Shown here: in pieces, positions 1 to 64,000 of the stretch
Numbering within the stretch: position 1 is the first letter of the stretch
How the letters are laid out: every line of letters starts with the position of its first letter
NCBI GenBank assembly: GCA_003597955.1
Contig: QZJU01000015.1
Span: 1 to 64,000, forward strand
DNA: 64,000 nucleotides
Reading direction: 5' to 3'
DNA from: Candidatus Parcubacteria bacterium
GTDB lineage: Bacteria; Patescibacteriota; Patescibacteriia; PEXW01
The notes under the pieces: model-generated
The model's input: the letters and a program-made list of their open reading frames with translations, nothing else
What the model was told of the DNA's origin: nothing
The model's database searches: none
Made by a program: the position numbers and the translations under genes

Positions 1-229
1 GCTCCTTTACTTCAGGAGCTATCGAGTGATGTTTTTTCATATGCCCATACGTTAATTAGTCTAGACCGTCGTGTCTAGTATATGGGGGTCAGTACAGGTC
101 GCGCAAAGTCTGGAAAGTATCAATTAAAGAAATTCAAGCACGAAAAGCTTTTAGTGGGGAGTTTGTAAAATAATTTCATGCCCGCGGATCCGGGAATCTT
201 TATTTCCGTTTTTTTGGTATACTTATTCC
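1..229. other. Left-edge segment: possible 3' end of an upstream gene and a non-coding leader
   Basis: Frame 1 on the plus strand is open from the window edge to a TAG at 76-78 and could be the last 25 codons of an upstream gene, but no family is recognisable. The same bases form good hairpins: 1-6 pairs with 14-19, and 61-66 with 73-78 nested inside 44-49 with 81-86. A terminator or the end of a structured RNA is therefore equally possible. From 79 to about 205 I see no coding signal. The end holds the promoter of the next gene. Confidence 0.25.
218..223 (+). promoter_or_regulatory. -10 box of a leaderless promoter (TATACT)
   Basis: TATACT ends six bases before the ATG at 230, which places the predicted +1 on the A of the start codon. 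No Shine-Dalgarno sequence is present. The -35 region (about 195-200) is T-rich and weak. Confidence 0.45.
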
Positions 230-535
230 ATGAAAAAAACAATTTCCGGCGGTGTCGCGCACAAAATGCCGCCAGATCTGAAAAAAGTCCTCATTGCTGA
301 TAAAGCGGCGCTTCGCTTATGGGAAGACATTACCCCGCTCAGCCGCAACGAGTGGATTTGTTGGGTTGAATTCGTAAAGACCAAAGCGACCAGAAAAGAC
401 CATATCAGAAGAGTTGTTTCAGAACTCAAAGAAGGAATGCGTCGGCCGTGTTGCTGGCTAGGCTGTACGCACCGCAAAGATAAGCCACTCAACCCCACCC
501 AAAAATTCATTCTCGGCAAAAAGTCGAAAAAATAA
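230..535 (+). CDS. YdeI/OmpD-associated (OmdA) family small protein
   Basis: This 101-residue protein matches the C-terminal OmdA/YdeI domain seen in proteins annotated as bacteriocin-protection, YdeI/OmpD-associated. The family pattern is visible: an N-terminal PPDLKKVL segment, alanines before LRLWEDITPLSRNEWICWV, then a basic helix with RRVVSELKEGMRRPCCW. Family members often carry an N-terminal DUF1905 domain, which is absent here, so this is the short form. The biochemical role is not established. It is probably cytoplasmic, with no signal peptide. It stands alone with its own leaderless promoter, and the next gene has a separate -10 box. Confidence 0.7.
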   Translation: MKKTISGGVAHKMPPDLKKVLIADKAALRLWEDITPLSRNEWICWVEFVKTKATRKDHIRRVVSELKEGMRRPCCWLGCTHRKDKPLNPTQKFILGKKSKK

Positions 536-605
536 TAATACGGCGGATCCGGCGGGACTTGGTTGATGGGATTTTGTTTTTATTTGCCAAATTAATCTAA
601 TTTGG

Positions 606-611
606 TATCCT
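606..611 (+). promoter_or_regulatory. -10 box (TATCCT) for the alpha/beta hydrolase
   Basis: TATCCT gives a predicted +1 near 618, only about five bases before the ATG at 623. The -35 region has TTGCCA (583-588), 17 bases upstream. Confidence 0.4.
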
Positions 612-622
612 TTGTTGTGCTT

Positions 623-1660
623 ATGAAAAAATCCGCTCTTTATTTTGCGAGCCTATGCGTAGCTGCCACGATTGGCGCGGTGAGTTTTTGGTTATCGGCA
701 AAGAATTTTCCTGAATTTCAAGATGCGAGTTTTGTTAAGAACAGTGGCCAGGTATTATCCGAAACCAGGCAGGCGATTGCGCCCCAAGCGCCGCATCCCG
801 TTTCCTACCCAGCGCTTTTTGCCGAAGATTTTAACGGCAGTAATTTGGAAATAGGCGAGGTCCTTGCCCGGACCGAAACCTACACGCGGTATTACATTAC
901 TTATGCCAGCGGCGATCTGACGATATCCGGAATCATGAATGTTCCCAAAGGCGACGGGCCGTTTCCAGCCTTGGTGCTGAACCATGGCCATATTGATACA
1001 GATGTATACACAAACGGCCGGGGCTTGCGGCGCGAGCAGGATTTTTTCGCGCGCAATGGCTTCGTCGTTCTGCACACCGATTACCGCAACCACGCGCAAT
1101 CCAGCAAAGATAACCGCGATCGTTTGGCTGTCAGGTTTTCCTATGCTGAAGACGCAATCAATGCCGTTTATGCTTTGCGCCGGTCGGGGCTTTCGGTTAT
1201 TGACACCCAGAGGATTGGTATGCTTGGCCACTCGATGGGCGGCGGCGTGACTTTGGGATCGCTGGTGACCATTCCAGACCTTATCGACGCGGCCGTGCTC
1301 TATGCACCGGTATCGGGCGACATGCGCAAAAGTTTTGAACGCTGGATGGACGCAGACCAAGATTCAGTGGCGGAAATCGCTTCAGAATACGGACTGCCTG
1401 AGGCAGCCCCGGAATTTTGGGCAAATATTTCAGCCGAGACTTTTTATGGCAGGATCAGGGCGCCAGTTCATATTTATCACGGCACCACGGATGACAGTGT
1501 TCCGTTGGAATGGTCCAAAGATACATTGGAAAAATTACGGCAAGCCGGGGTTGCTGCCGAGCTGACTGTTTATCCGGCTGCACCGCACGAATTTACGAAT
1601 GACTGGCCGGCATTTATGAATAGCGCTCTGGATTTTTTCAAACAAAACCTCAAGTCCTAA
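623..1660 (+). CDS. Membrane-anchored or secreted alpha/beta hydrolase (dienelactone hydrolase / S9 peptidase-like)
   Basis: The 345-residue protein starts with a basic, hydrophobic signal or anchor segment (residues 1-25), so the hydrolase probably acts outside the membrane. The alpha/beta-hydrolase core begins around residue 95. The nucleophile elbow GHSMGG puts the serine at 204, the acid is Asp290 in HGTTDDSVP, and the histidine is His322 in APHEF, so the triad is complete. The oxyanion strand VLNHGH is at about 118-123. The fold resembles acyl-aminoacyl-peptidase or dienelactone-hydrolase relatives; substrate unknown, ester or peptide bond hydrolysis inferred. I chose the ATG at 623 because an upstream in-frame TTG at 602 would precede the -10 box. 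Confidence 0.8.
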   Translation: MKKSALYFASLCVAATIGAVSFWLSAKNFPEFQDASFVKNSGQVLSETRQAIAPQAPHPVSYPALFAEDFNGSNLEIGEVLARTETYTRYYITYASGDLTISGIMNVPKGDGPFPALVLNHGHIDTDVYTNGRGLRREQDFFARNGFVVLHTDYRNHAQSSKDNRDRLAVRFSYAEDAINAVYALRRSGLSVIDTQRIGMLGHSMGGGVTLGSLVTIPDLIDAAVLYAPVSGDMRKSFERWMDADQDSVAEIASEYGLPEAAPEFWANISAETFYGRIRAPVHIYHGTTDDSVPLEWSKDTLEKLRQAGVAAELTVYPAAPHEFTNDWPAFMNSALDFFKQNLKS

Positions 1661-1679
1661 TCAAAGCGCGATTTTTTAA

Positions 1680-1718
1680 AATAAAAAAGCCGGACCAAGA
1701 AATCTGGCCCGTCTTATT
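1680..1718. terminator. Candidate terminator between convergent genes
   Basis: An imperfect 7-bp hairpin (CGGACCA pairing with TCTGGCCCG with one mismatch) lies between the hydrolase and the minus-strand pair. Its left side is an A-run, which would be a U-tract for the minus-strand transcript. Confidence 0.4.
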
Positions 1719-1742
1719 AAAGATCATCTAATCATTGTCCCC

Positions 1743-2132
1743 TTAAAAGTTGGTTTTGAAAGGTTTCGGCAATTTGTAGGTCCTGTAAATGAAATCGTCA
1801 ACCGGATCGCTTTTAATCGAAGGCAAGTTATGGTCAAATTCCGCTGTGTAAGTCCGGGTCACTGGAAAATTGAAAATTATACCGCCTGACCCGATGGTCT
1901 GCTTGACTTCGACCGAACGATTACCCGTTCGTTCCGCCGTGTCAATAATCCGCCTGGAATCGTCCTCGGCGATTTCGTCAATCTCGTCGGCATAATCTTT
2001 TTTGCTGGCCGCGAAGAAAGCCGGCCAAAACAAGAAAGCGGCCGGACCGATCATTACCGACAACAAGCCGCTGGCGACCGTGGCCCCGAGCGCAGAGGGG
2101 CCGTTGCTGGTGGATTTTCTGATGCGTGCCAT
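1743..2132 (-). CDS. Unknown 129-residue protein with one hydrophobic segment
   Basis: I do not recognise this protein. It has a basic N-terminus, then a glycine- and alanine-rich hydrophobic stretch (about residues 14-42) that could be a membrane hairpin. An acidic region (DEIDEIAEDD) and a soluble C-terminal half rich in beta-prone residues follow. It lies 4 bases downstream of the next minus-strand gene, so the two very likely form one operon driven by the strong promoter at 2549-2576. A membrane location is inferred from hydrophobicity only. Confidence 0.55.
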   Translation of the reverse strand: MARIRKSTSNGPSALGATVASGLLSVMIGPAAFLFWPAFFAASKKDYADEIDEIAEDDSRRIIDTAERTGNRSVEVKQTIGSGGIIFNFPVTRTYTAEFDHNLPSIKSDPVDDFIYRTYKLPKPFKTNF

Positions 2133-2136
2133 TTTC

Positions 2137-2478
2137 TTACCTCACTTTCACCCGCGTGCGGAGATAAGAAGTTTCGGCTTCGCTAAAGAATATTCTTTTC
2201 CGACCCGCGAAACCGCCGGTTTCTATTTCGATTTCCGTTTCACCCGGAAGCCGATGTGCCAACCAGGTGCAGGCAATGGCCGCGTGATTATTCGAAATGC
2301 TTCGGATAGTCAGGTTCCGCTCTTCGGCCCGTTTCGTGGCCAGCGCGTTATTCGCCCATTTGACGACATCAAACGGGACTTTCTCTGCCGCGACAGCCAA
2401 AGGCGAAGGCGGCGGAGTTAACATCGGGAAAGCGTTCCTGTAGGCAACCGGCAGCAAATCGTCGTCGTTTTGATACAT
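2137..2478 (-). CDS. Unknown 113-residue soluble protein, first gene of a two-gene operon
   Basis: No family is recognised. The start ATG at 2478 follows a strong Shine-Dalgarno (GGAAGGAGAG, 7 bases upstream). The longer open frame reaching 2595 is not used, because it would run back through the promoter. The N-terminus is proline-rich (FPMLTPPPSPL). A helical stretch then precedes a beta-rich C-terminus with Arg-Lys pairs. The roughly 64-base leader with a strong ribosome site is unusual in this window, where many genes look leaderless, and may mark an acquired operon. Confidence 0.55.
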   Translation of the reverse strand: MYQNDDDLLPVAYRNAFPMLTPPPSPLAVAAEKVPFDVVKWANNALATKRAEERNLTIRSISNNHAAIACTWLAHRLPGETEIEIETGGFAGRKRIFFSEAETSYLRTRVKVR

Positions 2479-2548
2479 AAAAACTCTCCTTCCAATGTTG
2501 TTGGGGTTTGTAAAAGTCCATTTTTTGGCTGGTTTTTGTTCCAAAATA

Positions 2549-2576
2549 ATTATATGTCCGGCCGGCTTTTTGTCAA
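2549..2576 (-). promoter_or_regulatory. Consensus promoter (TTGACA-16-TATAAT) for the unknown two-gene operon
   Basis: Read on the minus strand, TTGACA (complement of 2571-2576) and TATAAT (complement of 2549-2554) are both perfect consensus with a 16-base spacer. The spacer contains the palindrome CCGGCCGG. The -35 box directly abuts the repeated sequence at 2575-2591. Confidence 0.75.
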
Positions 2577-2591
2577 CCCCGCACCACTTTC
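2575..2591 (-). repeat. Solo copy of the inverted-repeat/promoter element end
   Basis: On the minus strand this reads GAAAGTGGTGCGGGGTT and runs straight into GACA to complete a -35 box. The same 17 bases occur as both ends of the element between priA and def. No second end is found nearby. Confidence 0.7.
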
Positions 2592-2690
2592 GCAAAATGC
2601 TTAAATTATAGCTTAGGGACTGAAGATTGCCAGAGCGAATTAAAGATTTTAAGGTCGGAAATCCGCAAAATTGCGCTAAAAGCCCAAAAA

Positions 2691-2948
2691 GTGATAAGCT
2701 ACCAAATGCCGGCTTTCAAACTGAATGGGTACTTGGTGAATTATGCGGCCTTTAAAGATCATTTGAGCTTGTTTCCGGGCTCTTCCGGCGTAAGAAAGTT
2801 TAAAAAATATTTGCGCAAATACAAGTGGTTAAAAGGCACGGTTCAGTTTTCTTTGACCAAGCCGTTGCAATTGGGCCTGGTGAGAAAAATCGTGAGGTTC
2901 AGGCTAAAAGAAAATTTAGCCAAGCGAAAATTAGCGAAAAAAGATTAA
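2691..2948 (+). CDS. DUF1801 family protein, 5'-truncated (probable remnant)
   Basis: The protein shows the DUF1801 signature (YQMPAFKLNG, AAFKDHLSLFP, KGTVQFSL and a C-terminal KIVRFRLKEN helix). Reading upstream in the same frame, clear homology continues for about 20 codons before the GTG at 2691 (SELKILRSEIRKIALKAQK), with no start codon and no ribosome site. The open frame then runs into the solo repeat/promoter element and a stop at 2547. The natural 5' end appears lost, probably when that element arrived. The gene may be dead, or translated from GTG without the first helix. DUF1801 proteins have a frataxin-like fold; function uncertain. Confidence 0.55.
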   Translation: MISYQMPAFKLNGYLVNYAAFKDHLSLFPGSSGVRKFKKYLRKYKWLKGTVQFSLTKPLQLGLVRKIVRFRLKENLAKRKLAKKD

Positions 2949-2961
2949 AAAAGTAAAATTT

Positions 2962-3360
2962 ATGCCAAACCGAATCGTGCATTTTGAGATCCAAGCTGAT
3001 GATCCGCAAAGAGCAATTGTTTTTTATCAGACGGTTTTTGGCTGGGAATTTCCCAAATGGCTGGACGAGCCGCCGTATTGGGGCGTGATGACGGCGACGC
3101 AGGAAAGCAAAGAGCCGGGCATTAATGGCGGTTTATTGCCCAGGCCGGCCAAAACTCCAGGCTTGGGCTTTGGCACAAACGCATTTGTCTGCACTGTGCA
3201 GGTTGAGAATTTTGACGAGATCGCGGCAAAAATTGAAAAAGCCGGGGGCAAAGTCGCTTTACCCAAACAAGCCATCATGGGCATTGCCTGGCAGGGTTAT
3301 TTTTTGGATACCGAAGGCAATACTTTCGGCATCCATCAGCCAGACAAGAACGCGAAGTGA
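2962..3360 (+). CDS. VOC family protein (glyoxalase/bleomycin-resistance fold)
   Basis: A 132-residue cytoplasmic protein with the vicinal oxygen chelate fold. The start NRIVHFEIQADDPQRAIVFY is typical, as is the first beta-alpha-beta unit with FYQTVFGWEF. The second half has a VENFDEIAAKIEKAGGKV helix, and the protein closes with YFLDTEGNTFGIHQ. His (HFEI), Glu (DTEG) and other positions used for metal in this superfamily are present, so metal binding is plausible. The substrate cannot be assigned, since the superfamily spans lyases, dioxygenases and antibiotic-binding proteins. Close relatives are often annotated only as VOC family protein. Confidence 0.85.
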   Translation: MPNRIVHFEIQADDPQRAIVFYQTVFGWEFPKWLDEPPYWGVMTATQESKEPGINGGLLPRPAKTPGLGFGTNAFVCTVQVENFDEIAAKIEKAGGKVALPKQAIMGIAWQGYFLDTEGNTFGIHQPDKNAK

Positions 3361-3385
3361 TTCGTTATCGATTTTAATAATTTTT

Positions 3386-3769
3386 GTGACTGAATTTGAG
3401 TTTCAGGATTTAGTCGAGAAAACCATCAAAGAAATTCCCGCCAAGCTCCGAGAAAAAATTCAGAATGTGGTTTTTACGGTCGAGCCCGATGCTCGTGTGC
3501 CGCAAGGGAATGAAATTAAAATAAGCCGCGGCAATTTTTTATTGGGTTTGTACCAGGGCGTGCCTTTGACCCGGCGGGGGATCCATTACAGCCTGGCATT
3601 GCCGGACAAAATCACTTTTTTCAAAAAGAATATCGAAAAGATTTCCGACAACGATCCGGCAAAAATCGCCAAGAATTTAAAGGCTGTGGTTCTGCACGAG
3701 ATCGCGCACTATTTCGGTTTTTCCGAAGCCGAAATCCGGAAAATGGAAAAAGCCAAAAACCCTGGTTAA
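3386..3769 (+). CDS. Metallopeptidase family protein (small zincin)
   Basis: This 127-residue protein has the zinc-protease motif HEIAHYFGFSE near its C-terminus: HExxH plus a downstream glycine and acidic residue. That matches the small bacterial zincin family whose members are about 110-130 residues. The N-terminal FEFQDLVEKTIKEIPAKLRE helix and the VEPDARVP strand fit too. I chose the GTG at 3386 because it gives the family's usual N-terminus; the open frame extends much further upstream through the VOC gene. A predicted cytoplasmic metalloprotease; its physiological substrate is unknown in the family. Confidence 0.8.
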   Translation: MTEFEFQDLVEKTIKEIPAKLREKIQNVVFTVEPDARVPQGNEIKISRGNFLLGLYQGVPLTRRGIHYSLALPDKITFFKKNIEKISDNDPAKIAKNLKAVVLHEIAHYFGFSEAEIRKMEKAKNPG

Positions 3770-3774
3770 CCTAG

Positions 3775-3815
3775 GGAAAAAAGCCCGTTTTTCTTTGACA
3801 GAAAGGCTTTTTTCC
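3775..3815 (+). terminator. 11-bp hairpin terminator that overlaps the next promoter
   Basis: Bases 3775-3785 (GGAAAAAAGCC) pair perfectly with 3805-3815, ending in a T-run. The loop contains TTGACA, the -35 box of the glycan-operon promoter. Confidence 0.75.
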
Positions 3816-3823
3816 GGTAATTT
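3795..3823 (+). promoter_or_regulatory. Leaderless promoter of the surface-glycan operon
   Basis: TTGACA (3795-3800), a 17-base spacer and TAATTT (3818-3823) place +1 at 3830, exactly the A of the GT2 start codon. There is no Shine-Dalgarno. The box sits inside the terminator hairpin. Confidence 0.6.
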
Positions 3824-3829
3824 CAGGCC

Positions 3830-4729
3830 ATGCCTGAACCAAAAGAACTCGCGGTTATAATTGTCAGTTGGCGGGTTAAAACTCAATTGCGTGACTGCTT
3901 GGAAAGCATTTACGCTTTAGCCGAACCTCAACAGCCGGGTGAAGTTTTTGTGGTTGATAATCATTCCAATGACGGAACGAATGAAATGTTGAAAGCGGAT
4001 TTTAGGCAAGTCAAATTGATCGCCAACCAGGAGAATCTGGGATTTGCCAAAGCCAATAACCATGCCCTGGCCCAGACCCAAAAACCTTTTATTTTTTTTC
4101 TAAACCCGGATACCAAAGTAACCGAGGGTGCTTTTGCTAGAATGCTCCAAGTTTTTGAAAGGCATGAACGCGCCGGCATAGTCGGGCCCAAGCTTTTGAA
4201 TCCTGACAATTCATTGCAAAAATCCGTTAGAAATTTGCCCACGCCTTTGGCCCTGGTCGCGATTTTTTTAAAAATGCGTTTTTGGTGGCCGAATTTTCCG
4301 CCGTTAAAAAAATATTTGCAAATCGATTTTGATTACGACCGCGAGCAATCGGTCGGCCAGGTTATGGGCGCGGCCTTTTTGGTCCGGCGGAAAGTTTTTG
4401 AAGAAATTGGAAATCTTGATGAAAAGTTCTGGATTTGGTTTGAAGAGGTGGATTTTTGCATGCGGGCCAAAAACGCGGACTGGGAAACATGGTATACACC
4501 CGAAGCGAAGATTTTTCATACAGGCGGTGAAAGTTTCAGCCGCCAAAGTTCATTTCGGAAACAACGACAGTGGTTTGCCAGTGTTTTAAAATACAGCCAG
4601 AAACATTTTAATTATTTCTCAACTTTTTGTTTGTTTGTGTTTGGGGTTTTTAGTTTGCTTGGCACGGGGACAGTGCAGCTATGCCAAAAAATTATCGCGC
4701 GGCCGGCGAAAGTCGGCTCGTTGCAATTA
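3830..4729 (+). CDS. Glycosyltransferase family 2 (rhamnosyltransferase-like)
   Basis: A GT-A fold enzyme of 300 residues. The nucleotide-sugar domain begins at once (AVIIVSWRVK), followed by VVDNHSNDGT and the metal-binding FFLNPDTKV (DxD-like) near residue 88. A GAAFLVRRKVFEEIG acceptor-side segment and WFEEVDFCMRAK complete the pattern of dTDP-rhamnose and related transferases. A hydrophobic helix lies near the C-terminus, so it probably works at the inner membrane face. It opens the glycan operon, and its stop overlaps the next ATG by four bases (stop codon ends at 4732). Donor and acceptor cannot be told from sequence. Confidence 0.85.
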
Positions 4730-6189
4730 TGAAAGGCAAGACGATTTTATTGTTGGTTTTCGCCTTAATCGGCCTGGAGGCCGCCTCATTTCTGGCCTGG
4801 CGGTTCCCAAGTTTTGGGGTTTTTGCCTGGCTGATTATCGTCGGTTTGGTCGTGGCAGTGAGTTTAGTAAAATTGGAATTTGGGTTAAGTTGGGTTATAG
4901 CGGAATTGATTTTGGGCGGCAAAGGGTATTTGTTTTCTTTACCCCTGGGCAATTTTGATTTGTCCATCCGCCTGGGAATTTTTTCAGCGGTGTTTTTGGT
5001 TTGGGTCTTGCGCGCGGTAAAAACTAAGAATTTTTGGGGGAGCCAATATAACTTTCGCTGGCTTTGGATAGGCTTGGGCGGAATCGTTGTTTGGGCTGGG
5101 CTTATTGGTTTATTGCGCGGCAATGGTTTGAAAGCGGTTTTTTTGGACGCAAACGCCTTTTTATTCTTAGGCCTAGTCCCGGCTTTTGGTTGCCTGAAAA
5201 GCCGGAAAGATTTTTTTAGCCTTTGCAATTTTATAGCCGCGGCTTTGATCGTTTTGGCTTTGAAAACCGGCTTGACCCAAGGTTTATTCAACCACCTGCC
5301 CTCGACTTCTTTGGCGGATTATTATAAATGGATCCGCGATACGGGCGTGGGGGAAATCACCTTCATTATTGGGCACCTGTACCGGGTTTTTTTTCAAAGC
5401 CAGGTGTTTGGCTTGCTGGGTTTCTTTTTGGGCATTGGTTTGGTTATGGCGCAACCCAAGTTTCGATGGTTGTGGACGGGAGTTGCCGGTTTATCGGTTT
5501 TCGTCGTCATCACCAGCCTCTCCCGAAGTTTTTGGCTGGGCGGCGGCGTAGCTCTGGTAATGGGCTTGATTGGTTTACTGGCGATAAAAAGCGCGCGCCA
5601 AGGTTTTGGCAGAGTAATTTTTCATAGTGCCGTTGCCGGACTAATTGGATATTTGGGTTTTATGTGGGTTTTGAATTTCCCTTATCTGTGGGGCGGGGGA
5701 ATCCAGGGCGGCTCGCTGGTTAGAATACGGACCGACATTAGTTCCGAATCAGCGGCTTCCAGCCGGAAGGAGCTTTTGCCCGTGATAAACCAAGCGATTT
5801 TAGATCATCCCTATACAGGCAGCGGCTTTGGCACGGCCTTGACTTACCGCACTAAAGATCCCCGGGTGAATAAAAACGGCAATGCCCAAGGCACGCTATA
5901 CACAACCACGGCTTTTGAGCTGGGTTATAACGCCCTGGCTCTGCAATTTGGTCTGCCGTTTTTTTTGGGCTACCTTTTAGTTTTATTCACGATTTTAAAA
6001 AAGGGGATTGTCTTGTTTAAACTCGAAAGCCGGCACCGGGCAATTATTGCCGGTCTGGTTTTAAGCCTGATTGCCGTGTTTGCCTTACACGCGACCACAC
6101 CATATTTAAATCATCCTTTGGGCTTGGGTATTTTGATGCTGGCTTTATGCGCCTTTGCAATTTTTGACCCGCGATATGAACGAAATTGA
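4729..6189 (+). CDS. O-antigen ligase/polymerase-like polytopic membrane protein
   Basis: About 486 residues with ten or more hydrophobic helices and one larger extracytoplasmic loop (about residues 310-390). That loop contains SAASSRKELLP and the short HPYTGSGFGT motif typical of the Wzy_C / WaaL-type domain. Such proteins join or polymerise lipid-linked glycans outside the membrane. I chose the ATG at 4729 because it forms an ATGA overlap with the GT2 stop; an earlier ATG at 4681 lies inside that gene. Whether it acts as polymerase, ligase or protein O-glycosyltransferase is open. Confidence 0.75.
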   Translation: MKGKTILLLVFALIGLEAASFLAWRFPSFGVFAWLIIVGLVVAVSLVKLEFGLSWVIAELILGGKGYLFSLPLGNFDLSIRLGIFSAVFLVWVLRAVKTKNFWGSQYNFRWLWIGLGGIVVWAGLIGLLRGNGLKAVFLDANAFLFLGLVPAFGCLKSRKDFFSLCNFIAAALIVLALKTGLTQGLFNHLPSTSLADYYKWIRDTGVGEITFIIGHLYRVFFQSQVFGLLGFFLGIGLVMAQPKFRWLWTGVAGLSVFVVITSLSRSFWLGGGVALVMGLIGLLAIKSARQGFGRVIFHSAVAGLIGYLGFMWVLNFPYLWGGGIQGGSLVRIRTDISSESAASSRKELLPVINQAILDHPYTGSGFGTALTYRTKDPRVNKNGNAQGTLYTTTAFELGYNALALQFGLPFFLGYLLVLFTILKKGIVLFKLESRHRAIIAGLVLSLIAVFALHATTPYLNHPLGLGILMLALCAFAIFDPRYERN

Positions 6190-7111
6190 TTTGACTTACG
6201 ACATCAGCCTGGTGAGCTGGAACAGCGAGCCTTGGCTAGAAAAATGTTTACGGGCCTTAAAAGCCCAAACCATAAAGCCGAAAAATATCTTTGTGGTTGA
6301 TAATAATTCCCAGGATGGTTCGTTGAAGGTCTTAAAACAGTTTTCGGAAGTTCAAGTGTTCCCCCAAAATGCCAACCTGGGCTTTGCTAAAGCGCATAAT
6401 CTGAACATTAGCAAAAGTTCCACCGACTTTATTTTAGCGCTTAACCCGGATGTGGTGTTGGAAGCCGATTATGCTGAAAAACTTTTGGATTTTGCCCGAA
6501 ACAATCCTCGGGCCGCGGCCCTGGTCGGCTCGATTTTTTCATTAGGAGCAACGGAGATTGACACCGCGGGTTTAAAAATTACCATCTGGCGAAAAGTAAA
6601 AGAAATCAAAAAATTATTCAGCGAACCAACCCAAATTTTCGGTGTTTCCGGAGCGGTGGCCATGCTGCGCCGGAACGCGCTTGAGCAGATAAAAGTAAAT
6701 GCTCAATTTTTGAACGAGGCTTTTTTTGCCTACAAAGAAGATATTGAATTGGCTTGGCGCTTGCGTTGGGCCGGTTGGCAGGCTTTTTGTATTCCCCAGG
6801 CCAAAGCCCAGCATTTTCGAGTCTTGAAAACCGAAGCGCCTCGCAAAACCAGGGCGGCGGAGCGGCGGAGGTTAAGTTACCGGAACCAGCTTCTGCTTTA
6901 CCCGAGCGTGGAAAGTTTAAAAACTTTCCTGCCGCATGCGTGGGCAATCCTGCCGGCGGAAATCTTTCGATTGGTTTTTTTGCTGTTAACTGATTACAAA
7001 ATTACTGTTTCGGCCCTTGCTGAAGTCAGGAAAATGTGGCATGATGCAAGAACCTTTGCTCGTGAGCAGCCGCGTTTAATAAAAGCGAAAGAAGTTCGCG
7101 CGGCATTTTAA
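6176..7111 (+). CDS. Glycosyltransferase family 2
   Basis: A second GT2 enzyme of 311 residues. Visible elements are ISLVSWNSEPWLEKCL at the start, VVDNNSQDGS, the DxD-like LALNPDVVLEAD and the AFFAYKEDIELAWRLR acceptor segment. The C-terminus has one hydrophobic helix and a basic tail. The ATG at 6176 overlaps the upstream stop by 14 bases; an ATG at 6155 would add only seven residues. It differs clearly from the two neighbouring GT2 enzymes, so the three probably add different sugars or linkages to one glycan. Confidence 0.82.
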   Translation: MNEIDLTYDISLVSWNSEPWLEKCLRALKAQTIKPKNIFVVDNNSQDGSLKVLKQFSEVQVFPQNANLGFAKAHNLNISKSSTDFILALNPDVVLEADYAEKLLDFARNNPRAAALVGSIFSLGATEIDTAGLKITIWRKVKEIKKLFSEPTQIFGVSGAVAMLRRNALEQIKVNAQFLNEAFFAYKEDIELAWRLRWAGWQAFCIPQAKAQHFRVLKTEAPRKTRAAERRRLSYRNQLLLYPSVESLKTFLPHAWAILPAEIFRLVFLLLTDYKITVSALAEVRKMWHDARTFAREQPRLIKAKEVRAAF

Positions 7112-7115
7112 AATC

Positions 7116-7937
7116 ATGCCAGATCAACCTGTCGTTTCCATAATTATTTTAAATTATAAAACCCGAGGCTTGCTTCGGCAGTCTTTAAAGGGCATCGCCA
7201 GTTCGGGCGACGAGGTCGCAAAAGAAATTATCGTGGTGGATAATGCTTCGGGCGACGGCAGCTTGGAAATGCTGGCCGCGGAATTTCCCGAAACGCGTGT
7301 GATAGCGGCCAAGCAAAACCGGGGTTTTGGCGCAGGCATGAATTTGGGCATGCAAGCCGCAAAAGGCCAGTATTTTATTTTGCTGAATCCCGATGTAGCG
7401 ATTATGGACCGGCCTTTTGATCGGTTGGTCGAATACATGGACACACACACGCAGGTAGGCCTGGCTGGACCAAAACTTTTAAATCCCGACGGTTCAGTGC
7501 AGTTCTCTTGTTTCCGTTTTCCAAAATGGTACACGCCGATTTTGCGTCGATCACCACTAGGTACTCTGCCAAAATTCCGCACGCATTTGAAAAAATATCT
7601 AATGAAAGACTTTTCCCACCAGGAAAATCGAAATGTCGATTGGCTTTTGGGAGCTTTTTTAATAGTTCGGCGATCGGCCGTGGAAAAAGTCGGCAGATTT
7701 GACGAAAGGTTTTTTTTATATTTTGAGGATGTGGATTGGTGTCGACGTTTCTGGTCAGCAGGCTGGGCAGTGCACTATGTTTCGACAGTCGAGGTTGTGC
7801 ATTACCATAAGCGCGAATCGGCAGAAATCGCTGGTTTTTCCGGAATATTCGCTTACCCGACACGAATCCATATTAAGTCCTGGTTTAAGTATTTAAGAAA
7901 ATATTTTAATCAAAAGTTGCCTAAAACCCACGAGTAA
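7116..7937 (+). CDS. Glycosyltransferase family 2 (rhamnosyltransferase-like)
   Basis: A third GT2 enzyme of 273 residues, 4 bases after the previous gene. It shows VSIIILNYKTRGLL, VVDNASGDGS, FILLNPDVAIMD (metal site) and FFLYFEDVDWCRRFW. It is closer in motif style to the first GT2 of the operon than to the second. It has no clear membrane helix, so it is probably peripheral at the cytoplasmic face. Role in surface-glycan assembly is inferred from the operon. Confidence 0.85.
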   Translation: MPDQPVVSIIILNYKTRGLLRQSLKGIASSGDEVAKEIIVVDNASGDGSLEMLAAEFPETRVIAAKQNRGFGAGMNLGMQAAKGQYFILLNPDVAIMDRPFDRLVEYMDTHTQVGLAGPKLLNPDGSVQFSCFRFPKWYTPILRRSPLGTLPKFRTHLKKYLMKDFSHQENRNVDWLLGAFLIVRRSAVEKVGRFDERFFLYFEDVDWCRRFWSAGWAVHYVSTVEVVHYHKRESAEIAGFSGIFAYPTRIHIKSWFKYLRKYFNQKLPKTHE

Positions 7938-7940
7938 AAT

Positions 7941-9899
7941 ATGAATTTTTTAAAAAATCTTAAAAAATTTTTTCCGCTCAAACCCTCCGAACGTTTTAAA
8001 TTAAGACTAAAGAAAATTTGGCGCTATGCTTGGTCTCCGCTTTTGGTCCTGGTGGCACTGATTTTGACCCTGGCCGGCATCTTTGGCCCCAGCTTTAAAC
8101 GCGTTTACCAAGAAGCTTTGGCCGGCCGTGTCGATCTGGAAAAAGCCCAACAACACATTGTCAGCCAAGAATTCGTGGAAGGCCAGGCTAAGCTGGTAAC
8201 CGGAAAGGCACATTTGGAAAACGCCCAAAACAGCTTGAAAAAACTGAACTCTTTGAAAAAACTTCCTTGGGTAAAAACCCAGATCTTGGCGTCGGAGAAT
8301 TTGCTTGCTTCGGCAATCGCCGTAACCAGCGGCGTGAACCGCTTAAGCACTTGGGCGGAAACCGTTATCGAGCCGTTTAAAAAGGGCAAGGCTTTTAATT
8401 TAGGGACTTTAAAACCTGACCAAAAGCGCTTGATTTTAAAAGCCATATATGAGGCTCAGCCGGATTTACAAGCCGCCAAAGCCTCGATTGATTTAGCCGT
8501 TACGCACCTTAACCAGATTCCGGAAAAAGGCGTGATTGGTAAATTACAGGAAGCAATAGAACCATTTCGGGAGCAGGTGCCGCAACTCCAAAAAGGCATT
8601 GCCGAAGCCATTCCAGCGTCCAAAGTCATTCCGCCGCTTTTGGGTTACCCGGATCAGCAAAACTATTTATTCTTGCTCCAAAATAATTCGGAATTGCGAC
8701 CTACGGGTGGGTTCATCGGCACCTACGGAATTATTAAAACTAAAGACGGGGAGATCGTTTCGTTTATTACCGACAATGTTTACAATCTTGACGATAGGGC
8801 GAAAAATTTAAGCGTTACGCCGCCCGCGCCCTTGATTCGTTACAACCGAACCAAAAAATGGTATTTCCGCGATTCCAACTGGTCGCCGGATTTTCCCACG
8901 GCGGCGCAAGAAGCATTAACTTTTTATCGGCGTGAAGGCGGATCCGAAAGGAAGATTGACGGCGTAGTGGCTGTTGATCCGGAGTTTTTCAAAGCCCTAC
9001 TTAAACTTACAGGTCCGATCACGATTGGCAAAACCACATTTACGGCTGGTAACTTGGTGGAAGAATTGCAGTACATTACTGGTTATGCGTATGTTGATCA
9101 GAAATTTGTGGATACCAGTCAGCGAAAAAGCATTATTGGCGAATTGGGCCAAGCGCTGATTGATAAAATGTTGAAATTGCCAAAGAACAATTATGGTAAA
9201 GCCTGGACGATATTTAATGAATCTGTGGCGGAGAAGCATTTGATGGTCTGGGTTGCGAACAGCAGCCGCCAGAATATTTTGGAAAGCTTAAAATGGTCAG
9301 GTTCGGTGGAAAATCCCTCGGGCGATTATTTAATGATCGTGGACGCTAACATCGCCAGCTTAAAGACCGATCCCGCCGTGAAGCGGACGATAACTTATAA
9401 TCTTGAGAAAAAGAGCGATAAGTTGATTGCGGATTTAATCATTAAATACGAAAACACCGGCAAGCTGACTTGGAAAACCACCCGCTATCGAACTTACACC
9501 CGGGTTTACGTGCCTTTGAATAGCAAATTAATTTTGTCAGAAGGCGAAATGTACGAATGTAATTCCAAGCGAAAAGGCGAAGTTGAGACTTTTGACGAAT
9601 TGGGGCACACCGTCTTTGCGGCCTTTACCTGCACGGAAATCGGCGCTTCCCATGAGCTCAAAATTAGATACGAATTACCCCAAGGGCTTATAGCGCAGCT
9701 TGAACAAGGCGAATACAATTTGCTTATCCAAAAGCAGCCGGGGACGCTGGCTCACGGCTTGAATTTGAAGGTTGACACCGGCCGGGAAATTGCTAATTTG
9801 TCAAAATCCACAGAAACCGCGAAAGTTCACAATTCGGAACTGAAGGACCAGAGTAATTTAGAGGTTGATCGCGAATACCAGCTTAAGTTTAAGGAGTAA
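7941..9899 (+). CDS. DUF4012 domain-containing membrane-anchored protein
   Basis: 652 residues. A basic N-terminus and one transmembrane helix (about 32-50) are followed by a helical, probably coiled-coil region (about 60-225). The DUF4012 core then starts with the diagnostic LFLLQNNSELRPTGGFIG (about 243-260). The bulk is predicted extracytoplasmic. DUF4012 proteins are common in Patescibacteria and Actinobacteria next to envelope-glycan genes, and their activity is unknown. Distant similarity to LytR-CpsA-Psr-type proteins has been suggested for this family, which would fit attachment of glycan to the wall, but that is only inference here. Confidence 0.85.
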   Translation: MNFLKNLKKFFPLKPSERFKLRLKKIWRYAWSPLLVLVALILTLAGIFGPSFKRVYQEALAGRVDLEKAQQHIVSQEFVEGQAKLVTGKAHLENAQNSLKKLNSLKKLPWVKTQILASENLLASAIAVTSGVNRLSTWAETVIEPFKKGKAFNLGTLKPDQKRLILKAIYEAQPDLQAAKASIDLAVTHLNQIPEKGVIGKLQEAIEPFREQVPQLQKGIAEAIPASKVIPPLLGYPDQQNYLFLLQNNSELRPTGGFIGTYGIIKTKDGEIVSFITDNVYNLDDRAKNLSVTPPAPLIRYNRTKKWYFRDSNWSPDFPTAAQEALTFYRREGGSERKIDGVVAVDPEFFKALLKLTGPITIGKTTFTAGNLVEELQYITGYAYVDQKFVDTSQRKSIIGELGQALIDKMLKLPKNNYGKAWTIFNESVAEKHLMVWVANSSRQNILESLKWSGSVENPSGDYLMIVDANIASLKTDPAVKRTITYNLEKKSDKLIADLIIKYENTGKLTWKTTRYRTYTRVYVPLNSKLILSEGEMYECNSKRKGEVETFDELGHTVFAAFTCTEIGASHELKIRYELPQGLIAQLEQGEYNLLIQKQPGTLAHGLNLKVDTGREIANLSKSTETAKVHNSELKDQSNLEVDREYQLKFKE

Positions 9900-9901
9900 T
9901 T

Positions 9902-10915
9902 ATGGCCATTTTTGGCAAAAAATTAGGCATTGATCTGGGCACGACTAATACCTTGGTGCACATTCCAAACCGGGGCATTGTTTTAAACGAACCTTCAGTC
10001 GTTGCGGTTTCGGTTATGGATAAAAGGGTTTTGGCTGTTGGCGCCGAGGCCAAAGAAATGTTGGGTCGGACACCGGATACGATTGTGGCTTCGCGGCCCC
10101 TGAAAGAGGGCGTGATTGCCGATTACAAAACCACTGAAGCGATGCTGCGGTATTTTATTAATAAAGCCTTAGGCGGTGTTAGATTTTTTCGGCCGGAGGT
10201 AATGATAGCTGTGCCAGCGGGCATCACTTCAACTGAACGACGCGCGGTAATTGATGCCACCATTCAAGCCGGTGCTAAAGCTGCTTATATTATTAAAGAA
10301 CCTATTGCCGCGGCTATCGGCGCAAACATCCCCATTGGTTCGGCTTCGGGGCACATGATAATCGATATGGGCGGCGGAACTTCAGAGGTCGCAGTTATTT
10401 CTTTGGGCGGTATAGTCGCAAATACTTCGGTGCGGATCGGCGGAAATAAATTCGATGCCGCGATCCAGGAATACACTCGGAAAAAGCACGGGGTGGCGAT
10501 TGGCGAACGGACGGCCGAAGAATTGAAGATCCAAATCGGTTCGGCTTTGGCTTTGTCCGAAAAACTTTTCATGGATGTTAAAGGCCGAGATATGGTAAGC
10601 GGATTGCCAGCCACGCTGCGACTTTCCTCGGACGATGTTACGGCCGCGATCCAAAATGAATTGATGGGCATTATCCAAGCCGTCAAATCCGTTCTGCAAA
10701 ATACGCCGCCGGAATTATCGGCGGATGTAATTGACAAAGGCATGGTTTTGTCCGGCGGTTCAGCCTTATTAAGAAGTCTAGACAAGCTTTTGGCCCAGGA
10801 AACCGGCGTTCCGGCCTATGTGGCGGAAGAGCCTCTGTTGTGCGTGGCAAAAGGCACGGGCGTGGCCTTGGATAATTTGGATTCCTACAAGCGCAGCATT
10901 CTTTCCGCGACCTAA
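9902..10915 (+). CDS. mreB: Rod shape-determining protein MreB (first paralogue)
   Basis: A 337-residue actin-fold ATPase. Phosphate 1 is GIDLGTTNTLVHI, phosphate 2 is IIDMGGGTSEVAVIS and the adenosine motif is GMVLSGGSALLRSL. Filaments of MreB organise cell-wall synthesis at the membrane. The start follows an AAGGAG site embedded in the DUF4012 stop region. It lies in the glycan operon rather than beside mreC, while a second MreB at 17.1 kb is in the classical mreBCD cluster. This copy may therefore guide the glycan machinery or form mixed filaments. Confidence 0.9.
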   Translation: MAIFGKKLGIDLGTTNTLVHIPNRGIVLNEPSVVAVSVMDKRVLAVGAEAKEMLGRTPDTIVASRPLKEGVIADYKTTEAMLRYFINKALGGVRFFRPEVMIAVPAGITSTERRAVIDATIQAGAKAAYIIKEPIAAAIGANIPIGSASGHMIIDMGGGTSEVAVISLGGIVANTSVRIGGNKFDAAIQEYTRKKHGVAIGERTAEELKIQIGSALALSEKLFMDVKGRDMVSGLPATLRLSSDDVTAAIQNELMGIIQAVKSVLQNTPPELSADVIDKGMVLSGGSALLRSLDKLLAQETGVPAYVAEEPLLCVAKGTGVALDNLDSYKRSILSAT

Positions 10916-10930
10916 ACTTTGCTTATTCGT

Positions 10931-12139
10931 ATGCGCATTGGCATTGATGCTTCCCGCGCAAACCTGGGAGTAAAAACCGGGACCGAATGGTACGCTTTTA
11001 ACTTGCTGAAAGCTTGGTTGCCCCTGACCGCTTCGCGCGATCAGGTGGTTTTGTATCTAAAGGCCGAGCCTCTGGCCGAGTGGGGTAGATTGCCAAAAAA
11101 TGTCGAATTTCGAGTTTTGAGATGGTGGCCAAAGATTATGTGGACGCAGCTTCGGCTGGCTTGGGAAATGCTTTTTCACCCGCCGGAAATTTTATTCGTG
11201 CCCGCCCACACCGTGCCGATGATTTGCCCGCGCAAAACTATTACGACTCTTCACGACATCGGTTTTGAGCATGCCCAGGAACTTTATAGCCAGCAAAATC
11301 TTTTGGGGCAGGGGATTGGCAGCCGAATTTTGAATTTTTTGATCCGTGTTTTGACCCTGGGCAAATACAGCGCGACAGAATTTGATTACCATCGTTTTTC
11401 CGCACGTTTGGCTTTAAAGAAATGTTCGGTGATTTTAACGGTTTCGGAATATTCAAAACAAGACATCATTAAAACCTACGGCCTAGATCCCAGCCGAGTC
11501 GAAGTAATACCAAATGGCGTTGATACGCAGATTTTTAAGCCCGAAATCCGCCATGAATCGGCAAAAATCGAGGAAATTCTGAAGAAATTCGGTTTGCAAA
11601 AGCCGTATCTAATGACCTTGGGCCGCATCGAAAAAAAGAAAAATTCCTTAGGCCTGTTGGCGGCTTTCCGCGAACTGCGGGCCAAACCCGAAAACCAAAA
11701 ATTAAAACTTTTATTTGTCGGCCCAGCCGGTTTGGGCGGCGAAGAAGTATTCCAGCAAATCAAAAACTGGAATTTAGCTGACTCGGTCATTTGCCCAGGC
11801 TGGGTCAAACCGACGGAATTGCCTTACTTGCTTGCGGGTGCCGAAGTTTTTGCTTTACCTTCTTTTTTTGAAGGCTTTGGCATTCCTATTCTAGAAGCCA
11901 TGGCTTGCGGAACGCCAGTCGTCTGCAGCAACTCAACCGCGCTGCCAGAAGTCGCCGGTTCAGCCGCTTTCTTAGTTAACCCGTATAAATCCGGGGAAAT
12001 CGCCCAAGCCATTCAAAAGATTTTGGCTGATCCAAAATTAGCTGATGCTTACCGGACCGCTGGCTGGCAGAGAGTCAAAGCCTTCACTTGGCAAAGGAGC
12101 GCCGAGCTTTTTGATCGGATCATTCATTTCAAAGTTTAA
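10931..12139 (+). CDS. Glycosyltransferase family 4 (GT-B fold)
   Basis: A 402-residue GT-B glycosyltransferase. The N-terminal domain opens with MRIGIDASRANLGVKTGTEW. The C-terminal donor domain starts at LMTLGRIEKKKNSLGLLAAF and has the conserved FALPSFFEGFGIPILEAMACGTPVV block, whose EX7E glutamates contact the donor sugar. It resembles mannosyl/glucosyl transferases of exopolysaccharide pathways. The ATG at 10931 gives the family's usual N-terminus; the TTG four codons earlier is less likely. It ends the glycan operon. Confidence 0.85.
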   Translation: MRIGIDASRANLGVKTGTEWYAFNLLKAWLPLTASRDQVVLYLKAEPLAEWGRLPKNVEFRVLRWWPKIMWTQLRLAWEMLFHPPEILFVPAHTVPMICPRKTITTLHDIGFEHAQELYSQQNLLGQGIGSRILNFLIRVLTLGKYSATEFDYHRFSARLALKKCSVILTVSEYSKQDIIKTYGLDPSRVEVIPNGVDTQIFKPEIRHESAKIEEILKKFGLQKPYLMTLGRIEKKKNSLGLLAAFRELRAKPENQKLKLLFVGPAGLGGEEVFQQIKNWNLADSVICPGWVKPTELPYLLAGAEVFALPSFFEGFGIPILEAMACGTPVVCSNSTALPEVAGSAAFLVNPYKSGEIAQAIQKILADPKLADAYRTAGWQRVKAFTWQRSAELFDRIIHFKV

Positions 12140-12159
12140 AGATTGTAAAAAATAAGGAC

Positions 12160-12188
12160 TTGTCAAAAAGCCGGTTTTATTGTATTAT
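12160..12188 (+). promoter_or_regulatory. Promoter (TTGTCA-17-TATTAT) of the holB-frr-proS-mre region
   Basis: TTGTCA (12160-12165), a 17-base spacer and TATTAT (12183-12188) predict +1 near 12195, giving a 31-base leader before holB. Confidence 0.6.
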
Positions 12189-12225
12189 CATACCAGTCAA
12201 AAACTTTAAAAAACTTGGCTGCTTG

Positions 12226-13119
12226 ATGGAAACATTTGGTCAGGAAAAAATTCAAAAAGCTTTATTGCGGATTTTAAAAAAATCTAACTTTGGGCATGCG
12301 GTTATTTTTTTCGGGCATGACGAGTTCGCGGCCGCGGCTTTAGCGGAATGGTTTGGTCAAATGCTGCTTTGCGAAGAACGCGCCCAGCTAGAGCCTTGCG
12401 GTGTTTGCCAAAACTGCCAAAATCGGTTTAAAACGCCGGCAGTAGTTTTCCCGCAGCTGGATTTGCTTAGCAATGGGTCCGGCATCGATGCCGTCAGGGA
12501 ATTAAAATCCAAAATGGCTTTAAAAAATCTGACGGATTCAAACCGGGTTATTTTTTTAAAAAACATTCACAATTTTAAGGCCGCGGCCGCCAACGCATTG
12601 TTGAAAATTTTAGAAGAACCGGGAGAAAAAGTTTACTTTGTGATGACCGCCAACAGCTTGCGGAACGTATTGCCGACCATTAGTTCCCGGGCCATGCATC
12701 TCGTCGTACAATCCGTGCCTCGGAAAGTGATGTCCGCCGAGCTTGCCAAGCGGGGTTTGAAAAAATCGGATATTGAGCTAGCGCTCGAACTTTTTCCCGG
12801 CCAGTTAGCAAAAGCTGTGAATTTTTTCAAAAACGAAGCAAATATCGAACAAATCAAAGCGGATTATCGACTGGCAACAGATTTGCTTAAGGCCCCAAAT
12901 CGCAAAAGATTCGCCGAAACTGAAAGGCTTTTGAAAAAGCAGGAAAGCGGGACTCAACGCGAGCAGGTCCGGCGTCTATTGGAGCTGGTTTTAATTCGTT
13001 TGCGGCAAGAGGCTAAATATAATAACTTTTTACAGGCATTATTAAAAGCTTTTCGCGATCTAAAAACTAACGCGAATCCAAAGCAGATTTTCGAATCTTT
13101 ATTAATTCAGCTACCATGA
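12226..13119 (+). CDS. holB: DNA polymerase III clamp-loader subunit delta-prime
   Basis: 297 residues with an AAA+ fold. The Walker A loop is degenerate (FGHDEFAAAALAEWF, no GKT), as usual for delta-prime, which loads the sliding clamp without binding ATP itself. A zinc cysteine cluster (CGVCQNC plus an upstream Cys) is present. The LKILEEPG segment and the sensor/SRC-like region (here SRAM, with the Cys lost) follow. The C-terminal helical collar is short compared with the 334-residue E. coli subunit. The start METFGQEK fits the family. The next gene begins in an ATGA overlap. Confidence 0.8.
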   Translation: METFGQEKIQKALLRILKKSNFGHAVIFFGHDEFAAAALAEWFGQMLLCEERAQLEPCGVCQNCQNRFKTPAVVFPQLDLLSNGSGIDAVRELKSKMALKNLTDSNRVIFLKNIHNFKAAAANALLKILEEPGEKVYFVMTANSLRNVLPTISSRAMHLVVQSVPRKVMSAELAKRGLKKSDIELALELFPGQLAKAVNFFKNEANIEQIKADYRLATDLLKAPNRKRFAETERLLKKQESGTQREQVRRLLELVLIRLRQEAKYNNFLQALLKAFRDLKTNANPKQIFESLLIQLP

Positions 13120-14177
13120 AAAAAATCCTATTACCGATACTGGCTTTAATTTTTTTGTCCGGCTGTCTAATCCAATTTAAAACTTCCTCATCGGGATCAG
13201 GCCAGGGTTCGGGCGATGGCGGCGTGTTTACTTCGACGGATCGGGGGGAGACTTGGCAACAGAAAGTTTTCGTGAGTCAGGAAGCGCAAAAAGTCACAAC
13301 CATCGGCAATACCAACGTCGGTTTTTTCTATTTTCACCCAATAGATCCGGATTTGGTTTACTTCAGTTCGATTGAAAACGGACTTTGGCAAACCAAGAAC
13401 TTAGGCGAAGCTTGGTCAGCCACAGCCTTGCGTTCAGGCTATGTTACGGGTTTTGACATTGATCCCAAAAACCCAGACACCATGTACGCCGGTTTTCAGA
13501 ATACGGTGCAAAAAAGCGTTGACGCGGGCGTGACTTGGGAAACGATTTACACCAATCAACCTGGGCACACCATTAATCAAGTCCGGGTTGATCCTTTTGA
13601 CAGCCGGGACATCTTTGCCGCTACCAGCGGCGGGGTGCTGTTAAAAAGCGAGGATCAAGGCGTGACCTGGAGGATCATTCAGCAGTTTTCCGGCAAAGAT
13701 CTGAAACGCATGCAAATTTTAAAAAACGATTCGCGCATAATGTTTTTGGTAACACAGAACGGAATTTTGCGTTCCACCGACGGCGGCACGAGTTGGAATG
13801 AAAACATGAGCCAGGCCTTGGCAAAAATAAACGCCTTGCCCGTAAATGATTTTGTTTACACCGAACGAAATCCTTCTACTATGTACGTGGCTAGCAATCT
13901 TGGCTTGGTGCGTTCCACCGACGGCGGCACGAGTTGGCAAGTGGTGCCGACTGTTATCCCGCCCAGTACCGTCCCGATTCAAGCCGTGGCGATAAACTCT
14001 TTTGACGAAAAAGAAATTTACTTCACAGCGGGTTCGACCTTTTACAAATCCCAAGATGAGGGGGCGACCTGGCAAACCCTAAAAAATGTGCCCTCGGGCC
14101 GGTTGTTCAAGGTTTTGGCTGCACACCCCAAAAAACCCGGCACTTTGTTATTAGGCACGCAATTAGTTAAAAAATAA
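13116..14177 (+). CDS. Lipoprotein with BNR/YCF48-like beta-propeller
   Basis: 353 residues with a signal peptide and lipobox LSGC (Cys17), so a lipid-anchored surface protein. The rest is a series of beta-propeller blades with repeated Asp-box motifs such as SxDGGxSW or SxDxGxTW (STDRGETW, SVDAGVTW, SEDQGVTW, STDGGTSW twice, SQDEGATW). The fold is that of sialidase/sortilin/YCF48-type propellers. There is no sign of a catalytic domain, so a binding or assembly role is inferred. Two blades share an exact 29-base repeat (13768-13796 and 13909-13937). Confidence 0.8.
   Translation: MKKILLPILALIFLSGCLIQFKTSSSGSGQGSGDGGVFTSTDRGETWQQKVFVSQEAQKVTTIGNTNVGFFYFHPIDPDLVYFSSIENGLWQTKNLGEAWSATALRSGYVTGFDIDPKNPDTMYAGFQNTVQKSVDAGVTWETIYTNQPGHTINQVRVDPFDSRDIFAATSGGVLLKSEDQGVTWRIIQQFSGKDLKRMQILKNDSRIMFLVTQNGILRSTDGGTSWNENMSQALAKINALPVNDFVYTERNPSTMYVASNLGLVRSTDGGTSWQVVPTVIPPSTVPIQAVAINSFDEKEIYFTAGSTFYKSQDEGATWQTLKNVPSGRLFKVLAAHPKKPGTLLLGTQLVKK
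13768..13937 (+). repeat. Exact 29-base direct repeat within the propeller gene
   Basis: Positions 13768-13796 and 13909-13937 are identical and encode the same LRSTDGGTSW / VRSTDGGTSW Asp-box segment. They lie 141 bases apart, one blade (47 codons), while flanking blade sequence differs. Confidence 0.85.
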
Positions 14178-14180
14178 ATT

Positions 14181-14738
14181 ATGTCAAAAGATTTTATTCA
14201 AAAACACGATCCCGATTTTGAAAAAGCCTTGGAACATTTAAAGCAGGAATTGCAGGCTTTGCGGACTGGGCGCGCGACGCCGGCAGTTGTTGAACCAATC
14301 ATTGTTGACGCGTATGGCGCACCTACGCCCTTGGTTCAGTTAGCAAGTATTTCCAGCCCAGAGCCGAGTCAGCTATTCATACAACCCTGGGACGCCAATC
14401 TTTTAAAGAATATAGAAAAGGCTATTCAAACCTCGAGTTTGGGCTTAATGCCGATAATTCAGGGCAACGGCTTGCGTCTGAATTTTCCGCCCTTGACTGA
14501 AGAGCGACGAAAAGAATTGGTCAAGGCCTTGCACGAAAAGCTTGAAAGCGCGAAAATTTCTATTCGTGGAATCCGCGAGCTTATTCAGAAGAGCATAAAG
14601 CAGGCCGAACGAAAAGGCGAAATTTCTGAAGACGAAGCCGATATGGAGCTAAAAGCCCTGCAAGAAAAAGTTGAAATTTTTAACGGCAAAATTCAGGAAG
14701 TCGGACAAGCCAAAGAAAAAGATTTAACCACCATTTAA
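14181..14738 (+). CDS. frr: Ribosome recycling factor
   Basis: 185 residues, the normal length for RRF. It shows the N-terminal helix with LKQELQALRTGRATPAVVEP, the QLASISSPEPSQLFIQPWD core and the C-terminal LTEERRKELVKALHEKLESA helix. With EF-G it splits the post-termination ribosome so subunits can be reused. It lies 3 bases after the lipoprotein gene and 6 bases before rseP. Confidence 0.95.
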   Translation: MSKDFIQKHDPDFEKALEHLKQELQALRTGRATPAVVEPIIVDAYGAPTPLVQLASISSPEPSQLFIQPWDANLLKNIEKAIQTSSLGLMPIIQGNGLRLNFPPLTEERRKELVKALHEKLESAKISIRGIRELIQKSIKQAERKGEISEDEADMELKALQEKVEIFNGKIQEVGQAKEKDLTTI

Positions 14739-14744
14739 ATTCCC

Positions 14745-15845
14745 ATGCTAACCATTTTGGTTTTTATTTTAATTTTAGGTTTACTTATTTTTGTTCATGA
14801 ACTTGGGCATTTTTTGGCAGCCCGAATTCTGGGCGTCGCCGTGGAAGAATTCGGTTTTGGTTTTCCGCCCAGGCTTTGGGGATTCCGCCGCAAAAAAACC
14901 ATTTACAGTTTGAATTGGATACCTTTGGGCGGCTTTGTGCGCCTGAAGGGCGAAAACGATCAAAGCCAAGATCCAGAAAGCTTTAGCGCGCAAAAAGCCT
15001 GGAAAAGATTGGTGATTTTAGTTTCCGGCGTGACTATGAATGTGGTTCTAGCGGCGGTAATATTTGCCTTTGGCTTTCGGCTCGGCTTGCCTTCAGACAT
15101 CAGCGCCGGTGTCCCCCCTGGCGGCAAAGTAAGAAATCCTCAAGTTCAAATCATTGAGATCCGCCCGGATTCGCCGGCTGCAAAGTTTGGCATGCAAGTC
15201 GGCGATGTTTTGCTGAAAATTGGCCAAACTCCGATTGATTCAATTGCCGCGGCGCAGAGAGCCGCAAAAGTGATCGGAGAAAATAGCGTGAGCGTTGAAT
15301 TTTCGAGGTCAGGTCAGGTCTTAAGCGGGCAAGTCGTTTTGCAAAACTTGCCAGAATTGAATCAGCCCGGTCTGGGCGTAAGCTTGGTCCACAGTGGTTT
15401 GGTTTCATTTCCCTGGTGGCAGGCAATTTGGCAAGGCTGTCAGACCGCAATCCGAGCCTTAGGCATGATCGTGGCGGCTTTTGCCCAAATCATAAAGGAT
15501 CTGTTGTTTGAACAACGAGTGACCGTGGATGTTGCCGGTCCAGTCGGAATTGCCATGCTGACCGGTCAGGTTGCCCGACTCGGTTTCATTTATCTTTTGC
15601 AGTTTGCTGCTTTGCTTTCTTTGAATTTAGCCTTAATAAACATTTTGCCAGTCCCGGCTTTGGACGGCGGCCGCGTGCTGTTTTTACTGTTGGAAAAAAT
15701 ACGCGGTAAACCAATCAGTCAAACTTTGGAAGCAAAAATCCATAATACCGGCTTTGTGATTTTGTTGTTATTGATAATGATGGTAACCTTCAGAGACATT
15801 TGGAAGTTAGAAGTCATAAAATCGCTTTGGAGTAAAATATTTTAA
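14745..15845 (+). CDS. rseP: Site-2 protease RseP (membrane zinc metalloprotease)
   Basis: 366 residues. HELGH (His18, Glu19, His22) sits in the first transmembrane helix, and the third zinc ligand is in NILPVPALDGGRV near residue 305. A single PDZ domain (about 125-210) contains RPDSPAAKFGMQVGDVLL; E. coli RseP has two PDZ domains. The enzyme cuts membrane-embedded substrates such as anti-sigma factors or leftover signal peptides. No anti-sigma gene lies nearby, so signal-peptide clearance is a reasonable guess. It precedes proS by 4 bases. Confidence 0.92.
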   Translation: MLTILVFILILGLLIFVHELGHFLAARILGVAVEEFGFGFPPRLWGFRRKKTIYSLNWIPLGGFVRLKGENDQSQDPESFSAQKAWKRLVILVSGVTMNVVLAAVIFAFGFRLGLPSDISAGVPPGGKVRNPQVQIIEIRPDSPAAKFGMQVGDVLLKIGQTPIDSIAAAQRAAKVIGENSVSVEFSRSGQVLSGQVVLQNLPELNQPGLGVSLVHSGLVSFPWWQAIWQGCQTAIRALGMIVAAFAQIIKDLLFEQRVTVDVAGPVGIAMLTGQVARLGFIYLLQFAALLSLNLALINILPVPALDGGRVLFLLLEKIRGKPISQTLEAKIHNTGFVILLLLIMMVTFRDIWKLEVIKSLWSKIF

Positions 15846-15849
15846 CACT

Positions 15850-17085
15850 ATGTTGCAATCTACGATTTTTTTACCAACCCAAAGTGCCGTACCGACTGAA
15901 GAAATTTCTCGTAACGGCAAATTGCTGCAACAAGCCGGCTTTGTTTCCAAACTTCAGGCCGGCGTGTATAGTTGGCTGCCAATGGGTTTGCGGGTTTTGG
16001 AAAAAATTTCCAAACTTATCCGCCGAGAACATCAGCGCATTGGCGCGGAAGAGCTTTTAATGCCGGCTTTGCAACCCAAAGCCCTTTGGTCAGAAACCGG
16101 ACGCTGGGAGAGCTTAAAAAGCATCATGTACCAATGGCAGGACAAATCCGGGCACGATTTGGGCTTGGCCACCACCCATGAAGAGGTAATTGTCGATTTA
16201 CTGAAAAAGTCGGCATTGAGTTATCGAGATTTGCCCAAAGCGCTTTATCAGATTCAGTGGAAATTCCGCAATGAACCGCGGGCCAAATCTGGCGTAATTC
16301 GCGGACGGGAATTTCTAATGAAAGACCTTTACAGTTTTCACGTTTCGGCTGAGGATTTAGATCAATATTACGCCAAGGTCCACCAGGCTTATCGGAATAT
16401 TTATGCTGACATTGGCCTGAAGGCCTATTTAACCGAAGCTTCAGGCGGCACATTCACCAAAAGGCATTCGCACGAATTCCAGGTGATAAGTGATGCCGGG
16501 GAGGATAAAATTTTAGTTTGCCCCAAGTGCGAATACGCGCAGAACCTTGAGCTGGGCGGGAATTTGAAAAAATGCCCGAATTGCGGAAAAACTTTGGAAA
16601 CCAAGAAGAGCATCGAAGTCGGCAACACATTTATCTTCGGTGATTATTATGGCCAGCAAATGCATTTGAAATTCACGGATAAACAAGGCACGCAGCAGCC
16701 CGTTTATGTTGCCAGCTACGGAATTGGCATTACGCGGCTCGTCGGCGCCGTGACTGAAGTTTACAGCGATGCCAAAGGCCTGGTCTGGCCCAAAGCCATC
16801 GCCCCTTTTCAAGTGCAGCTTTTGGTTTTGGGTAATCAACCGAATTTGACTAAACGCGCCCGAGCTTTTGAAAAAACTTGCGAAAAAAATCACCTCGATA
16901 TTTTACTGGATGATCGTAATGCTTCACCCGGCTTTAAATTAAAAGATTCTGAATTAATCGGCATGCCTTGGCGCGTGGTTTTCAGCGAAAAGCGCGGACA
17001 AAAAGTCGAATTGACCAATCGCCAAACCGGCAAGGCTGAAATCTTGGAAGAGAAAGACGCTTTAGCTAAACTTCTTAAACCATGA
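15850..17085 (+). CDS. proS: Prolyl-tRNA synthetase, short form without the editing insertion
   Basis: 411 residues against about 570 for E. coli ProRS. Class II motifs are visible: an early GVYSWLPMGLRVLEKI, the ELLMPALQPKALWSETGRW block, motif 2 with FRNEPRAKSGVIRGREFLMKD, and motif 3 around YGIGITRLVGAV. The anticodon-binding domain follows. The cis-editing INS domain normally found between motifs 2 and 3 is missing. In its place is a compact segment with a four-cysteine zinc-like knuckle (CPKC and CPNC, about 225-247). Editing of Ala-tRNA(Pro), if any, must be in trans. It overlaps mreB by four bases. Confidence 0.92.
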   Translation: MLQSTIFLPTQSAVPTEEISRNGKLLQQAGFVSKLQAGVYSWLPMGLRVLEKISKLIRREHQRIGAEELLMPALQPKALWSETGRWESLKSIMYQWQDKSGHDLGLATTHEEVIVDLLKKSALSYRDLPKALYQIQWKFRNEPRAKSGVIRGREFLMKDLYSFHVSAEDLDQYYAKVHQAYRNIYADIGLKAYLTEASGGTFTKRHSHEFQVISDAGEDKILVCPKCEYAQNLELGGNLKKCPNCGKTLETKKSIEVGNTFIFGDYYGQQMHLKFTDKQGTQQPVYVASYGIGITRLVGAVTEVYSDAKGLVWPKAIAPFQVQLLVLGNQPNLTKRARAFEKTCEKNHLDILLDDRNASPGFKLKDSELIGMPWRVVFSEKRGQKVELTNRQTGKAEILEEKDALAKLLKP

Positions 17086-18146
17086 TTTTTGATTCCATTT
17101 TAGGCAGATTTTCGAAAGATTTAGGAATTGATTTAGGCACTTCCAGCACATTGGTGTATGTGAAAGGCAAAGGCATAATGATCAACGAGCCTTCGGTGGT
17201 TGCCGTGAACACTCGCACCCAGCAAATCCTAGCCGTTGGCACAGAAGCCCGAAAAATGGTGGGCAAAACGCCCAGCCACATTATCGCGGCCAAACCATTG
17301 GTCGACGGCGTAATTTCCGATTTTGAAGTGACTGAAAAAATGCTTAGGTATTTTGTCGAAAAGGTCCATAAAGAAGGCTTTACCCTGATTCCCAGGCCGA
17401 GAGTGGTTATCGGGATTCCTTTGGGCGTTACCGAAGTTGAACGGAAAGCGGTGGAAGACGCGGCTTTGCACGCTGGCGCTCGCGAAGTCTATTTAATCGA
17501 ACAGCCCATGGCAGCCGCAATCGGTTCACGCCTGCCAATCCAAGATGCATCTGGGAATTTAATCATTGACATTGGCGGTGGTACGACTGACATTGCTGTT
17601 ATATCTTTGGGCGGGGTAGTGACTTGGCGGAGCCTGCGAACCGCCGGTAACGCGCTGGACAACAGCATAATCCAATATTGCCGGTCGCATTTTAATCTGT
17701 TGGTTGGCGAACGTATGGCTGAAGAAATTAAAATTTCCATTGGTACGGCCACCGAAGAAAACGACGCTTTGGAAACTAAAGCCCGGGGCCGTGATCTTAT
17801 TACAGGTTTGCCAAAAGAAATTACCATAACCGGCCAGCACGTGCGTGAGGCTTTAAGTCGCTCATTAGGAATTTTGGTGGAAAATATCGGCAGCGTTATT
17901 GAAAGTACTCCGCCGGAATTAGTTGCCGATATCCATCAGCGCGGGGTTTTACTCACGGGCGGGGGAGCGCTACTGCGTGGTTTAGCTGACCTTATTCAAA
18001 GAGAGATAAAAATCGCCGTGCATGTAGCTGACGATCCTTTGACTGCGGTGGTTCGTGGCACGGGCATTGTCTTGGAGGATTTAGATAGTTTAAAAACTAT
18101 TTTGGTGCTTTCAACGGAAAATAGCGAACAAGGAGGTAAGCGCTAG
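17082..18146 (+). CDS. mreB: Rod shape-determining protein MreB (second paralogue, mreBCD cluster)
   Basis: 354 residues, actin fold. It has GIDLGTSSTLVYVKGKGI (phosphate 1), LIIDIGGGTTDIAVISLGG (phosphate 2) and GVLLTGGGALLRGL (adenosine). It polymerises under the membrane and positions the elongation machinery through MreC, MreD and PBP2, all encoded just downstream. The ATG forms an ATGA overlap with proS. It is much closer to canonical MreB than the copy at 9.9 kb. Confidence 0.95.
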   Translation: MIFDSILGRFSKDLGIDLGTSSTLVYVKGKGIMINEPSVVAVNTRTQQILAVGTEARKMVGKTPSHIIAAKPLVDGVISDFEVTEKMLRYFVEKVHKEGFTLIPRPRVVIGIPLGVTEVERKAVEDAALHAGAREVYLIEQPMAAAIGSRLPIQDASGNLIIDIGGGTTDIAVISLGGVVTWRSLRTAGNALDNSIIQYCRSHFNLLVGERMAEEIKISIGTATEENDALETKARGRDLITGLPKEITITGQHVREALSRSLGILVENIGSVIESTPPELVADIHQRGVLLTGGGALLRGLADLIQREIKIAVHVADDPLTAVVRGTGIVLEDLDSLKTILVLSTENSEQGGKR

Positions 18147-18148
18147 CT

Positions 18149-18940
18149 ATGGAAAAATCCCGCCTTCGAATCACGATCCTGGCGGTATTTTTGATTGTTG
18201 CGGCTCTGACTTTTGCCGGAGTTTTACCAATTGTGCAGAGAATAATCAAGCCGATATTGCTGCCGGTAAGTCAGCTTGTCAACCGGGTGGTCACTAATGT
18301 GGCGCAAAATTTCAAGTCGCGCGAAGACTTGCAGAGCCTTGAGTCTGAAAATCAAGCCTTGCAGCAAAAAATCGTCGAGTTGGAAATCCGGCAGGCAGAT
18401 CTGAACCGGCGGCTGTCAGAACTCCAGCTCCTTAGAAAGGAAGAAGATTTTTTGAATCGGCATGAGCTCCGTGGCCAGCCAGTGCGCGTAATCGGCCGTT
18501 CGCAGAGTTCAGCCCAGTTGCTATTGCTGGATGCAGGCTTGAATCAAGGTTTGAGTCTTGGTCAGCCGGTAATCGCGGCCGATGGCGTTTTAGTCGGTTT
18601 AATACAAGAAGTAGGCGAAATAACCAGCAGCCTTAAACTCCTGACCTCGGAAGGCTTAAACATAGCGGCTCGCGTCGAAAATGAGACAAAGTCGCCAGGC
18701 ATAGTTACAGGCGAAAAGGGCGTGGGCATTAAATTGACACTCGTTCCACAAAATGAAGTGCTGCAATCCAGTCAATCAGTAGTCACTTCGGATCTTGATC
18801 CGAAAGTTCCGAGCGGATTGCTGATTGGTAGTATTTCTAAAATCGAACAGACTTCCGGCCTGCTCTTCCAAAGCGCCACCGTCATTCCCGCTTTGCCTTA
18901 TGATACCTTAAACGTTTTAATGGTTTTAACCGCGCAATGA
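18149..18940 (+). CDS. mreC: Rod shape-determining protein MreC
   Basis: 263 residues. One N-terminal transmembrane helix (about 8-28) is followed by a coiled coil (about 50-95, with LESENQALQQKIVELEIRQ) and the beta-rich MreC core (VIGRSQSSAQLLLLDAGLNQG, then the second barrel with LTSEGLNIAARV). The periplasmic or extracytoplasmic domain links MreB/MreD to PBP2. The gene starts after a strong AGGAGGT site just inside the end of mreB and overlaps mreD by four bases. Confidence 0.9.
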   Translation: MEKSRLRITILAVFLIVAALTFAGVLPIVQRIIKPILLPVSQLVNRVVTNVAQNFKSREDLQSLESENQALQQKIVELEIRQADLNRRLSELQLLRKEEDFLNRHELRGQPVRVIGRSQSSAQLLLLDAGLNQGLSLGQPVIAADGVLVGLIQEVGEITSSLKLLTSEGLNIAARVENETKSPGIVTGEKGVGIKLTLVPQNEVLQSSQSVVTSDLDPKVPSGLLIGSISKIEQTSGLLFQSATVIPALPYDTLNVLMVLTAQ

Positions 18941-19461
18941 AAAACCTTTTAAAACACCTTGTTTGGGTGATTTTATTTCTGGTTTTGCAAATCGGCACAA
19001 CTGCCCTTTTTAGTGAAGGTTGGCCGGCTAATATCTTAAGTGTACTTGCCATAATTTTCGTCTGGCAAAACGCCTTTGACAAAATAAAATATGAAGTCCT
19101 GCCATCGGCGATTCTGGTCGACTTGATCCAAAGCTCACGTTTGCCGCTGTTAACCTTCACTGTCTTAGGGGTCTGGTTTACCACGGCACTGATTCAAAAA
19201 AAATGGTTAACAAACCATTCCAGTGCTTCGCTTTTAGGTTTAGCATTTTTAGGCGGCCTCATCCGAATTTTTTTGACCTGGATTATTATCAGCTTTGGCT
19301 TTCTATTCAGCTTTTCAAATATTCGACTGAATTTTACCTGGTCGACATCGCAAATTTTATGGTTGCTTGTTGTCGAACTGGGCTTGGCCTTTTTTCTCGG
19401 GATTTCGCTGGTTTGGCTGAAAAAATTCATGCGCAAAAAATTATTTTATGGTGCAGCTTAA
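18937..19461 (+). CDS. mreD: MreD-like membrane protein
   Basis: 174 residues with about five hydrophobic helices. The position between mreC and the PBP2 gene, the ATGA overlap and the size are those of MreD. Sequence identity within this family is always low, so the call rests mainly on context and topology. It is expected to sit in the cytoplasmic membrane as part of the elongasome. Its end overlaps the PBP2 start by 14 bases. Confidence 0.75.
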   Translation: MKNLLKHLVWVILFLVLQIGTTALFSEGWPANILSVLAIIFVWQNAFDKIKYEVLPSAILVDLIQSSRLPLLTFTVLGVWFTTALIQKKWLTNHSSASLLGLAFLGGLIRIFLTWIIISFGFLFSFSNIRLNFTWSTSQILWLLVVELGLAFFLGISLVWLKKFMRKKLFYGAA

Positions 19462-21382
19462 TCCATTCGAAATTTTACCTAATACCCATTTGGGCAAGCC
19501 CAAGCTTGTAAAAACTTTTAAAAGTTACGAATTTAGCGATGAGACTTTGGAAGCCCAAAGAACGGATTCGCCAACTCTCAAGCAGCAAATTCAGGGCAAA
19601 CGCCTAAAAGTCATTAGTTGGATTTTTGCTTTTTTGCTTTGTCTGCTGACCTACAGGGTTTTCTGGCTGCAGCTGGTAAAAGGCAGTGAATATCGGCGGT
19701 CGGCAGAAAATAACCGGATACGGATTTCTTCGATCCCGCCGGTCCGTGGCGTCATTTATGACAAAAACGGGAAAAGCTTGGTTGAAAACATCGCAGAGTT
19801 TAGTTTCGGGGTAATTCCTGCGGATTTAAAAAATGAAAGTGACGCAAGAGCCCAACAATTATCAGCATTCGCCGAAACCGCAGGAATACCAGTTGCCGAA
19901 TTTGAGAAAGTACTGGTCGAAAAGAAAGCGAACAGTACGGAATTTGCCGTGGTAAAAGAACATCTTGATTACGCGCAGGCAATGAAGTTGAAGATACTAT
20001 TTAAAAACGAACCAGCCGTGAAGGTGGAAATAATGCCCCGCCGGCATTATTTAGGCGGAGAAGCCTTCAGCCAGATTTTAGGGTACACCGGAAAAATATC
20101 CGAAACAGAGTGGGATGATATTAAAAATTCCGAAGACAACGATTACCAGATGAATGAGGTTATTGGCAAAACTGGCTTGGAAGCAGTCTACGAACGGCAA
20201 ATGCGCGGGATCAGCGGCAAGGCTTCGATTGAAGTCAATGCCGAACGACGGGAACAAAAAGTTTTAGCCGCCGAAGAAGCGGTGCCGGGACAAAACTTGG
20301 TGTTGCATTTAGATAGCGAGCTCCAAAAATTACTGTATAAAAAAGCTAACGCCACCGTGAAAGCCTTAAGGACCACGGGCGCGGCTGTGGTGGCGCTCGA
20401 TCCCCAGACCGGTGGCGTCTTGGCTATGGTCAATGCCCCGAGTTATGACAATAACGACTTTGTTTCCGGTATTTCCAGTTCACTTTATGAGCAATTAATC
20501 ACTGATTCGCATAAGCCGTTGTTTCCGCGAGCCGTTGCCGGCGAGTATCCTTCAGGCTCGACCATCAAACCGCTTTTTGCCGTCGCGGCCTTGGATCAGG
20601 GCATTGTAACGCCGCAAACCACGGTATTAAGCACTGGCGGAATAAAAATCGATAAATGGTTCTTCCCTGATTGGCGGCCCGGCGGACACGGAGTTACAAA
20701 TATTTACAAAGCGATTGCGGATTCAGTTAACACTTATTTCTACACTATCGGCGGCGGCACGGAAAATTTTGATGGCTTGGGCATTGATCGGATGACTCAG
20801 TATGCTAGAACTTTTGGACTTGGCGGCCAAACCGGACTGGATCTACCTGGCGAAAGACCTGGCTTTTTGCCAAGCAAAGCATGGAAGGAGCAAACCAAAG
20901 GCGAAGCTTGGTACATTGGCGATACTTACCATTTTGCAATTGGCCAGGGCGACCTTTTGGTGACACCTGTGCAAATGGCTCTTATGACCGCCACAATTGC
21001 AAATGGCGGCACGGTTTTTAAACCCCACCTGGTTGCCGCGTTTCAAGACAGCGCAAAAAAAATCAGCAAAACTATTGAGCCTGAAATTATCCGTAAACAA
21101 ATTGCCAAACCCGAAGCCTTCCAAGTCGTCAGGGACGCTATGCGCCAAGCAGTAACTTCCGGCAGCGCCAGCCGCCTGCAAAGCATAAGCCAGCCGGTAT
21201 GCGGCAAAACTGGCACGGCGCAATTCGGCAACCAGAATAAAACCCATGCTTGGTTCATCGGTTTTGCGCCATGCACCAATGCCAGTATTGCCATTGCAGT
21301 TATCGTCGAAGGGGGAGGGGAGGGTCACGCTGCAGCCCTGCCCATCGCGGAATCCGGCTTCAAATACTGGCTGAAAAAATAG
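19448..21382 (+). CDS. mrdA: Penicillin-binding protein 2 (elongation transpeptidase)
   Basis: 644 residues. A cytoplasmic N-terminal tail of about 50 residues precedes one transmembrane helix (about 54-72). The dimerisation/pedestal domain starts at IPPVRGVIYDKNGKSLVEN. The transpeptidase domain holds SxxK as STIK (in GEYPSGSTIKPLF), SxN as SVN and KTGT near the C-terminus, so it should be active and penicillin-sensitive. It cross-links new peptidoglycan during elongation together with a SEDS polymerase. The only SEDS gene in this window is ftsW at 60.3 kb, so a RodA may be elsewhere or FtsW may serve both. Confidence 0.93.
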   Translation: MVQLNPFEILPNTHLGKPKLVKTFKSYEFSDETLEAQRTDSPTLKQQIQGKRLKVISWIFAFLLCLLTYRVFWLQLVKGSEYRRSAENNRIRISSIPPVRGVIYDKNGKSLVENIAEFSFGVIPADLKNESDARAQQLSAFAETAGIPVAEFEKVLVEKKANSTEFAVVKEHLDYAQAMKLKILFKNEPAVKVEIMPRRHYLGGEAFSQILGYTGKISETEWDDIKNSEDNDYQMNEVIGKTGLEAVYERQMRGISGKASIEVNAERREQKVLAAEEAVPGQNLVLHLDSELQKLLYKKANATVKALRTTGAAVVALDPQTGGVLAMVNAPSYDNNDFVSGISSSLYEQLITDSHKPLFPRAVAGEYPSGSTIKPLFAVAALDQGIVTPQTTVLSTGGIKIDKWFFPDWRPGGHGVTNIYKAIADSVNTYFYTIGGGTENFDGLGIDRMTQYARTFGLGGQTGLDLPGERPGFLPSKAWKEQTKGEAWYIGDTYHFAIGQGDLLVTPVQMALMTATIANGGTVFKPHLVAAFQDSAKKISKTIEPEIIRKQIAKPEAFQVVRDAMRQAVTSGSASRLQSISQPVCGKTGTAQFGNQNKTHAWFIGFAPCTNASIAIAVIVEGGGEGHAAALPIAESGFKYWLKK

Positions 21383-21416
21383 GGAAAGCCAGATTTGACA
21401 GATTTTTGCCTTTCCC
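21382..21416 (+). terminator. Hairpin after pbp2 overlapping the greA promoter
   Basis: GGGAAAG (21382-21388) pairs with CTTTCCC (21410-21416). The -35 TTGACA of greA lies in the loop. It could act as a weak terminator or as an operator; there is no long T-run after it. Confidence 0.4.
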
Positions 21417-21423
21417 GTATCCT
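21395..21423 (+). promoter_or_regulatory. greA promoter (TTGACA-17-TATCCT)
   Basis: TTGACA (21395-21400), 17-base spacer, TATCCT (21418-21423). Predicted +1 near 21430, giving a 22-base leader without a clear Shine-Dalgarno. Confidence 0.65.
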
Positions 21424-21451
21424 GTTTACCATATTCTTAAATTTTTTGTTT

Positions 21452-21910
21452 ATGCCGGACAAACAGTTTATAACTTCAGAGGGTCTAGAAAAACTCAAAA
21501 GCGAATTAAATATTTTAAAAACCGAGAAACGTAAAGAATTGGCAGATCGAATTCAGGAAGCAAAAGAGTTGGGGGATTTGTCGGAAAATGCCGAGTATCA
21601 GGAAGCCAAAAATGAGCAATCTTTCGTTGAAGGCCGGATTGTTGAACTCGAGAATCTGTTAAAAAATGCCCAGATCATTTCACCCTCAAATTCCACGATA
21701 GTGCAGGTGGGTTCAACGGTTGAAACTGATCTAAATCAGACAATTAAAACTTTTTACATTGTCGGTTCAAATGAAGCCGATCCGGTTAATGGCCGGATTT
21801 CTAATGTTTCACCTCTGGGCCAGGCCTTCTTAGGCAAAAGAGTTGGTGAAAATGTGGTGGTTCAAACGCCTGGAGGCGAACTAAAAGCCAAAATCATCAG
21901 TATCAAATAG
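21452..21910 (+). CDS. greA: Transcript cleavage/elongation factor GreA
   Basis: 152 residues, close to the usual 158. The N-terminal coiled-coil finger (FITSEGLEKLKSELNILK, then the tip with ELGDLSENAEYQEAKNEQ) carries the acidic tip residues that act in the RNA polymerase secondary channel. The C-terminal FKBP-like domain includes VSPLGQAFLGKRVGENV. It rescues backtracked RNA polymerase by stimulating transcript cleavage. I chose the ATG at 21452 because the upstream in-frame extension contains the promoter. Confidence 0.95.
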   Translation: MPDKQFITSEGLEKLKSELNILKTEKRKELADRIQEAKELGDLSENAEYQEAKNEQSFVEGRIVELENLLKNAQIISPSNSTIVQVGSTVETDLNQTIKTFYIVGSNEADPVNGRISNVSPLGQAFLGKRVGENVVVQTPGGELKAKIISIK

Positions 21911-21933
21911 GATTTTTGTTGAATCCGCAAACA

Positions 21934-21962
21934 TTGTCATTTGCTTAGGGAAATGATAAATT
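21934..21962 (+). promoter_or_regulatory. Leaderless promoter of lysS
   Basis: TTGTCA (21934-21939), 17-base spacer and TAAATT (21957-21962) put +1 at 21969, the first base of the lysS start codon. Confidence 0.5.
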
Positions 21963-21968
21963 TTAATT

Positions 21969-23438
21969 ATGAAATATGACATTAATGATGAACGCAGTAT
22001 TCGGCTTAAGCGGCTGGAAGAATTGCAGGCGGCAGGAATAAATGTTTATCCCAGCCGATCTCGCAGAACCCACAAGCTTCGAGAAATTGATTTGAATTTT
22101 TCAAAAATAAAAGGGCTGGTTGGGGTAGTTGGCCGGATCCGCGGCTTAAGAAGTCACGGCGGCTCGACTTTTTTGGATTTGCAGGATGATTCGGGGAATT
22201 TGCAGATTTTTTGCAGCCGGAAAGAAATAGCCGAATTGTACGATATATTAGTTAGTCGGCTTGACATCGGCGATTTTGCACAGGCTGAAGGGGAGCTGTT
22301 CATCACCAAAAGCGGCCAGAAAACTCTTTTGGCCAAAAAACTTTCGATAATAAGCAAAGCGCTAAAGCCTTTACCAGATAAATTGCACGGCTTGACCGAC
22401 ACGGAACAAAGATTACGCCAACGGGAACTGGATATTTTGGCAAATCCGGATTCGCGGGCGGTAATTGAAACGCGGCTCAAAATGTTTAAAATTTTCAGAA
22501 ATTTGATGGAAGAATCCGGCTTTGTGGAGGTGGAGACGCCGATTTTGCAACCTGTGGCCAGTGGAGCCAGCGCCAAGCCATTTGTCACACACCATAACGC
22601 CTTGAAAGCGGATTTGTTTCTGCGGGTGGCGCCAGAATTGTATTTAAAAAGACTTTTGATCGCGGGCTTTGAAAAAGTTTATGAGGTCGCTCGCTGTTTT
22701 CGGAATGAAGGTTTAAGCCCCCAGCACAATCCGGAGTTCACCCAAATAGAATTTTACGCGGCTTTTTGGGATTATCGGCAGCTGATGGACTTTTGCGAAA
22801 AACTTGTTGTTTCAGTTGTTGAAAAAGTTAAAGGCAAGCTGGAATTTTTGGTTGGAGGTAAGGAAATTGATTTCGTGCCGCCTTTTCCCCGATTATCATA
22901 TGTTAAAGCGATTGCCGACGCCACCGGCATAGAGGTTTTAGAAATTTCCGAAAAAGCTCTCCGGCAGGCTTTGAAAAAGCTCAAAATTGAGGTTGAACCC
23001 AAAGCTGAAAAAGGCAAATTAATTGACGAATTATGGAAAAGCCAAGTCCGCCCTAGCATTCACCGTCCGACTTTTATTTTTGATTACCCAGTCGAGCTTT
23101 CACCTTTAGCCAAACGCAAAGCCGAAGACCCTCGTTTAGTGGAAATGTTCCAGTTGGTTATTGCGGGCGCGGAAATAATTAAAGCCTTTAGCGAACTGAA
23201 TGACCCCCTGGATCAGCGGAAACGCTTTGCCGAGCAGGAAATCTTGAAAAAGCGGGGAGATGAAGAAGCGCAGGGGAATGACCCGGAATTTATCGAGGCC
23301 TTGGAACATGGCATGCCTCCAGCGGCCGGGGCAGGCATAGGCATGGATCGCTTGGCTGCAATATTAAGCGGCAGTCATTCAATAAAAGAGGCCATCATTT
23401 TTCCAACTTTGAGGCCAGTCAAAAACAAAAGCAAATAA
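21969..23438 (+). CDS. lysS: Lysyl-tRNA synthetase, class II
   Basis: 489 residues, normal length. It has an N-terminal OB-fold anticodon domain (about 45-150, GVVGRIRGLRSHGGSTFLDL). The class II core follows with motif 1 near FVEVETPILQPVASGASAKP, motif 2 at FRNEGLSPQHNPEFTQIEFY and motif 3 at GAGIGMDRLAAIL. It attaches lysine to tRNA(Lys) in the cytoplasm. It heads a tight operon with the HD protein and serS: there is no gap before the HD gene, which overlaps serS by four bases. Confidence 0.96.
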   Translation: MKYDINDERSIRLKRLEELQAAGINVYPSRSRRTHKLREIDLNFSKIKGLVGVVGRIRGLRSHGGSTFLDLQDDSGNLQIFCSRKEIAELYDILVSRLDIGDFAQAEGELFITKSGQKTLLAKKLSIISKALKPLPDKLHGLTDTEQRLRQRELDILANPDSRAVIETRLKMFKIFRNLMEESGFVEVETPILQPVASGASAKPFVTHHNALKADLFLRVAPELYLKRLLIAGFEKVYEVARCFRNEGLSPQHNPEFTQIEFYAAFWDYRQLMDFCEKLVVSVVEKVKGKLEFLVGGKEIDFVPPFPRLSYVKAIADATGIEVLEISEKALRQALKKLKIEVEPKAEKGKLIDELWKSQVRPSIHRPTFIFDYPVELSPLAKRKAEDPRLVEMFQLVIAGAEIIKAFSELNDPLDQRKRFAEQEILKKRGDEEAQGNDPEFIEALEHGMPPAAGAGIGMDRLAAILSGSHSIKEAIIFPTLRPVKNKSK

Positions 23439-23999
23439 ATGAAATTGCCAAACCGCGCCCACGCGCTTGCACTTTTGGATGAGTGGGTAGAAAATCCGAA
23501 TTTAAAAAAACATATGTTGGCCGTTGAGGCGGCTATGCGATCTTACGCAAAGCTTTTCAAACAGGACGAAGAATTCTGGGGCTGCGTTGGGCTTTTGCAC
23601 GACTTTGACTACGAAAGATTTCCCGATGCCAAGCATCACCCCTACGAAGGCGTAAAAGTTTTGGAAAGATTAGGCTATCCGGACGAATTTTTAAAAGCCG
23701 TATTGGCGCATTCCACGCATACTGCCGAACCCCGCGACAGTCTCCTAAAAAAGGCAATTTACGCAGTGGACGAATTATGTGGCTTTTTGGTGGCAGTCGC
23801 CTTGGTGCGGCCAGCAAAGCAGCTTCAGGACGTTTCGGTTGATGCGGTTAAAAAGAAGTTAAAAGAAAAATCTTTTGCCGCAAAAATCAATCGCGAGGAA
23901 ATCATTGGCGGCGCCAATGAATTGGAAATTACCTTGGAACAACACATTCAAAACGTTTTAACCGCAATGCAAAATATTCATTCACAACTTGGACTATGA
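23439..23999 (+). CDS. HD-domain phosphohydrolase-like protein
   Basis: 186 residues. The HD signature is visible as LKKHMLAVEAAM (first His), GLLHDFDYE (His-Asp) and VLAHSTH (His), followed by an Asp in YAVDEL, so a divalent metal site can form. Members of this group are small cytoplasmic proteins related to predicted HDIG hydrolases, with nucleotide or phosphoester substrates that are not assigned. Its place between lysS and serS hints at a link to aminoacyl-tRNA or nucleotide housekeeping, which is inference only. Confidence 0.8.
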   Translation: MKLPNRAHALALLDEWVENPNLKKHMLAVEAAMRSYAKLFKQDEEFWGCVGLLHDFDYERFPDAKHHPYEGVKVLERLGYPDEFLKAVLAHSTHTAEPRDSLLKKAIYAVDELCGFLVAVALVRPAKQLQDVSVDAVKKKLKEKSFAAKINREEIIGGANELEITLEQHIQNVLTAMQNIHSQLGL

Positions 24000-25297
24000 T
24001 CGACTATAAAGATTTTTTGAAAAACCCGGAAAAATATTTCCTTACCTATAGAAATCGAGGCGGCGAAACCTTGTTTAAACAAGCGAAAACCACTTTGGCG
24101 AAAATCCAAAAGGTTTATAATAAAGCCGCGCAGCAAAAACTAGAAACTTGGCAGGCAGAAATCAATCAGGCTAGCCGGATCTTCCCGAAATTGGACGCCA
24201 AGCAAAAAAAAATAAAGCAGCAGGAATTAAAGAAATTGTCCGCAAAGATTGCATTACTTGAAAAGCAAATTAAGGAGGGCGAAGGAATCATTGACGAATT
24301 AATCGGGAATTTGCCGAATTTGATTTTTAACGATGTGCCGCTCGGCCCTGATGCAAGTAATAATGAAGTGGTTAAAATCGTTGGTGCAAAGCCGAAATTC
24401 GCCAAACCGCCCAAAGACTATTTAAGCTTGGCGGAAAAATTGGATCTTATTGATATTCCCCGGGCGGCAAAAGTTTCCGGCTCGCGTTTCGGGTATTTAA
24501 AAGGCGATGCCGTGCTTTTAGAATTTGCCTTGATTCAGTACACTCTGGAAACCTTAATGCAAAACGGCTTTTTGCCGATATTGCCGCCAGTAATCATCAA
24601 ACAGGAATACATGGAGGCCATGGGTTATCTGGCCCAAGGCGGCGAAGCCGAGGTCTATAATTTGCCAAAGGACAATCAATATCTAATCGGCACTTCGGAA
24701 CAATCCGTGGGTCCGTATTACGCCGGTGAGATATTAACAGCCAAAGATTTGCCCAAAAAATTCTTGGCCTTTTCCACGTGTTTTCGCCGGGAGGCGGGTA
24801 GTTATGGCAAAGACACCAAAGGCATTTTGCGCGTTCATCAATTCGATAAATTGGAAATGTTCGTATTTTCCGCGCCGGAAAATTCGGAGCATGAACACCA
24901 AAAACTTCTGCAGGCCCAGGAAGCGTTGGTTCAAGGCTTAAATTTGCCGTATCGTGTCGTAAAGCTTTGTAGCGGTGATTTGGGCTTTCCTTCAGCCAAA
25001 ACATTTGACATCGAATGCTGGTTGCCTGGTCAAAATCAGGGCCAGGGCGAATATCGGGAAACCCATTCGACATCCAACACGACTGATTTTCAAGCTCGCG
25101 CTCTGAACATGCGTTACCAGCCGGCAACAGGCAAAAAAGAATTTGTTCACCTCTTGAATGGCACGGCCTTTGCCATTGGCCGGATTCTAATCGCAATTTT
25201 GGAAAATTACCAGCAGCCCGATGGCAGCATTGAGATTCCAAAAAACCTGCGGAAACACTTAGGCCAAAGACAGAGCATAACTAAAAGTCAAAATTAA
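23996..25297 (+). CDS. serS: Seryl-tRNA synthetase
   Basis: 433 residues, normal for bacterial SerRS. An N-terminal antiparallel coiled-coil arm (about 30-105, with KQQELKKLSAKIALLEKQI) contacts the long variable arm of tRNA(Ser). The class II core has motif 2 around FSTCFRREAGSYGKDTKG and motif 3 near FVHLLNGTAFAIGRILIAIL. It forms Ser-tRNA(Ser), also the precursor for Sec-tRNA where that exists. The ATGA overlap with the HD gene fixes the start. It is followed 12 bases later by the FtsQ-like gene. Confidence 0.95.
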   Translation: MIDYKDFLKNPEKYFLTYRNRGGETLFKQAKTTLAKIQKVYNKAAQQKLETWQAEINQASRIFPKLDAKQKKIKQQELKKLSAKIALLEKQIKEGEGIIDELIGNLPNLIFNDVPLGPDASNNEVVKIVGAKPKFAKPPKDYLSLAEKLDLIDIPRAAKVSGSRFGYLKGDAVLLEFALIQYTLETLMQNGFLPILPPVIIKQEYMEAMGYLAQGGEAEVYNLPKDNQYLIGTSEQSVGPYYAGEILTAKDLPKKFLAFSTCFRREAGSYGKDTKGILRVHQFDKLEMFVFSAPENSEHEHQKLLQAQEALVQGLNLPYRVVKLCSGDLGFPSAKTFDIECWLPGQNQGQGEYRETHSTSNTTDFQARALNMRYQPATGKKEFVHLLNGTAFAIGRILIAILENYQQPDGSIEIPKNLRKHLGQRQSITKSQN

Positions 25298-25308
25298 ATA
25301 AATCCGAG

Positions 25309-26127
25309 ATGCAAAGGGGCTCAATTGAAAAAAGATATTTTAAAGCCAGCTATGCACAAGTTGGCCGGGCGCCCTGGCTCTTTCGGCATCCAAAATTAGC
25401 AGGTTTTTTAACTCTGTTCCTGATTGGCGGCGGAGTTTATTTGTTATACGGCCTGCCATATTGGCAAATAAAAAAGATTCAAATTTCCGGCGAACGCGCT
25501 TTTGCCAACGAAACCTTGCGGACGGCAACTTTAAATCAAATGCAGGCCCGTTGGCTTTGGTTTTTTAAACAGAATAAATTATGGACTTTTGACACCAAAG
25601 CTTTTGCTCGTCGCTTGAAAGAGAAATGGATTTTTTCAGAATTGAAAATCAGCAAACGAATGCCTGATACGATAATTCTCAAAGTCACCGAAGAAAGACC
25701 CGCCTTTGTCCTAAAAACTAATTCGGAGACCCTGGTGGGCATTAACAATTTTGGAATCGCGTCAAATCTTATACCGGCCGAAAGCGCAAAAGAATTTATA
25801 CCTTTGGAATTTGAAACCTGGCCGCCAGACCTGGCACTTGGCAAAGAAGTGCTTTTTAAAAACGATATTCTGGCCTTAAAAGATTTTGTAAACGCATTAA
25901 ATCAGCGCAAAGAAAATAGAATTTCGCCGCAATCGATTTTAATCAAAACCTCGCCTGACCGAACCGCGATCATCAAGCTGGCAGGGGAGCGGGAACTAAA
26001 AATCGACCGAAGCGCAAATATTCAGAAACAAATCAATGCCTTTTTTCTGGCATACGATCAAAAATTAAGCAGCAAAAATTTCGAATACATTGATGTCACG
26101 GTTCCAGATCGGGTTTATTACAAATAA
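25309..26127 (+). CDS. ftsQ: FtsQ/DivIB-like cell-division protein with POTRA domain
   Basis: 272 residues. A cytoplasmic basic N-terminus of about 25 residues precedes one transmembrane helix (about 28-48). The POTRA domain starts at IKKIQISGERAFANETLR and ends near IILKVTEERPAFVL. The FtsQ-specific beta region is the remainder. It should bridge the early and late divisome across the membrane. It lies outside the mur/ftsW cluster of this window, which is unusual, since ftsQ normally sits in the dcw cluster. Identity to FtsQ is weak overall but the architecture is diagnostic. Confidence 0.78.
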   Translation: MQRGSIEKRYFKASYAQVGRAPWLFRHPKLAGFLTLFLIGGGVYLLYGLPYWQIKKIQISGERAFANETLRTATLNQMQARWLWFFKQNKLWTFDTKAFARRLKEKWIFSELKISKRMPDTIILKVTEERPAFVLKTNSETLVGINNFGIASNLIPAESAKEFIPLEFETWPPDLALGKEVLFKNDILALKDFVNALNQRKENRISPQSILIKTSPDRTAIIKLAGERELKIDRSANIQKQINAFFLAYDQKLSSKNFEYIDVTVPDRVYYK

Positions 26128-26130
26128 TAT

Positions 26131-26574
26131 ATGCTGTTAACCGTTCATATCCTGGCTGGCTCAACCTTTGCTTTAGCTTTGGTCAATCCCTATTATACCG
26201 CGGTATTATGTTTTGCGACACATCTTGTTCTTGACGCCATTCCGCATTGGAACTACCCCGTACCTAAAGCTAGAAACCTAAAAACTTTTTATCAGGCTTT
26301 TGGGCCTGACCTTATAATGACAATTTCAGTTTTTCTGGCACTCTTAGTAGTTTTTAGAGATCGCTGGTATTTAGTTATTTGGGGTGCATTCTGGTCAGCC
26401 TTGCCAGACTATCTAACCTTATACAAAAAGGAGAAGCCTTTTAAAACGCTTTTAAAGCCCTATTACAATTTTCACGATAAAGTGCAGTTTGAAGTGAATA
26501 AAGGCCCTGGAATCGCATTTCAGGGGTTTACAGTCGTTATTTTGGTGCTAATTCTGCTCGGTCTTGCCAATTAG
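26131..26574 (+). CDS. Small four-helix membrane protein with His/Asp motifs
   Basis: 147 residues and about four transmembrane helices. I cannot name the family with confidence. Conserved-looking polar residues lie in or near helices: THLVLDAIPHW, SALPDYLTLY and NFHDKVQFE. That pattern of His and Asp is reminiscent of YdjM/DUF457-type putative membrane-bound hydrolases, but the family's usual N-terminal motif is not evident. It follows the FtsQ-like gene by 3 bases and is the last plus-strand gene before a convergent junction. Confidence 0.55.
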   Translation: MLLTVHILAGSTFALALVNPYYTAVLCFATHLVLDAIPHWNYPVPKARNLKTFYQAFGPDLIMTISVFLALLVVFRDRWYLVIWGAFWSALPDYLTLYKKEKPFKTLLKPYYNFHDKVQFEVNKGPGIAFQGFTVVILVLILLGLAN

Positions 26575-26613
26575 GGAGCTATTTTTAAGCTGAAAAAACC
26601 GTTTTGCGATTAT

Positions 26614-26647
26614 ATTGTGTCGTCTAAGATATATTGTACGACGCAAT
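26614..26647. other. 34-bp imperfect inverted repeat with 6-bp centre, candidate dif site
   Basis: Arms 26614-26627 and 26634-26647 match as an inverted repeat at 11 of 14 positions around the centre GATATA. A 6-bp centre flanked by recombinase arms is the architecture of XerC/XerD dif sites (11-6-11; here 26617-26644). It lies between convergent genes where the strand bias begins to switch. There is no T-run, so a terminator is less likely. Identity to known dif consensus is limited. Confidence 0.35.
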
Positions 26648-26721
26648 TATATTACCTAAATTTATATAATCCAATATTCCCCTTTTTAATAATAAAGATA
26701 AAAAAACTTTGAATTAATTTA

Positions 26722-28035
26722 TTAGGGTAGATAGTCCAAAGGGTTAACTGGAAAACCGTTTAGTCTGACTTCAAAATGCAAATGTGCGCCAGTGGTTAAA
26801 TTACCAGCGCCAGGTGTACCTGGCAATCCCCCGCTAAGCCCGATTATTTGACCTTTTTTGACATAAGTTTCTTCGGCAACATTTATTTGACTAACATGGC
26901 CATAAACCGTGGCAATACTGTTTGAATGAACTAGCATTATATAGCTATAACCAAAGCCTGCATTTTTAGCCCGCGCCACATAGCCGTCGTCAGCCGCCGC
27001 AATTGCCGTGCCTTGGTTTGTTGGGATATCAATTGCCGGGTGCTCAAAATAACGCCGATACGGGTAAGTCGGATCGTGAAAATAGGCACTAATGCCTTTT
27101 GCCGGCGATACTGGCCAAGAAAGCTGAACATTTCGATTGCCGGTGAAGATATTCTCTTGCGCTTGGCTGGTCGTTTCCTTGCCCCCAAGTTTGGATTTTA
27201 AAGTATCCTGCAAGGATCGAATGTCTGCATCGGCGTTAAGCTGTTCTTGCCGGGATTGCTCTAAGAGCTGATTATATAATTGCTCATTCGATTGAGTGTC
27301 TGAAAGAATTTTGGATTTATAGGTTTTTTGATCACCCAAACTCTTAGAGGTGGTTTCTAGTTCCGATTGTAAAGTCACTAATTCGGCCTTTTGCCTTTCG
27401 CGCTCGGTTTTTTCCCTTTCCAAATTGCTTTTGGCCAAGCGAATGTCACTCAATGAGTCGGATATCGTATTTTGCAAGGCGCTGGCGGCGCGGATATCGT
27501 TAACCACATCGGAAAAGGAATTGTGAGCGATTAAAATTTCCAGCTGATCTTTTTGATCATAACGGTAAATGGTCTTAACCAGTTCACCCAAGAAGCCGCG
27601 CAGTTTGTCAATCTCTTTTTCTTTGTCGCCTATGGCTTTTTGCGTCAGGTTTATCTGCAGCTGCTTTTCTTCAACCGTAAAATTCAAAGCTTGAATGTCA
27701 AGCTCGGTCTTGCTGATTTGCGCGTCAAGCAAAGTCAGCTCGTTTTTCAGGCTGGCAGAAGTTTTTTGTTTTTCAGCAATGATGTCTTGGTATTCCTGCA
27801 ACTTTTGCTCTAGCAGTCTTTTTTGGTCCTGCTTTTCCTGAATGCTCCGGTTGAGTTCATCAACGCTTAAATTATTTGGATCGCTAACAGTCGAAAGACT
27901 TGAATTCGAGTTAAGATTCTGATTTTGATTGGAATTTTCAACTTGGGCCGTGCCCCGATTGGGCAAAATTAAAAACAGACTGATTAGCAGACTTAAAAGC
28001 AATAATACCGGTTTTTGGGTTTTGTTTTTGGCCAT
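26722..28035 (-). CDS. Murein hydrolase activator EnvC-like protein, M23 (LytM) peptidase
   Basis: 437 residues. A signal peptide or anchor (about 8-30) is followed by a low-complexity Asn/Ser stretch. A long coiled coil spans about 55-285 (two helical arms, QKRLLEQKLQEYQDIIAEKQ). The LytM domain (about 310-437) has all zinc ligands expected of an active M23 enzyme: HPAIDIP with the HxxxD pair, and HLH in TGAHLHFEV. EnvC itself is catalytically dead, so this one may cut peptidoglycan cross-bridges directly. It is probably needed for daughter-cell separation. It has its own promoter and is not coupled to gltX. Confidence 0.85.
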   Translation of the reverse strand: MAKNKTQKPVLLLLSLLISLFLILPNRGTAQVENSNQNQNLNSNSSLSTVSDPNNLSVDELNRSIQEKQDQKRLLEQKLQEYQDIIAEKQKTSASLKNELTLLDAQISKTELDIQALNFTVEEKQLQINLTQKAIGDKEKEIDKLRGFLGELVKTIYRYDQKDQLEILIAHNSFSDVVNDIRAASALQNTISDSLSDIRLAKSNLEREKTERERQKAELVTLQSELETTSKSLGDQKTYKSKILSDTQSNEQLYNQLLEQSRQEQLNADADIRSLQDTLKSKLGGKETTSQAQENIFTGNRNVQLSWPVSPAKGISAYFHDPTYPYRRYFEHPAIDIPTNQGTAIAAADDGYVARAKNAGFGYSYIMLVHSNSIATVYGHVSQINVAEETYVKKGQIIGLSGGLPGTPGAGNLTTGAHLHFEVRLNGFPVNPLDYLP

Positions 28036-28044
28036 ATCAGACCA

Positions 28045-28073
28045 AATATATCACAAAATCTCGGAAAAATCAA
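28045..28073 (-). promoter_or_regulatory. Near-leaderless promoter of the M23 peptidase gene
   Basis: On the minus strand TTGATT (complement of 28068-28073), a 17-base spacer and TATATT (complement of 28045-28050) predict +1 at about 28038, three bases before the ATG. Confidence 0.5.
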
Positions 28074-28087
28074 GCTTTTTGGAATAC

Positions 28088-29545
28088 TTAGAACTTGGCT
28101 ATCCCCTTTTCCACTCTCTGCAGGGTCTTCTTTTTGCCTAAAGCAACCGCGATTTCAAACGGGTCCGGACTTTTTTCTAGACCAGATAAGGCCACGCGAA
28201 AGGGCCAAAGCATTTCAGCATTGGTTTTGTTTTGGCTTTTTATCCAAGCTAAGATATTATTTTTAAAATCGCCTTGATTGTTCCAGGCAGTTTGCGGAAT
28301 TTCTTTGAGAAAATCGTGAATTAGGGTTAGGTTTTCTTTTACCGCCGTTTCACTATTTATGTGCTTTGGCATCAATAGATCTTTTGAATAATTTATTTCG
28401 TCAGTCAGTAAAAAATTTATAGACTTTGGAATGTCGGAAAGTTTTTCAGCTCGGTCCAAGGCCAAAGGTAAAAATTTCTGGCATTCTGCCGGACTCAAAC
28501 CTAAGCCGACTTTTTCCGCCAAGACAATCGGATCCTGGGCGCGTAAATGCTGGCGATTTAAATATATCAGCTTTTTTAGTTCAAAAATGGCCCCAGCCCG
28601 ATTGATTTTTTTCAAATCAAAATCTGCGGCTAGATTTTCCGGGCTGGGATAAAATTCTTGATTGGTTTTGGGATTCCAGCCAAGCAGGGCGATAAAATTC
28701 AAAATTGCATTCGGCAAGTAATCTTTTAAATAATCCTTGGCCGCCGTATCATTGTCCCGCTTTGAAAGTTTCTTGCGATTTGGTCCTAAAATCAAAGGCA
28801 AGTGAGCGAACTCCGGCATTGGCCAATTCAAAGCTTGATAAAGCTGAATATGCAAAGGCAAGGAGGGCAGCCACTCTTCGGCGCGGATAACATGGCTGAT
28901 CGCCATCGCGTGGTCATCCACCACATTGGCTAAATGGTAAGTCGGAAAGCCGTCAGCTTTTAAAAGAACGGCGTCTTCCAAAAAAATGTGTTTGAAGCTC
29001 ACTTTCCCTCGAATTAAATCATCTGCATCTGTCTGGCCGGTTTTTGGCATTTTAAAACGGATGATGTGTTTTTCGCCTTTCTTTACTCTCTCTTGGCTTT
29101 CCGCGCTAGGCAAATCACGGCAGAAGCCATCGTAGCCCGGGGGCAGATTTTTTTGAACCTGTTGTTTGCGTATGTCTTCCAATCTTTCAACCGTACAAAA
29201 ACACGGATATGCAAAATTTTTCGCAACCAGCTTTGATGCGGCCTCTTGGTAAAATTTGAGTCTTTTTGACTGCACATACGGACCGCTATCCCCTTTTTCA
29301 TCTAACCGGCCATTTTTTAGAATTGGACCTTCATCGTATTTAAGTCCGAAAGCGTTTAAAGTTTTTATGATCTCTTCAACTCCGCCCAAGACAGATCTTT
29401 TTTGATCTGTATCTTCAATCCGCAAAATGAAAGCACCATGATTTTTCCTGGCGAATAAAAAATTGTAAAGCGCGGTTCGCAAACCCCCGATGTGCAAACT
29501 GCCCGTCGGCGAAGGCGCAAAACGAACTCGAATCTCTGATTTCAT
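28088..29545 (-). CDS. gltX: Glutamyl-tRNA synthetase
   Basis: 485 residues, class I. The HIGH-type signature is HIGGLRTALYNFLFARK near the N-terminus, and the KMSKS-type loop is KKLSKRDNDTA at about 254-264. A C-terminal helical anticodon-binding domain follows. It charges tRNA(Glu). In bacteria that lack GlnRS it also charges tRNA(Gln) for the amidotransferase route; no gln or gat gene is in the window to decide. The upstream glycosyltransferase gene overlaps its start by ATGA, so the two share a transcript. Confidence 0.95.
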   Translation of the reverse strand: MKSEIRVRFAPSPTGSLHIGGLRTALYNFLFARKNHGAFILRIEDTDQKRSVLGGVEEIIKTLNAFGLKYDEGPILKNGRLDEKGDSGPYVQSKRLKFYQEAASKLVAKNFAYPCFCTVERLEDIRKQQVQKNLPPGYDGFCRDLPSAESQERVKKGEKHIIRFKMPKTGQTDADDLIRGKVSFKHIFLEDAVLLKADGFPTYHLANVVDDHAMAISHVIRAEEWLPSLPLHIQLYQALNWPMPEFAHLPLILGPNRKKLSKRDNDTAAKDYLKDYLPNAILNFIALLGWNPKTNQEFYPSPENLAADFDLKKINRAGAIFELKKLIYLNRQHLRAQDPIVLAEKVGLGLSPAECQKFLPLALDRAEKLSDIPKSINFLLTDEINYSKDLLMPKHINSETAVKENLTLIHDFLKEIPQTAWNNQGDFKNNILAWIKSQNKTNAEMLWPFRVALSGLEKSPDPFEIAVALGKKKTLQRVEKGIAKF

Positions 29546-30252
29546 AATTTAAATACTAAGGCGTTCCAAAACCCGAATGTTGCCCGCCAAATCCGGCCAA
29601 AGCGCCAGGGCTGGGTAATCAGGCGCCATAGCCATTCTAAACCAATTCGCCTTAAAAACCTAGGCGCGCGTTGTCTGGCACCGGTTAGAAAATCAAAAGC
29701 GCCGCCAACGCCCACGGCGACTTTGCAAGTTTTTAATTGAGTGCGATTCTTTTGAATCCAAACTTCTTGATTTGGCTGGCCTAGGGTTAAAAAAAGAATC
29801 TGAATTTTTCCGGCGTTGATGTTTCGAATCGCGTCAGCATCATTAGAAAAAACCTGATGATCAAGCCGGGGAAAAAGTTTTTGCATGGCGCTTGAAATCC
29901 GTTCAGGTGAAGAAAGCCCGCCTTTGGGTATCAATACGCCGATTTTTAGATTTCGGCTTTCCGCCAAAGCGCAAATATCCAAAACCAAATCAGCGCCCGG
30001 GTGTCTGAAAACCGAAGTTTTAAAAGCCCATTTCACGGCCCAAGCTAAGCCTACGCCGTCTATTAAGATCAAATCCGCCTGATTATTAACCTCAAGCAGT
30101 TCTGGCTTTTTACTGGCCAAAACCATAAACTCCGGGTTTAAAGTTAAAATTTGCCGGCACCTCTCGCCCAAAAGAAAATTTTCAATATTTTTGGCAATCT
30201 CCGGCTTTTCGCCTAGATCAATATTAAAACCCTTGTAGTTAATTCTCTGCAT
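29542..30252 (-). CDS. WecG/TagA/CpsF family glycosyltransferase
   Basis: 236 residues from the ATG at 30252. The family (GT26) hallmarks are visible: LNPEFMVLASKKPEL near residue 37, then LILIDGVGLAWAVKW, DLVLDICALAESRN, FLTLGQPNQEVWI and the closing VGVGGAFDFLTGARQRAPRFLRRIGLEW block. These enzymes add ManNAc(A)-type sugars to a lipid-linked GlcNAc in wall or surface-glycan synthesis. A longer frame reaching 30306 would run into the divergent promoter, so the internal ATG is preferred. It is the first gene of a two-gene unit with gltX. Confidence 0.87.
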   Translation of the reverse strand: MQRINYKGFNIDLGEKPEIAKNIENFLLGERCRQILTLNPEFMVLASKKPELLEVNNQADLILIDGVGLAWAVKWAFKTSVFRHPGADLVLDICALAESRNLKIGVLIPKGGLSSPERISSAMQKLFPRLDHQVFSNDADAIRNINAGKIQILFLTLGQPNQEVWIQKNRTQLKTCKVAVGVGGAFDFLTGARQRAPRFLRRIGLEWLWRLITQPWRFGRIWRATFGFWNALVFKL

Positions 30253-30278
30253 ATTATTAAAACTAATTTTTTTACTGA

Positions 30279-30306
30279 CTTTTAGCAAGAGCCTTGGTCT
30301 TGTCAA
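30279..30306 (-). promoter_or_regulatory. Candidate minus-strand promoter sharing the -35 region of its divergent partner
   Basis: TTGACA (complement of 30301-30306), 16-base spacer and TAAAAG (complement of 30279-30284). The -10 is weak. The -35 lies one base away from the plus-strand TTGTCA. Confidence 0.4.
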
Positions 30307-30328
30307 AAAAAATTCGGTGAGCTATAAT
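30300..30328 (+). promoter_or_regulatory. Strong near-leaderless promoter (TTGTCA-17-TATAAT)
   Basis: TTGTCA (30300-30305), 17-base spacer and a consensus TATAAT (30323-30328). Predicted +1 is about 30335, three bases before the ATG at 30338. No Shine-Dalgarno. Confidence 0.7.
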
Positions 30329-30337
30329 AATTAAGCT

Positions 30338-31720
30338 ATGTTTAAAAGACTAATAAAACATTTTTTGTTCTTTAGTCTAATTTTGGTTTGGTTAGCGCCG
30401 AATTCGGCTTTTGCCGCATTCAATCCCGGCCGGATAATCTCCGACGAAGAATTCACTGATGCCAATAGCTTGAGCGTCGGCGACATTCAGAACTTCTTAG
30501 TTCGACGTGGCGGGGTTTTGGCTAACCGTACCTTGGAGGACTTTAACAAGGTTAGTAAAACCGTCAGCGAGGCCATTTTGGAAATCGGCAAGCTATACAA
30601 CATAAATCCCAAGGTAATCCTGGTGACTTTGCAAAAAGAACAAAGCCTCTTGAGCGACCCGACGCCCACACAAAGGCAATTTGACTATGCCATGGGTTAT
30701 GGTTGCCCGGACAGCGGCGGGTGCAGCGCCAACGCCAAAGGCTTTTACCGGCAAATGGATTTTGCTGCCTGGCAGTTCCGTCGCTATTTGGATTTCCCTT
30801 CGCAATTCACCTACCAGGTTGGACGGAGTTACACTTTTTCAGATTTGAATAACAGCCGAAAGACCACAGTGACCATTGAAAATCAGGCCACGGCGGGCTT
30901 GTATAACTACACGCCCCATGTCTATAACGGTAATTTTAATTTTTACAACTTTTACACTACCTGGTTCGCCAAGCATTATCCTGACGGGTCTTTGGTTAGA
31001 GCTAAAAATACCGGCGGTGTTTGGCTGATCCAAAACGGCGAAAAAAGGGCCATCCAAAATCGAACGGCTTTTATGACGCGCTTTGGTGATTTTTCCAAAG
31101 TTCTGGAAATCACTCAAGATGAACTGGAAAATTACGCGCGCGGCCCGGATATTAAGCTGCCGAATTACTCCTTGGTTCGAACGCCAGATTTAGCGATTTA
31201 TTTAATTAGCGGAGACGAAAAAAGACTGATTCAATCTCAGGAAGTTTTCCGGAATTTAGGGTTTAATCCTGAAGAAGTAATTGATGTTTCTTTTGAAGAT
31301 GTGGCCGCGTATCTGGACGGCTTCCAAATTTCAAACTCCAGCGCCTATCCCGCCGGCGCTTTGGTGCGGATTCGCGAAAATGGCGCGATTACTTGGATTG
31401 AAAACGGCGTCTGGTATCCGATTGTTGACCGAGCGATCCTGAAATCCAGATTCCCGAACCGCAAGCCCAGCTTGACCATTTCCAATTCCGAATTAGATCA
31501 ATACACCAAAGGCCCGGCTTTAAAACTGCGTGACGGCGAACTCGTCCGGGTCAAAGGCGAAGGCGCGGTCTATGTAATCTCTAATGGGCTGCGCCGGGGT
31601 ATTACTTCCCGACAAATGCTCAACCAATTTGGCTATAAGATTAAAAATGTATTAGTAATCAGCCCACGTTTGGCTGAAGAACATCCGGTCGGCGAAAAGC
31701 TTAACAATGTAAATTTGTAA
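30338..31720 (+). CDS. Secreted protein: lysozyme-like N-domain plus four repeats
   Basis: 460 residues with a clear signal peptide (cleavage near residue 26, AFA). The first domain (about 40-215) includes LYNINPKVILVTLQKEQSLL, which resembles the catalytic-glutamate helix of lytic transglycosylases (Glu101), and a short Cys pair (GCPDSGGC). Four copies of a roughly 55-residue repeat then follow, at about 217-275, 277-330, 341-395 and 400-455. Each has the pattern LVR...IxNGxxRxI and an aspartate- or serine-rich end. The repeats look like a surface-binding module common in Patescibacteria. Peptidoglycan cleavage or binding is inferred, not shown. Confidence 0.7.
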   Translation: MFKRLIKHFLFFSLILVWLAPNSAFAAFNPGRIISDEEFTDANSLSVGDIQNFLVRRGGVLANRTLEDFNKVSKTVSEAILEIGKLYNINPKVILVTLQKEQSLLSDPTPTQRQFDYAMGYGCPDSGGCSANAKGFYRQMDFAAWQFRRYLDFPSQFTYQVGRSYTFSDLNNSRKTTVTIENQATAGLYNYTPHVYNGNFNFYNFYTTWFAKHYPDGSLVRAKNTGGVWLIQNGEKRAIQNRTAFMTRFGDFSKVLEITQDELENYARGPDIKLPNYSLVRTPDLAIYLISGDEKRLIQSQEVFRNLGFNPEEVIDVSFEDVAAYLDGFQISNSSAYPAGALVRIRENGAITWIENGVWYPIVDRAILKSRFPNRKPSLTISNSELDQYTKGPALKLRDGELVRVKGEGAVYVISNGLRRGITSRQMLNQFGYKIKNVLVISPRLAEEHPVGEKLNNVNL

Positions 31721-31721
31721 A

Positions 31722-32519
31722 ATGAGCATAGCGCTTGCCGCATTGGTTCCACATTCCCCTTTGCTTTTGCCCACAACTGATGAAGCCCACAAAAAAGCCT
31801 TACGCGGCCTCTTTTTTGCATACCACCAACTCTCTGAATTACTGCATGCCCGAAAAGTCGAAGAAATTATTTGCTTTAATCCTCACGCGACCAGCGTCGG
31901 CAATGTTTACACCTTTAATCTAGCCCGAAAACTGACGGCCACATTTACAGAATTCGGAGATTTAACCACCAGGATGGAGGCCCCAGGCTCTCCGACTCTG
32001 GCTTATCGATTAAAAGAATCATTAGAAGCGCATTGGTCGGTTTCCGCGATTATCAAAGAGGAGGTCAATTACGGGTCGGGTATACCCATATTAATGCTTT
32101 CAAACTTGCCGAATAAACCAAAATGGAACTTGATTTCCACCCGGGAAGCAAGTTTGCGTGAACATTTTAGCTTTGGCGTTAATTTGCAAAACGAACTTTT
32201 GAATCATCGCAAAAGAATAGCGATTTTGGCTTCAGGCGACATTGCCACCGGCGTCAGCTCGGCTGCCCCGAACGGCGAGATTCCAGGCGCGAAAGCCTAT
32301 TACCAGGACTGGCTGACTGTCAGCTCTGACATAAAACGGCTGAAAAATTTTCTTTTCGCCCAAAAACCCAAAACTTTAAAACTTTTTAACGCTTGCGGCG
32401 CCTATAGCCTGTCGCAGTTGCTGGGGGCTGTGAACAGCTTAAACCTGAGCAATCATAACCTTTACGCAGACGAGCCGTTCGGAGTCGGCTACCAGCTGGC
32501 AGTTTGGCAGCCGAAGTGA
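31722..32519 (+). CDS. LigB-fold protein (class III extradiol dioxygenase subunit B-like)
   Basis: 265 residues. The start ALAALVPHSPLLLP and the later IAILASGDIATGV segment identify the LigB/AMMECR-associated MEMO-like superfamily. The family metal site uses two His and a Glu; His11 (PHSP) and the FNPHAT histidine are present. Ring-cleaving dioxygenase activity is unlikely in a CPR cell with no aromatic pathway nearby, so treat this as a metal-binding protein of unknown role. It is 1 base after the secreted repeat protein and probably co-transcribed. It ends 1 base from the convergent ABC permease. Confidence 0.75.
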   Translation: MSIALAALVPHSPLLLPTTDEAHKKALRGLFFAYHQLSELLHARKVEEIICFNPHATSVGNVYTFNLARKLTATFTEFGDLTTRMEAPGSPTLAYRLKESLEAHWSVSAIIKEEVNYGSGIPILMLSNLPNKPKWNLISTREASLREHFSFGVNLQNELLNHRKRIAILASGDIATGVSSAAPNGEIPGAKAYYQDWLTVSSDIKRLKNFLFAQKPKTLKLFNACGAYSLSQLLGAVNSLNLSNHNLYADEPFGVGYQLAVWQPK

Positions 32520-32520
32520 A

Positions 32521-33330
32521 TTAAGTGGCTATATCGCGTTTTTTGAAAAAGTACGCGGCCAGAATCGCGCAAAGCGCACTGCTCAACAAAAAAACCAACC
32601 AAGAAAGAGTTTCGATCCGACCTTGAGTCAAGGCTTGGTTTACGTTGTAATAATGGAAGAAAGAAAAATACTTCAAAAAATCCAGATTGTCTTTAAGCGA
32701 TGCCAATATATTAAAAACGTACATGCAAATCAAAATGCCGCCGCTAAACATGTAAGTTTTGCTCCTTTCGGAAAAAATGGCAGAGAAGAATGCGGTCAGA
32801 CTGAATATGCACATTCCGAAAAGCAAAGCCAGAATGCCAAAGATTAAATGGTTCTTAAAAACCGTGGCAACATTATAAATTTTTGATAAAGGCGCGATTG
32901 TCAAAATTGAAAATATGCAGAAAATCATTAGAGCCGCAGCACCGGCAAAATAACGACTAAAGAAAAGCTTCAGGCGGGAAATCGGTTTGGCCAAAAGATA
33001 TTCAATTGTGCCTTTCTCGATTTCACCCGATAAGCTGGCGCCAGCAAAGGCTGAAACCAAAAATATCAACATCAAAGGCCAAATTATGGAAAATTGCTCG
33101 GTGGCCAGGAAATTTTCAATATTTAAAAACATACTGGCTAAATCTGTCATCCCAAATGCTTTCATCAGGCCTTCGGGAAAACTTTTCATGTAGTCCAGCA
33201 TTTGTTCACCGGTTTTTGAAAAACTTGGGAAAAGACTCACATACATCCATAAGAAACCCAAGGAGGCGAAACTAAAACCCAAAATGGATATCCGCTTGTC
33301 TTTTAAAATTTTTAAGATGAGCGAAAACAT
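32521..33330 (-). CDS. ABC-2 type transporter permease
   Basis: 269 residues with six hydrophobic helices and a large first extracytoplasmic loop (about 40-80) of the ABC-2/NatB kind. The segment GEIEKGTIEYLLAKPISR after the second helix is the coupling element typical of this family. With the ATPase encoded 3 bases upstream it should form an exporter. The substrate is not determinable; family members export sodium, antibiotics, peptides or lipids. Confidence 0.88.
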   Translation of the reverse strand: MFSLILKILKDKRISILGFSFASLGFLWMYVSLFPSFSKTGEQMLDYMKSFPEGLMKAFGMTDLASMFLNIENFLATEQFSIIWPLMLIFLVSAFAGASLSGEIEKGTIEYLLAKPISRLKLFFSRYFAGAAALMIFCIFSILTIAPLSKIYNVATVFKNHLIFGILALLFGMCIFSLTAFFSAIFSERSKTYMFSGGILICMYVFNILASLKDNLDFLKYFSFFHYYNVNQALTQGRIETLSWLVFLLSSALCAILAAYFFKKRDIAT

Positions 33331-33333
33331 AGA

Positions 33334-34206
33334 CTATTTTTCGTAAAATTCCAGGAAAATTTCTTCCAAAGGCACATGTTCGATGTGGAGGTCTTTGATG
33401 GAATGCTGGCTGATTTTCTTGATCAGCGGGTTAATATCCCCTTTAACATTTAAAACTAAACGATCACCTAAGTTTTTAACCACCTGGACGCCGTCGAAAT
33501 TAAATTCTGGAATTGAAAACTTATCGTTAAACGCCACCTGAACCAATTGCATTCTTTTGTCTTTTAATGTCTGAATGCTTTCAATTGCCGCCATTTTGCC
33601 TTTTCGAATTATGCCGATGCGGTGGCAAATTCTTTCAACTTCAGCCAAATTATGAGAGGACATAAAGACCGTGCTACCGGCTTTTGCCAAATGTTGTATT
33701 AATCCGTAAACCTCATTCTGCAAAATCGGATCCAGGGCGTTTGTCGGCTCATCTAAGATTAAAATTTTTGGCTGAAACATGAACGCCAAAATCACCCCTA
33801 GTTTTTGCCGGTTGCCGGAGGACAAATTTTTTATTTTTGAATCGACATTGAAATCAAATCGTTCGCAAAGGTCTTGGCTGATGTCAGGTTTTTTTACCAA
33901 AGCCTTGGCAAAATCAATATGCTCAGCACCAGTCCATTTATCGTAAAAACGGGCATTACCGGAGAGATAACCGATTTCATTTTTTAATTCTACTGAAGCG
34001 CATTGCGCGTTTTTATTCAAAATTTCAACCTTGCCTTCGGTCGGACGAATAAAGTCCAACATACAACGAATGGTAGTGGTTTTACCAGCCCCGTTTGGGC
34101 CTAAAAAGCCAAAAATTTCTCCGGCCTCGACATCAAAAGAAATGTCATCAACGGCCCGGGTTTTGCCAAAATACTTTTTCAAGTTTTTAACTTGGATTGC
34201 CGGCAT
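33334..34206 (-). CDS. ABC transporter ATP-binding protein
   Basis: 290 residues. Walker A is GPNGAGKTTT (about 36-45), the signature is LSSGNRQKLG, Walker B is ILILDEPTNALDP and the switch His is in SSHNLAE. The C-terminal 70 residues form the extra domain often found in ABC-2 exporters (DUF4162-like). It powers the permease encoded directly downstream. All catalytic residues are intact. Confidence 0.92.
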   Translation of the reverse strand: MPAIQVKNLKKYFGKTRAVDDISFDVEAGEIFGFLGPNGAGKTTTIRCMLDFIRPTEGKVEILNKNAQCASVELKNEIGYLSGNARFYDKWTGAEHIDFAKALVKKPDISQDLCERFDFNVDSKIKNLSSGNRQKLGVILAFMFQPKILILDEPTNALDPILQNEVYGLIQHLAKAGSTVFMSSHNLAEVERICHRIGIIRKGKMAAIESIQTLKDKRMQLVQVAFNDKFSIPEFNFDGVQVVKNLGDRLVLNVKGDINPLIKKISQHSIKDLHIEHVPLEEIFLEFYEK

Positions 34207-34269
34207 TTAAAAATTGTAAATCAAATTTCGGAAAAAATCAAAAAATTCGCCCGAAAATGGTTTTTTTAG

Positions 34270-34275
34270 TAAAAT
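34270..34275 (+). promoter_or_regulatory. -10 box (TAAAAT) of a leaderless promoter for the PriA-like gene
   Basis: TAAAAT predicts +1 at about 34282, one base before the ATG at 34283. The -35 region is weak. Confidence 0.4.
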
Positions 34276-34282
34276 TCAGCAT

Positions 34283-36025
34283 ATGCTTGAATCAATATTC
34301 AAAGTTATACCCTTAAGAAGAGTGCCTCGAAAGCTTGAAATTTTGAATTACCTTCTGGCGCCAAAATCGAAAGAACCGCAAAGGGGCGAGATCGTCAAAA
34401 TAGTTTTTGGCAAAAAAAAGATCTCCGGCGTGGTCTGGGCGAAGACGCGAAATTCCAGTGGTATCAGTGAAGCAAAACTTAAGAGTTTTGAAACTGAAAA
34501 AAATCCCCAGAGGTTTTCAAATTATCAAATCGCCTTGAGCGAATGGTTAGCCGAAAATACCCTTGCGCCTTTGAATGTTATTTTCTTAGCGTTAACTCAT
34601 TTAGATTTTAAAGATTTTCAGCCCAGCTTAAAATCAATTTCAAAACCAGAATTAATTCTAGCCAACCGTTTGAGTACCCGAGAAAATTTGATAAAGATTT
34701 GGTCAAACAAGATTAGTTCCGATGAATCAAAAACTTTGGTTATTGTGCCGACATACGCTTATGCCGAAACATGGCTTAAGCATCCGTCTTCGTCCACCGT
34801 ATTTTTGCACGCCAAATTGACGCAGGCTCAAGAAAAAGAACTGCTGAAAAAATTACCTTGCGCTAAACTTGTTGTTGCCACGTTTAAGGGCCTTTTCTAT
34901 CCCCTGCCGAAATTCGGCCGAGTGATCGTGGATCAGGCTGATGACGAAGGATTTTTTGCTTTTGATCAAATGCCGCGGTTGGATATTCGACAAATCGCAA
35001 GATTTATCGCTGATTTGAATAACGCCCGTTTGATTTTTTTGGCGCGATGGCCAAGTCCAACCATTTTAGCCTTTAATCCCCGAAAACCTTTGCGCCGACT
35101 CGATAATCCGCTAGCTATCAGCCTAATTGATCGAGAAAAAGAGAACTTTGGCGAGCGAAAAGAGCTGATTAGTTCGAGACTTTTAACCAAAAGTCTGACT
35201 GGAAAAAACTTGTGGTTAATTTCGCAGAAATTTGAAGTTGCGCAATACCGGTGCCGGGATTGCCAAGCAATAGTTAGCTGTCCGAAATGCCGACTGCCGT
35301 TAAAACTTTTCGTCCTAAACAAAAAAACCGTGCTTATTTGCGAGAGGGACAATTTGAAAATCGCGCCCCCGGAAAAGTGTGAAAATTGCCAAGGATCAAA
35401 TTTTTCAACCTTTGGTTTTGGGCCTGATCGAATTGTGAGTATTCTGAAAAAAAGCTTTCCGAACGCTAAAATCGCATTACTTCAAAAAACCCAAGATTAT
35501 AAGCACTTAAAAACGGTTAAACATCTCATCGCCACGACCGCGATTGCGAATTATCCACAGGCCCGTTTCGATAACGTAATAATTTTAAACCCTGAAATTG
35601 TTTTAAATAGCGGAGAGTACCGAGCCAAAGAAAAATTCGTTGGCTTAATTTTCCTAGCCGGACAATTTCTTCAAGCTTCTGGCTCGTTGTTTATCCAAGT
35701 GTCCAAAAGCGACATCCTGGGCGTTAAAATAGAAAAAGATTTTTATGAAATATCCAAAAACTTTTTAAACGAAAGGAAAACCTACCACTACCCGCCTTTC
35801 GGTTGCATAGTGATGCTCAAGCCGACTGGATCTTTTCGGAAACTTACGCCGCCATTTGAACCGGAAGCGCTACAAATTTTAAAACTTGACTTCAAGGTCG
35901 ACCAAATTGAAAATAGAATCATAATCAAGTCGAACGCCGAAAACAAAAAAAACCTTTTGCATTTTTTGCGATCTAATTTGAAAGACCCTTGGTCAGCCTG
36001 GGTTAACCCACCGGACTTTAATTAG
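34283..36025 (+). CDS. priA: PriA-like primosomal protein lacking ATPase motifs
   Basis: 580 residues against about 730 for PriA. The architecture is PriA-like: an N-terminal 3'-DNA-binding-type domain, two RecA-like halves, an inserted zinc region and a C-terminal domain. The zinc cysteines are mostly kept (CRDC at 324-327, CPKC at 333-336, Cys353, CENC at 366-369). The Walker A position (about 125-139) reads ILANRLSTRENLIKI with no GKT. The Walker B DEEH is replaced by VIVDQADDEGF (about 214-224). It cannot be a normal helicase and is probably a structural replication-restart factor. It is intact as a reading frame, so it is not a pseudogene. Confidence 0.8.
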   Translation: MLESIFKVIPLRRVPRKLEILNYLLAPKSKEPQRGEIVKIVFGKKKISGVVWAKTRNSSGISEAKLKSFETEKNPQRFSNYQIALSEWLAENTLAPLNVIFLALTHLDFKDFQPSLKSISKPELILANRLSTRENLIKIWSNKISSDESKTLVIVPTYAYAETWLKHPSSSTVFLHAKLTQAQEKELLKKLPCAKLVVATFKGLFYPLPKFGRVIVDQADDEGFFAFDQMPRLDIRQIARFIADLNNARLIFLARWPSPTILAFNPRKPLRRLDNPLAISLIDREKENFGERKELISSRLLTKSLTGKNLWLISQKFEVAQYRCRDCQAIVSCPKCRLPLKLFVLNKKTVLICERDNLKIAPPEKCENCQGSNFSTFGFGPDRIVSILKKSFPNAKIALLQKTQDYKHLKTVKHLIATTAIANYPQARFDNVIILNPEIVLNSGEYRAKEKFVGLIFLAGQFLQASGSLFIQVSKSDILGVKIEKDFYEISKNFLNERKTYHYPPFGCIVMLKPTGSFRKLTPPFEPEALQILKLDFKVDQIENRIIIKSNAENKKNLLHFLRSNLKDPWSAWVNPPDFN

Positions 36026-36040
36026 ATTATGATTCTGTTT

Positions 36041-36149
36041 AACCCCGCACCACTTTCCAGTAAAGCGCCAACACTTAGTACTAAGATATTTACTAGGCAA
36101 ACAACCTTACACTAAACTTAAGGTTTAATTTGGAAAGTGGTGCGGGGTT
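36041..36149. mobile_element. Short inverted-repeat element (MITE-like) between priA and def
   Basis: An 18-bp perfect inverted repeat (36041-36058 against 36132-36149, extending to 19 bp inward) bounds 109 bases. The core has a 12-bp palindrome (36074-36085, CTTAGTACTAAG) and no gene. The right end continues into TTGACA. One more copy of the end occurs at 2575-2591. No obvious target duplication was seen, and no transposase is in the window, so a MITE or a repeated regulatory module are both possible. Confidence 0.55.
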
Positions 36150-36176
36150 GACAAAGCAACTTTTGCAAGTTATTTT
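36148..36176 (+). promoter_or_regulatory. def promoter formed at the end of the repeat element
   Basis: TTGACA (36148-36153) starts inside the element end; after 17 bases comes TATTTT (36171-36176). Predicted +1 is about 36183, three bases before the def ATG. The spacer holds AACTT-TTGC-AAGTT, a small inverted repeat. Confidence 0.6.
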
Positions 36177-36185
36177 TTCTTAACT

Positions 36186-36668
36186 ATGGCAATTAGAAAA
36201 ATTGTTACAATCCCCCATCCGATTCTTCGGCAAGTTATGCCTGAAATAAATTTTAAACAGATTTCTCTGGAAGGACTAAAAAAAATCATTGATGACTTAA
36301 CTGAAACGATGTTTGCCGCTGACGGGGTTGGCATTGCGGCCAACCAAGTTGGGTTAAATTTACGAGTTTGCGTGATAAACGCCAAAACCGGACCAGTGGT
36401 CCTGATCAACCCGAAAATTCAAAAGTTTTCTTGGCGCAAAACCATAATGGAAGAAGGTTGTCTTTCCGTCCCTGGCGTTTTTGGAACGGTCAAAAGAGCC
36501 AGGAATGTGACTATCGAAGCCCAAGACCCGAAAGGCGAAGAGCTGAATTTCAAAGCGAATGGTTTTTTTGCTCGTATTATCCAACACGAGGTCGATCATT
36601 TAAACGGCAAATTATTTACCGATAAGGTCATTAAATACACCCAAGGTGAACAACCTAAAAACGCTTAA
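36186..36668 (+). CDS. def: Peptide deformylase
   Basis: 160 residues. The three family motifs are present: GVGIAANQVG (usual GxGLAAxQ with Pro replaced by Asn), EEGCLSVPG (Cys is a metal ligand) and QHEVDH (two His ligands and the catalytic Glu). It removes the formyl group from nascent proteins, using Fe or Zn. The next gene, fmt, supplies the formyl group to the initiator tRNA, and the two overlap by 23 bases. The leaderless promoter comes from the repeat element upstream. Confidence 0.95.
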   Translation: MAIRKIVTIPHPILRQVMPEINFKQISLEGLKKIIDDLTETMFAADGVGIAANQVGLNLRVCVINAKTGPVVLINPKIQKFSWRKTIMEEGCLSVPGVFGTVKRARNVTIEAQDPKGEELNFKANGFFARIIQHEVDHLNGKLFTDKVIKYTQGEQPKNA

Positions 36669-37605
36669 AAAGTGGCGTTTAATTTTCGCCGGCACTCCGA
36701 GCTATGCCATACCAAGTCTAGAGGCCTTGGCAGCCATGCCGCAAATCGAGATTGTCGGCGTTATAACCCAAAAACCCAAACCAAACGGCCGCGGTTATAA
36801 ATTAACCCCCAGCCCCGTAGCAACTTTTGCCCAAAACAAAGGTTTTTTGGTCTTGACTCCAGATACGCTGAAGAATACGGAATTCAAAGCTGTTTTAAAA
36901 TCCATGAATGCAGATGTGGCCATTGTTATAGCTTATGGAAAAATCATACCAACGGATTTGCTGGAATTCCTACCATTAGGCTGGCTAAACCTCCATGCTT
37001 CGCTTCTGTCACGTTGGCGTGGGGCCGCCCCCATACAGCACGCTTTAATTGCGGGCGATGCCGAAACCGGGGTCAGTCTGATGCAGATCCAAGCCGGTTT
37101 AGATTCCGGCCCTGTGTTTAAAATGATAAAAACCCATATCCTCCAGGATGAAACCGCCACGACTTTGGCTGAAAAGTTAGCCTTTTTAAGCGCAAAAATT
37201 CTCAACGAAAGCTTGATTGAATGCCTGCTTGGAAATCTCCGGGCTAAACCTCAATCCGAAACTGGCGTGACCGTCGCTCCGAAGATTGAAAAATCCGACG
37301 GCGAGATCTTTTGGTCAGAATCGGCAATCAAGATCGAAAGAAAAATTCGGGCTCTAAATCCTTGGCCGGGGACTTTTTGCAAATGGGGAGATTCTACACT
37401 GCTAATCCGGTCAGCCAAAACTAGCCCGGAAAAGACGGCTATGGGTTTAGTCGTCAAACATCCCGAAGGCTGTGTAATCGGCGCCGGCCAAGGTTCAATC
37501 ATTCCAAAAACCGTACAGTTGCCTGGCAAAAAACCAAGCTCAATTCAAAATTTCCTCATCGGCCACCCCGGGTTCGTTGGAACGAATTTGGCCAATTCAA
37601 GCTAA
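36646..37605 (+). CDS. fmt: Methionyl-tRNA formyltransferase
   Basis: 319 residues. The N-terminal folate domain begins RLIFAGTPSYAIPSLEAL and carries the catalytic region NLHASLLSRWRGAAPIQ with Asn, His and the later Asp in AGLDSGPV. The C-terminal domain that binds the tRNA acceptor is present. It formylates Met-tRNA(fMet) from 10-formyl-THF. The GTG at 36646 is the only reasonable start and lies inside def, which suggests translational coupling. Confidence 0.93.
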   Translation: MNNLKTLKKWRLIFAGTPSYAIPSLEALAAMPQIEIVGVITQKPKPNGRGYKLTPSPVATFAQNKGFLVLTPDTLKNTEFKAVLKSMNADVAIVIAYGKIIPTDLLEFLPLGWLNLHASLLSRWRGAAPIQHALIAGDAETGVSLMQIQAGLDSGPVFKMIKTHILQDETATTLAEKLAFLSAKILNESLIECLLGNLRAKPQSETGVTVAPKIEKSDGEIFWSESAIKIERKIRALNPWPGTFCKWGDSTLLIRSAKTSPEKTAMGLVVKHPEGCVIGAGQGSIIPKTVQLPGKKPSSIQNFLIGHPGFVGTNLANSS

Positions 37606-37611
37606 CGCCAT

Positions 37612-38199
37612 TCAGCGGTCGACAATTTTTATAGAAATTATCGAATCCCCAACTTCGATTTTTTTGACTATTTCCATTCCGGCTACCACACGACCAAAAA
37701 GGTTGTAGTCTTTGGGCAATTTTCCAGTTTGGTCAGTAAGGGTTATAAAAAATTGCGAACCATTGGTATTCGGCCCGGAATTCGCCATGGCGACAGCCCC
37801 GGCCGTATATTCGCCCACTACTGGTTCGTCCTCAAATTTATAGCCTGGACCACCCGTACCATCGCCGTTTGGGTCGCCGCCCTGAATAACAAAATCCGGA
37901 ACGACCCGGTGAAAAATTAGACTATCATAAAAACCCGACTCCGCCAGATAGACAAAATTACTTACGCTTTTTGGCGCGTTTTTATAATCCAAAGAAAATT
38001 CTATGACGCCCTTACTCGTGTTTAAAACCGCTTTTTTGTCTTTGATTTTTTCCAAAGCTAAAACACCGGGAAAGGTATAAGACATACTGGTATTAGTTAA
38101 TTTAGGATTTATTGTGCCTGACCAAATAAGTCCGACGACGGCGAAAATTATTATAACCGGGATTAAGATTAGTAAGCTTTTTTTGACTTTTTGAATCAT
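37612..38199 (-). CDS. Membrane-anchored cyclophilin-type peptidyl-prolyl isomerase
   Basis: 195 residues. One N-terminal transmembrane helix (about 9-29) anchors a cyclophilin domain on the outer face of the membrane. Active-site blocks are intact: FHRVVPDFVIQGGDPNGDG (catalytic Arg) and ANSGPNTNGSQFFIT. It should assist folding of exported proteins by cis-trans proline isomerisation. Its ATG overlaps the stop of the FMN reductase gene. The window has a second, quite different isomerase domain inside SecD. Confidence 0.93.
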   Translation of the reverse strand: MIQKVKKSLLILIPVIIIFAVVGLIWSGTINPKLTNTSMSYTFPGVLALEKIKDKKAVLNTSKGVIEFSLDYKNAPKSVSNFVYLAESGFYDSLIFHRVVPDFVIQGGDPNGDGTGGPGYKFEDEPVVGEYTAGAVAMANSGPNTNGSQFFITLTDQTGKLPKDYNLFGRVVAGMEIVKKIEVGDSIISIKIVDR

Positions 38200-38732
38200 T
38201 TACTTTTTAGTTTAAGGGTCAAATTTAAAACCGCATTAAGCAAATTTCTGAATTTACTTTCATACTTTTTGTCATAAGCTCCATCGCCTAAAAAGGCTTT
38301 GTCCACCAGCCTAACAGCAACGGTGAGGGGACACAAAATGCACTCAAATGTCGGCAAGCTGGCTTTTAAAACCGCCTGCCCCCTCACGCCACCAAAATTC
38401 CCATCCGAAACCGAAACCAAGCCGACCACCTTATCCCTAAGTTCGTATTCCCTCAAGTAATCCAGAGCGTTCAATAAAGCCGGGCTAGCAACATGATTAT
38501 ATTCAGGAAAAACCATTATTAATGCGTCGCAAGCCAAGATATCCTGAATCCAGCGCTTTTCTGCCTCGGGGTGGGATTCATCGTAAACCGGAAGTCCATA
38601 ATCAAGTAAGTCGAGGATTTTAACACGGCAATCTAAATTTTCAGCCATTTTTATAAGAACTTTAGCTGGTTTTATGCTTTCCCGATTTTTTCTAACCGAA
38701 CCGATGATAATGCCTAAAACTGTTTGGGACAT
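38196..38732 (-). CDS. NADPH-dependent FMN reductase family protein
   Basis: 178 residues with the flavodoxin-like fold of the FMN_red family: GIIIGSVRKNRESIKPAKVL at the start binds the FMN phosphate, and FPEYNHVASPALLNALDYL is the family signature around residues 75-93. It probably reduces FMN, quinones or azo compounds with NAD(P)H in the cytoplasm. It is the first gene of a two-gene unit with the cyclophilin and is divergent from the Asn-rich surface protein. Confidence 0.85.
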   Translation of the reverse strand: MSQTVLGIIIGSVRKNRESIKPAKVLIKMAENLDCRVKILDLLDYGLPVYDESHPEAEKRWIQDILACDALIMVFPEYNHVASPALLNALDYLREYELRDKVVGLVSVSDGNFGGVRGQAVLKASLPTFECILCPLTVAVRLVDKAFLGDGAYDKKYESKFRNLLNAVLNLTLKLKSK

Positions 38733-38757
38733 GGGATGAAAATTTTAAAAAAACGTG

Positions 38758-38763
38758 TATAAT
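38758..38763 (+). promoter_or_regulatory. -10 box (TATAAT) of the Asn-rich surface protein gene
   Basis: Consensus TATAAT with predicted +1 near 38770. The leader holds a GAAAGGAA ribosome site before the ATG at 38787. The -35 is not clear. Confidence 0.5.
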
Positions 38764-38786
38764 ATTAGGTGAAAGGAATTTAAAAT

Positions 38787-39566
38787 ATGAAAAAATTTAT
38801 CTTAACTTTGGCACTTGGTATTTTAGCGGTTTTACCAGCAAATGCCCAGGTCAATGCCCCGGCAGATGTCACCAAACCGATTATTTCCAGCGTTAGTACA
38901 AGCAATATTACTAAAGATTCTGCTACAATTTCGTGGACGACTAACGAACCGGCAACTAGTTATGTGGATTTCGGACCCACGGATATCTATGGCAATACCT
39001 TGGGCGACGGCGCCATGGTCAGCGCCCACAGCGTTTCGCTATTAGGCATGACCCCGGAAACACTCTATCATTTCCGAATTCGATCCAAGGACGCGGCCGG
39101 CAACGAGGCAGTTAGCACTGACACCACTTTTACGACTTTGGCGGCTTCGGCTAATGCTAATACCAACCAGGCCAACGCCAATATTAATAGCGCAACGAAC
39201 GCGAATGCCAATAAAAATACGAACGCCAACAAGAATTCAAACGCGAATGCCAATAAAAACGCCAATGTCAACAAAAATTCAAATGCAAACAAGAACCTAA
39301 ACGCCAACAAGAATTCAAACGCCAATTTAAACGCAAATTCTGCACCAGACAGTACCGACAACAGTAATGCCAACGAAAACCTAAACACTGACGCAATTGA
39401 TTCTGACTTTAATGCGAATGCGACCGATCTAAACGTTGAAACTGAAACTGGAAATTCCGACGGCCGTCTCGGCGTCGTGCTGATTATCATCGGGGTGGGC
39501 TTGCTGATTGCGGTGGTTATATTCGCCTGGCGTAAATTCAAGCGAACGCCAACGCTAAAACCTTAA
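38787..39566 (+). CDS. Surface protein: fibronectin-III domain, Asn-rich linker, C-terminal anchor
   Basis: 259 residues. A signal peptide is cleaved near residue 20 (ANA). A fibronectin type III domain (about 30-117) has the SATISWTTNEPATSYVDFG and LYHFRIRSKDAAGN signatures. An Asn/Ala/Lys low-complexity linker of about 90 residues follows (122-212, units such as NANKN and NKNSNAN), then an acidic patch, a transmembrane helix (about 228-247) and a basic tail. It is likely displayed at the cell surface on a flexible stalk. Its stop overlaps the mnmA stop on the other strand within TTAA. Confidence 0.8.
   Translation: MKKFILTLALGILAVLPANAQVNAPADVTKPIISSVSTSNITKDSATISWTTNEPATSYVDFGPTDIYGNTLGDGAMVSAHSVSLLGMTPETLYHFRIRSKDAAGNEAVSTDTTFTTLAASANANTNQANANINSATNANANKNTNANKNSNANANKNANVNKNSNANKNLNANKNSNANLNANSAPDSTDNSNANENLNTDAIDSDFNANATDLNVETETGNSDGRLGVVLIIIGVGLLIAVVIFAWRKFKRTPTLKP
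39222..39322 (+). repeat. Repeats encoding the Asn-rich linker
   Basis: A 23-base unit beginning AACGCCAACAAGAATTC occurs exactly at 39222-39244 and 39300-39322, with degenerate copies between. It encodes NANKNSNA-type units and indicates slippage or unequal crossover. Confidence 0.8.
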
Positions 39567-40633
39567 GGTCTAGCCGATTCAATAATCGCGCCGCCTAAGC
39601 ATTCTTGGTTTTTATAAAAAGCTATAACTTGGCCGGCGGCAGGCGCCCAGACTGGCTTGGCAAAGCTGACTTTCAACCTTTGACCTTGCACAAAAACCTG
39701 GCAGAGCTTTAAGGGCTGACGATAGCGGACCCGGGCCTGACAAAAGAATTTTTTGGGTTTGGTTTTGTTCGAGAGCCAAGAAAAATCCTTGGCAATGACC
39801 TCCCGGTGAAAAAGTTTGGAATTCTTGCGCCCCATGACCACGACCAACGAATTTTTTAAATAATCCTTCTCGGCCACATAGCATGGTTGATGCGCGGAAA
39901 TGCCCAAACCGTGCCTTTGGCCAATTGTATAAAGCGCTAACCCGCGATGCTGGCCTAAAATTTTTCCGTCTGCAGATAATATCCTTCCGGTTTTAAGCGC
40001 AATCTCCCCTTTTAACAGTTCTGCTAGATTGGTTTCGCCAACAAAGCAGATGCCTTGGCTGTCGGGTTTTTCAGCCGTAGGCAAAGCGTATTTTTTTGCC
40101 AACTCACGAACCTGTTCTTTAAGCAGTCCGCCGACAGGAAAAACTACCTGTTGCAGCTGTTTTTGCGTCAAAGCGCACAAAAAATAGCTTTGATCTTTGT
40201 TCTTGTCTTTACCGCAAAGCAATTTAACCTCGCCCTTTGAATTCTTTTTTACGCGAGCATAATGCCCGGTAGCCACAAGCTGGAAACCAGCAAGTTTTGC
40301 TCTTTTTAAAAAAAGTCCGAATTTTATCTCCCGGTTGCATAAAACATCGGGGTTTGGTGTCTGGCCCCTCTGGTAGGCTCGGTAAAATGGTTTGAGCACC
40401 TTATTTGCGTATTCTCGGGTGAAATTCCAAGTTTCCCAAGGGATTTTTAGCTTCCGACAAACCCTTTCAACATCTTTTTGGTCTCCGCGCCAATTGCAGG
40501 AACTCAAAAAGCCGGCTGGCGGTTCATAATTCTTCATAAAAACCCCTTTTATCTCATGGCCGCTTTTTTTCAGAAGCATTGCCGCAACCGAAGAATCCAC
40601 CCCGCCAGACATTGCGACTAAAATCTTAGCCAT
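39563..40633 (-). CDS. mnmA: tRNA-specific 2-thiouridylase MnmA
   Basis: 356 residues. The PP-loop is MSGGVDSSVAAMLL at the N-terminus. The catalytic cysteines are in PNPDVLCNREIKF and SQGICFVG, and the central and C-terminal domains are complete. It thiolates U34 of tRNA(Lys), tRNA(Glu) and tRNA(Gln), helping decoding and charging; lysS and gltX are in the same window. It is downstream of the membrane fusion gene with a 3-base gap. Confidence 0.95.
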   Translation of the reverse strand: MAKILVAMSGGVDSSVAAMLLKKSGHEIKGVFMKNYEPPAGFLSSCNWRGDQKDVERVCRKLKIPWETWNFTREYANKVLKPFYRAYQRGQTPNPDVLCNREIKFGLFLKRAKLAGFQLVATGHYARVKKNSKGEVKLLCGKDKNKDQSYFLCALTQKQLQQVVFPVGGLLKEQVRELAKKYALPTAEKPDSQGICFVGETNLAELLKGEIALKTGRILSADGKILGQHRGLALYTIGQRHGLGISAHQPCYVAEKDYLKNSLVVVMGRKNSKLFHREVIAKDFSWLSNKTKPKKFFCQARVRYRQPLKLCQVFVQGQRLKVSFAKPVWAPAAGQVIAFYKNQECLGGAIIESARP

Positions 40634-40636
40634 ACT

Positions 40637-43024
40637 TCACCAAACTCTTTGATAGAAATAAAAATTATCTTTTTGGCCGATTAATTTAAATCTTTGGTCT
40701 TTGGCCAAAGCCTCTGCGGCCAGATGATTGCGTTGCCATTCTAAAGTTCCAGCTTTTGCCATTAAGATCAGGATATAGTCGGATTTCTCTATGCCCAGCG
40801 GAAATTGAAACAAATACTGGCGGTGAGCCAATTGAGCGCCAACGGTGTTAGTCGCCGAAACTTTCGCCTCGGTCGGAATTTTCGCAACCGCTTGTCTGAC
40901 GATCGGCGCCATTGGCGCGCGCCAGTAGACTCGCATATCTTTCCTTTGAGAATATGGCAAGGGACTTAAACGGTACGATTCAATCGCCGTCGTTGCTAAA
41001 ATTAAAACTATTATAACCGTTTCAAATTTGAATTTCAGGCGGTTTCGAATGTTTCTTTCCCAAAAGGGTCCGGCTCTTTTCCGAACGGCGGCAATGCCGA
41101 AAATCGTCGCGACAAAAACAAAACCGGTTATCGTGCCTTGGTAATGGTAATTCAAAAGCCTGGGCTCAATTCGGTCGTTAAAAAGGTTTACGGCAAAGTC
41201 TGGCCAGGCCACAGCCAGCCAAAGCGGGCTGGCCAGCGGCAAAAACCCAACCGGGCCAAGTAACCCGGCATACAAATGGCGAGCCTGATTGCCGGCAACC
41301 ATCGATAAAAACAGTTTTGGGTTTTCTGAAAGAGTTTTTAAAATCTCGCTTGGTTTTGAACCCAAGGTTTCGTACTGAAAATTATATTTGCTGGGCTGCC
41401 AATCCCGGGCCGCCGGCATTAGCCAAAGAAAATTCATGGCAAAATACGCCAAACCAAAAATTGTGGCTAAAATCGCTTTGCGCCATTCTTTGCGTTCGCG
41501 CCAAAGTATGAATAGGCCAAAAGTCGCCACCATTAGAACTAATTCTTCTTTGCACATCGCCAAAAGCGCAGCGTAAATCCAAAAAGCCCGCCAGCGCTTT
41601 TCCGTATAGGCCAAAACCATGCCCACAGAAAAAGTCGCGCCCAAGGTTATTCCATGGAAATCGAACATTACTGCTCGCTGCAAAGTTGGATAGAATAAAT
41701 AGCTTAAAGCCAGGAACGCAGCCAGCCATTCGTGACCTAGAATTTTTTTCGCCAGTCGGTAAACCAGCCAGCCGCCAAAAGCTACAATCAGAGCCTGCGC
41801 GACCAAAAGCACATAAGGGCTGGCATAAAGCCAATAGATTGGCGCAAAAAGCAAAAGTATCACATCGGCATGGTGAATATAACGGGATGCAATCTCTTCG
41901 CCATAAGGATTTGTAAACTGAAAAATTCGACCTTGGCTGGTATTCCAAACCACTTGATCCATATTGCCTAAGTCAAATCTGCCAGTAATGACTTTAGAGT
42001 GCATCAAAACGGATATGGCAGAAAAATACAGTCCAAAAGCCGCGCTGACGACAATAACCAAGCCTTTTGGCTGGCGTAGAAAACGCCAGATTTGCAAAAG
42101 AAACTGCTTCAGATAGCGCCAAGCAAAAACTAAAACCCAGAAAAATTCTACAAGGGTGACACCGAATCGCGTAAAAGCCGCTATCAACACCGAGCTCGAA
42201 CCCAGAGTATTTTTTAAAATTGCCGCTACGCTGGCTTCACGAACACCCAAACCACTAGGGGTTAAAAAGCTAATATAGCCCAAAAACCATCCTAATGGCA
42301 TGGCGGCTAAAATCAAAAAGGTTTGGTTTAAGTTTAGATCAAAAAAAGCCAAACTCAAGGCTAAGCCACCCAAAACGTAAGCCAACCAGGCTAATACAAA
42401 AACAAAAAGCAAAGCATAAATCTGGCCGAGACTGTAGACTTCTAAATCGACTTGAATTTTAAATTTCGCCAGCAGCCATTTAATGATCAACTTTAGCAAT
42501 TTCGAAAACCAAAAAATAACTGTCACGCTGATCGCGCCTAAGCCCGCCAGCAGCTTTAACCAAACCGCGAAATCTTTCACAAACAGACCAGCCAGTCCTC
42601 CGATCAAGACTGAAGCAGCCAAAAGCGTTAAAATTTCAATAATAGTTGCGTAAAGAGTCTGAGTTTTAGGTATGCCGTACTTTTCGCTTTGACTAACGCG
42701 GCCAACGACGCTCCAGATGTTGCCCGGAACATACCTCGCGAATTCAGAGAGCATCAAGACTTCACCTGCCTGTTTAAAATTCAGAAAATAGCCGGCAAGC
42801 TTTAATAATTTGCGCCAAGCGTAAATGCGTAAAAAATAATAGCCAGAAAAGCCGCAAAAACCAAAGAATAACCAGGAAATTTTCGGTCTTATCAGTTTAT
42901 CAGAAATTTCCAGCCAGTTCTGCTGCAAAATTTTTAAAAAGAACAAAAACACAACGCCAATCACCAAGACGGCCAAAATTTTTTTAAGGGTTTTCGGAAG
43001 TTTAAAACTTAAATTCATTAGCAT
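40637..43024 (-). CDS. Fusion of YbhN/LPG-synthase-type membrane domain with DUF2079
   Basis: 795 residues. The N-terminal half (about 15-320) is the flippase-like lysylphosphatidylglycerol-synthase transmembrane domain (YbhN/AglD group), with the landmarks EFARYVPGNIWSVVGRV and TPSGLGVREASVAAIL. The C-terminal part (about 335-795) is a DUF2079 protein, recognised by GRFDLGNMDQVVWNTSQG and the following HHADVILLLFAPIYWL. DUF2079 proteins look like polytopic GT-C-type glycosyltransferases. The upstream gene is a DPM-like transferase, so a route of polyprenol-phosphate sugar synthesis, flipping and transfer is plausible. It overlaps that gene by 23 bases. Confidence 0.8.
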   Translation of the reverse strand: MLMNLSFKLPKTLKKILAVLVIGVVFLFFLKILQQNWLEISDKLIRPKISWLFFGFCGFSGYYFLRIYAWRKLLKLAGYFLNFKQAGEVLMLSEFARYVPGNIWSVVGRVSQSEKYGIPKTQTLYATIIEILTLLAASVLIGGLAGLFVKDFAVWLKLLAGLGAISVTVIFWFSKLLKLIIKWLLAKFKIQVDLEVYSLGQIYALLFVFVLAWLAYVLGGLALSLAFFDLNLNQTFLILAAMPLGWFLGYISFLTPSGLGVREASVAAILKNTLGSSSVLIAAFTRFGVTLVEFFWVLVFAWRYLKQFLLQIWRFLRQPKGLVIVVSAAFGLYFSAISVLMHSKVITGRFDLGNMDQVVWNTSQGRIFQFTNPYGEEIASRYIHHADVILLLFAPIYWLYASPYVLLVAQALIVAFGGWLVYRLAKKILGHEWLAAFLALSYLFYPTLQRAVMFDFHGITLGATFSVGMVLAYTEKRWRAFWIYAALLAMCKEELVLMVATFGLFILWRERKEWRKAILATIFGLAYFAMNFLWLMPAARDWQPSKYNFQYETLGSKPSEILKTLSENPKLFLSMVAGNQARHLYAGLLGPVGFLPLASPLWLAVAWPDFAVNLFNDRIEPRLLNYHYQGTITGFVFVATIFGIAAVRKRAGPFWERNIRNRLKFKFETVIIVLILATTAIESYRLSPLPYSQRKDMRVYWRAPMAPIVRQAVAKIPTEAKVSATNTVGAQLAHRQYLFQFPLGIEKSDYILILMAKAGTLEWQRNHLAAEALAKDQRFKLIGQKDNFYFYQRVW

Positions 43025-43952
43025 TCAATTCAGCTCGAATCGGCGGCATTTCATCTCTAGCCGATCGTATAAGCAATTCTGCCAAAAGTCCGGAAAAAAT
43101 CAGCTGCAATCCCACTAAAGCCAAAAACACTCCAAAAATTAAAAGTGGCCGCGTGCCAATCGACTGACCCAAGCCTAATCTAAGAACGGCCAAATAAACC
43201 AAAATCGCCACGCCTAAAAAACTTAAAATCAAGCCTAAGCCGCCGAAAAGATGCAGAGGCCGACGATTATATTTGGTTAAGAAAAGCACAGTTAGTAAAT
43301 CCAGCAATCCACGCCAATACCTTTTGCTTTTATATTTAGTTTCCCCGTATTTCCGGGGGCGGGTGTGAGTCGGCAATTCCGTTATTTTAAAACCTTGGGC
43401 ATGCAGTAAAACCGGAATATACCGATGCAGCTCACCATAAAGGCGCAAGGTTTTAACTGCCTCCTGGGTGTAAACCTTAAGACCGGAATTAAAATCGTGA
43501 AGCGGCAAACCACTTAATTTCCTAGTTACGTAATTAAAAAATTTAGAAGGCCAGCGCTTTTCAATCCCGTCCGGCCGATCTTGCTTCCAACCGCTGACAA
43601 CATCAAAACCGTTATGCATTTGTTCAACTAGCTTAGGAATTTCATTAGGGTCATTTTGCAAATCCGCATCCAAAGTCACCACTAAATCTCCTTTGGCTTT
43701 TTGAAAAGCTGAATGCAAAGCCGCGGCCTTGCCAGAACAGCGCCGAAGCGAAATAACATGTAGCCGTTTGTCAATCTCGGCTTGGGCTTTTAAATACTCA
43801 AGAGTCCCATCTTGCGAACCGTCGTCAACTATTATTAGTTCGTAAGGCAAATTCATTCGCCGTGCGACTTGATGCAGTTCGGCAATTAATTCCGGCAAAC
43901 TGGCTTTTTCGTTAAACGCGGGTGCGACAAATGATATGGAGTTAAACTTCAT
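43002..43952 (-). CDS. Dolichol/undecaprenyl-phosphate sugar synthase-like GT2
   Basis: 316 residues. A GT-A domain with VVDD-like IIVDDGSQDGT and the metal motif VTLDADLQNDPNE is typical of DPM1/ArnC/GtrB enzymes, which put a sugar on a polyprenol phosphate. Then come NYVTRKLSGLPLHDFNSGLK (acceptor-side loop), KYGETKYKSKRYW and two C-terminal transmembrane helices (about 230-295). The linked membrane fusion protein would be the natural user of the lipid-linked sugar. It has its own leaderless promoter. Confidence 0.87.
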   Translation of the reverse strand: MKFNSISFVAPAFNEKASLPELIAELHQVARRMNLPYELIIVDDGSQDGTLEYLKAQAEIDKRLHVISLRRCSGKAAALHSAFQKAKGDLVVTLDADLQNDPNEIPKLVEQMHNGFDVVSGWKQDRPDGIEKRWPSKFFNYVTRKLSGLPLHDFNSGLKVYTQEAVKTLRLYGELHRYIPVLLHAQGFKITELPTHTRPRKYGETKYKSKRYWRGLLDLLTVLFLTKYNRRPLHLFGGLGLILSFLGVAILVYLAVLRLGLGQSIGTRPLLIFGVFLALVGLQLIFSGLLAELLIRSARDEMPPIRAELNANEFKF

Positions 43953-43958
43953 ATCCGA

Positions 43959-43987
43959 ACTTTAGCAATTATTGAATTTTTTTTCAA
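43959..43987 (-). promoter_or_regulatory. Leaderless promoter of the DPM-like GT2 gene
   Basis: On the minus strand TTGAAA (complement of 43982-43987), 17-base spacer and TAAAGT (complement of 43959-43964) put +1 exactly at the first base of the start codon (43952). Confidence 0.5.
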
Positions 43988-43989
43988 CC

Positions 43990-45609
43990 CTAAAATTTCA
44001 CGACTTTGCCCAAAGGAACTTTCATGTCAGTCGCCGGATTGGCTTGCGGTTTGGGTGAAGGTTGAAAATTCTGCCGCCTTTCTAAAGGCCTTGTCTGCGC
44101 TTGATTCCGCGAATGACTGAAAGGCCGGGTGGGCGCGTTTTTGTTTAATTCCGACAAACTGATTTCACTTTCGACCGGAGCGGCAATAACCGGTTCCACT
44201 GTCACCTCGGGTTTTTGAAAAAGATTTTTGGGCGGCCGCCGCTTTTTCCCTTCGGGTCGGTAAATCGATTCTTCTTTTTCCACGGCTATATTCTCTTCCT
44301 GCGCCGAAGCCCGATAAACATCCTCGACGCCGCTCCAACGTAAAATTTTCTCTTCAACTTCTGCACGTTTTTGCGCATACCTTTCCCGCGAACCCAGAAT
44401 GACCTTTTCACGGTTATTAGTTGGTTTAAGTTCAATTGGTGGTAAAGTTATGGCACTAAAGGGCTCAGAAGCCACGCCATCAATCATTAATTTCAAATAG
44501 ACTTCATACTTTGGCAGATTGACTAAATCGACTTGAGTAAAGGTTGGGTAAAACTCTTTTTCCAAAAACTCTGCGTCAGCGCCGCCTACACGAAAAGCCA
44601 TTATCGTTCCGACATTGCCGAAGACTGCCGCCGCCACCTTCTCGTCCAATTGTTCGATATATTGGTGAGCGATGATCAAATTTAAACGATACTTTCTTGC
44701 TTCAGATAGAATGTTGGCAAAACTTTCCGTGGCAAAATTTTGAAATTCGTCAACATACAGAAAAAAATCCGGCCGGCTTTGTTCTGGCATATCCACGCGG
44801 CTCATGGCGGCCAATTGCAGTCGGGTAATCATCATGGCGCCCAGCAAAGCTGAATTATCTTCGCCAATCCGGCCTTTTGCCAAATTAAAAAGCAGAATTT
44901 TTTTGTTATCCATAATTTCCCGAAGATCTATGGTGCTTTTGCTTTGGCCGACAATGTTCCGAATGATGGCGCTGGATAAAAATTGACCGACTTTATTCTG
45001 AATCGGCGCCACCGCCTCATTCCGAAATTTATCGTTATAGTTAGAAAATTCATCGACCCAAAAACCTTTTACAATCGGATCGCTCACCTTGGTCAAAACT
45101 CGGGTACGATAGCGGGAATCAACCAGCATCCTGGCAATCCCAAGCATGGTCGAGCCTGGGTATTCTAAAAGGGCCAAGATGGTGTTATTCAAAATGTATT
45201 CCATTCTGGCGCTCCACACGCCCTCCCAGATTTTTGTGAAAACCCCCATTAGGCCTGAAGCGACCAAGTGTCTTTGGTTAATGTCGACGGATTCCAAAAC
45301 ATTAAAGCCGATTGGGTATTCAACATCTGAAGGATTAAAATACACGACATCATTAACTCGATTATTGGGTATGTAATCAAGAATTTTCTCGACGAGATCG
45401 CCGTGGGGATCAACCAACGCAATGCCGTGGCCGGCGTTCAAGTCGTTAATGATCATTCTTTCAATTACGGTTGATTTGCCCATGCCGGTTTTCCCAATTA
45501 AATACATGTGGCGTCGACGGTCGTCGAGTTTTATGCCAAAACGCCGATGGTAACCTCGGTAATTGGTTTCCGCAAAAACATTAATATTTTGTAAGAGATC
45601 CAAAGGCAT
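43990..45609 (-). CDS. Type IV secretion coupling-protein-like ATPase (TraD/HerA group)
   Basis: 539 residues. Walker A is IGKTGMGKST (about 38-47), VDPHGDLVEKIL follows, and Walker B is FLYVDEFQNF near 286-295. The domain from ILLFNLAKGRIGEDNSALLG to HQYIEQL matches the DNA-translocating RecA-like ATPases of conjugation coupling proteins. The last 130 residues are charged, proline-rich and probably disordered. No relaxase or other T4SS gene is present. It is 2 bases downstream of its partner, so both are co-expressed. DNA handling is inferred. Confidence 0.8.
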   Translation of the reverse strand: MPLDLLQNINVFAETNYRGYHRRFGIKLDDRRRHMYLIGKTGMGKSTVIERMIINDLNAGHGIALVDPHGDLVEKILDYIPNNRVNDVVYFNPSDVEYPIGFNVLESVDINQRHLVASGLMGVFTKIWEGVWSARMEYILNNTILALLEYPGSTMLGIARMLVDSRYRTRVLTKVSDPIVKGFWVDEFSNYNDKFRNEAVAPIQNKVGQFLSSAIIRNIVGQSKSTIDLREIMDNKKILLFNLAKGRIGEDNSALLGAMMITRLQLAAMSRVDMPEQSRPDFFLYVDEFQNFATESFANILSEARKYRLNLIIAHQYIEQLDEKVAAAVFGNVGTIMAFRVGGADAEFLEKEFYPTFTQVDLVNLPKYEVYLKLMIDGVASEPFSAITLPPIELKPTNNREKVILGSRERYAQKRAEVEEKILRWSGVEDVYRASAQEENIAVEKEESIYRPEGKKRRPPKNLFQKPEVTVEPVIAAPVESEISLSELNKNAPTRPFSHSRNQAQTRPLERRQNFQPSPKPQANPATDMKVPLGKVVKF

Positions 45610-45611
45610 AT

Positions 45612-47165
45612 TTAGTCCACATAAGGTAAATTGACCGGTACCTGAGGTTCTTCGGTTCGAGGTTGGTTCGCTGGAATCGATGAAGGTTGGGCTTGCGAAA
45701 CTTGTTTCGGGGGGAAAGTCGCTTCAGTCGGTAAGCCTGTCGGCGCTGGCGCGGATGGTGCGGCAGACTTTGGTTGAACACGTTGAATTGGTAAAGGTTT
45801 TTCAAAAGGCAGTGTGGAGGGCGCGCCGGCGCGTTTTGTTTCGGTTTTCTGAACTTGACCGGCTTTCACATCAATAGTTGGGAAATGAAAAATCGTCGCC
45901 AATTCTTCCACATTAAGATAGATAGGCCGCCGGCCACGCCAAATCGAGCGCATTCGATAATTATACAAATTCCGCCGGTTTCTCAAAATGATTCTGTCAC
46001 GCTTAAAAAATACGATATCGCTGGTTTTAGTGTACTTGTTAAAAGTAAAAAAGTTCGAATCTTGCATGGCAAATTGCCGCAAAGCTCCGACTACACCATT
46101 AACGCCCCTGGCTTTGTTATACGGTTTTTGGCCATTTGGACCTGGAACCGTCTTTCCCCAGTAAAAAAAACGGCCTTTTACTTTAAAAGCAACTTTAGTC
46201 AATTTTATTTGAATCTGGGTTACGGTTTCTCTTTCACCTGGAGAGAGATGTAACATCAGTGAAGGTGGTTCGTCTTTTTTTATTTTTTCTTTTTCATGAG
46301 TCAATGGAATTAATGACGCGGTAATCGATTCTCTCACACCCTTGGCAACTTGCAAAGGCACTTCAAAGGGGCTAGCCTTGGCTGCGCCTTTTCTTCCGAT
46401 AATTTTGTTAACAATTTTTTCGGCTTTCTTACGCCAATGTGACGGCCATTCTTCCTGCTGTAAGACCCACTGCAGCCAAATTTGTTCATCGGGCCCTATA
46501 CGGTTCATTAATTCCAAAAGTGCTGCCATCGGGTCAATAAGCTTCTGGGTCAAGCCGTGTTCAAACATCGGATATGTCCGAATCGGATAAGCATCTGGAC
46601 GCGCTAGTTCAACCTGGGCTGACCAACAATCCCATTCAGGGTGCGGCAGATCCGAAGGTTTGGGCATTAAATCCACGTAATCCTCCACCTCAGTTATTTC
46701 GGCGTCGGGATATTGAGCGTAAATTGCGGATTCAATTATTTCCCGATGAACAATCAGGCACCTGACAAAAAATTGCACGTATCCACCCAGACTAACCAAT
46801 TCAACCGACATGCTGGGTGGCACAAAACCGTAGCCGAAAAATTCAGTAAAAGGCAAACCCCATTTTTCCGGAAATATTGGGGCCTTGGAAATGCCATTGA
46901 AATGCGCAAACATTTGCTCAGCAGCTTTAGGTGTTTGCTCACTGTCTTTTGGAACGTCGATGGCAAGCAAAACGTAGTTACCGGTGTAATACTTATTGAT
47001 ATAGCGACGATCAATAAATTCTTTCCAAGCAAATTTAAAACCAATAACAAAAGTGATGATGACGGCCAGCCAGCCACCATTAAGGAAAATAAACCACATC
47101 ATTAAAATTGGGTTGCCGGCCGAAGCCTGAAAAGCTTGGGCCATGGCCGAAAGATCAATTGTCAT
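45612..47165 (-). CDS. Conserved membrane-associated partner of the coupling-protein-like ATPase
   Basis: 517 residues. One transmembrane helix (about 19-46) is followed by a large soluble part and a proline/alanine-rich tail of about 80 residues. I know this gene type only as a hypothetical protein that travels with the TraD/HerA-like ATPase in Patescibacteria. It has no nucleotide-binding motif. The region AIYAQYPDAEITEVEDYVDL and the following fold loosely recall the N-terminal domain of VirB4-type proteins, but this is weak. A membrane platform for the ATPase is the simplest guess. Confidence 0.65.
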   Translation of the reverse strand: MTIDLSAMAQAFQASAGNPILMMWFIFLNGGWLAVIITFVIGFKFAWKEFIDRRYINKYYTGNYVLLAIDVPKDSEQTPKAAEQMFAHFNGISKAPIFPEKWGLPFTEFFGYGFVPPSMSVELVSLGGYVQFFVRCLIVHREIIESAIYAQYPDAEITEVEDYVDLMPKPSDLPHPEWDCWSAQVELARPDAYPIRTYPMFEHGLTQKLIDPMAALLELMNRIGPDEQIWLQWVLQQEEWPSHWRKKAEKIVNKIIGRKGAAKASPFEVPLQVAKGVRESITASLIPLTHEKEKIKKDEPPSLMLHLSPGERETVTQIQIKLTKVAFKVKGRFFYWGKTVPGPNGQKPYNKARGVNGVVGALRQFAMQDSNFFTFNKYTKTSDIVFFKRDRIILRNRRNLYNYRMRSIWRGRRPIYLNVEELATIFHFPTIDVKAGQVQKTETKRAGAPSTLPFEKPLPIQRVQPKSAAPSAPAPTGLPTEATFPPKQVSQAQPSSIPANQPRTEEPQVPVNLPYVD

Positions 47166-47171
47166 GTTGAC

Positions 47172-48314
47172 TTAATTTGTTTTAGAAGCGACATTAAGCG
47201 TAAATGCGCCGTCAGCTAACTTTTTAAATTTGTCTTTGTTAGTTAATGCCAAGTGTATGGTGTTTTTCTTAACCAAGCGTTGTTTTAATACTTCCTCAAC
47301 TAATTCTGAACGCTTCATTGGACGGTCAGCCTTTTTAAGTATGTCAATTAAAATGTCAGCAACTACCCCGGGTTTATAACCCCATTCTTTTAGGGCGTAG
47401 ATGCCTCTGCCGACCAAAACATAACGATCGTTTAATATAAGTTCGTTGTGAACCGTCGGCGGATAAGCAGTACGGTGATCAAATTTCGTTTCATTTATTA
47501 GCTTGGTTATTTCGTTGAAATGAAGGGGTTTTTTGGCTTTTTTTAAAATCAAATATATTTTATCGTTCATGCGTTTAGGAATGATCGTCCCCCATTCTGC
47601 CAAGCCAAATTCCTGATAGGGGTTTTTGGCAATGTGGGTACTAATTTCGATGTATGAAATAATTGCCTCGTCGGTTAATTGAAATTTGTGCTCGGTTCCA
47701 AACTTTGTTTCTCGGATCTTTTGAAGCAGCTCTGAAATTTTCAGCGGCTGATTCTCCAAGCGCAGAATTTCTTGGGCCTGCAAAATAGTCTCGTTAACCA
47801 AATGCAAAGGTGCGGTTTTTATCTGCCAGGCCGGATAATAATCTTCTGAAATTGTAAACTGTTTAAGCCGATTTTGCAGCAAAAATTTCATGATAAACAA
47901 AGTCGCCGATCGTGCCGTCAGCTGATCGTCTTTTATATCCAAAAGCTGCTTTAAAAGATTTTCTTCGCGCATCACACCTCCGTGGCCACTGATTACATTA
48001 ACAACCGCTTCGGCGATAGGTTGGATCTGCGAGGAATGCTCGCTGACTTTTCTTATCTTGTTAATTGCCCCTGATTCAATTTGTCGAATTCTCTCGCGTG
48101 TTACCTTATAGACTTCGCCGATTTGCTCTAGGGTTTCCGGAGTTTTGCCGTGTAAACCATAACGTCGTCGCAAAATATCTTCCTCTCTTGATGCCAAGCT
48201 TTTAAGTAATGTCGAAATAGTGTCATCGGGGTTAAAATGCTCAATTTCCTGCGTTTGCTTTTGATTAAGAACTCGATCCAATATTGAATCCGAATTTGTT
48301 TGAAGTTCCTCCAT
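47172..48314 (-). CDS. Sigma-70 region-4-like HTH protein with HARE-HTH domain
   Basis: About 380 residues. The N-terminal third carries a sigma region 4 signature (ILRRRYGLHGKTPETLEQIG then VTRERIRQIESGAINKIR), but no region 2, so it cannot act as a full sigma factor. A HARE-HTH (RpoE-delta/ASXL type) winged helix lies at about 250-310 (DKIYLILKKAKKPLHFNEI, GRGIYALKEWG). A second similar unit is near the C-terminus. It is likely a transcription regulator that touches RNA polymerase and DNA. The ATG at 48314 is preferred to a TTG nine bases upstream. Confidence 0.75.
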   Translation of the reverse strand: MEELQTNSDSILDRVLNQKQTQEIEHFNPDDTISTLLKSLASREEDILRRRYGLHGKTPETLEQIGEVYKVTRERIRQIESGAINKIRKVSEHSSQIQPIAEAVVNVISGHGGVMREENLLKQLLDIKDDQLTARSATLFIMKFLLQNRLKQFTISEDYYPAWQIKTAPLHLVNETILQAQEILRLENQPLKISELLQKIRETKFGTEHKFQLTDEAIISYIEISTHIAKNPYQEFGLAEWGTIIPKRMNDKIYLILKKAKKPLHFNEITKLINETKFDHRTAYPPTVHNELILNDRYVLVGRGIYALKEWGYKPGVVADILIDILKKADRPMKRSELVEEVLKQRLVKKNTIHLALTNKDKFKKLADGAFTLNVASKTN

Positions 48315-48342
48315 AAAAACCAAATTATTATTAAGCTTTTTT

Positions 48343-48371
48343 AATATAGCACTTTATTGTAAATGTGTCAA
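48343..48371 (-). promoter_or_regulatory. Promoter (TTGACA-17-TATATT) of the sigma-region-4-like gene
   Basis: TTGACA (complement of 48366-48371) and TATATT (complement of 48343-48348) are separated by 17 bases. Predicted +1 is about 48336, leaving a 22-base leader. Confidence 0.65.
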
Positions 48372-48429
48372 GTTTTTATTATAAAAAAACCACATCAAAA
48401 AAACTAATCTTTGATTGTAAGAAATCAGC

Positions 48430-49329
48430 TTATTTTTTCTTTTGACGAAAATTATTCCAAGTCACCAAAATTGGCGAAGCTACAAAAATTGAAGAATACG
48501 TCCCTGAGGCTATGCCAATTAAAAGGGTAAGAACGAAATTTTTAATCGTGCTGCCGCCGAACAGAAATAAAGCTAGTAAAATTAACAAAGCTGTTAAGGA
48601 AGTATTGATGGAACGCACCAAGGTTTGATTGACGCTTTCATTGACGACTTCTTCGTAAGTCCTGCCTGCCAAACCTATCAGTCTTTCTCGAATACGATCA
48701 TAGACGACAATGGTATCGTGGACCGAGAAACCAAGGATTGTTAAAAGTGCGGTGACGAAAAGCGTGTCGATCTCCATACCAAAAAAGTTCCCAAGGATTG
48801 AAAAAATCCCAACCACCATTAGAATATCGTGGACTAAGGCGATGATTGCGCTGACGCCGTAAGTCCAAGAAGGCATGGGGCCGATCGAAACTTTTCGAAA
48901 TGCCCAGGTTATGTACAAAATAATTAACAACAAAACAATAGCAACGGCGGTAATGGATTTTCTTTTTAATTCCGAGCCGATCGTCGGGCCGATAGTCTCA
49001 AAGCTATTTTCGACTAATTTATCATCAGCCTTTCGCAATTCAGTCAAAAAGTCTTCGCGCTGATCATTTGTAATCGGTTCAAAACGAATAGCCACGCCTT
49101 GTTCGCCGGTAGTCTGAACATTAACTTGTTTAATCTCGGCGGTTCCCGCGGCTTTCTGAATTATCGCCGTTTCCGGAATAGATTTTGAGAATTCCAACCT
49201 TAACAGCGAACCACCAGTGAAATCAATGCCGAATCTAAACCCCCAAACAAACATTGAAATTATTCCGGGAACCAAAAGTACCAAGGAAAAAATGTAAAAA
49301 TATTTTCGTTTTTGGATTATGGCATACAT
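48430..49329 (-). CDS. secF: Protein translocase subunit SecF
   Basis: 299 residues with six transmembrane helices and an extracytoplasmic domain between helices 1 and 2. Family landmarks are GFRFGIDFTGGSLL, ESFETIGPTIGSEL-like FETIGPTIGSEL and GFSVHDTIVVYDRIRE. With SecD it uses the proton gradient to help pull proteins out of the SecYEG channel. It is 1 base downstream of secD. Confidence 0.95.
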   Translation of the reverse strand: MYAIIQKRKYFYIFSLVLLVPGIISMFVWGFRFGIDFTGGSLLRLEFSKSIPETAIIQKAAGTAEIKQVNVQTTGEQGVAIRFEPITNDQREDFLTELRKADDKLVENSFETIGPTIGSELKRKSITAVAIVLLLIILYITWAFRKVSIGPMPSWTYGVSAIIALVHDILMVVGIFSILGNFFGMEIDTLFVTALLTILGFSVHDTIVVYDRIRERLIGLAGRTYEEVVNESVNQTLVRSINTSLTALLILLALFLFGGSTIKNFVLTLLIGIASGTYSSIFVASPILVTWNNFRQKKK

Positions 49330-49330
49330 A

Positions 49331-51031
49331 CTATTCTTTGGGTGAAGGATTTTGCATGCGCGCGCCGAACCAACGCGGGTTTCTCGCGAATTTTAAGCTG
49401 GTGATCAAACGCAAAAGCGTCCGGGTAACCGTGATTGCAGAAAACAAACTAACCACTATACCAATTAACAAGGTTATCGCGAAGCCCTTGACTATGCTTG
49501 AACCAAACCAAATAAGGATCAAAGAAGTAATTATGCTGGAGACATTTGAATCTCGAATCGAGAGCCAGGCTCGTTTAAAACCTTCTTCAATCGCCGTGTC
49601 TAATGGCCGATTTGCCCCCAATTCTTCTTTAGTCCTTTCAAATATCAATATATTCGCATCCAAAGCGATGCCTATAGATAAAATGAAACCGGCGATCCCA
49701 GCCAAAGTCAAGGTGACTGGCCAAAGCTTGAAAATCGCCAAAACAATTAGGGTGTATAGAATTAAAGCCAAGGTAGCGACAAAGCCGGGCAGGCGATAAA
49801 AAATTATCATAAAAACCGCCACGACAAGAACGCCCAAAAGTCCGGCAAAAATGCTTCGGGCCACCGAATCTTCGCCCAAGGTCGCGCCGACGGTCTGTTG
49901 GCTAATTAAATTCACAGGTACGGGCAAAGCACCGGCGTTTAAACGTTTAGCCAAGTCCTTTGCTTCTTTTAATGTAAAGTCACCGGAAATAACGGCCTCC
50001 CCGCCGGTAATTTCTTGATTCACCACGGGGTTACTTAGTATCTGTCCATCTAGAAATATCGCCACATTCTTGCCGACATTCCGTTTGGTAATTTCCGCAA
50101 ACAGCTTAGCGCCATCACTATTAAAACTTAAAGTGACTTCAGGTTTGCCGGTCGATTGATTGAAGCTGACGCCTGCCCGTTTAAGCTGTTTACCGGATAA
50201 ACCAGTGTCTTTGTAATTTACCTGGGGCTGTGCCGAGGGCGTAGAAATTAAAATGTGCGCACCATGAACTTCTAAGATTTCCTGGTTGTTTTCAGTCACT
50301 TTCCGCTCTTCAATTTTCTTTATTATGTGGTAGCCGTAAGTGGTTTTGACTAATTTTGGAAAAACTTGCCCATTTTTTAAATCACCGAACAAAACCTCTT
50401 CAAATTCTTTAACAAAATCGCCTTTTTGAGCAAAACCCAAGTCTCCACCTTTCTTTTGATTGGTAGTAGCGTCAACATTACCTGGATCTTGGGAATATTG
50501 ATTTGCCAGCTCGCTAAAAACTTGCTTTTCGTCCAAGGCTTTTTTAAGAATATCTTCAGCTTTGGTCTTAGCCGCTGCGTCAAGTTCAGACTGTTGTTTT
50601 TCTTCTTCAGCGCTTAATGGCTTGACTTCAGCTGGTTCTTTAAACTCCAAAATCGGAGTATCACCGATGAGCTTAATGGCCTGATTTATATCTTTTATGC
50701 CAGCCAATTCAACAATAATTCTCCAGTCATTACCCGCTCGGCTTGTTTGAACGACTGGCTCAGAAACGCCAAAAGCGTTAACCCGGCTTTCAATGACATC
50801 TCTGGCGCTTTCCAAAGCAGAGGCCTGATCAGCGCTCTCGATGTTTGTCGTATCGGCTTCGTAAACTAAAGCCGAACCGCCCTGTAAATCCAAGCCTAAA
50901 CGCAAATCGAATTCCTTGCCGAAAATTTTAAATTTCGGCAAAAAATTCTTTGGCAAAGAAATATAGCTTACCGCTACTGCTAGAACGAAAATGAAGAAAA
51001 AACTAATCCAAACTTTTTTACGGGTCGTCAT
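49331..51031 (-). CDS. secD: Protein translocase subunit SecD with inserted parvulin-like domain
   Basis: 566 residues. SecD landmarks are DLRLGLDLQGG (about 42-52), VESRVNAFGVSEP-like SRVNAFGVSEP, DGQILSNPVV, ITGGEAVISG and six C-terminal helices with IGIALDANILIFERTKEEL. An unusual segment (about 140-262, genomic 50246-50614) lies between the P1 strand ending LEFKEP and the YKDTGLSGKQLK segment. It matches a parvulin isomerase: FSELANQYSQDPG, GGDLGFAQKGDFVKEFEE and TTYGYHIIKKI. The HGAHILIS strand that normally starts parvulins comes last. The reading frame is intact, so this is a true fusion, presumably folding substrates as they leave the channel. Confidence 0.93.
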   Translation of the reverse strand: MTTRKKVWISFFFIFVLAVAVSYISLPKNFLPKFKIFGKEFDLRLGLDLQGGSALVYEADTTNIESADQASALESARDVIESRVNAFGVSEPVVQTSRAGNDWRIIVELAGIKDINQAIKLIGDTPILEFKEPAEVKPLSAEEEKQQSELDAAAKTKAEDILKKALDEKQVFSELANQYSQDPGNVDATTNQKKGGDLGFAQKGDFVKEFEEVLFGDLKNGQVFPKLVKTTYGYHIIKKIEERKVTENNQEILEVHGAHILISTPSAQPQVNYKDTGLSGKQLKRAGVSFNQSTGKPEVTLSFNSDGAKLFAEITKRNVGKNVAIFLDGQILSNPVVNQEITGGEAVISGDFTLKEAKDLAKRLNAGALPVPVNLISQQTVGATLGEDSVARSIFAGLLGVLVVAVFMIIFYRLPGFVATLALILYTLIVLAIFKLWPVTLTLAGIAGFILSIGIALDANILIFERTKEELGANRPLDTAIEEGFKRAWLSIRDSNVSSIITSLILIWFGSSIVKGFAITLLIGIVVSLFSAITVTRTLLRLITSLKFARNPRWFGARMQNPSPKE

Positions 51032-51099
51032 TTATTGGGAAATCAAAAAGACCGACGAGTTTAAAGCCAGTCTATCAAAACCCGGATAATTTGACAAGC

Positions 51100-52494
51100 T
51101 TAATTTTGCACCTTGACCGGTGTCCCAATACCAGTCCAGCTGAACACCACAACCGATTCTTTGGGCGAAAGCCGAATGCAGCCATGCGAAACTCTCGTCC
51201 CTAAATGGTTGGTACCTTCGTAATAAATCCCCCCATTTTTCAAGCGCCAATACGACAAAGAATGGATGCCGTACGCCCCGTCCGGCGTAAAAGCCATCCA
51301 ATTATCCATATACAAAGCGTAGCGCCGAGAATAAGCCGTATTGATTTTGTTGTGGATGGAAAAATTGCCTAGTGGCGTTGGCATTGACCATTTGCCAGTT
51401 GAGACGCGGTGAGTGGCAATTAATTGACCGTTTTCGTAACGGCGCATTTTTTGATCAGAAATATCAACGACAATTAATTTGCCCTTGCTGGAAACCGAAT
51501 CTGAAGTTTCGATTTTCCCAGGAACGGCGATGATTTCCATATTTGCGTCTTGGTCAATATCAACAGTCGCAATGGAAAGTCCTTGGGTGTAATTTTTGCC
51601 AAACGGGAAAAACTTAATTTTACCAGCTTTACCATCAGTGGTGTAGCTCAAAACTTGTCCGGCAGCGCCGGGCGCACTGGCCAAAATAATTTCTTTTTGA
51701 TTTTGATTTAAATTTTCGGCAATGCGGACGGCGTTTGGAAAAGCATTCGCGGTTTTGAAAGTCGCGGCCAGAATGCCAGAAGGTTTAAAAATTTTAACCA
51801 AGGAATTATTCTCCAGCTTGCTGGTCACGATTTCGGCTAAACCGTCATTGTCCACATCAATGGCTTGCGGAATAACTCCGGTATGACTGTTTTGCGGGTA
51901 AGCCCAAAATTTTTGCAAAATTTGTCCTTGGGCATTAAAAATTAAGATTCGTGGTCCACCGCCAGCGCCCGGCGCTACGACGATTTCAGATTTCCCGTCG
52001 CCGTCAATATCCGCCGCGTCTAAAAATACGCCGCCTTTAAATTTGCGCTCATAGGCCAAAAAGGTTTTTAACCGTTTGCCCTCTCTATCCAAAATCCATA
52101 TTTCCGGAGTCGTACCTTTGCCAAAACCCACCACCAAATCTTTTTCGCCATCACCATTAACATCCCCAACCGCAATTCTGACCGTGGGATTATTTTTTAC
52201 GCTTGGAAGTTTGATGTTTTTCAGAACGGTGCCATCAAGCTTTAAAATCCGAATGCCCGGATCCTTGCCTGCGGCCGTCCCATACAATATTTCGGTTATT
52301 CCGTCATTATCAAGATCAGCGGTGGTGACATTGGAGCCCGGCTGAATGTTGGGGATTTTTTGAAGTAATTTGCCGGAGGCATCAAAAAGCCCAGCCTGGT
52401 ATTGAGCCGCTTGGGTAATTTTTGCAAAACCTAAACTTGCCAACACTACAATGCCGACAATAAGTACCCTAAAAATAGCTTGATTTTTTTGCAT
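51100..52494 (-). CDS. Secreted FG-GAP beta-propeller fused to L,D-transpeptidase (YkuD)
   Basis: 464 residues with a signal peptide (about 1-29). About 30-340 is a propeller of FG-GAP/VCBS repeats with calcium-type loops such as DLDNDGITE, DVNGDGEKD, DIDGDGKSE and DVDNDGLAE. The C-terminal 120 residues are a YkuD domain with the catalytic SHGCIRL (Cys near residue 441) and the upstream GIHSLSYW histidine. YkuD enzymes make 3-3 peptidoglycan cross-links or attach proteins to the wall, and are carbapenem-sensitive. The propeller may bind a partner or glycan. Confidence 0.85.
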   Translation of the reverse strand: MQKNQAIFRVLIVGIVVLASLGFAKITQAAQYQAGLFDASGKLLQKIPNIQPGSNVTTADLDNDGITEILYGTAAGKDPGIRILKLDGTVLKNIKLPSVKNNPTVRIAVGDVNGDGEKDLVVGFGKGTTPEIWILDREGKRLKTFLAYERKFKGGVFLDAADIDGDGKSEIVVAPGAGGGPRILIFNAQGQILQKFWAYPQNSHTGVIPQAIDVDNDGLAEIVTSKLENNSLVKIFKPSGILAATFKTANAFPNAVRIAENLNQNQKEIILASAPGAAGQVLSYTTDGKAGKIKFFPFGKNYTQGLSIATVDIDQDANMEIIAVPGKIETSDSVSSKGKLIVVDISDQKMRRYENGQLIATHRVSTGKWSMPTPLGNFSIHNKINTAYSRRYALYMDNWMAFTPDGAYGIHSLSYWRLKNGGIYYEGTNHLGTRVSHGCIRLSPKESVVVFSWTGIGTPVKVQN

Positions 52495-52525
52495 ATTTGT
52501 TTTGTATTTTTGATTTTATACTATT

Positions 52526-52554
52526 ATATTAACACAAAAAGACCTTTTCGTCAA
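52526..52554 (-). promoter_or_regulatory. Promoter of the propeller-L,D-transpeptidase gene
   Basis: On the minus strand TTGACG (complement of 52549-52554), 17-base spacer and TAATAT (complement of 52526-52531), overlapping a consensus TATAAT (complement of 52523-52528). The leader is about 22-25 bases with no clear Shine-Dalgarno. Confidence 0.55.
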
Positions 52555-52563
52555 CAAATACCA

Positions 52564-52593
52564 TTGATAAAAATTTTCTTTCAATAGTAAAAT
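52564..52593 (+). promoter_or_regulatory. Candidate plus-strand promoter divergent from the L,D-transpeptidase gene
   Basis: TTGATA (52564-52569), 18-base spacer, TAAAAT (52588-52593), then an AAGGAAGA ribosome site at 52616-52623 and an ATG at 52630. Confidence 0.4.
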
Positions 52594-52629
52594 CTTAGCA
52601 AACCAAAAAAACTTTAAGGAAGAATAATC

Positions 52630-52905
52630 ATGATAGAGAAAACTGGTACAGATGAGAAAGCTAGATGGTTAAAAGCGATTTCACCAAAATCCACAAAGTC
52701 ATCGCTAAAGCCGCGGCTTTTTCTTTACTTTGTGTCCAATCACATTTTTCATCCTCCTGCGCTAAAGATACGGAGGGATTGGAAGATATCACCTCCCGTG
52801 ACATTTCTTGTATTTTTTTCCAGAACCGCAAGGGCAAGGATCATTGCGGCCGATTTTTTGACTCGCGTAAGGGTTGCCGGAATTCTGGGAAACCTGGGGC
52901 GCTGA
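52630..52905 (+). CDS. Possible small gene or gene remnant, antisense to the end of secA
   Basis: The start is well marked by a promoter, a Shine-Dalgarno and an ATG, and the first 18 codons ([16 protein letters not shown]) look like protein. The rest is basic with no recognisable family, and the last 117 bases run antisense through the secA 3' end. A second frame from 52665 gives a Cys-containing secreted-looking peptide. A short decayed gene with a frameshift is possible. The surrounding 52495-52788 interval holds only this, the two promoters and small hairpins (for example AAAGCCGCGGCTTT). Confidence 0.3.
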
Positions 52906-55488
52906 GCTTGAAAAATTCTCTGTGGCTTCTTTGGCTGGAGCCGAGAGCGTCAAATTCTTGGGCTGCTTGGCAGGCTCGGCAACGCCCGAAGAAATATGTA
53001 CTTTAAAAATACTGTGTACTAATTTCGAACGAATGGAACTTAGAAGCTGGCTGAATAAAATGTAGGCTTCTTTTTTGTACTCCACTAATGGATCTCTCTG
53101 GCCATAACCGCGCAAACCAATGCCTTGGCGTAAATGGTCCATAAGATCCAGATGCTCTATCCAAAGCGTGTCGATTATACGCAATTCCACGGCTCTTTCC
53201 ACCAGACGCATTAAATTTTGATTCATTTCTTTGGCTTGGCGGCCGGTAGGGCTTTCATTCACCTGTTTTTCCAGGTTTTCATACGCTTCCAACATCAAAT
53301 TCTGCAAATGTTCAGTTATGGCATTGCGGATTGATGCCGTGAGGCCAGCGCTACCTTGCTGTTGACGAAAGGCCTCTAATTTCAAACGAGCTTGAAACGG
53401 AATCGAAAATAAAGCGTCAGTCGATTCGTAGATTTCGTCCAGATTCCACTGATCTTCCCGGTCAGCCGAAGTGTGAGTTGAAACTATCTGACTTATTTCC
53501 TCATTTATGGCCTGCAAAATTATTTGTTTGCGGCCTTCGGGCTGGTTTAGTGAATTAACCACTTCCCGACGGCGGGAATAGATCACTTCGCGATGTTTGT
53601 TAATCACATCGTCATATTCCACCAAATGCTTGCGGATATCGAAGTTGTGGCCTTCCACCTTCTTTTGCGCGCTTTCAATCGAACGGGAGATCATTTTATT
53701 TTCAATCGGCATATCCTCAGGCACGCCCAAGCGTTCCATTAAACCTTTTACCCGGTCACCGCCGAATATCCGCATTAAATCGTCTTCCAGTGACAAGAAA
53801 AACTGCGAAGAGCCGGGATCGCCCTGCCGACCCGCACGTCCACGCAATTGATTGTCTATCCGCCGCGACTCGTGCCGTTCGGTGCCGATGACATGTAGAC
53901 CACCCAAAGCTTTAATTTTTTGAGCCTCCTCTGGATTCGGCGGGTTTCCGCCCAAAATGATATCGACGCCGCGGCCGGCCATATTTGTGGCCACGGTCAC
54001 CGCGCCAATTTTACCGGCTTGGGAAATCGTACCGGCTTCTTTTTCATGGTTTTTGGCGTTCAGGAGATTATGTTCTATTCCTTCCCTTTGCAATAACTGG
54101 CTTAACATTTCGTTTTTAGCGATTGATATAGTGCCGATCAGAGTGGGTTGGCCTTGTTCGTGCCTGACTTTGATATCCCGGACTATCGCTTCATATTTGC
54201 CTTTTTCGTTCTTAAAAACGCTGTCGGGAAAGTCTTTTCGAACCATAGGCTTGTTCGTGGGAATAGAAACGACTTCTAAACTGTAGATTTTTGAAAATTC
54301 TTCAGCTTCGGTGGCGGCCGTACCAGTCATTCCGGATAACTTTTTGTACATCCGAAAATAATTTTGGAAAGTGATGGTGGCCAAAGTTTGGGATTCCTGC
54401 TTAATTTCCACGTGTTCTTTGGCTTCAATCGCTTGGTGCAAACCCTCGGAGTAACGGCGGCCGTGCATAAGGCGGCCAGTAAATTCATCAACGATTATCA
54501 CTTCATTGTCTTTGACAACATAATCACGATCCCGTTTGAAAAGCGCGTGGGCTTTAAGGGCTTGTTCAATGTGATGAACCATTTCCACACCTCCGGCCTG
54601 ATAGATATTTCCCACGCCCAACCATTTTTCTATTTTTGCGATGCCGTTTTCAGTTAAAGTTGCCGCGCGCAATTTTTCGTCAACATTGTAATCCGGACCC
54701 TCTTCCAGCTTCTGAACTAAATCCGCAAAACGATAATACTGTTCGCTGGGCGTATCGGCCGGTCCGGAAATTATCAAAGGCGTACGGGCTTCATCAATTA
54801 AAATTGAGTCGACTTCATCCACAATGGCATACGCCAACCCACGTTGAACCAGGTACTGCGGATCCGGAACCATATTGTCCCGCAAATAGTCAAAGCCAAA
54901 TTCGTTGTTGGTGCCGTAGGTAATGTCTGCGCGGTAAGCCGTGGCTCGGTCAACCGGCCTTAAATTCTTATTGGTTTCATCGCCGGTAAATTCCGGATCA
55001 AACAAAAAAGCCGCTTCGTGCTGTATGGTTCCAACGGATAAACCGAGAAAATGATAAATTTGACCCATCCAGCGCGTATCGCGTTTGGCTAAGTAGTCGT
55101 TTACCGTCACCACATGGACGCCTTCTCCGGTAAGCGCGTTTAGATAGGCGGGTAGCGTCGCGACCAAGGTTTTTCCTTCGCCAGTCTTCATTTCTGATAT
55201 CTTTCCGGAATGTAAAACAATGCCGCCAAGCAGCTGCACATCAAAATGCCTCTGACCCAAAGTCCGGCGGGCAGCCTCCCGGACTAAAGCAAAAGCTTCA
55301 GGCAGCAGTTTATCCAAACTTTCGCCTTTGGAATAGCGCGCGTAAAATGCCTTGGTTTTTTCCGGAAATTGCAAATCCGAAAGCTTTTGCATTCCTGGTT
55401 CTAAAGCGTTAATTTTAGCAACTAAAGGCTGAAAGTCCTTTAAAACTCTTTCATTGGGGTCGCCAAAAAATTTATTTAGAATACCCAT
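52789..55488 (-). CDS. secA: Preprotein translocase ATPase SecA
   Basis: 899 residues from the ATG at 55488, normal length. Present are Walker A in [13 protein letters not shown], the [19 protein letters not shown] block, a preprotein cross-linking domain, the second nucleotide fold with [14 protein letters not shown] and [18 protein letters not shown], and a C-terminal SEC-C zinc motif ([14 protein letters not shown]). It drives export through SecYEG. The TTG three codons upstream is less likely. SecD, SecF and RseP in the same window complete much of the export set. Confidence 0.97.
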
Positions 55489-55533
55489 ATAACTCAAGCT
55501 AGCTTACAGGTTTGACACAAAAAAACAATACTC

Positions 55534-55857
55534 TTAAACCAAGCCGTGATGACCGGACCGCTTGGCAAGCCATAACTCTTTAGCGTCCCGTAACCGCCTT
55601 TCCAATTTCTCATAGGTCAAATCAATGGCCTCATGCATATCGCTCGCTTTGGTGCCGGCTTTTAAGGTTTTCCCCAAATAGACCACTGAGGCCTCGACGC
55701 GGCAAAGCTCGCCCTTCTTCTGGTTCTTGTCAAAATCCAGTCTAGCTCGAAGCTGGGTTATGGGTTGACGGCTAAGATGGGTCAAACGCCCAAATTTTCG
55801 CTCCGCATAGTTTTTCAGGCTTGGCGTAAGTTTGAAATTTTTCGAGGAGATAATCAT
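55534..55857 (-). CDS. hpf: Ribosome hibernation-promoting factor, short form
   Basis: 107 residues, the HPF/YfiA (RaiA) fold without the long C-terminal extension. It starts with MIISSKNFKLTPSLKNYAERK and closes with the basic DLTYEKLERRLRDAKELW helix. It binds the 30S decoding centre when growth slows and protects idle ribosomes. It sits 36-45 bases upstream of secA and 6 bases after murB, so it is probably part of the same transcript. Confidence 0.88.
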   Translation of the reverse strand: MIISSKNFKLTPSLKNYAERKFGRLTHLSRQPITQLRARLDFDKNQKKGELCRVEASVVYLGKTLKAGTKASDMHEAIDLTYEKLERRLRDAKELWLAKRSGHHGLV

Positions 55858-55863
55858 AAAGTT

Positions 55864-56763
55864 TTAAAAACCTAAATACCTAACTTCTTCTTCCAACTGA
55901 ACACCAAATTTGTCACGAATCTGCTGTTTTATGTAACTGATCAAAATGACAATGTCTTCAGCAGTGGCTGTGCCGGAATTGACGATAAAGTTTCCGTGGG
56001 CTTGGGAAATTTCCGCGCCGCCGATTTTTTTACCCTTCAACCCGGCTTGGTCAATTAGCCGGCCCGCGTGATTGTTAGCCGGATTTTTAAAAACACAGCC
56101 TGCACACCAAGCACCTTTTGGCTGCCAGGACCGTTTGGCCAAAGCGTCCTTAACGGCCGCTTTTGATTCTTCCGCCGAAAGCTTAGGTAACTTCAAAACC
56201 GCAGAAATTATAATTTCATCCGGAGTATATTTAAACCGGGTATAGCGATAAGAAACGTCAAGCTGCGGTTTTTCGCAAGTACGCAGATTGCCCTGTTTAT
56301 CCAGATAGATTAGATTTTCCACAAATTCGGCTATACCATGACCACTGGTCCCAGCATTGCCGGCAACCGCGCCGCCGAAGGAACCCGGAATGCCGACCGC
56401 AAATTCCAAGCCGAACAATTTTTTGTTAAAAGCAAACTGAATCACTTTAGCCAAACTAGTGCCGGCGTCAGCTTGAATTTTATCAGCGCTTTTTAAAACG
56501 CACTTTTCGGATTTCAATTTGATAATTAAGCCCGGAAAGCCTTTATCGGAAACTAAAACATTACTGCCGCCGCCCAAAGCCGAAAACGGCAATTTCGCCA
56601 TTAACGCCAATTTTACAGCTTTTTGAATAATTACCGGATCATTGCCCTCCAAGAAAAACTTTGCAGGCCCACCAACCTTAAAAGTCGTGTAATTGGAAAG
56701 TGGGACATTTTCTCGAAGTCCGGGTATTTTTTTTATTTCGCCTAAAAAATTTTCGGTTGACAT
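55864..56763 (-). CDS. murB: UDP-N-acetylmuramate dehydrogenase
   Basis: 299 residues, FAD-binding fold. N-terminal FAD domain: YTTFKVGGPAKFF, ALGGGSNVLVSDKGFPGLII and GIPGSFGGAVAGNAGTSG. Substrate domain: SYRYTRFKYTPDEIII and FKNPANNHAGRLIDQAGLKG, ending in LEEEVRYLG. It reduces the enolpyruvyl group to form UDP-MurNAc. The active-site serine normally found in GSxFKNP is a cysteine here (GCVFKNP), a substitution to note. Promoter and start suggest that murB opens a unit with hpf and secA. Confidence 0.93.
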   Translation of the reverse strand: MSTENFLGEIKKIPGLRENVPLSNYTTFKVGGPAKFFLEGNDPVIIQKAVKLALMAKLPFSALGGGSNVLVSDKGFPGLIIKLKSEKCVLKSADKIQADAGTSLAKVIQFAFNKKLFGLEFAVGIPGSFGGAVAGNAGTSGHGIAEFVENLIYLDKQGNLRTCEKPQLDVSYRYTRFKYTPDEIIISAVLKLPKLSAEESKAAVKDALAKRSWQPKGAWCAGCVFKNPANNHAGRLIDQAGLKGKKIGGAEISQAHGNFIVNSGTATAEDIVILISYIKQQIRDKFGVQLEEEVRYLGF

Positions 56764-56775
56764 AACGGCAATTAT

Positions 56776-56804
56776 TATCTACACTATAGCGCAATTTAAG
56801 ACAA
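56776..56804 (-). promoter_or_regulatory. Candidate near-leaderless promoter of murB
   Basis: TTGTCT (complement of 56799-56804), 17-base spacer and TAGATA (complement of 56776-56781) give +1 about 5 bases before the murB ATG. Confidence 0.4.
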
Positions 56805-56834
56805 ACACTAAATCCGCGTTTTGGAGGTGAAAAA

Positions 56835-57827
56835 GTGCTTTTACAATCAGTTTTGGAATGGCTTGCTGTACATTGGGGATTTTCGATTTTGGCGGCTTTT
56901 CTGCTTGGCGCAATTTTGGCTGCATATTTTTTGAGCCTCCGACCAAGGCTTATTAAACGCTATATTCGCTTGTTTGAAAATTCCAACCTTGAAGAATTTT
57001 CATCCACTGCCTTAGGCGTAATGTTGAAGTGCCGAAAGACCGAGTTTCAGACTTTAACCCGCCCCATCCACTTAACCCAAAACATCCCGCCGCCTTCCCT
57101 AATTTCGACGAAGAGTCTGCCTGGCGAAACTTTGGTTCCGGAAAACGCCGAGTTAATCTACTATTTACCAGAACCGGCTGACCCGAATATGCCTAAAGGT
57201 TTGATTTTCCCGAATAGCGTAAAAATCGTGATGGGCAATCCAGAAATACCGGAGTTAACCGAGATTCTGCCGATTACTCCGGTGCTAGTGCCTTGCGCGG
57301 GCATCTGGTTGCCGGCGAAAGTCGGTCCGCATAATCTTACTGTGAATACGATTACCAAAAAAGTTCCTAGGAAAATCTATGCTTCGCTTCGGAATTTATT
57401 CATCTTTGATTATGTGGAGAAAGATGATCTGCTTGGCTTTGTGCAGCCAGCGCAAAAAAAAGCCAACCCCGTTCCAATTTTAGCGCCAATCAGCGGCTAC
57501 ATTTTGCAGTTTGGCGCTTTGAAAGAAACGCCGGTGGCCGCAAAAGCCATTGTTATGCTGCTGGCCCAAGTTAATTCCTTGTTTATCAGATCAGAATATG
57601 TTGGGACTTTTTACGGGTCTGAAAACGGCCAGCCCCTATTCCAGCTTGGCCGAAAAATCTCCGCCGGTACGGTCATTGGCAAACTGTTCTATTTGAAAAT
57701 AGGCCATGAAATCATCGCTCCTTGCGATCTTCTGCTTTTGCGCTGTTATGCAGTTTCTGAAGACCTGGAATCTGGCGTTCCGGTTGAATTTCACCAGAAT
57801 ATCTTTTCTTATCGCCCTTTGTCCTAA
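56835..57827 (+). CDS. Membrane-anchored protein with BCCP-like biotinyl/lipoyl-fold domain
   Basis: 330 residues from a GTG with a strong GGAGGTG ribosome site. One transmembrane helix (about 15-35) is followed by a basic stretch and a domain of unknown fold (about 60-205). The last 120 residues (about 212-326) follow the biotin carboxyl carrier pattern: APISGYI, then EYVGTFYGSENGQPLFQLG, KISAGTVIGKLFYLKIG (Lys288 where BCCP has AMKM) and SEDLESGVPVEF. No biotin enzyme is nearby and CPR cells usually lack fatty-acid synthesis, so modification is unproven. It may simply be a barrel-sandwich scaffold. It is antisense between murC and murB. Confidence 0.6.
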   Translation: MLLQSVLEWLAVHWGFSILAAFLLGAILAAYFLSLRPRLIKRYIRLFENSNLEEFSSTALGVMLKCRKTEFQTLTRPIHLTQNIPPPSLISTKSLPGETLVPENAELIYYLPEPADPNMPKGLIFPNSVKIVMGNPEIPELTEILPITPVLVPCAGIWLPAKVGPHNLTVNTITKKVPRKIYASLRNLFIFDYVEKDDLLGFVQPAQKKANPVPILAPISGYILQFGALKETPVAAKAIVMLLAQVNSLFIRSEYVGTFYGSENGQPLFQLGRKISAGTVIGKLFYLKIGHEIIAPCDLLLLRCYAVSEDLESGVPVEFHQNIFSYRPLS

Positions 57828-57856
57828 AAACCCCGTTTTTAAAAAATCGGGGTTTT
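57827..57856. terminator. Bidirectional terminator between the BCCP-like gene and murC
   Basis: AAAACCCCG (57827-57835) pairs with CGGGGTTTT (57848-57856), with A and T runs on either side. The murC stop codon lies within the right arm. Confidence 0.8.
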
Positions 57857-59210
57857 ATTTTTTCGCCAATTCGTAAAATTTAGTGATATCACCAGCACCA
57901 ACGGTTAAAATTATATCGCCTTTTTTTACCAGCTTCTGGGCCAACGCAACGCTTGTTTGCACATCCTCAACAAAATAGGAATCTTTGGCGATACTTTCGA
58001 CCAAATCCAGGCTGGAAATCTGTAAATCGCTTTCGCGACCAGCCACTTGATAAATTTCCGGCAAAACCGTGATGTCGGCCAATTTTAAGACTTGAACGAA
58101 CTCGTTAAAGAAAGTTTTGACGCGGATTTTTTGATGAGGCTGAAATATGCAGATTAGCCTCTGCCCGGGAAAAATATTTCTGGCTGTCTCTAAAGTGGCT
58201 TTTAATTCCGTCGGGTGGTGGGCATAATCGTCAATAACAATTGCGCCTTGCCATTCACCCTTGCGTTCAAACCTTCGCCAGGCGCCTGGGAATTCTTTAA
58301 GGCCCTGCTTGGCAGACTCAAAATCCAAACCTAATGCTTTAGCCAGAGCCAAGGCCGCCAGGGCATTCATAACATTGTGCTGACCGTAAATTTGGGTTTT
58401 TACCTCGCCTTGATACAAACCCTTAACTTGAAAAGTCGTGCCCAACGAATTTGAAACGATATTCAAAGAAAAAATATCGGCTTGGTTTAAGCCAAAACTA
58501 AAAATGTTCGCTTTAGATGATTTTTTTAAATTCTGAAAATACTTATCTTCGGCATTTAAAATTAAATTGCCGTCTGAAGGGATCTGGCTGGCAAATTCCT
58601 TAAAGGCCTCAAGAACGGCAAATTCATCCTTGTAAACATCTAAATGATCCAGCTCGACATTCAAGACTGCCGCATTTTTTGGACGATAAGCTAAAAATGC
58701 CTTTTTATATTCATCCGCCTCGACTAAAAAATCTTCGCCTTGGCCAAATCTCTCATTGGAATCGTCGAAAATCGGCAAGCGCGTTCCCACAATGACACTG
58801 GGATCATGCTGCGCCGCCAGAAGCATATATGCCAGCATGCCTGTGGTGGTGGATTTGCCGTGGGTGCCAGCTATGGCGATGCCGCTCTTCTTTTCCATTA
58901 GTTCGCCGATCGCCTGCGGATAAGAAATGCATTTTAGGTGCTTAGCTTTAGCTTCAACTAATTCAGGATTTTCCAAGCCAATTGCATTGTTATAAACCAC
59001 CAAATCGCAAGTCTTAGGTAAATTTTCTTTTCGGTGCTCACCGAAAAAAACCTTGGCGCCATTTTCAACCAGCCGAGCGGAAACTTTTTGCTCAGTCAGA
59101 TCACTGCCAGAAACTTTCTTTTGGTTTTCCAAAGCCCATTTGGCAATGGCTGAAATTCCAATCCCTGAAATTCCAATAAAGTGTATGGAATGGGCCTTTG
59201 CAAGCGTCAT
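57855..59210 (-). CDS. murC: UDP-N-acetylmuramate--L-alanine ligase
   Basis: 451 residues. Mur ligase landmarks are HFIGISGIGISAIAKWAL, GTHGKSTTTGMLAYM (P-loop), VEADEYKKAFL, LNVELDHLDVY, GQHNVMNALAALALAKALG and DDYAHHPTELKATL. It joins L-alanine to UDP-MurNAc. The following editing factor and MurD are encoded as one fused protein two genes upstream. The ATG overlaps murG by four bases. Confidence 0.96.
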   Translation of the reverse strand: MTLAKAHSIHFIGISGIGISAIAKWALENQKKVSGSDLTEQKVSARLVENGAKVFFGEHRKENLPKTCDLVVYNNAIGLENPELVEAKAKHLKCISYPQAIGELMEKKSGIAIAGTHGKSTTTGMLAYMLLAAQHDPSVIVGTRLPIFDDSNERFGQGEDFLVEADEYKKAFLAYRPKNAAVLNVELDHLDVYKDEFAVLEAFKEFASQIPSDGNLILNAEDKYFQNLKKSSKANIFSFGLNQADIFSLNIVSNSLGTTFQVKGLYQGEVKTQIYGQHNVMNALAALALAKALGLDFESAKQGLKEFPGAWRRFERKGEWQGAIVIDDYAHHPTELKATLETARNIFPGQRLICIFQPHQKIRVKTFFNEFVQVLKLADITVLPEIYQVAGRESDLQISSLDLVESIAKDSYFVEDVQTSVALAQKLVKKGDIILTVGAGDITKFYELAKK

Positions 59211-60259
59211 ATTTTTGAAAGTATATATTCGGCGATTTTTTGACTGCCGTTGAATTTCCAGAGCCCCTGCAATTTCTGGCTTAATTTTTCTAATTTTGAT
59301 CGGTCTAGCAAGTAAGCGTTAAGTATTTCCGAAAAAAAGTCTGGAGTCAAACTGGCTTGGGTTAAAACCAAAGCGCCATGACTGCTTAAAAATTCCGCAT
59401 TTCTTTCCTGGTGAGAATTAGGCAAAGGCACGATTATGACTGGTTTTTTTAAAGCCAGAATTTCCGCTAAGGCATTGCTGCCGGCGCGGCTGATCACCAA
59501 ATCGGCGGCAGCTAAAAGATCTGGAAAATCCCGGTTAATAAAGGGTATGGCTACATAGCCTGATCGATTCGGGCTCGGGTTAATTTTACCCTGTCCAGTC
59601 AAGTGCAGTATTTGAATTCTTGGGGAAACTTTTGGCAAGGCTTCCAGCAAAGCTTTATTCAAGGCTAAAGCCCCAGAGCTTCCGCCGACCAAAAGCAGTA
59701 CTGGCAGGGCTGGGTTTAATTTGTATTTTTCCAGAACTTTAACTTTTTGCCCGGAAAATAAGTCTTGGCGCAAAGCAAAACCCAGAATTTCTGCCCCGCC
59801 CGGGACGGCTTTGGCGCTTATTTCGGAAGCCGCGACTTTGTAGTTCGCTCGACGGCAGATTAAGCGGTTCGCTAAGCCCAACTCAACATCCTGCTGATAC
59901 ATAAAAACCGGAATACCCAGCCTTTTCGCCGCCCAAACCACTGGAACGGCTACAAAACTGCCAGCGGTTAAAATTAAATTCGGCCTTAGCTGACGCAATT
60001 TAATGGAAGCAACAATAAAGCCAAAAAGAATCTTGAAAACATCCGTCACATTCCAAAAGGAAAAATAACGCCGAAATTTGCCGGCCGGAATGGTTTTATA
60101 GCTTATTCCCGCTTCGGTCACAAACTGCTTTTCCAAATTTTTTGCCAAGCCCCAAAATTCAAAAATAATTCCTGGTTTTCGCGAAGAAATTTCTTGGGCA
60201 ATGGCAAGCAAGGGGCTAATCGAACCAAGAGTGCCGCCACCGACGAGTAGAATCTTCAT
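59207..60259 (-). CDS. murG: UDP-GlcNAc:lipid I N-acetylglucosaminyltransferase MurG
   Basis: 350 residues, GT-B fold. N-terminal GGGTLGSISPLLAIAQE is the usual glycine-rich start. LTAGSFVAVPVVWAAKRLGI, the LLLVGGSSGALALNKALL segment and SRAGSNALAEILALKKPVI (donor site) follow. It makes lipid II at the inner membrane face. It overlaps both neighbours by four bases, giving tight coupling with ftsW and murC. Confidence 0.95.
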   Translation of the reverse strand: MKILLVGGGTLGSISPLLAIAQEISSRKPGIIFEFWGLAKNLEKQFVTEAGISYKTIPAGKFRRYFSFWNVTDVFKILFGFIVASIKLRQLRPNLILTAGSFVAVPVVWAAKRLGIPVFMYQQDVELGLANRLICRRANYKVAASEISAKAVPGGAEILGFALRQDLFSGQKVKVLEKYKLNPALPVLLLVGGSSGALALNKALLEALPKVSPRIQILHLTGQGKINPSPNRSGYVAIPFINRDFPDLLAAADLVISRAGSNALAEILALKKPVIIVPLPNSHQERNAEFLSSHGALVLTQASLTPDFFSEILNAYLLDRSKLEKLSQKLQGLWKFNGSQKIAEYILSKI

Positions 60260-61353
60260 GAGCGCAATTGTTTAGTGACATTAAGAAACACGCCAACAGC
60301 CGCCAAGGAAATTATCAGGGCTGTTCCCCCATTGGAAACAAAAGGCAGCGGCACGCCGGTTAAGGGCAAGAGGGCGGTTAAAGCGCCGATGTTAATAAAC
60401 GCCTGAAGGGTAATCCAAGAAATTGTCCCGATGATAATCAGCCTGCCGCTTTCATCCGTAGTTTGCCTAGCCAACTGCCGACCGCGTATGAAAATCGCCA
60501 CATACATGGCCACGATGCCTAAAACCACGATAAAGCCCAGCTCCTCGGCGGCAATGGCAAAAATTGAATCGCCTGAAGCTTCAGGTAAATAATTGAATTT
60601 TTGTATGGACTTGCCCAGGCCCCGACCGAAAATTCCTCCCGAACCAATGGCCAACAGTGACTGATTTATGTGGTAGCCCGTGCCTTGCGTGTCAGCGTCC
60701 GGATTCAAAAAAATCGTCAAACGCGAGGTGCGGTAAGGTTCGAGTTTAACCATTAAAGCCAGGGCGACAACCGCACCGAGCAAAAGCATAAGCAAATGTC
60801 TTTTCGGCGCACCTGAGGAAAAATACATTATCGTACTGGTCAAAAAGATGATTATGGTCGTGCCTAAATCCGATTGCAGCATCAGGATTAAACCAGCAAA
60901 GGCCAAAATGCCTGTAAAAGGCAATAAAGTTTTTCGAACGTCCTGCCAATCGTTTCTAATTTTTGGCAACCAGCTACTTAAATAAATCAACATGGCGAAT
61001 TTTAAAAATTCCGAAGGTTGAAAAAACAAACCCCCGACATTAATCCACCGATGAGCACCCAGCAATTCTGATCCGACTCCGGGAATAAACGGGATGAACT
61101 GGAGAATGAAAGCTAAAACAAAAATCCAAACTGAAAGTTTGCAAAAAAAATGGTAATCAACTCGAATTATTAGGAAAACAAAAAAAATCCCGATCAACAA
61201 AGAAAGCAATTGCTTCTTTAAATACCCATTGGGGTCGCCCAAACTTTGAAAGGCTTCCACGCTGCTGGCTGAAGATAAAATAATAATGCCCAAGATGCAT
61301 AAACCCAAAACTAGAGCGGAAAAAATGGAATCTGGTCGGCGAAATGCGATCAT
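60256..61353 (-). CDS. ftsW: SEDS peptidoglycan polymerase FtsW
   Basis: 365 residues with about ten transmembrane helices. SEDS landmarks include LGAHRWINVGGLFFQPSEFLK, LMLQSDLGTTIIIF, NYLPEASGDSIFAIAAEELG (with the essential Asp of the large loop) and LPFVSNGGTALI. It polymerises lipid II into glycan strands during division. Sequence alone does not fully separate FtsW from RodA; the dcw-type context supports FtsW. No RodA copy lies near pbp2 in this window. Confidence 0.92.
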   Translation of the reverse strand: MIAFRRPDSIFSALVLGLCILGIIILSSASSVEAFQSLGDPNGYLKKQLLSLLIGIFFVFLIIRVDYHFFCKLSVWIFVLAFILQFIPFIPGVGSELLGAHRWINVGGLFFQPSEFLKFAMLIYLSSWLPKIRNDWQDVRKTLLPFTGILAFAGLILMLQSDLGTTIIIFLTSTIMYFSSGAPKRHLLMLLLGAVVALALMVKLEPYRTSRLTIFLNPDADTQGTGYHINQSLLAIGSGGIFGRGLGKSIQKFNYLPEASGDSIFAIAAEELGFIVVLGIVAMYVAIFIRGRQLARQTTDESGRLIIIGTISWITLQAFINIGALTALLPLTGVPLPFVSNGGTALIISLAAVGVFLNVTKQLRS

Positions 61354-63425
61354 CTGATCTTTTTTACGGCTTGTAGAAATTTTTCTCCCCGGTCAAATTC
61401 ATTCTTGAACAAACCAAAACTGGCTGCGCCGGGATTTAAAATTATCCTGTCTTTCGGTTTTGAAAACTGCCAGGCAAGCTTCACAGCTTCAGGCATTGAA
61501 TTTGCCCGCTTTTTGGTGATTTTTAAAAGTGGCCAAATTCGGTTCGAAGCAGTTCCGGGTAACACGACTGCCAGGCGAGCGAACTGATTAAGCTTTTTGG
61601 CAAACAAGCGGAAATCCAAACCCTTATTTTCGCCTCCGCAGATAACCAAGCTGCCTTTGGGTAAACTTTCCAGAGCCGAAATTGCAGCAAAAGGGTTTGT
61701 GGCTGTAGTGTTGTTTATAAAAGTCCGACTTTTGTAAACTCGTATTCGTTCAAATCTTTCCGGCGCGCCCTTGAAAGTCCGCAAGCCTTTCCGAATATTT
61801 GATATACTTACGCCAAGCAAACGCGCGGCCAAAGCAACATTTATGGCGTTGCGCATTGAAGCTTTGTCTTTAAGTTTTAACCTATTAACCGAAATTATCT
61901 TTTCCGGCTTTTTCGAAATTTTTAGGAACAAATTTCCAGACCCAATCCAAGCCGATGCATTGGGTTTATAATTAAAGCTGGTCCAAAAAATTCGGGCCTT
62001 CAAGTTCTGTATGGAAAATTTGGGTTTACCGTTATCGCTTGGCAGAATGACAAAATCAGATTTATCTTGGCCGGAAAAAACTTTAAATTTGGCTCTTTGG
62101 TAAGACGCCATTGTCTTATGCCGGTTTAAATGGTCAGGATATAAATTTGTGAGAATAGCCAACTTGGGCTTTAAAGGCAGGGTCAAATCCTCCAATTGAA
62201 AAGATGAGGTTTCTAAAACGACAGGCGTTTGACCGTCGAATGCCGACCTTTGCAGAAGTGGCGAGCTTTTTAGATTTCCGGCAGTCACGACTCGGCCCTG
62301 GCTGCTTAACATCCTGGCTAACCACAAGGCTGTAGTGGTCTTGCCTTTGGTTCCAGTAATTGCGATTATGGGATTTTTTGTCCTCGCGCGGAAAATCGAT
62401 AAATCACTAGTGATGAAAACTTTGGACCTTTTTAGCTCATTCAAAACCGGATTTTTTGAATTTAATCCTGGATTTTTAATGACCAAATCAAATTTTGTTT
62501 TTTCGACAAATTTTTTAACTGCTGGACCAAATGCATATTTGATTGGAAACTTGTGCAAATTTTTAACGACGATTTCGAAAAATTCGGCGGGTTTATCGTC
62601 CGCCACATAAACCTCGGCCGACTGTTGGGCGGCATAAAGCGCGCAAGCTTCCCCGCCGCCTTGAATGCCTAGGCCGTAGACTAAAACTTTTTTTCCGGCC
62701 AGATCATAAATTGAACGCTGTCGGCCGATAAAACTTAAGGCGTTCAATTTCACCTTCCCACCGGAACGCCGGGCTGAGGGCAGGCGTAAATCCTCTTTCG
62801 TGCAAATTTTTGAAACTTCCAGATTGCCTTTTAAAATTCCAGCCTGCAAAAATTTTTTTGCGACAGCGGCTTTCAAGTCAAAATAAAATTTTCCCCGAAT
62901 CCACATGGATTTAAAGCCCAACCGCTCTTCCAAAATTCTAGCGTGATTGCGATCTTGAAAGTCATAACATTTACCACAAATTGAAGGGCCAAGCCAAACC
63001 CTTAAGTCTTTTAATTTGACTTCTTGTTTTCTTAATTTTCTCAAAGCTTCTTCCATAATTCCGCTGACCGCACTGCGCCAACCAATATGCAGCGCTCCGA
63101 CCCAGCCCGTCACCGGATCGTAAAGTACGGCCGGAATGCAATCAGCAGTTTGAATACCTATATATTTTTCAGTCTGTTTAGTCAATAAGCCGTCGGTTTT
63201 CAAAAAAATTTTAGGTTTCAAAAATGACACATGCTTTTTATTACCTTGCTCGCCAACCACTTTCACCCGACGGCCATGGACCTGCTGCCCCAAAAATAAT
63301 TCCGCATTCTTCAGGTCAAACGCCCCTTGGGCTTTTTCCCTAGCCCCCGGACCTAAGGTTCCATGCACCAACTCTGGAAACTTTTTCAATTTTTCCGACT
63401 GAAAAACCGGCATATGTTCAAGCAT
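61350..63425 (-). CDS. murD: Fusion of peptidoglycan editing factor PgeF with MurD
   Basis: 691 residues. About 1-236 is a PgeF/YfiH (laccase-domain) protein with its metal and catalytic residues kept: QQVHG (His50), TADCIPAV (Cys96) and HIGWRS (His113). About 238-691 is MurD, starting KVLVYGLGIQGGGEA, with the P-loop ITGTKGKTTTALWL (about 355-368), an EVTSFQ-like LETSSFQL and DHLNRHKT. E. coli YfiH (PgeF) removes wrongly made UDP-MurNAc-L-Ser; MurD then adds D-Glu to UDP-MurNAc-L-Ala. One protein would therefore edit and extend the MurC product. There is no internal stop or frameshift. Confidence 0.93.
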   Translation of the reverse strand: MLEHMPVFQSEKLKKFPELVHGTLGPGAREKAQGAFDLKNAELFLGQQVHGRRVKVVGEQGNKKHVSFLKPKIFLKTDGLLTKQTEKYIGIQTADCIPAVLYDPVTGWVGALHIGWRSAVSGIMEEALRKLRKQEVKLKDLRVWLGPSICGKCYDFQDRNHARILEERLGFKSMWIRGKFYFDLKAAVAKKFLQAGILKGNLEVSKICTKEDLRLPSARRSGGKVKLNALSFIGRQRSIYDLAGKKVLVYGLGIQGGGEACALYAAQQSAEVYVADDKPAEFFEIVVKNLHKFPIKYAFGPAVKKFVEKTKFDLVIKNPGLNSKNPVLNELKRSKVFITSDLSIFRARTKNPIIAITGTKGKTTTALWLARMLSSQGRVVTAGNLKSSPLLQRSAFDGQTPVVLETSSFQLEDLTLPLKPKLAILTNLYPDHLNRHKTMASYQRAKFKVFSGQDKSDFVILPSDNGKPKFSIQNLKARIFWTSFNYKPNASAWIGSGNLFLKISKKPEKIISVNRLKLKDKASMRNAINVALAARLLGVSISNIRKGLRTFKGAPERFERIRVYKSRTFINNTTATNPFAAISALESLPKGSLVICGGENKGLDFRLFAKKLNQFARLAVVLPGTASNRIWPLLKITKKRANSMPEAVKLAWQFSKPKDRIILNPGAASFGLFKNEFDRGEKFLQAVKKIR

Positions 63426-63461
63426 ACCACGCCTTTTCGCTCTTGAAAAAACCTTTGATAA

Positions 63462-64000
63462 TTAGGACTTGTCCACCAAAAAAATCACCAAACCGATGAT
63501 CGCTGTTACCGCAGCGATGACCCAAAAACGCATAACAATTTTAGACTCCGACCAACCCATCGCTTCTAAGTGATGATGAATTGGTGCTGACAAAAAAAGT
63601 TTTTTGCCAAAAAATTTCTTGGAAATCAGTTGGACTATCACGCTTAAAGATTCCATGACGAACAGCAAACCGATCACCGGTAAAAGCAAAGCTTGATTAG
63701 TAAGCATTGCCACAATGCCCAAAGTCACACCCAAAGATATTGAGCCGGTGTCGCCCATAAAAAACCTGGCTGGCGGGATGTTAAACCATAAAAAAGCCAA
63801 TAAGGCCCCGCCGATTACGCCACACAGCGCTGCTAGCTCATATCTTTGCTGGGCGAAAGCAATGGCGCCGAACGCCCCAAAAGCGGCTAACAACGTACCG
63901 CCTGACAAACCGTCCAGTCCGTCAATTTCGTTCACAGAAAAGGCGGTCGAAACAATAATAAAAATAAACAGCGGAATGTACCACCAACCAAATTCAAAGT
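63462..64000 (-). CDS. mraY: Phospho-N-acetylmuramoyl-pentapeptide transferase MraY (partial)
   Basis: The 3' part of the gene; the frame stays open to the window edge (VSTAFSVNEIDGLDGLSGG), so the N-terminus lies beyond it. About 179 residues are seen. Landmarks: NEIDGLDGLSGG (catalytic Asp region), FMGDTGSISLG (Mg site) and APIHHHLEAMGW, then the last helices. MraY makes lipid I from UDP-MurNAc-pentapeptide and undecaprenyl phosphate in the membrane. It is followed 36 bases later by the PgeF-MurD fusion. Family members are about 320-360 residues. Confidence 0.93.
   Translation of the reverse strand, partial: FEFGWWYIPLFIFIIVSTAFSVNEIDGLDGLSGGTLLAAFGAFGAIAFAQQRYELAALCGVIGGALLAFLWFNIPPARFFMGDTGSISLGVTLGIVAMLTNQALLLPVIGLLFVMESLSVIVQLISKKFFGKKLFLSAPIHHHLEAMGWSESKIVMRFWVIAAVTAIIGLVIFLVDKS

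Follow-up and report, generated by a model that had tools for sequence, protein, structure and literature searches.

The sec gene cluster and the SecD protein

The window, a stretch of 64,000 nucleotides from a Candidatus Parcubacteria bacterium (contig QZJU01000015.1), contains a cluster of sec genes on the minus strand. The secD gene (49331..51031), encoding a protein of 566 amino acids, is immediately followed by secF (48430..49329; PF02355, 1.5e-60, and PF07549), and secA (52789..55497), recognised by eye from the motor domain, the MAGRGVDI motif and the C-terminal zinc motif of its ORF, lies upstream in the same direction. Between secA and secD sits a gene for an L,D-transpeptidase (YkuD) with FG-GAP repeats (51100-52494). 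The ORF adjoining secF (47172-48323) combines an N-terminal sigma-70 region 4 with a HARE-HTH domain near the C-terminus, and an ORF of 517 residues that also adjoins the cluster (45612-47165) has an N-terminal membrane segment and no Pfam match at E 0.01.

The window SecD (P0001) scores 396.7 bits against TIGR01129 (curated cut-off 244.4), aligns with NF009585 with equal lengths, and has Thermus SecDF (3aqp, 1.1e-84) as its best solved relative. Together with an AlphaFold2 model, these comparisons divide the protein into TM1, a P1 base, an insert with a permuted parvulin, a P1 head and TM2-6. The N-terminal part of the P1 base, which ends with the strand LEFKEP, corresponds to residues 39-133 (50633..50917, minus strand; PF21760 SecD_1st at 74-133, with residues 29-117 of Thermus SecDF aligned), and the P1 head subdomain to residues 266-371 (49919..50236, minus strand; PF22599 SecDF_P1_head, 9.7e-34). 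The profiles for the P1 base, the head and the membrane domain (PF21760, PF22599 and PF02355) all exceed their cut-offs; the Sec_GG profile falls below its own (16.3 versus 20.3), although the GLDLQGG motif is present. D458, located in the proton-relay stretch of TM4 (ALDANILIFER), is kept in 86 of 86 homologues; from the alignment with Thermus SecDF and general knowledge, we take it to be the known TM4 aspartate of proton flow.

The protein resembles known SecD and SecDF proteins (TIGR01129; Thermus 3aqp and 5yhf) in its six-helix RND-type half, its P1 base and head, the GG motif, the TM4 Asp and the adjacent secF, and the top structural matches of its model are SecDF. Judging from its sequence, it is an ordinary proton-driven subunit of the SecDF type apart from one region: Thermus SecDF has about 42 residues (117-160) and no enzyme domain at the point where the window SecD has about 145 (132-278).

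An intact parvulin domain between the P1 base and the P1 head

The sequence-only reading had placed a parvulin of about 120 residues between LEFKEP and GLSGKQLK, and our profile searches of this segment bear it out. The insert matches PF13616 (Rotamase_3) with 1.5e-19 and 71.1 bits (cut-off 22.5) and PF00639 (Rotamase) with 3.3e-17 and 63.7 bits (cut-off 21.7), and a further Rotamase-family match reaches 1.9e-18, scores that place the similarity far beyond chance. The span originally proposed, 50246-50614 (residues 140-262), falls inside the insert, but the complete insert, formed by a linker and the permuted parvulin, is larger and covers residues 134-266 (50234..50632, minus strand). A Pfam search detected no SurA_N match in the window SecD.

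The characteristic motifs follow one another in the order LEFKEP (128-133), FSELANQYSQDPG (172-184), GGDLGF (195-200), TTYGYHIIKKI (230-240), VHGAHILIST (255-264) and GLSGKQLK (from 277). By motif alignment, the active-site residues of Pin1 find their equivalents in H259 (Pin1 H59), D182 (C/D113, the cysteine of Pin1 being Asp in many parvulins), L198 (L122), F206 (M130), F210 (F134), T230 (T152) and H235 (H157). Among 86 single-insert homologues, H235 (codon 50327..50329, minus strand) is present in all 86 and H259 (codon 50255..50257, minus strand) in 84, both histidines occurring together in 84; D182, L198, M/F206, F210 and T/S230 are likewise conserved. Sequence and model both indicate that the parvulin domain (residues about 139-264) is intact and sits where the P1 base passes to the P1 head.

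The domain shares its core, active-site residues and predicted fold with parvulin/PpiC-type peptidyl-prolyl isomerases (PF00639, PF13616; PrsA, SurA, Pin1, Par14). It differs from canonical parvulins, which are free or carried on a SurA-type chaperone module, by its insertion in a membrane motor protein, and also by the position of its first strand, which comes last in the sequence, so that it is a permuted variant and not a canonical member.

Probable circular permutation of the SecD parvulin

Ordinary parvulins open with the strand that bears the first catalytic His (xxHILV), and this strand, beta-1, neighbours beta-4 in the sheet of the Pin1 fold. The earlier reading recognised this strand at the end of the SecD domain, as VHGAHILIST at about 255-264, and it is indeed found at 255-264, after the core. 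We modelled the window SecD with AlphaFold2 on the 86 single-insert homologues (mean pLDDT 89.0, blocks of the insert mostly 95-98); with a pTM of 0.59, the placement and orientation of the parvulin domain relative to P1 are uncertain in this model. The core (50291..50611, minus strand), as delimited by DSSP of the model and by the conserved residues, consists of alpha-1 (141-166), alpha-2 (172-179), beta-2 (197-201), alpha-4 (208-217) and a long beta-4 (233-247). After a turn of two residues, beta-4 runs straight into the strand 250-263 (EVHGAHILI; 50243..50284, minus strand), with which it forms a hairpin, and this connection argues for a circularly permuted domain in which the strand 250-263 is the displaced beta-1. 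The modelled arrangement is what one would expect of a circular permutation that cuts the fold between beta-1 and alpha-1, with the two new termini facing the side attached to P1.

The opposite assignment, in which the P1-base strand LEFKEP acts as beta-1 of a parvulin of normal topology and HGAHILI belongs to the P1 head, can be drawn from the sequence: LEFKEP just precedes the core, where ordinary parvulins have beta-1, and the PF13616 match weakly begins at residue 133. We nevertheless regard it as very improbable. In the model, LEFKEP (128-133) forms a short strand of its own, after which comes a linker, the P1 head opens with strand 273-279, and 250-263 pairs with beta-4 (233-247) instead, contrary to the case in which HGAHILI would be a strand of SecD P1. 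LEFKEP also lacks the His that is supplied by H259, and LEFR or LEFK is equally frequent in SecD proteins devoid of an insert.

Rearranged sequences point in the same direction. The Pfam match of the natural domain starts beyond beta-1, from profile position 8 of 97 onward; when the last strand is moved before the core, the Pfam scores rise by 3-8 bits and the match reaches profile position 1 in all four proteins tried (for instance, from 69.2 to 74.1 and from 63.9 to 71.0 in the window SecD, and from 106.4 to 114.9 in L020). A control with the unrelated SecD strand LEFKE put first in the window protein gave 72.9 and 67.5, so the margin is small for this protein. Scored for 84 homologues against a profile of independent normal-order parvulins, most of which come from other phyla, the true strand gains a median of 3.7 bits over its own shuffles, of which 69 out of 1680 do as well (beaten in 96%), and the LEF strand gains a median of 0.4 bits. 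With a profile built from SecD proteins with two parvulin cores (see below), the median gain is weak (0.9 bits), probably because the domains of these proteins have a long loop after beta-1. Conservation of the histidine pair in 84 of the 86 homologues is stronger evidence for permutation, at the level of sequence, than the rearrangement scores.

Foldseek/VIA-align comparisons of the whole single-core model retrieved SecDF and RND transporters, with no parvulin among the matches listed; this says nothing against the fold, since the membrane domain fills the list and the aligners follow the sequence order. Predicted secondary structure, sequence and conservation thus agree in supporting a circularly permuted SecD parvulin, and the permutation suspected from the order of the motifs alone is now backed by the hairpin, the histidine pair and the rearrangement tests.

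Distribution of the insert among SecD proteins

The survey of Patescibacteria called for by the initial observation revealed that the insert is a regular component of SecD in the class of the window. A SecD match was obtained in 229 of 239 genomes of this class, every match listed running through the insert, and 135 of the 136 SecD proteins fetched, mainly best matches and thus a sample leaning towards good ones, hold one or two recognisable parvulin cores. In two near-complete genomes of this class the search detected no SecD (G017 had no match at all and G032 a parvulin match only), and SecD loss is possible in both.

That the insert-bearing SecD could be a chimera, an assembly error or a functionless relic might be envisaged because the genome is a draft in 21 contigs. 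We give this idea almost no credit: the insert is read in one open frame across many families of the class, including those of complete or near-complete genomes, and its active-site columns are invariant.

In other classes of the phylum, most SecD proteins have 430-480 residues and no insert. Some SecD or SecDF proteins from these classes (families f111, f78, f150 and f89) contain a degenerate stretch followed by an intact parvulin of normal order. Inserts of 250-350 residues, composed of a normal-order parvulin and a degenerate stretch, were seen in SecD or fused SecDF proteins of other classes (L215-L220, L100 and L221-L225). A long insert likewise occupies this position in SecD proteins of Calditrichota, Deferribacteres and KSB1, but these inserts are not parvulins (best E 0.34).

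Stand-alone permuted foldases and the probable source of the insert

The permuted order also occurs outside SecD. The phylum has stand-alone SurA/PrsA-like foldases of 300-440 residues with one TM and a SurA_N-like domain, which end with the core, beta-4 and the motif xxARHILI. Among 55 distinct proteins sampled, 51 are permuted (42 assigned by pattern and nine by reading sequences that the pattern did not settle or marked on both sides), and their sequences indicate that this order is the usual one for stand-alone parvulin foldases of the phylum. The permuted loci include L101, L102, L164-L179, L183-L210 and L226-L230. The four others (L211, L231, L232 and L233) have the normal strand order, and two of them, L211 and L233, share the C-terminal helix of the permuted proteins, so both strand orders occur on one scaffold.

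Like the SecD domain, the permuted stand-alone proteins present the core and then VRARHILI at the end; they differ from it by their single TM, their SurA_N domain, the C-terminal helix that follows the moved strand, and the absence of any junction with SecD. They are the probable source of the SecD insert. The permutation itself would most likely have originated from tandem parvulins, of which one core was retained together with the opening strand of its neighbour. The core of the first parvulin domain (P1) of E. coli SurA and the first strand of the second (P2) align in line with the SecD insert, an illustration of the way in which two parvulins in tandem could give rise to a permuted one.

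Nested two-parvulin SecDs and the direction of evolution

A second form, representing about one third of the SecD proteins fetched from the class, has about 690 residues and the order core1, HILI strand, core2, degenerate strand. It is exemplified by L146 (212-2254, minus strand) and encoded at 44 similar loci. The pair formed by the middle strand and core2 has both histidines in all 45 of these proteins, and the shell made of core1 and the last strand keeps both in only two. This pairing pattern predicts a normal-order parvulin inside a decayed permuted one. In the model of L146, the two domains share two continuous strands, 245-267 and 353-376, and the inner domain (256-361) superposes on the whole catalytic domain of Pin1 (51-163) with a Z-score of 18.6 and 1.6 A over 104 residues. 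Sequence and model therefore agree in describing the two-core form as an apparently intact normal-order parvulin nested in the hairpin of a decayed permuted shell.

One SecD, L042 (1444-3189, minus strand), has a degenerate core1-like core and a degenerate last strand with no inner domain. It is sister to the nested L054 in our tree (support 100) and apparently represents a natural excision of the inner active domain.

The case of L042 raises the question of whether the single permuted parvulin is secondary, an ancestral nested form having had its inner normal-order parvulin cut out and its permuted shell left behind. This scenario concerns the origin of the domain and is compatible with the function that we favour below. 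It would fit the occurrence of nested forms in several classes, as well as the tree of insert cores, in which single cores group with core1 and not with core2 (support 88) and core2 groups with other classes, a tree that rests on 88 columns and has modest support. We consider it rather unlikely. Both histidines are retained in 2 of the 45 nested shells versus 84 of the 86 single forms, and most single forms therefore cannot derive from shells like those known. Moreover, the SecD backbone tree places nested forms among single forms, although it is poorly resolved; neither tree is resolved well enough to fix the direction of evolution.

Possible function of the SecD parvulin

In SecDF, proton flow swings the P1 head, believed to hold the chain as it emerges (reviewed in PMC8669966). 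The membrane-held parvulin foldase PpiD contacts the periplasmic domain of SecD and cooperates with SecDF (PMC9643414), and SurA binds SecDF-YidC, leading to the proposal that SecDF recruits SurA to the exit (PMC9987972). PpiD and PrsA resemble the window SecD in holding a parvulin on the outer side of the membrane near SecYEG/SecDF; they are separate proteins with chaperone domains of the SurA_N type, whereas the window parvulin belongs to SecD itself and lacks a chaperone module. The active-site residues of the SecD parvulin, its position and the contacts of PpiD and SurA with SecD make it most likely that this domain isomerises or holds substrates leaving SecYEG. It could act as an active peptidyl-prolyl isomerase, perhaps also as a holdase, on these chains and, riding on the P1 head, would do in cis what membrane-anchored PpiD and soluble SurA do in trans at the SecDF of proteobacteria.

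SurA can do without its parvulin domains in vivo according to Behrens 2001, as cited in PMC8669966, and a catalytic role of the SecD domain thus cannot be assumed. The permuted parvulin might serve for binding only, as an extension of the P1 head that provides a holdase or recruitment surface, catalysis not being its purpose. Besides the SurA precedent, such a role would explain why the shells of the two-core form are kept despite the loss of both histidines, and in the FCB group this site of SecD is filled by unrelated inserts of comparable size, suggesting that bulk may itself be useful there. We judge this explanation unlikely, since single-core forms strongly keep every catalytic position and, wherever the shell has decayed, the inner parvulin is intact (45 out of 45), a pattern suggesting that selection maintains one functional active site in each SecD. 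On balance, it is quite probable that the window encodes a SecDF-type SecD with an intact permuted parvulin, a putative isomerase that meets substrates leaving SecYEG and whose permutation probably arose from tandem parvulins.

A broader proposal is that the permuted parvulin is standard in the whole phylum and built into the proton-driven arm of SecD, where isomerisation would be spatially coupled to the power stroke, and that nested SecDs, with a permuted and a normal parvulin sharing two strands, preserve natural intermediates of the permutation. We put this forward tentatively, its chances being slightly short of even.

The component families are known, and the permuted order, the fusion with SecD and the nested form are new as far as we could find: a search of open-licence papers for permuted parvulins or other permuted peptidyl-prolyl isomerases and for SecD-parvulin fusions returned nothing relevant, an absence that is not proof. 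The permuted domains described here apparently constitute the first family of naturally permuted parvulins, and the single, nested and shell-only forms illustrate routes by which a permutation can be acquired and undone. The fusion bears on the reception of exported chains beyond SecYEG and on the reasons for which PpiD and SurA gather at SecDF. It provides direct evolutionary evidence that a parvulin belongs at SecD P1, and offers a simple system in which this can be tested in cis.

Other peptidyl-prolyl isomerases of the genome

The initial observation had also pointed to a membrane-anchored cyclophilin near secD. This protein exists (195 amino acids; 37612..38199, minus strand; PF00160, 1.1e-40) and has a hydrophobic N-terminal helix (LLILIPVIIIFAVVGLIW), but it is a separate isomerase encoded about 11 kb away, in no common operon with secD and not part of the SecD system, and adds little to the case for the insert. 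It is the one cyclophilin match found in the genome.

The sole other parvulin foldase, L163 (362 amino acids; contig C10, 477-1562, minus strand), has degenerate motifs. It lacks the catalytic His (GYEIV) as well as the His of the final strand (TLRRILK), its GGDLG motif is replaced by GGLLEV, and it is likely a pseudo-enzyme. SecD thus holds the only parvulin of this genome with an intact active site and, with no other intact parvulin and one cyclophilin match, its domain may act as one of the main isomerases in the envelope of these reduced cells.
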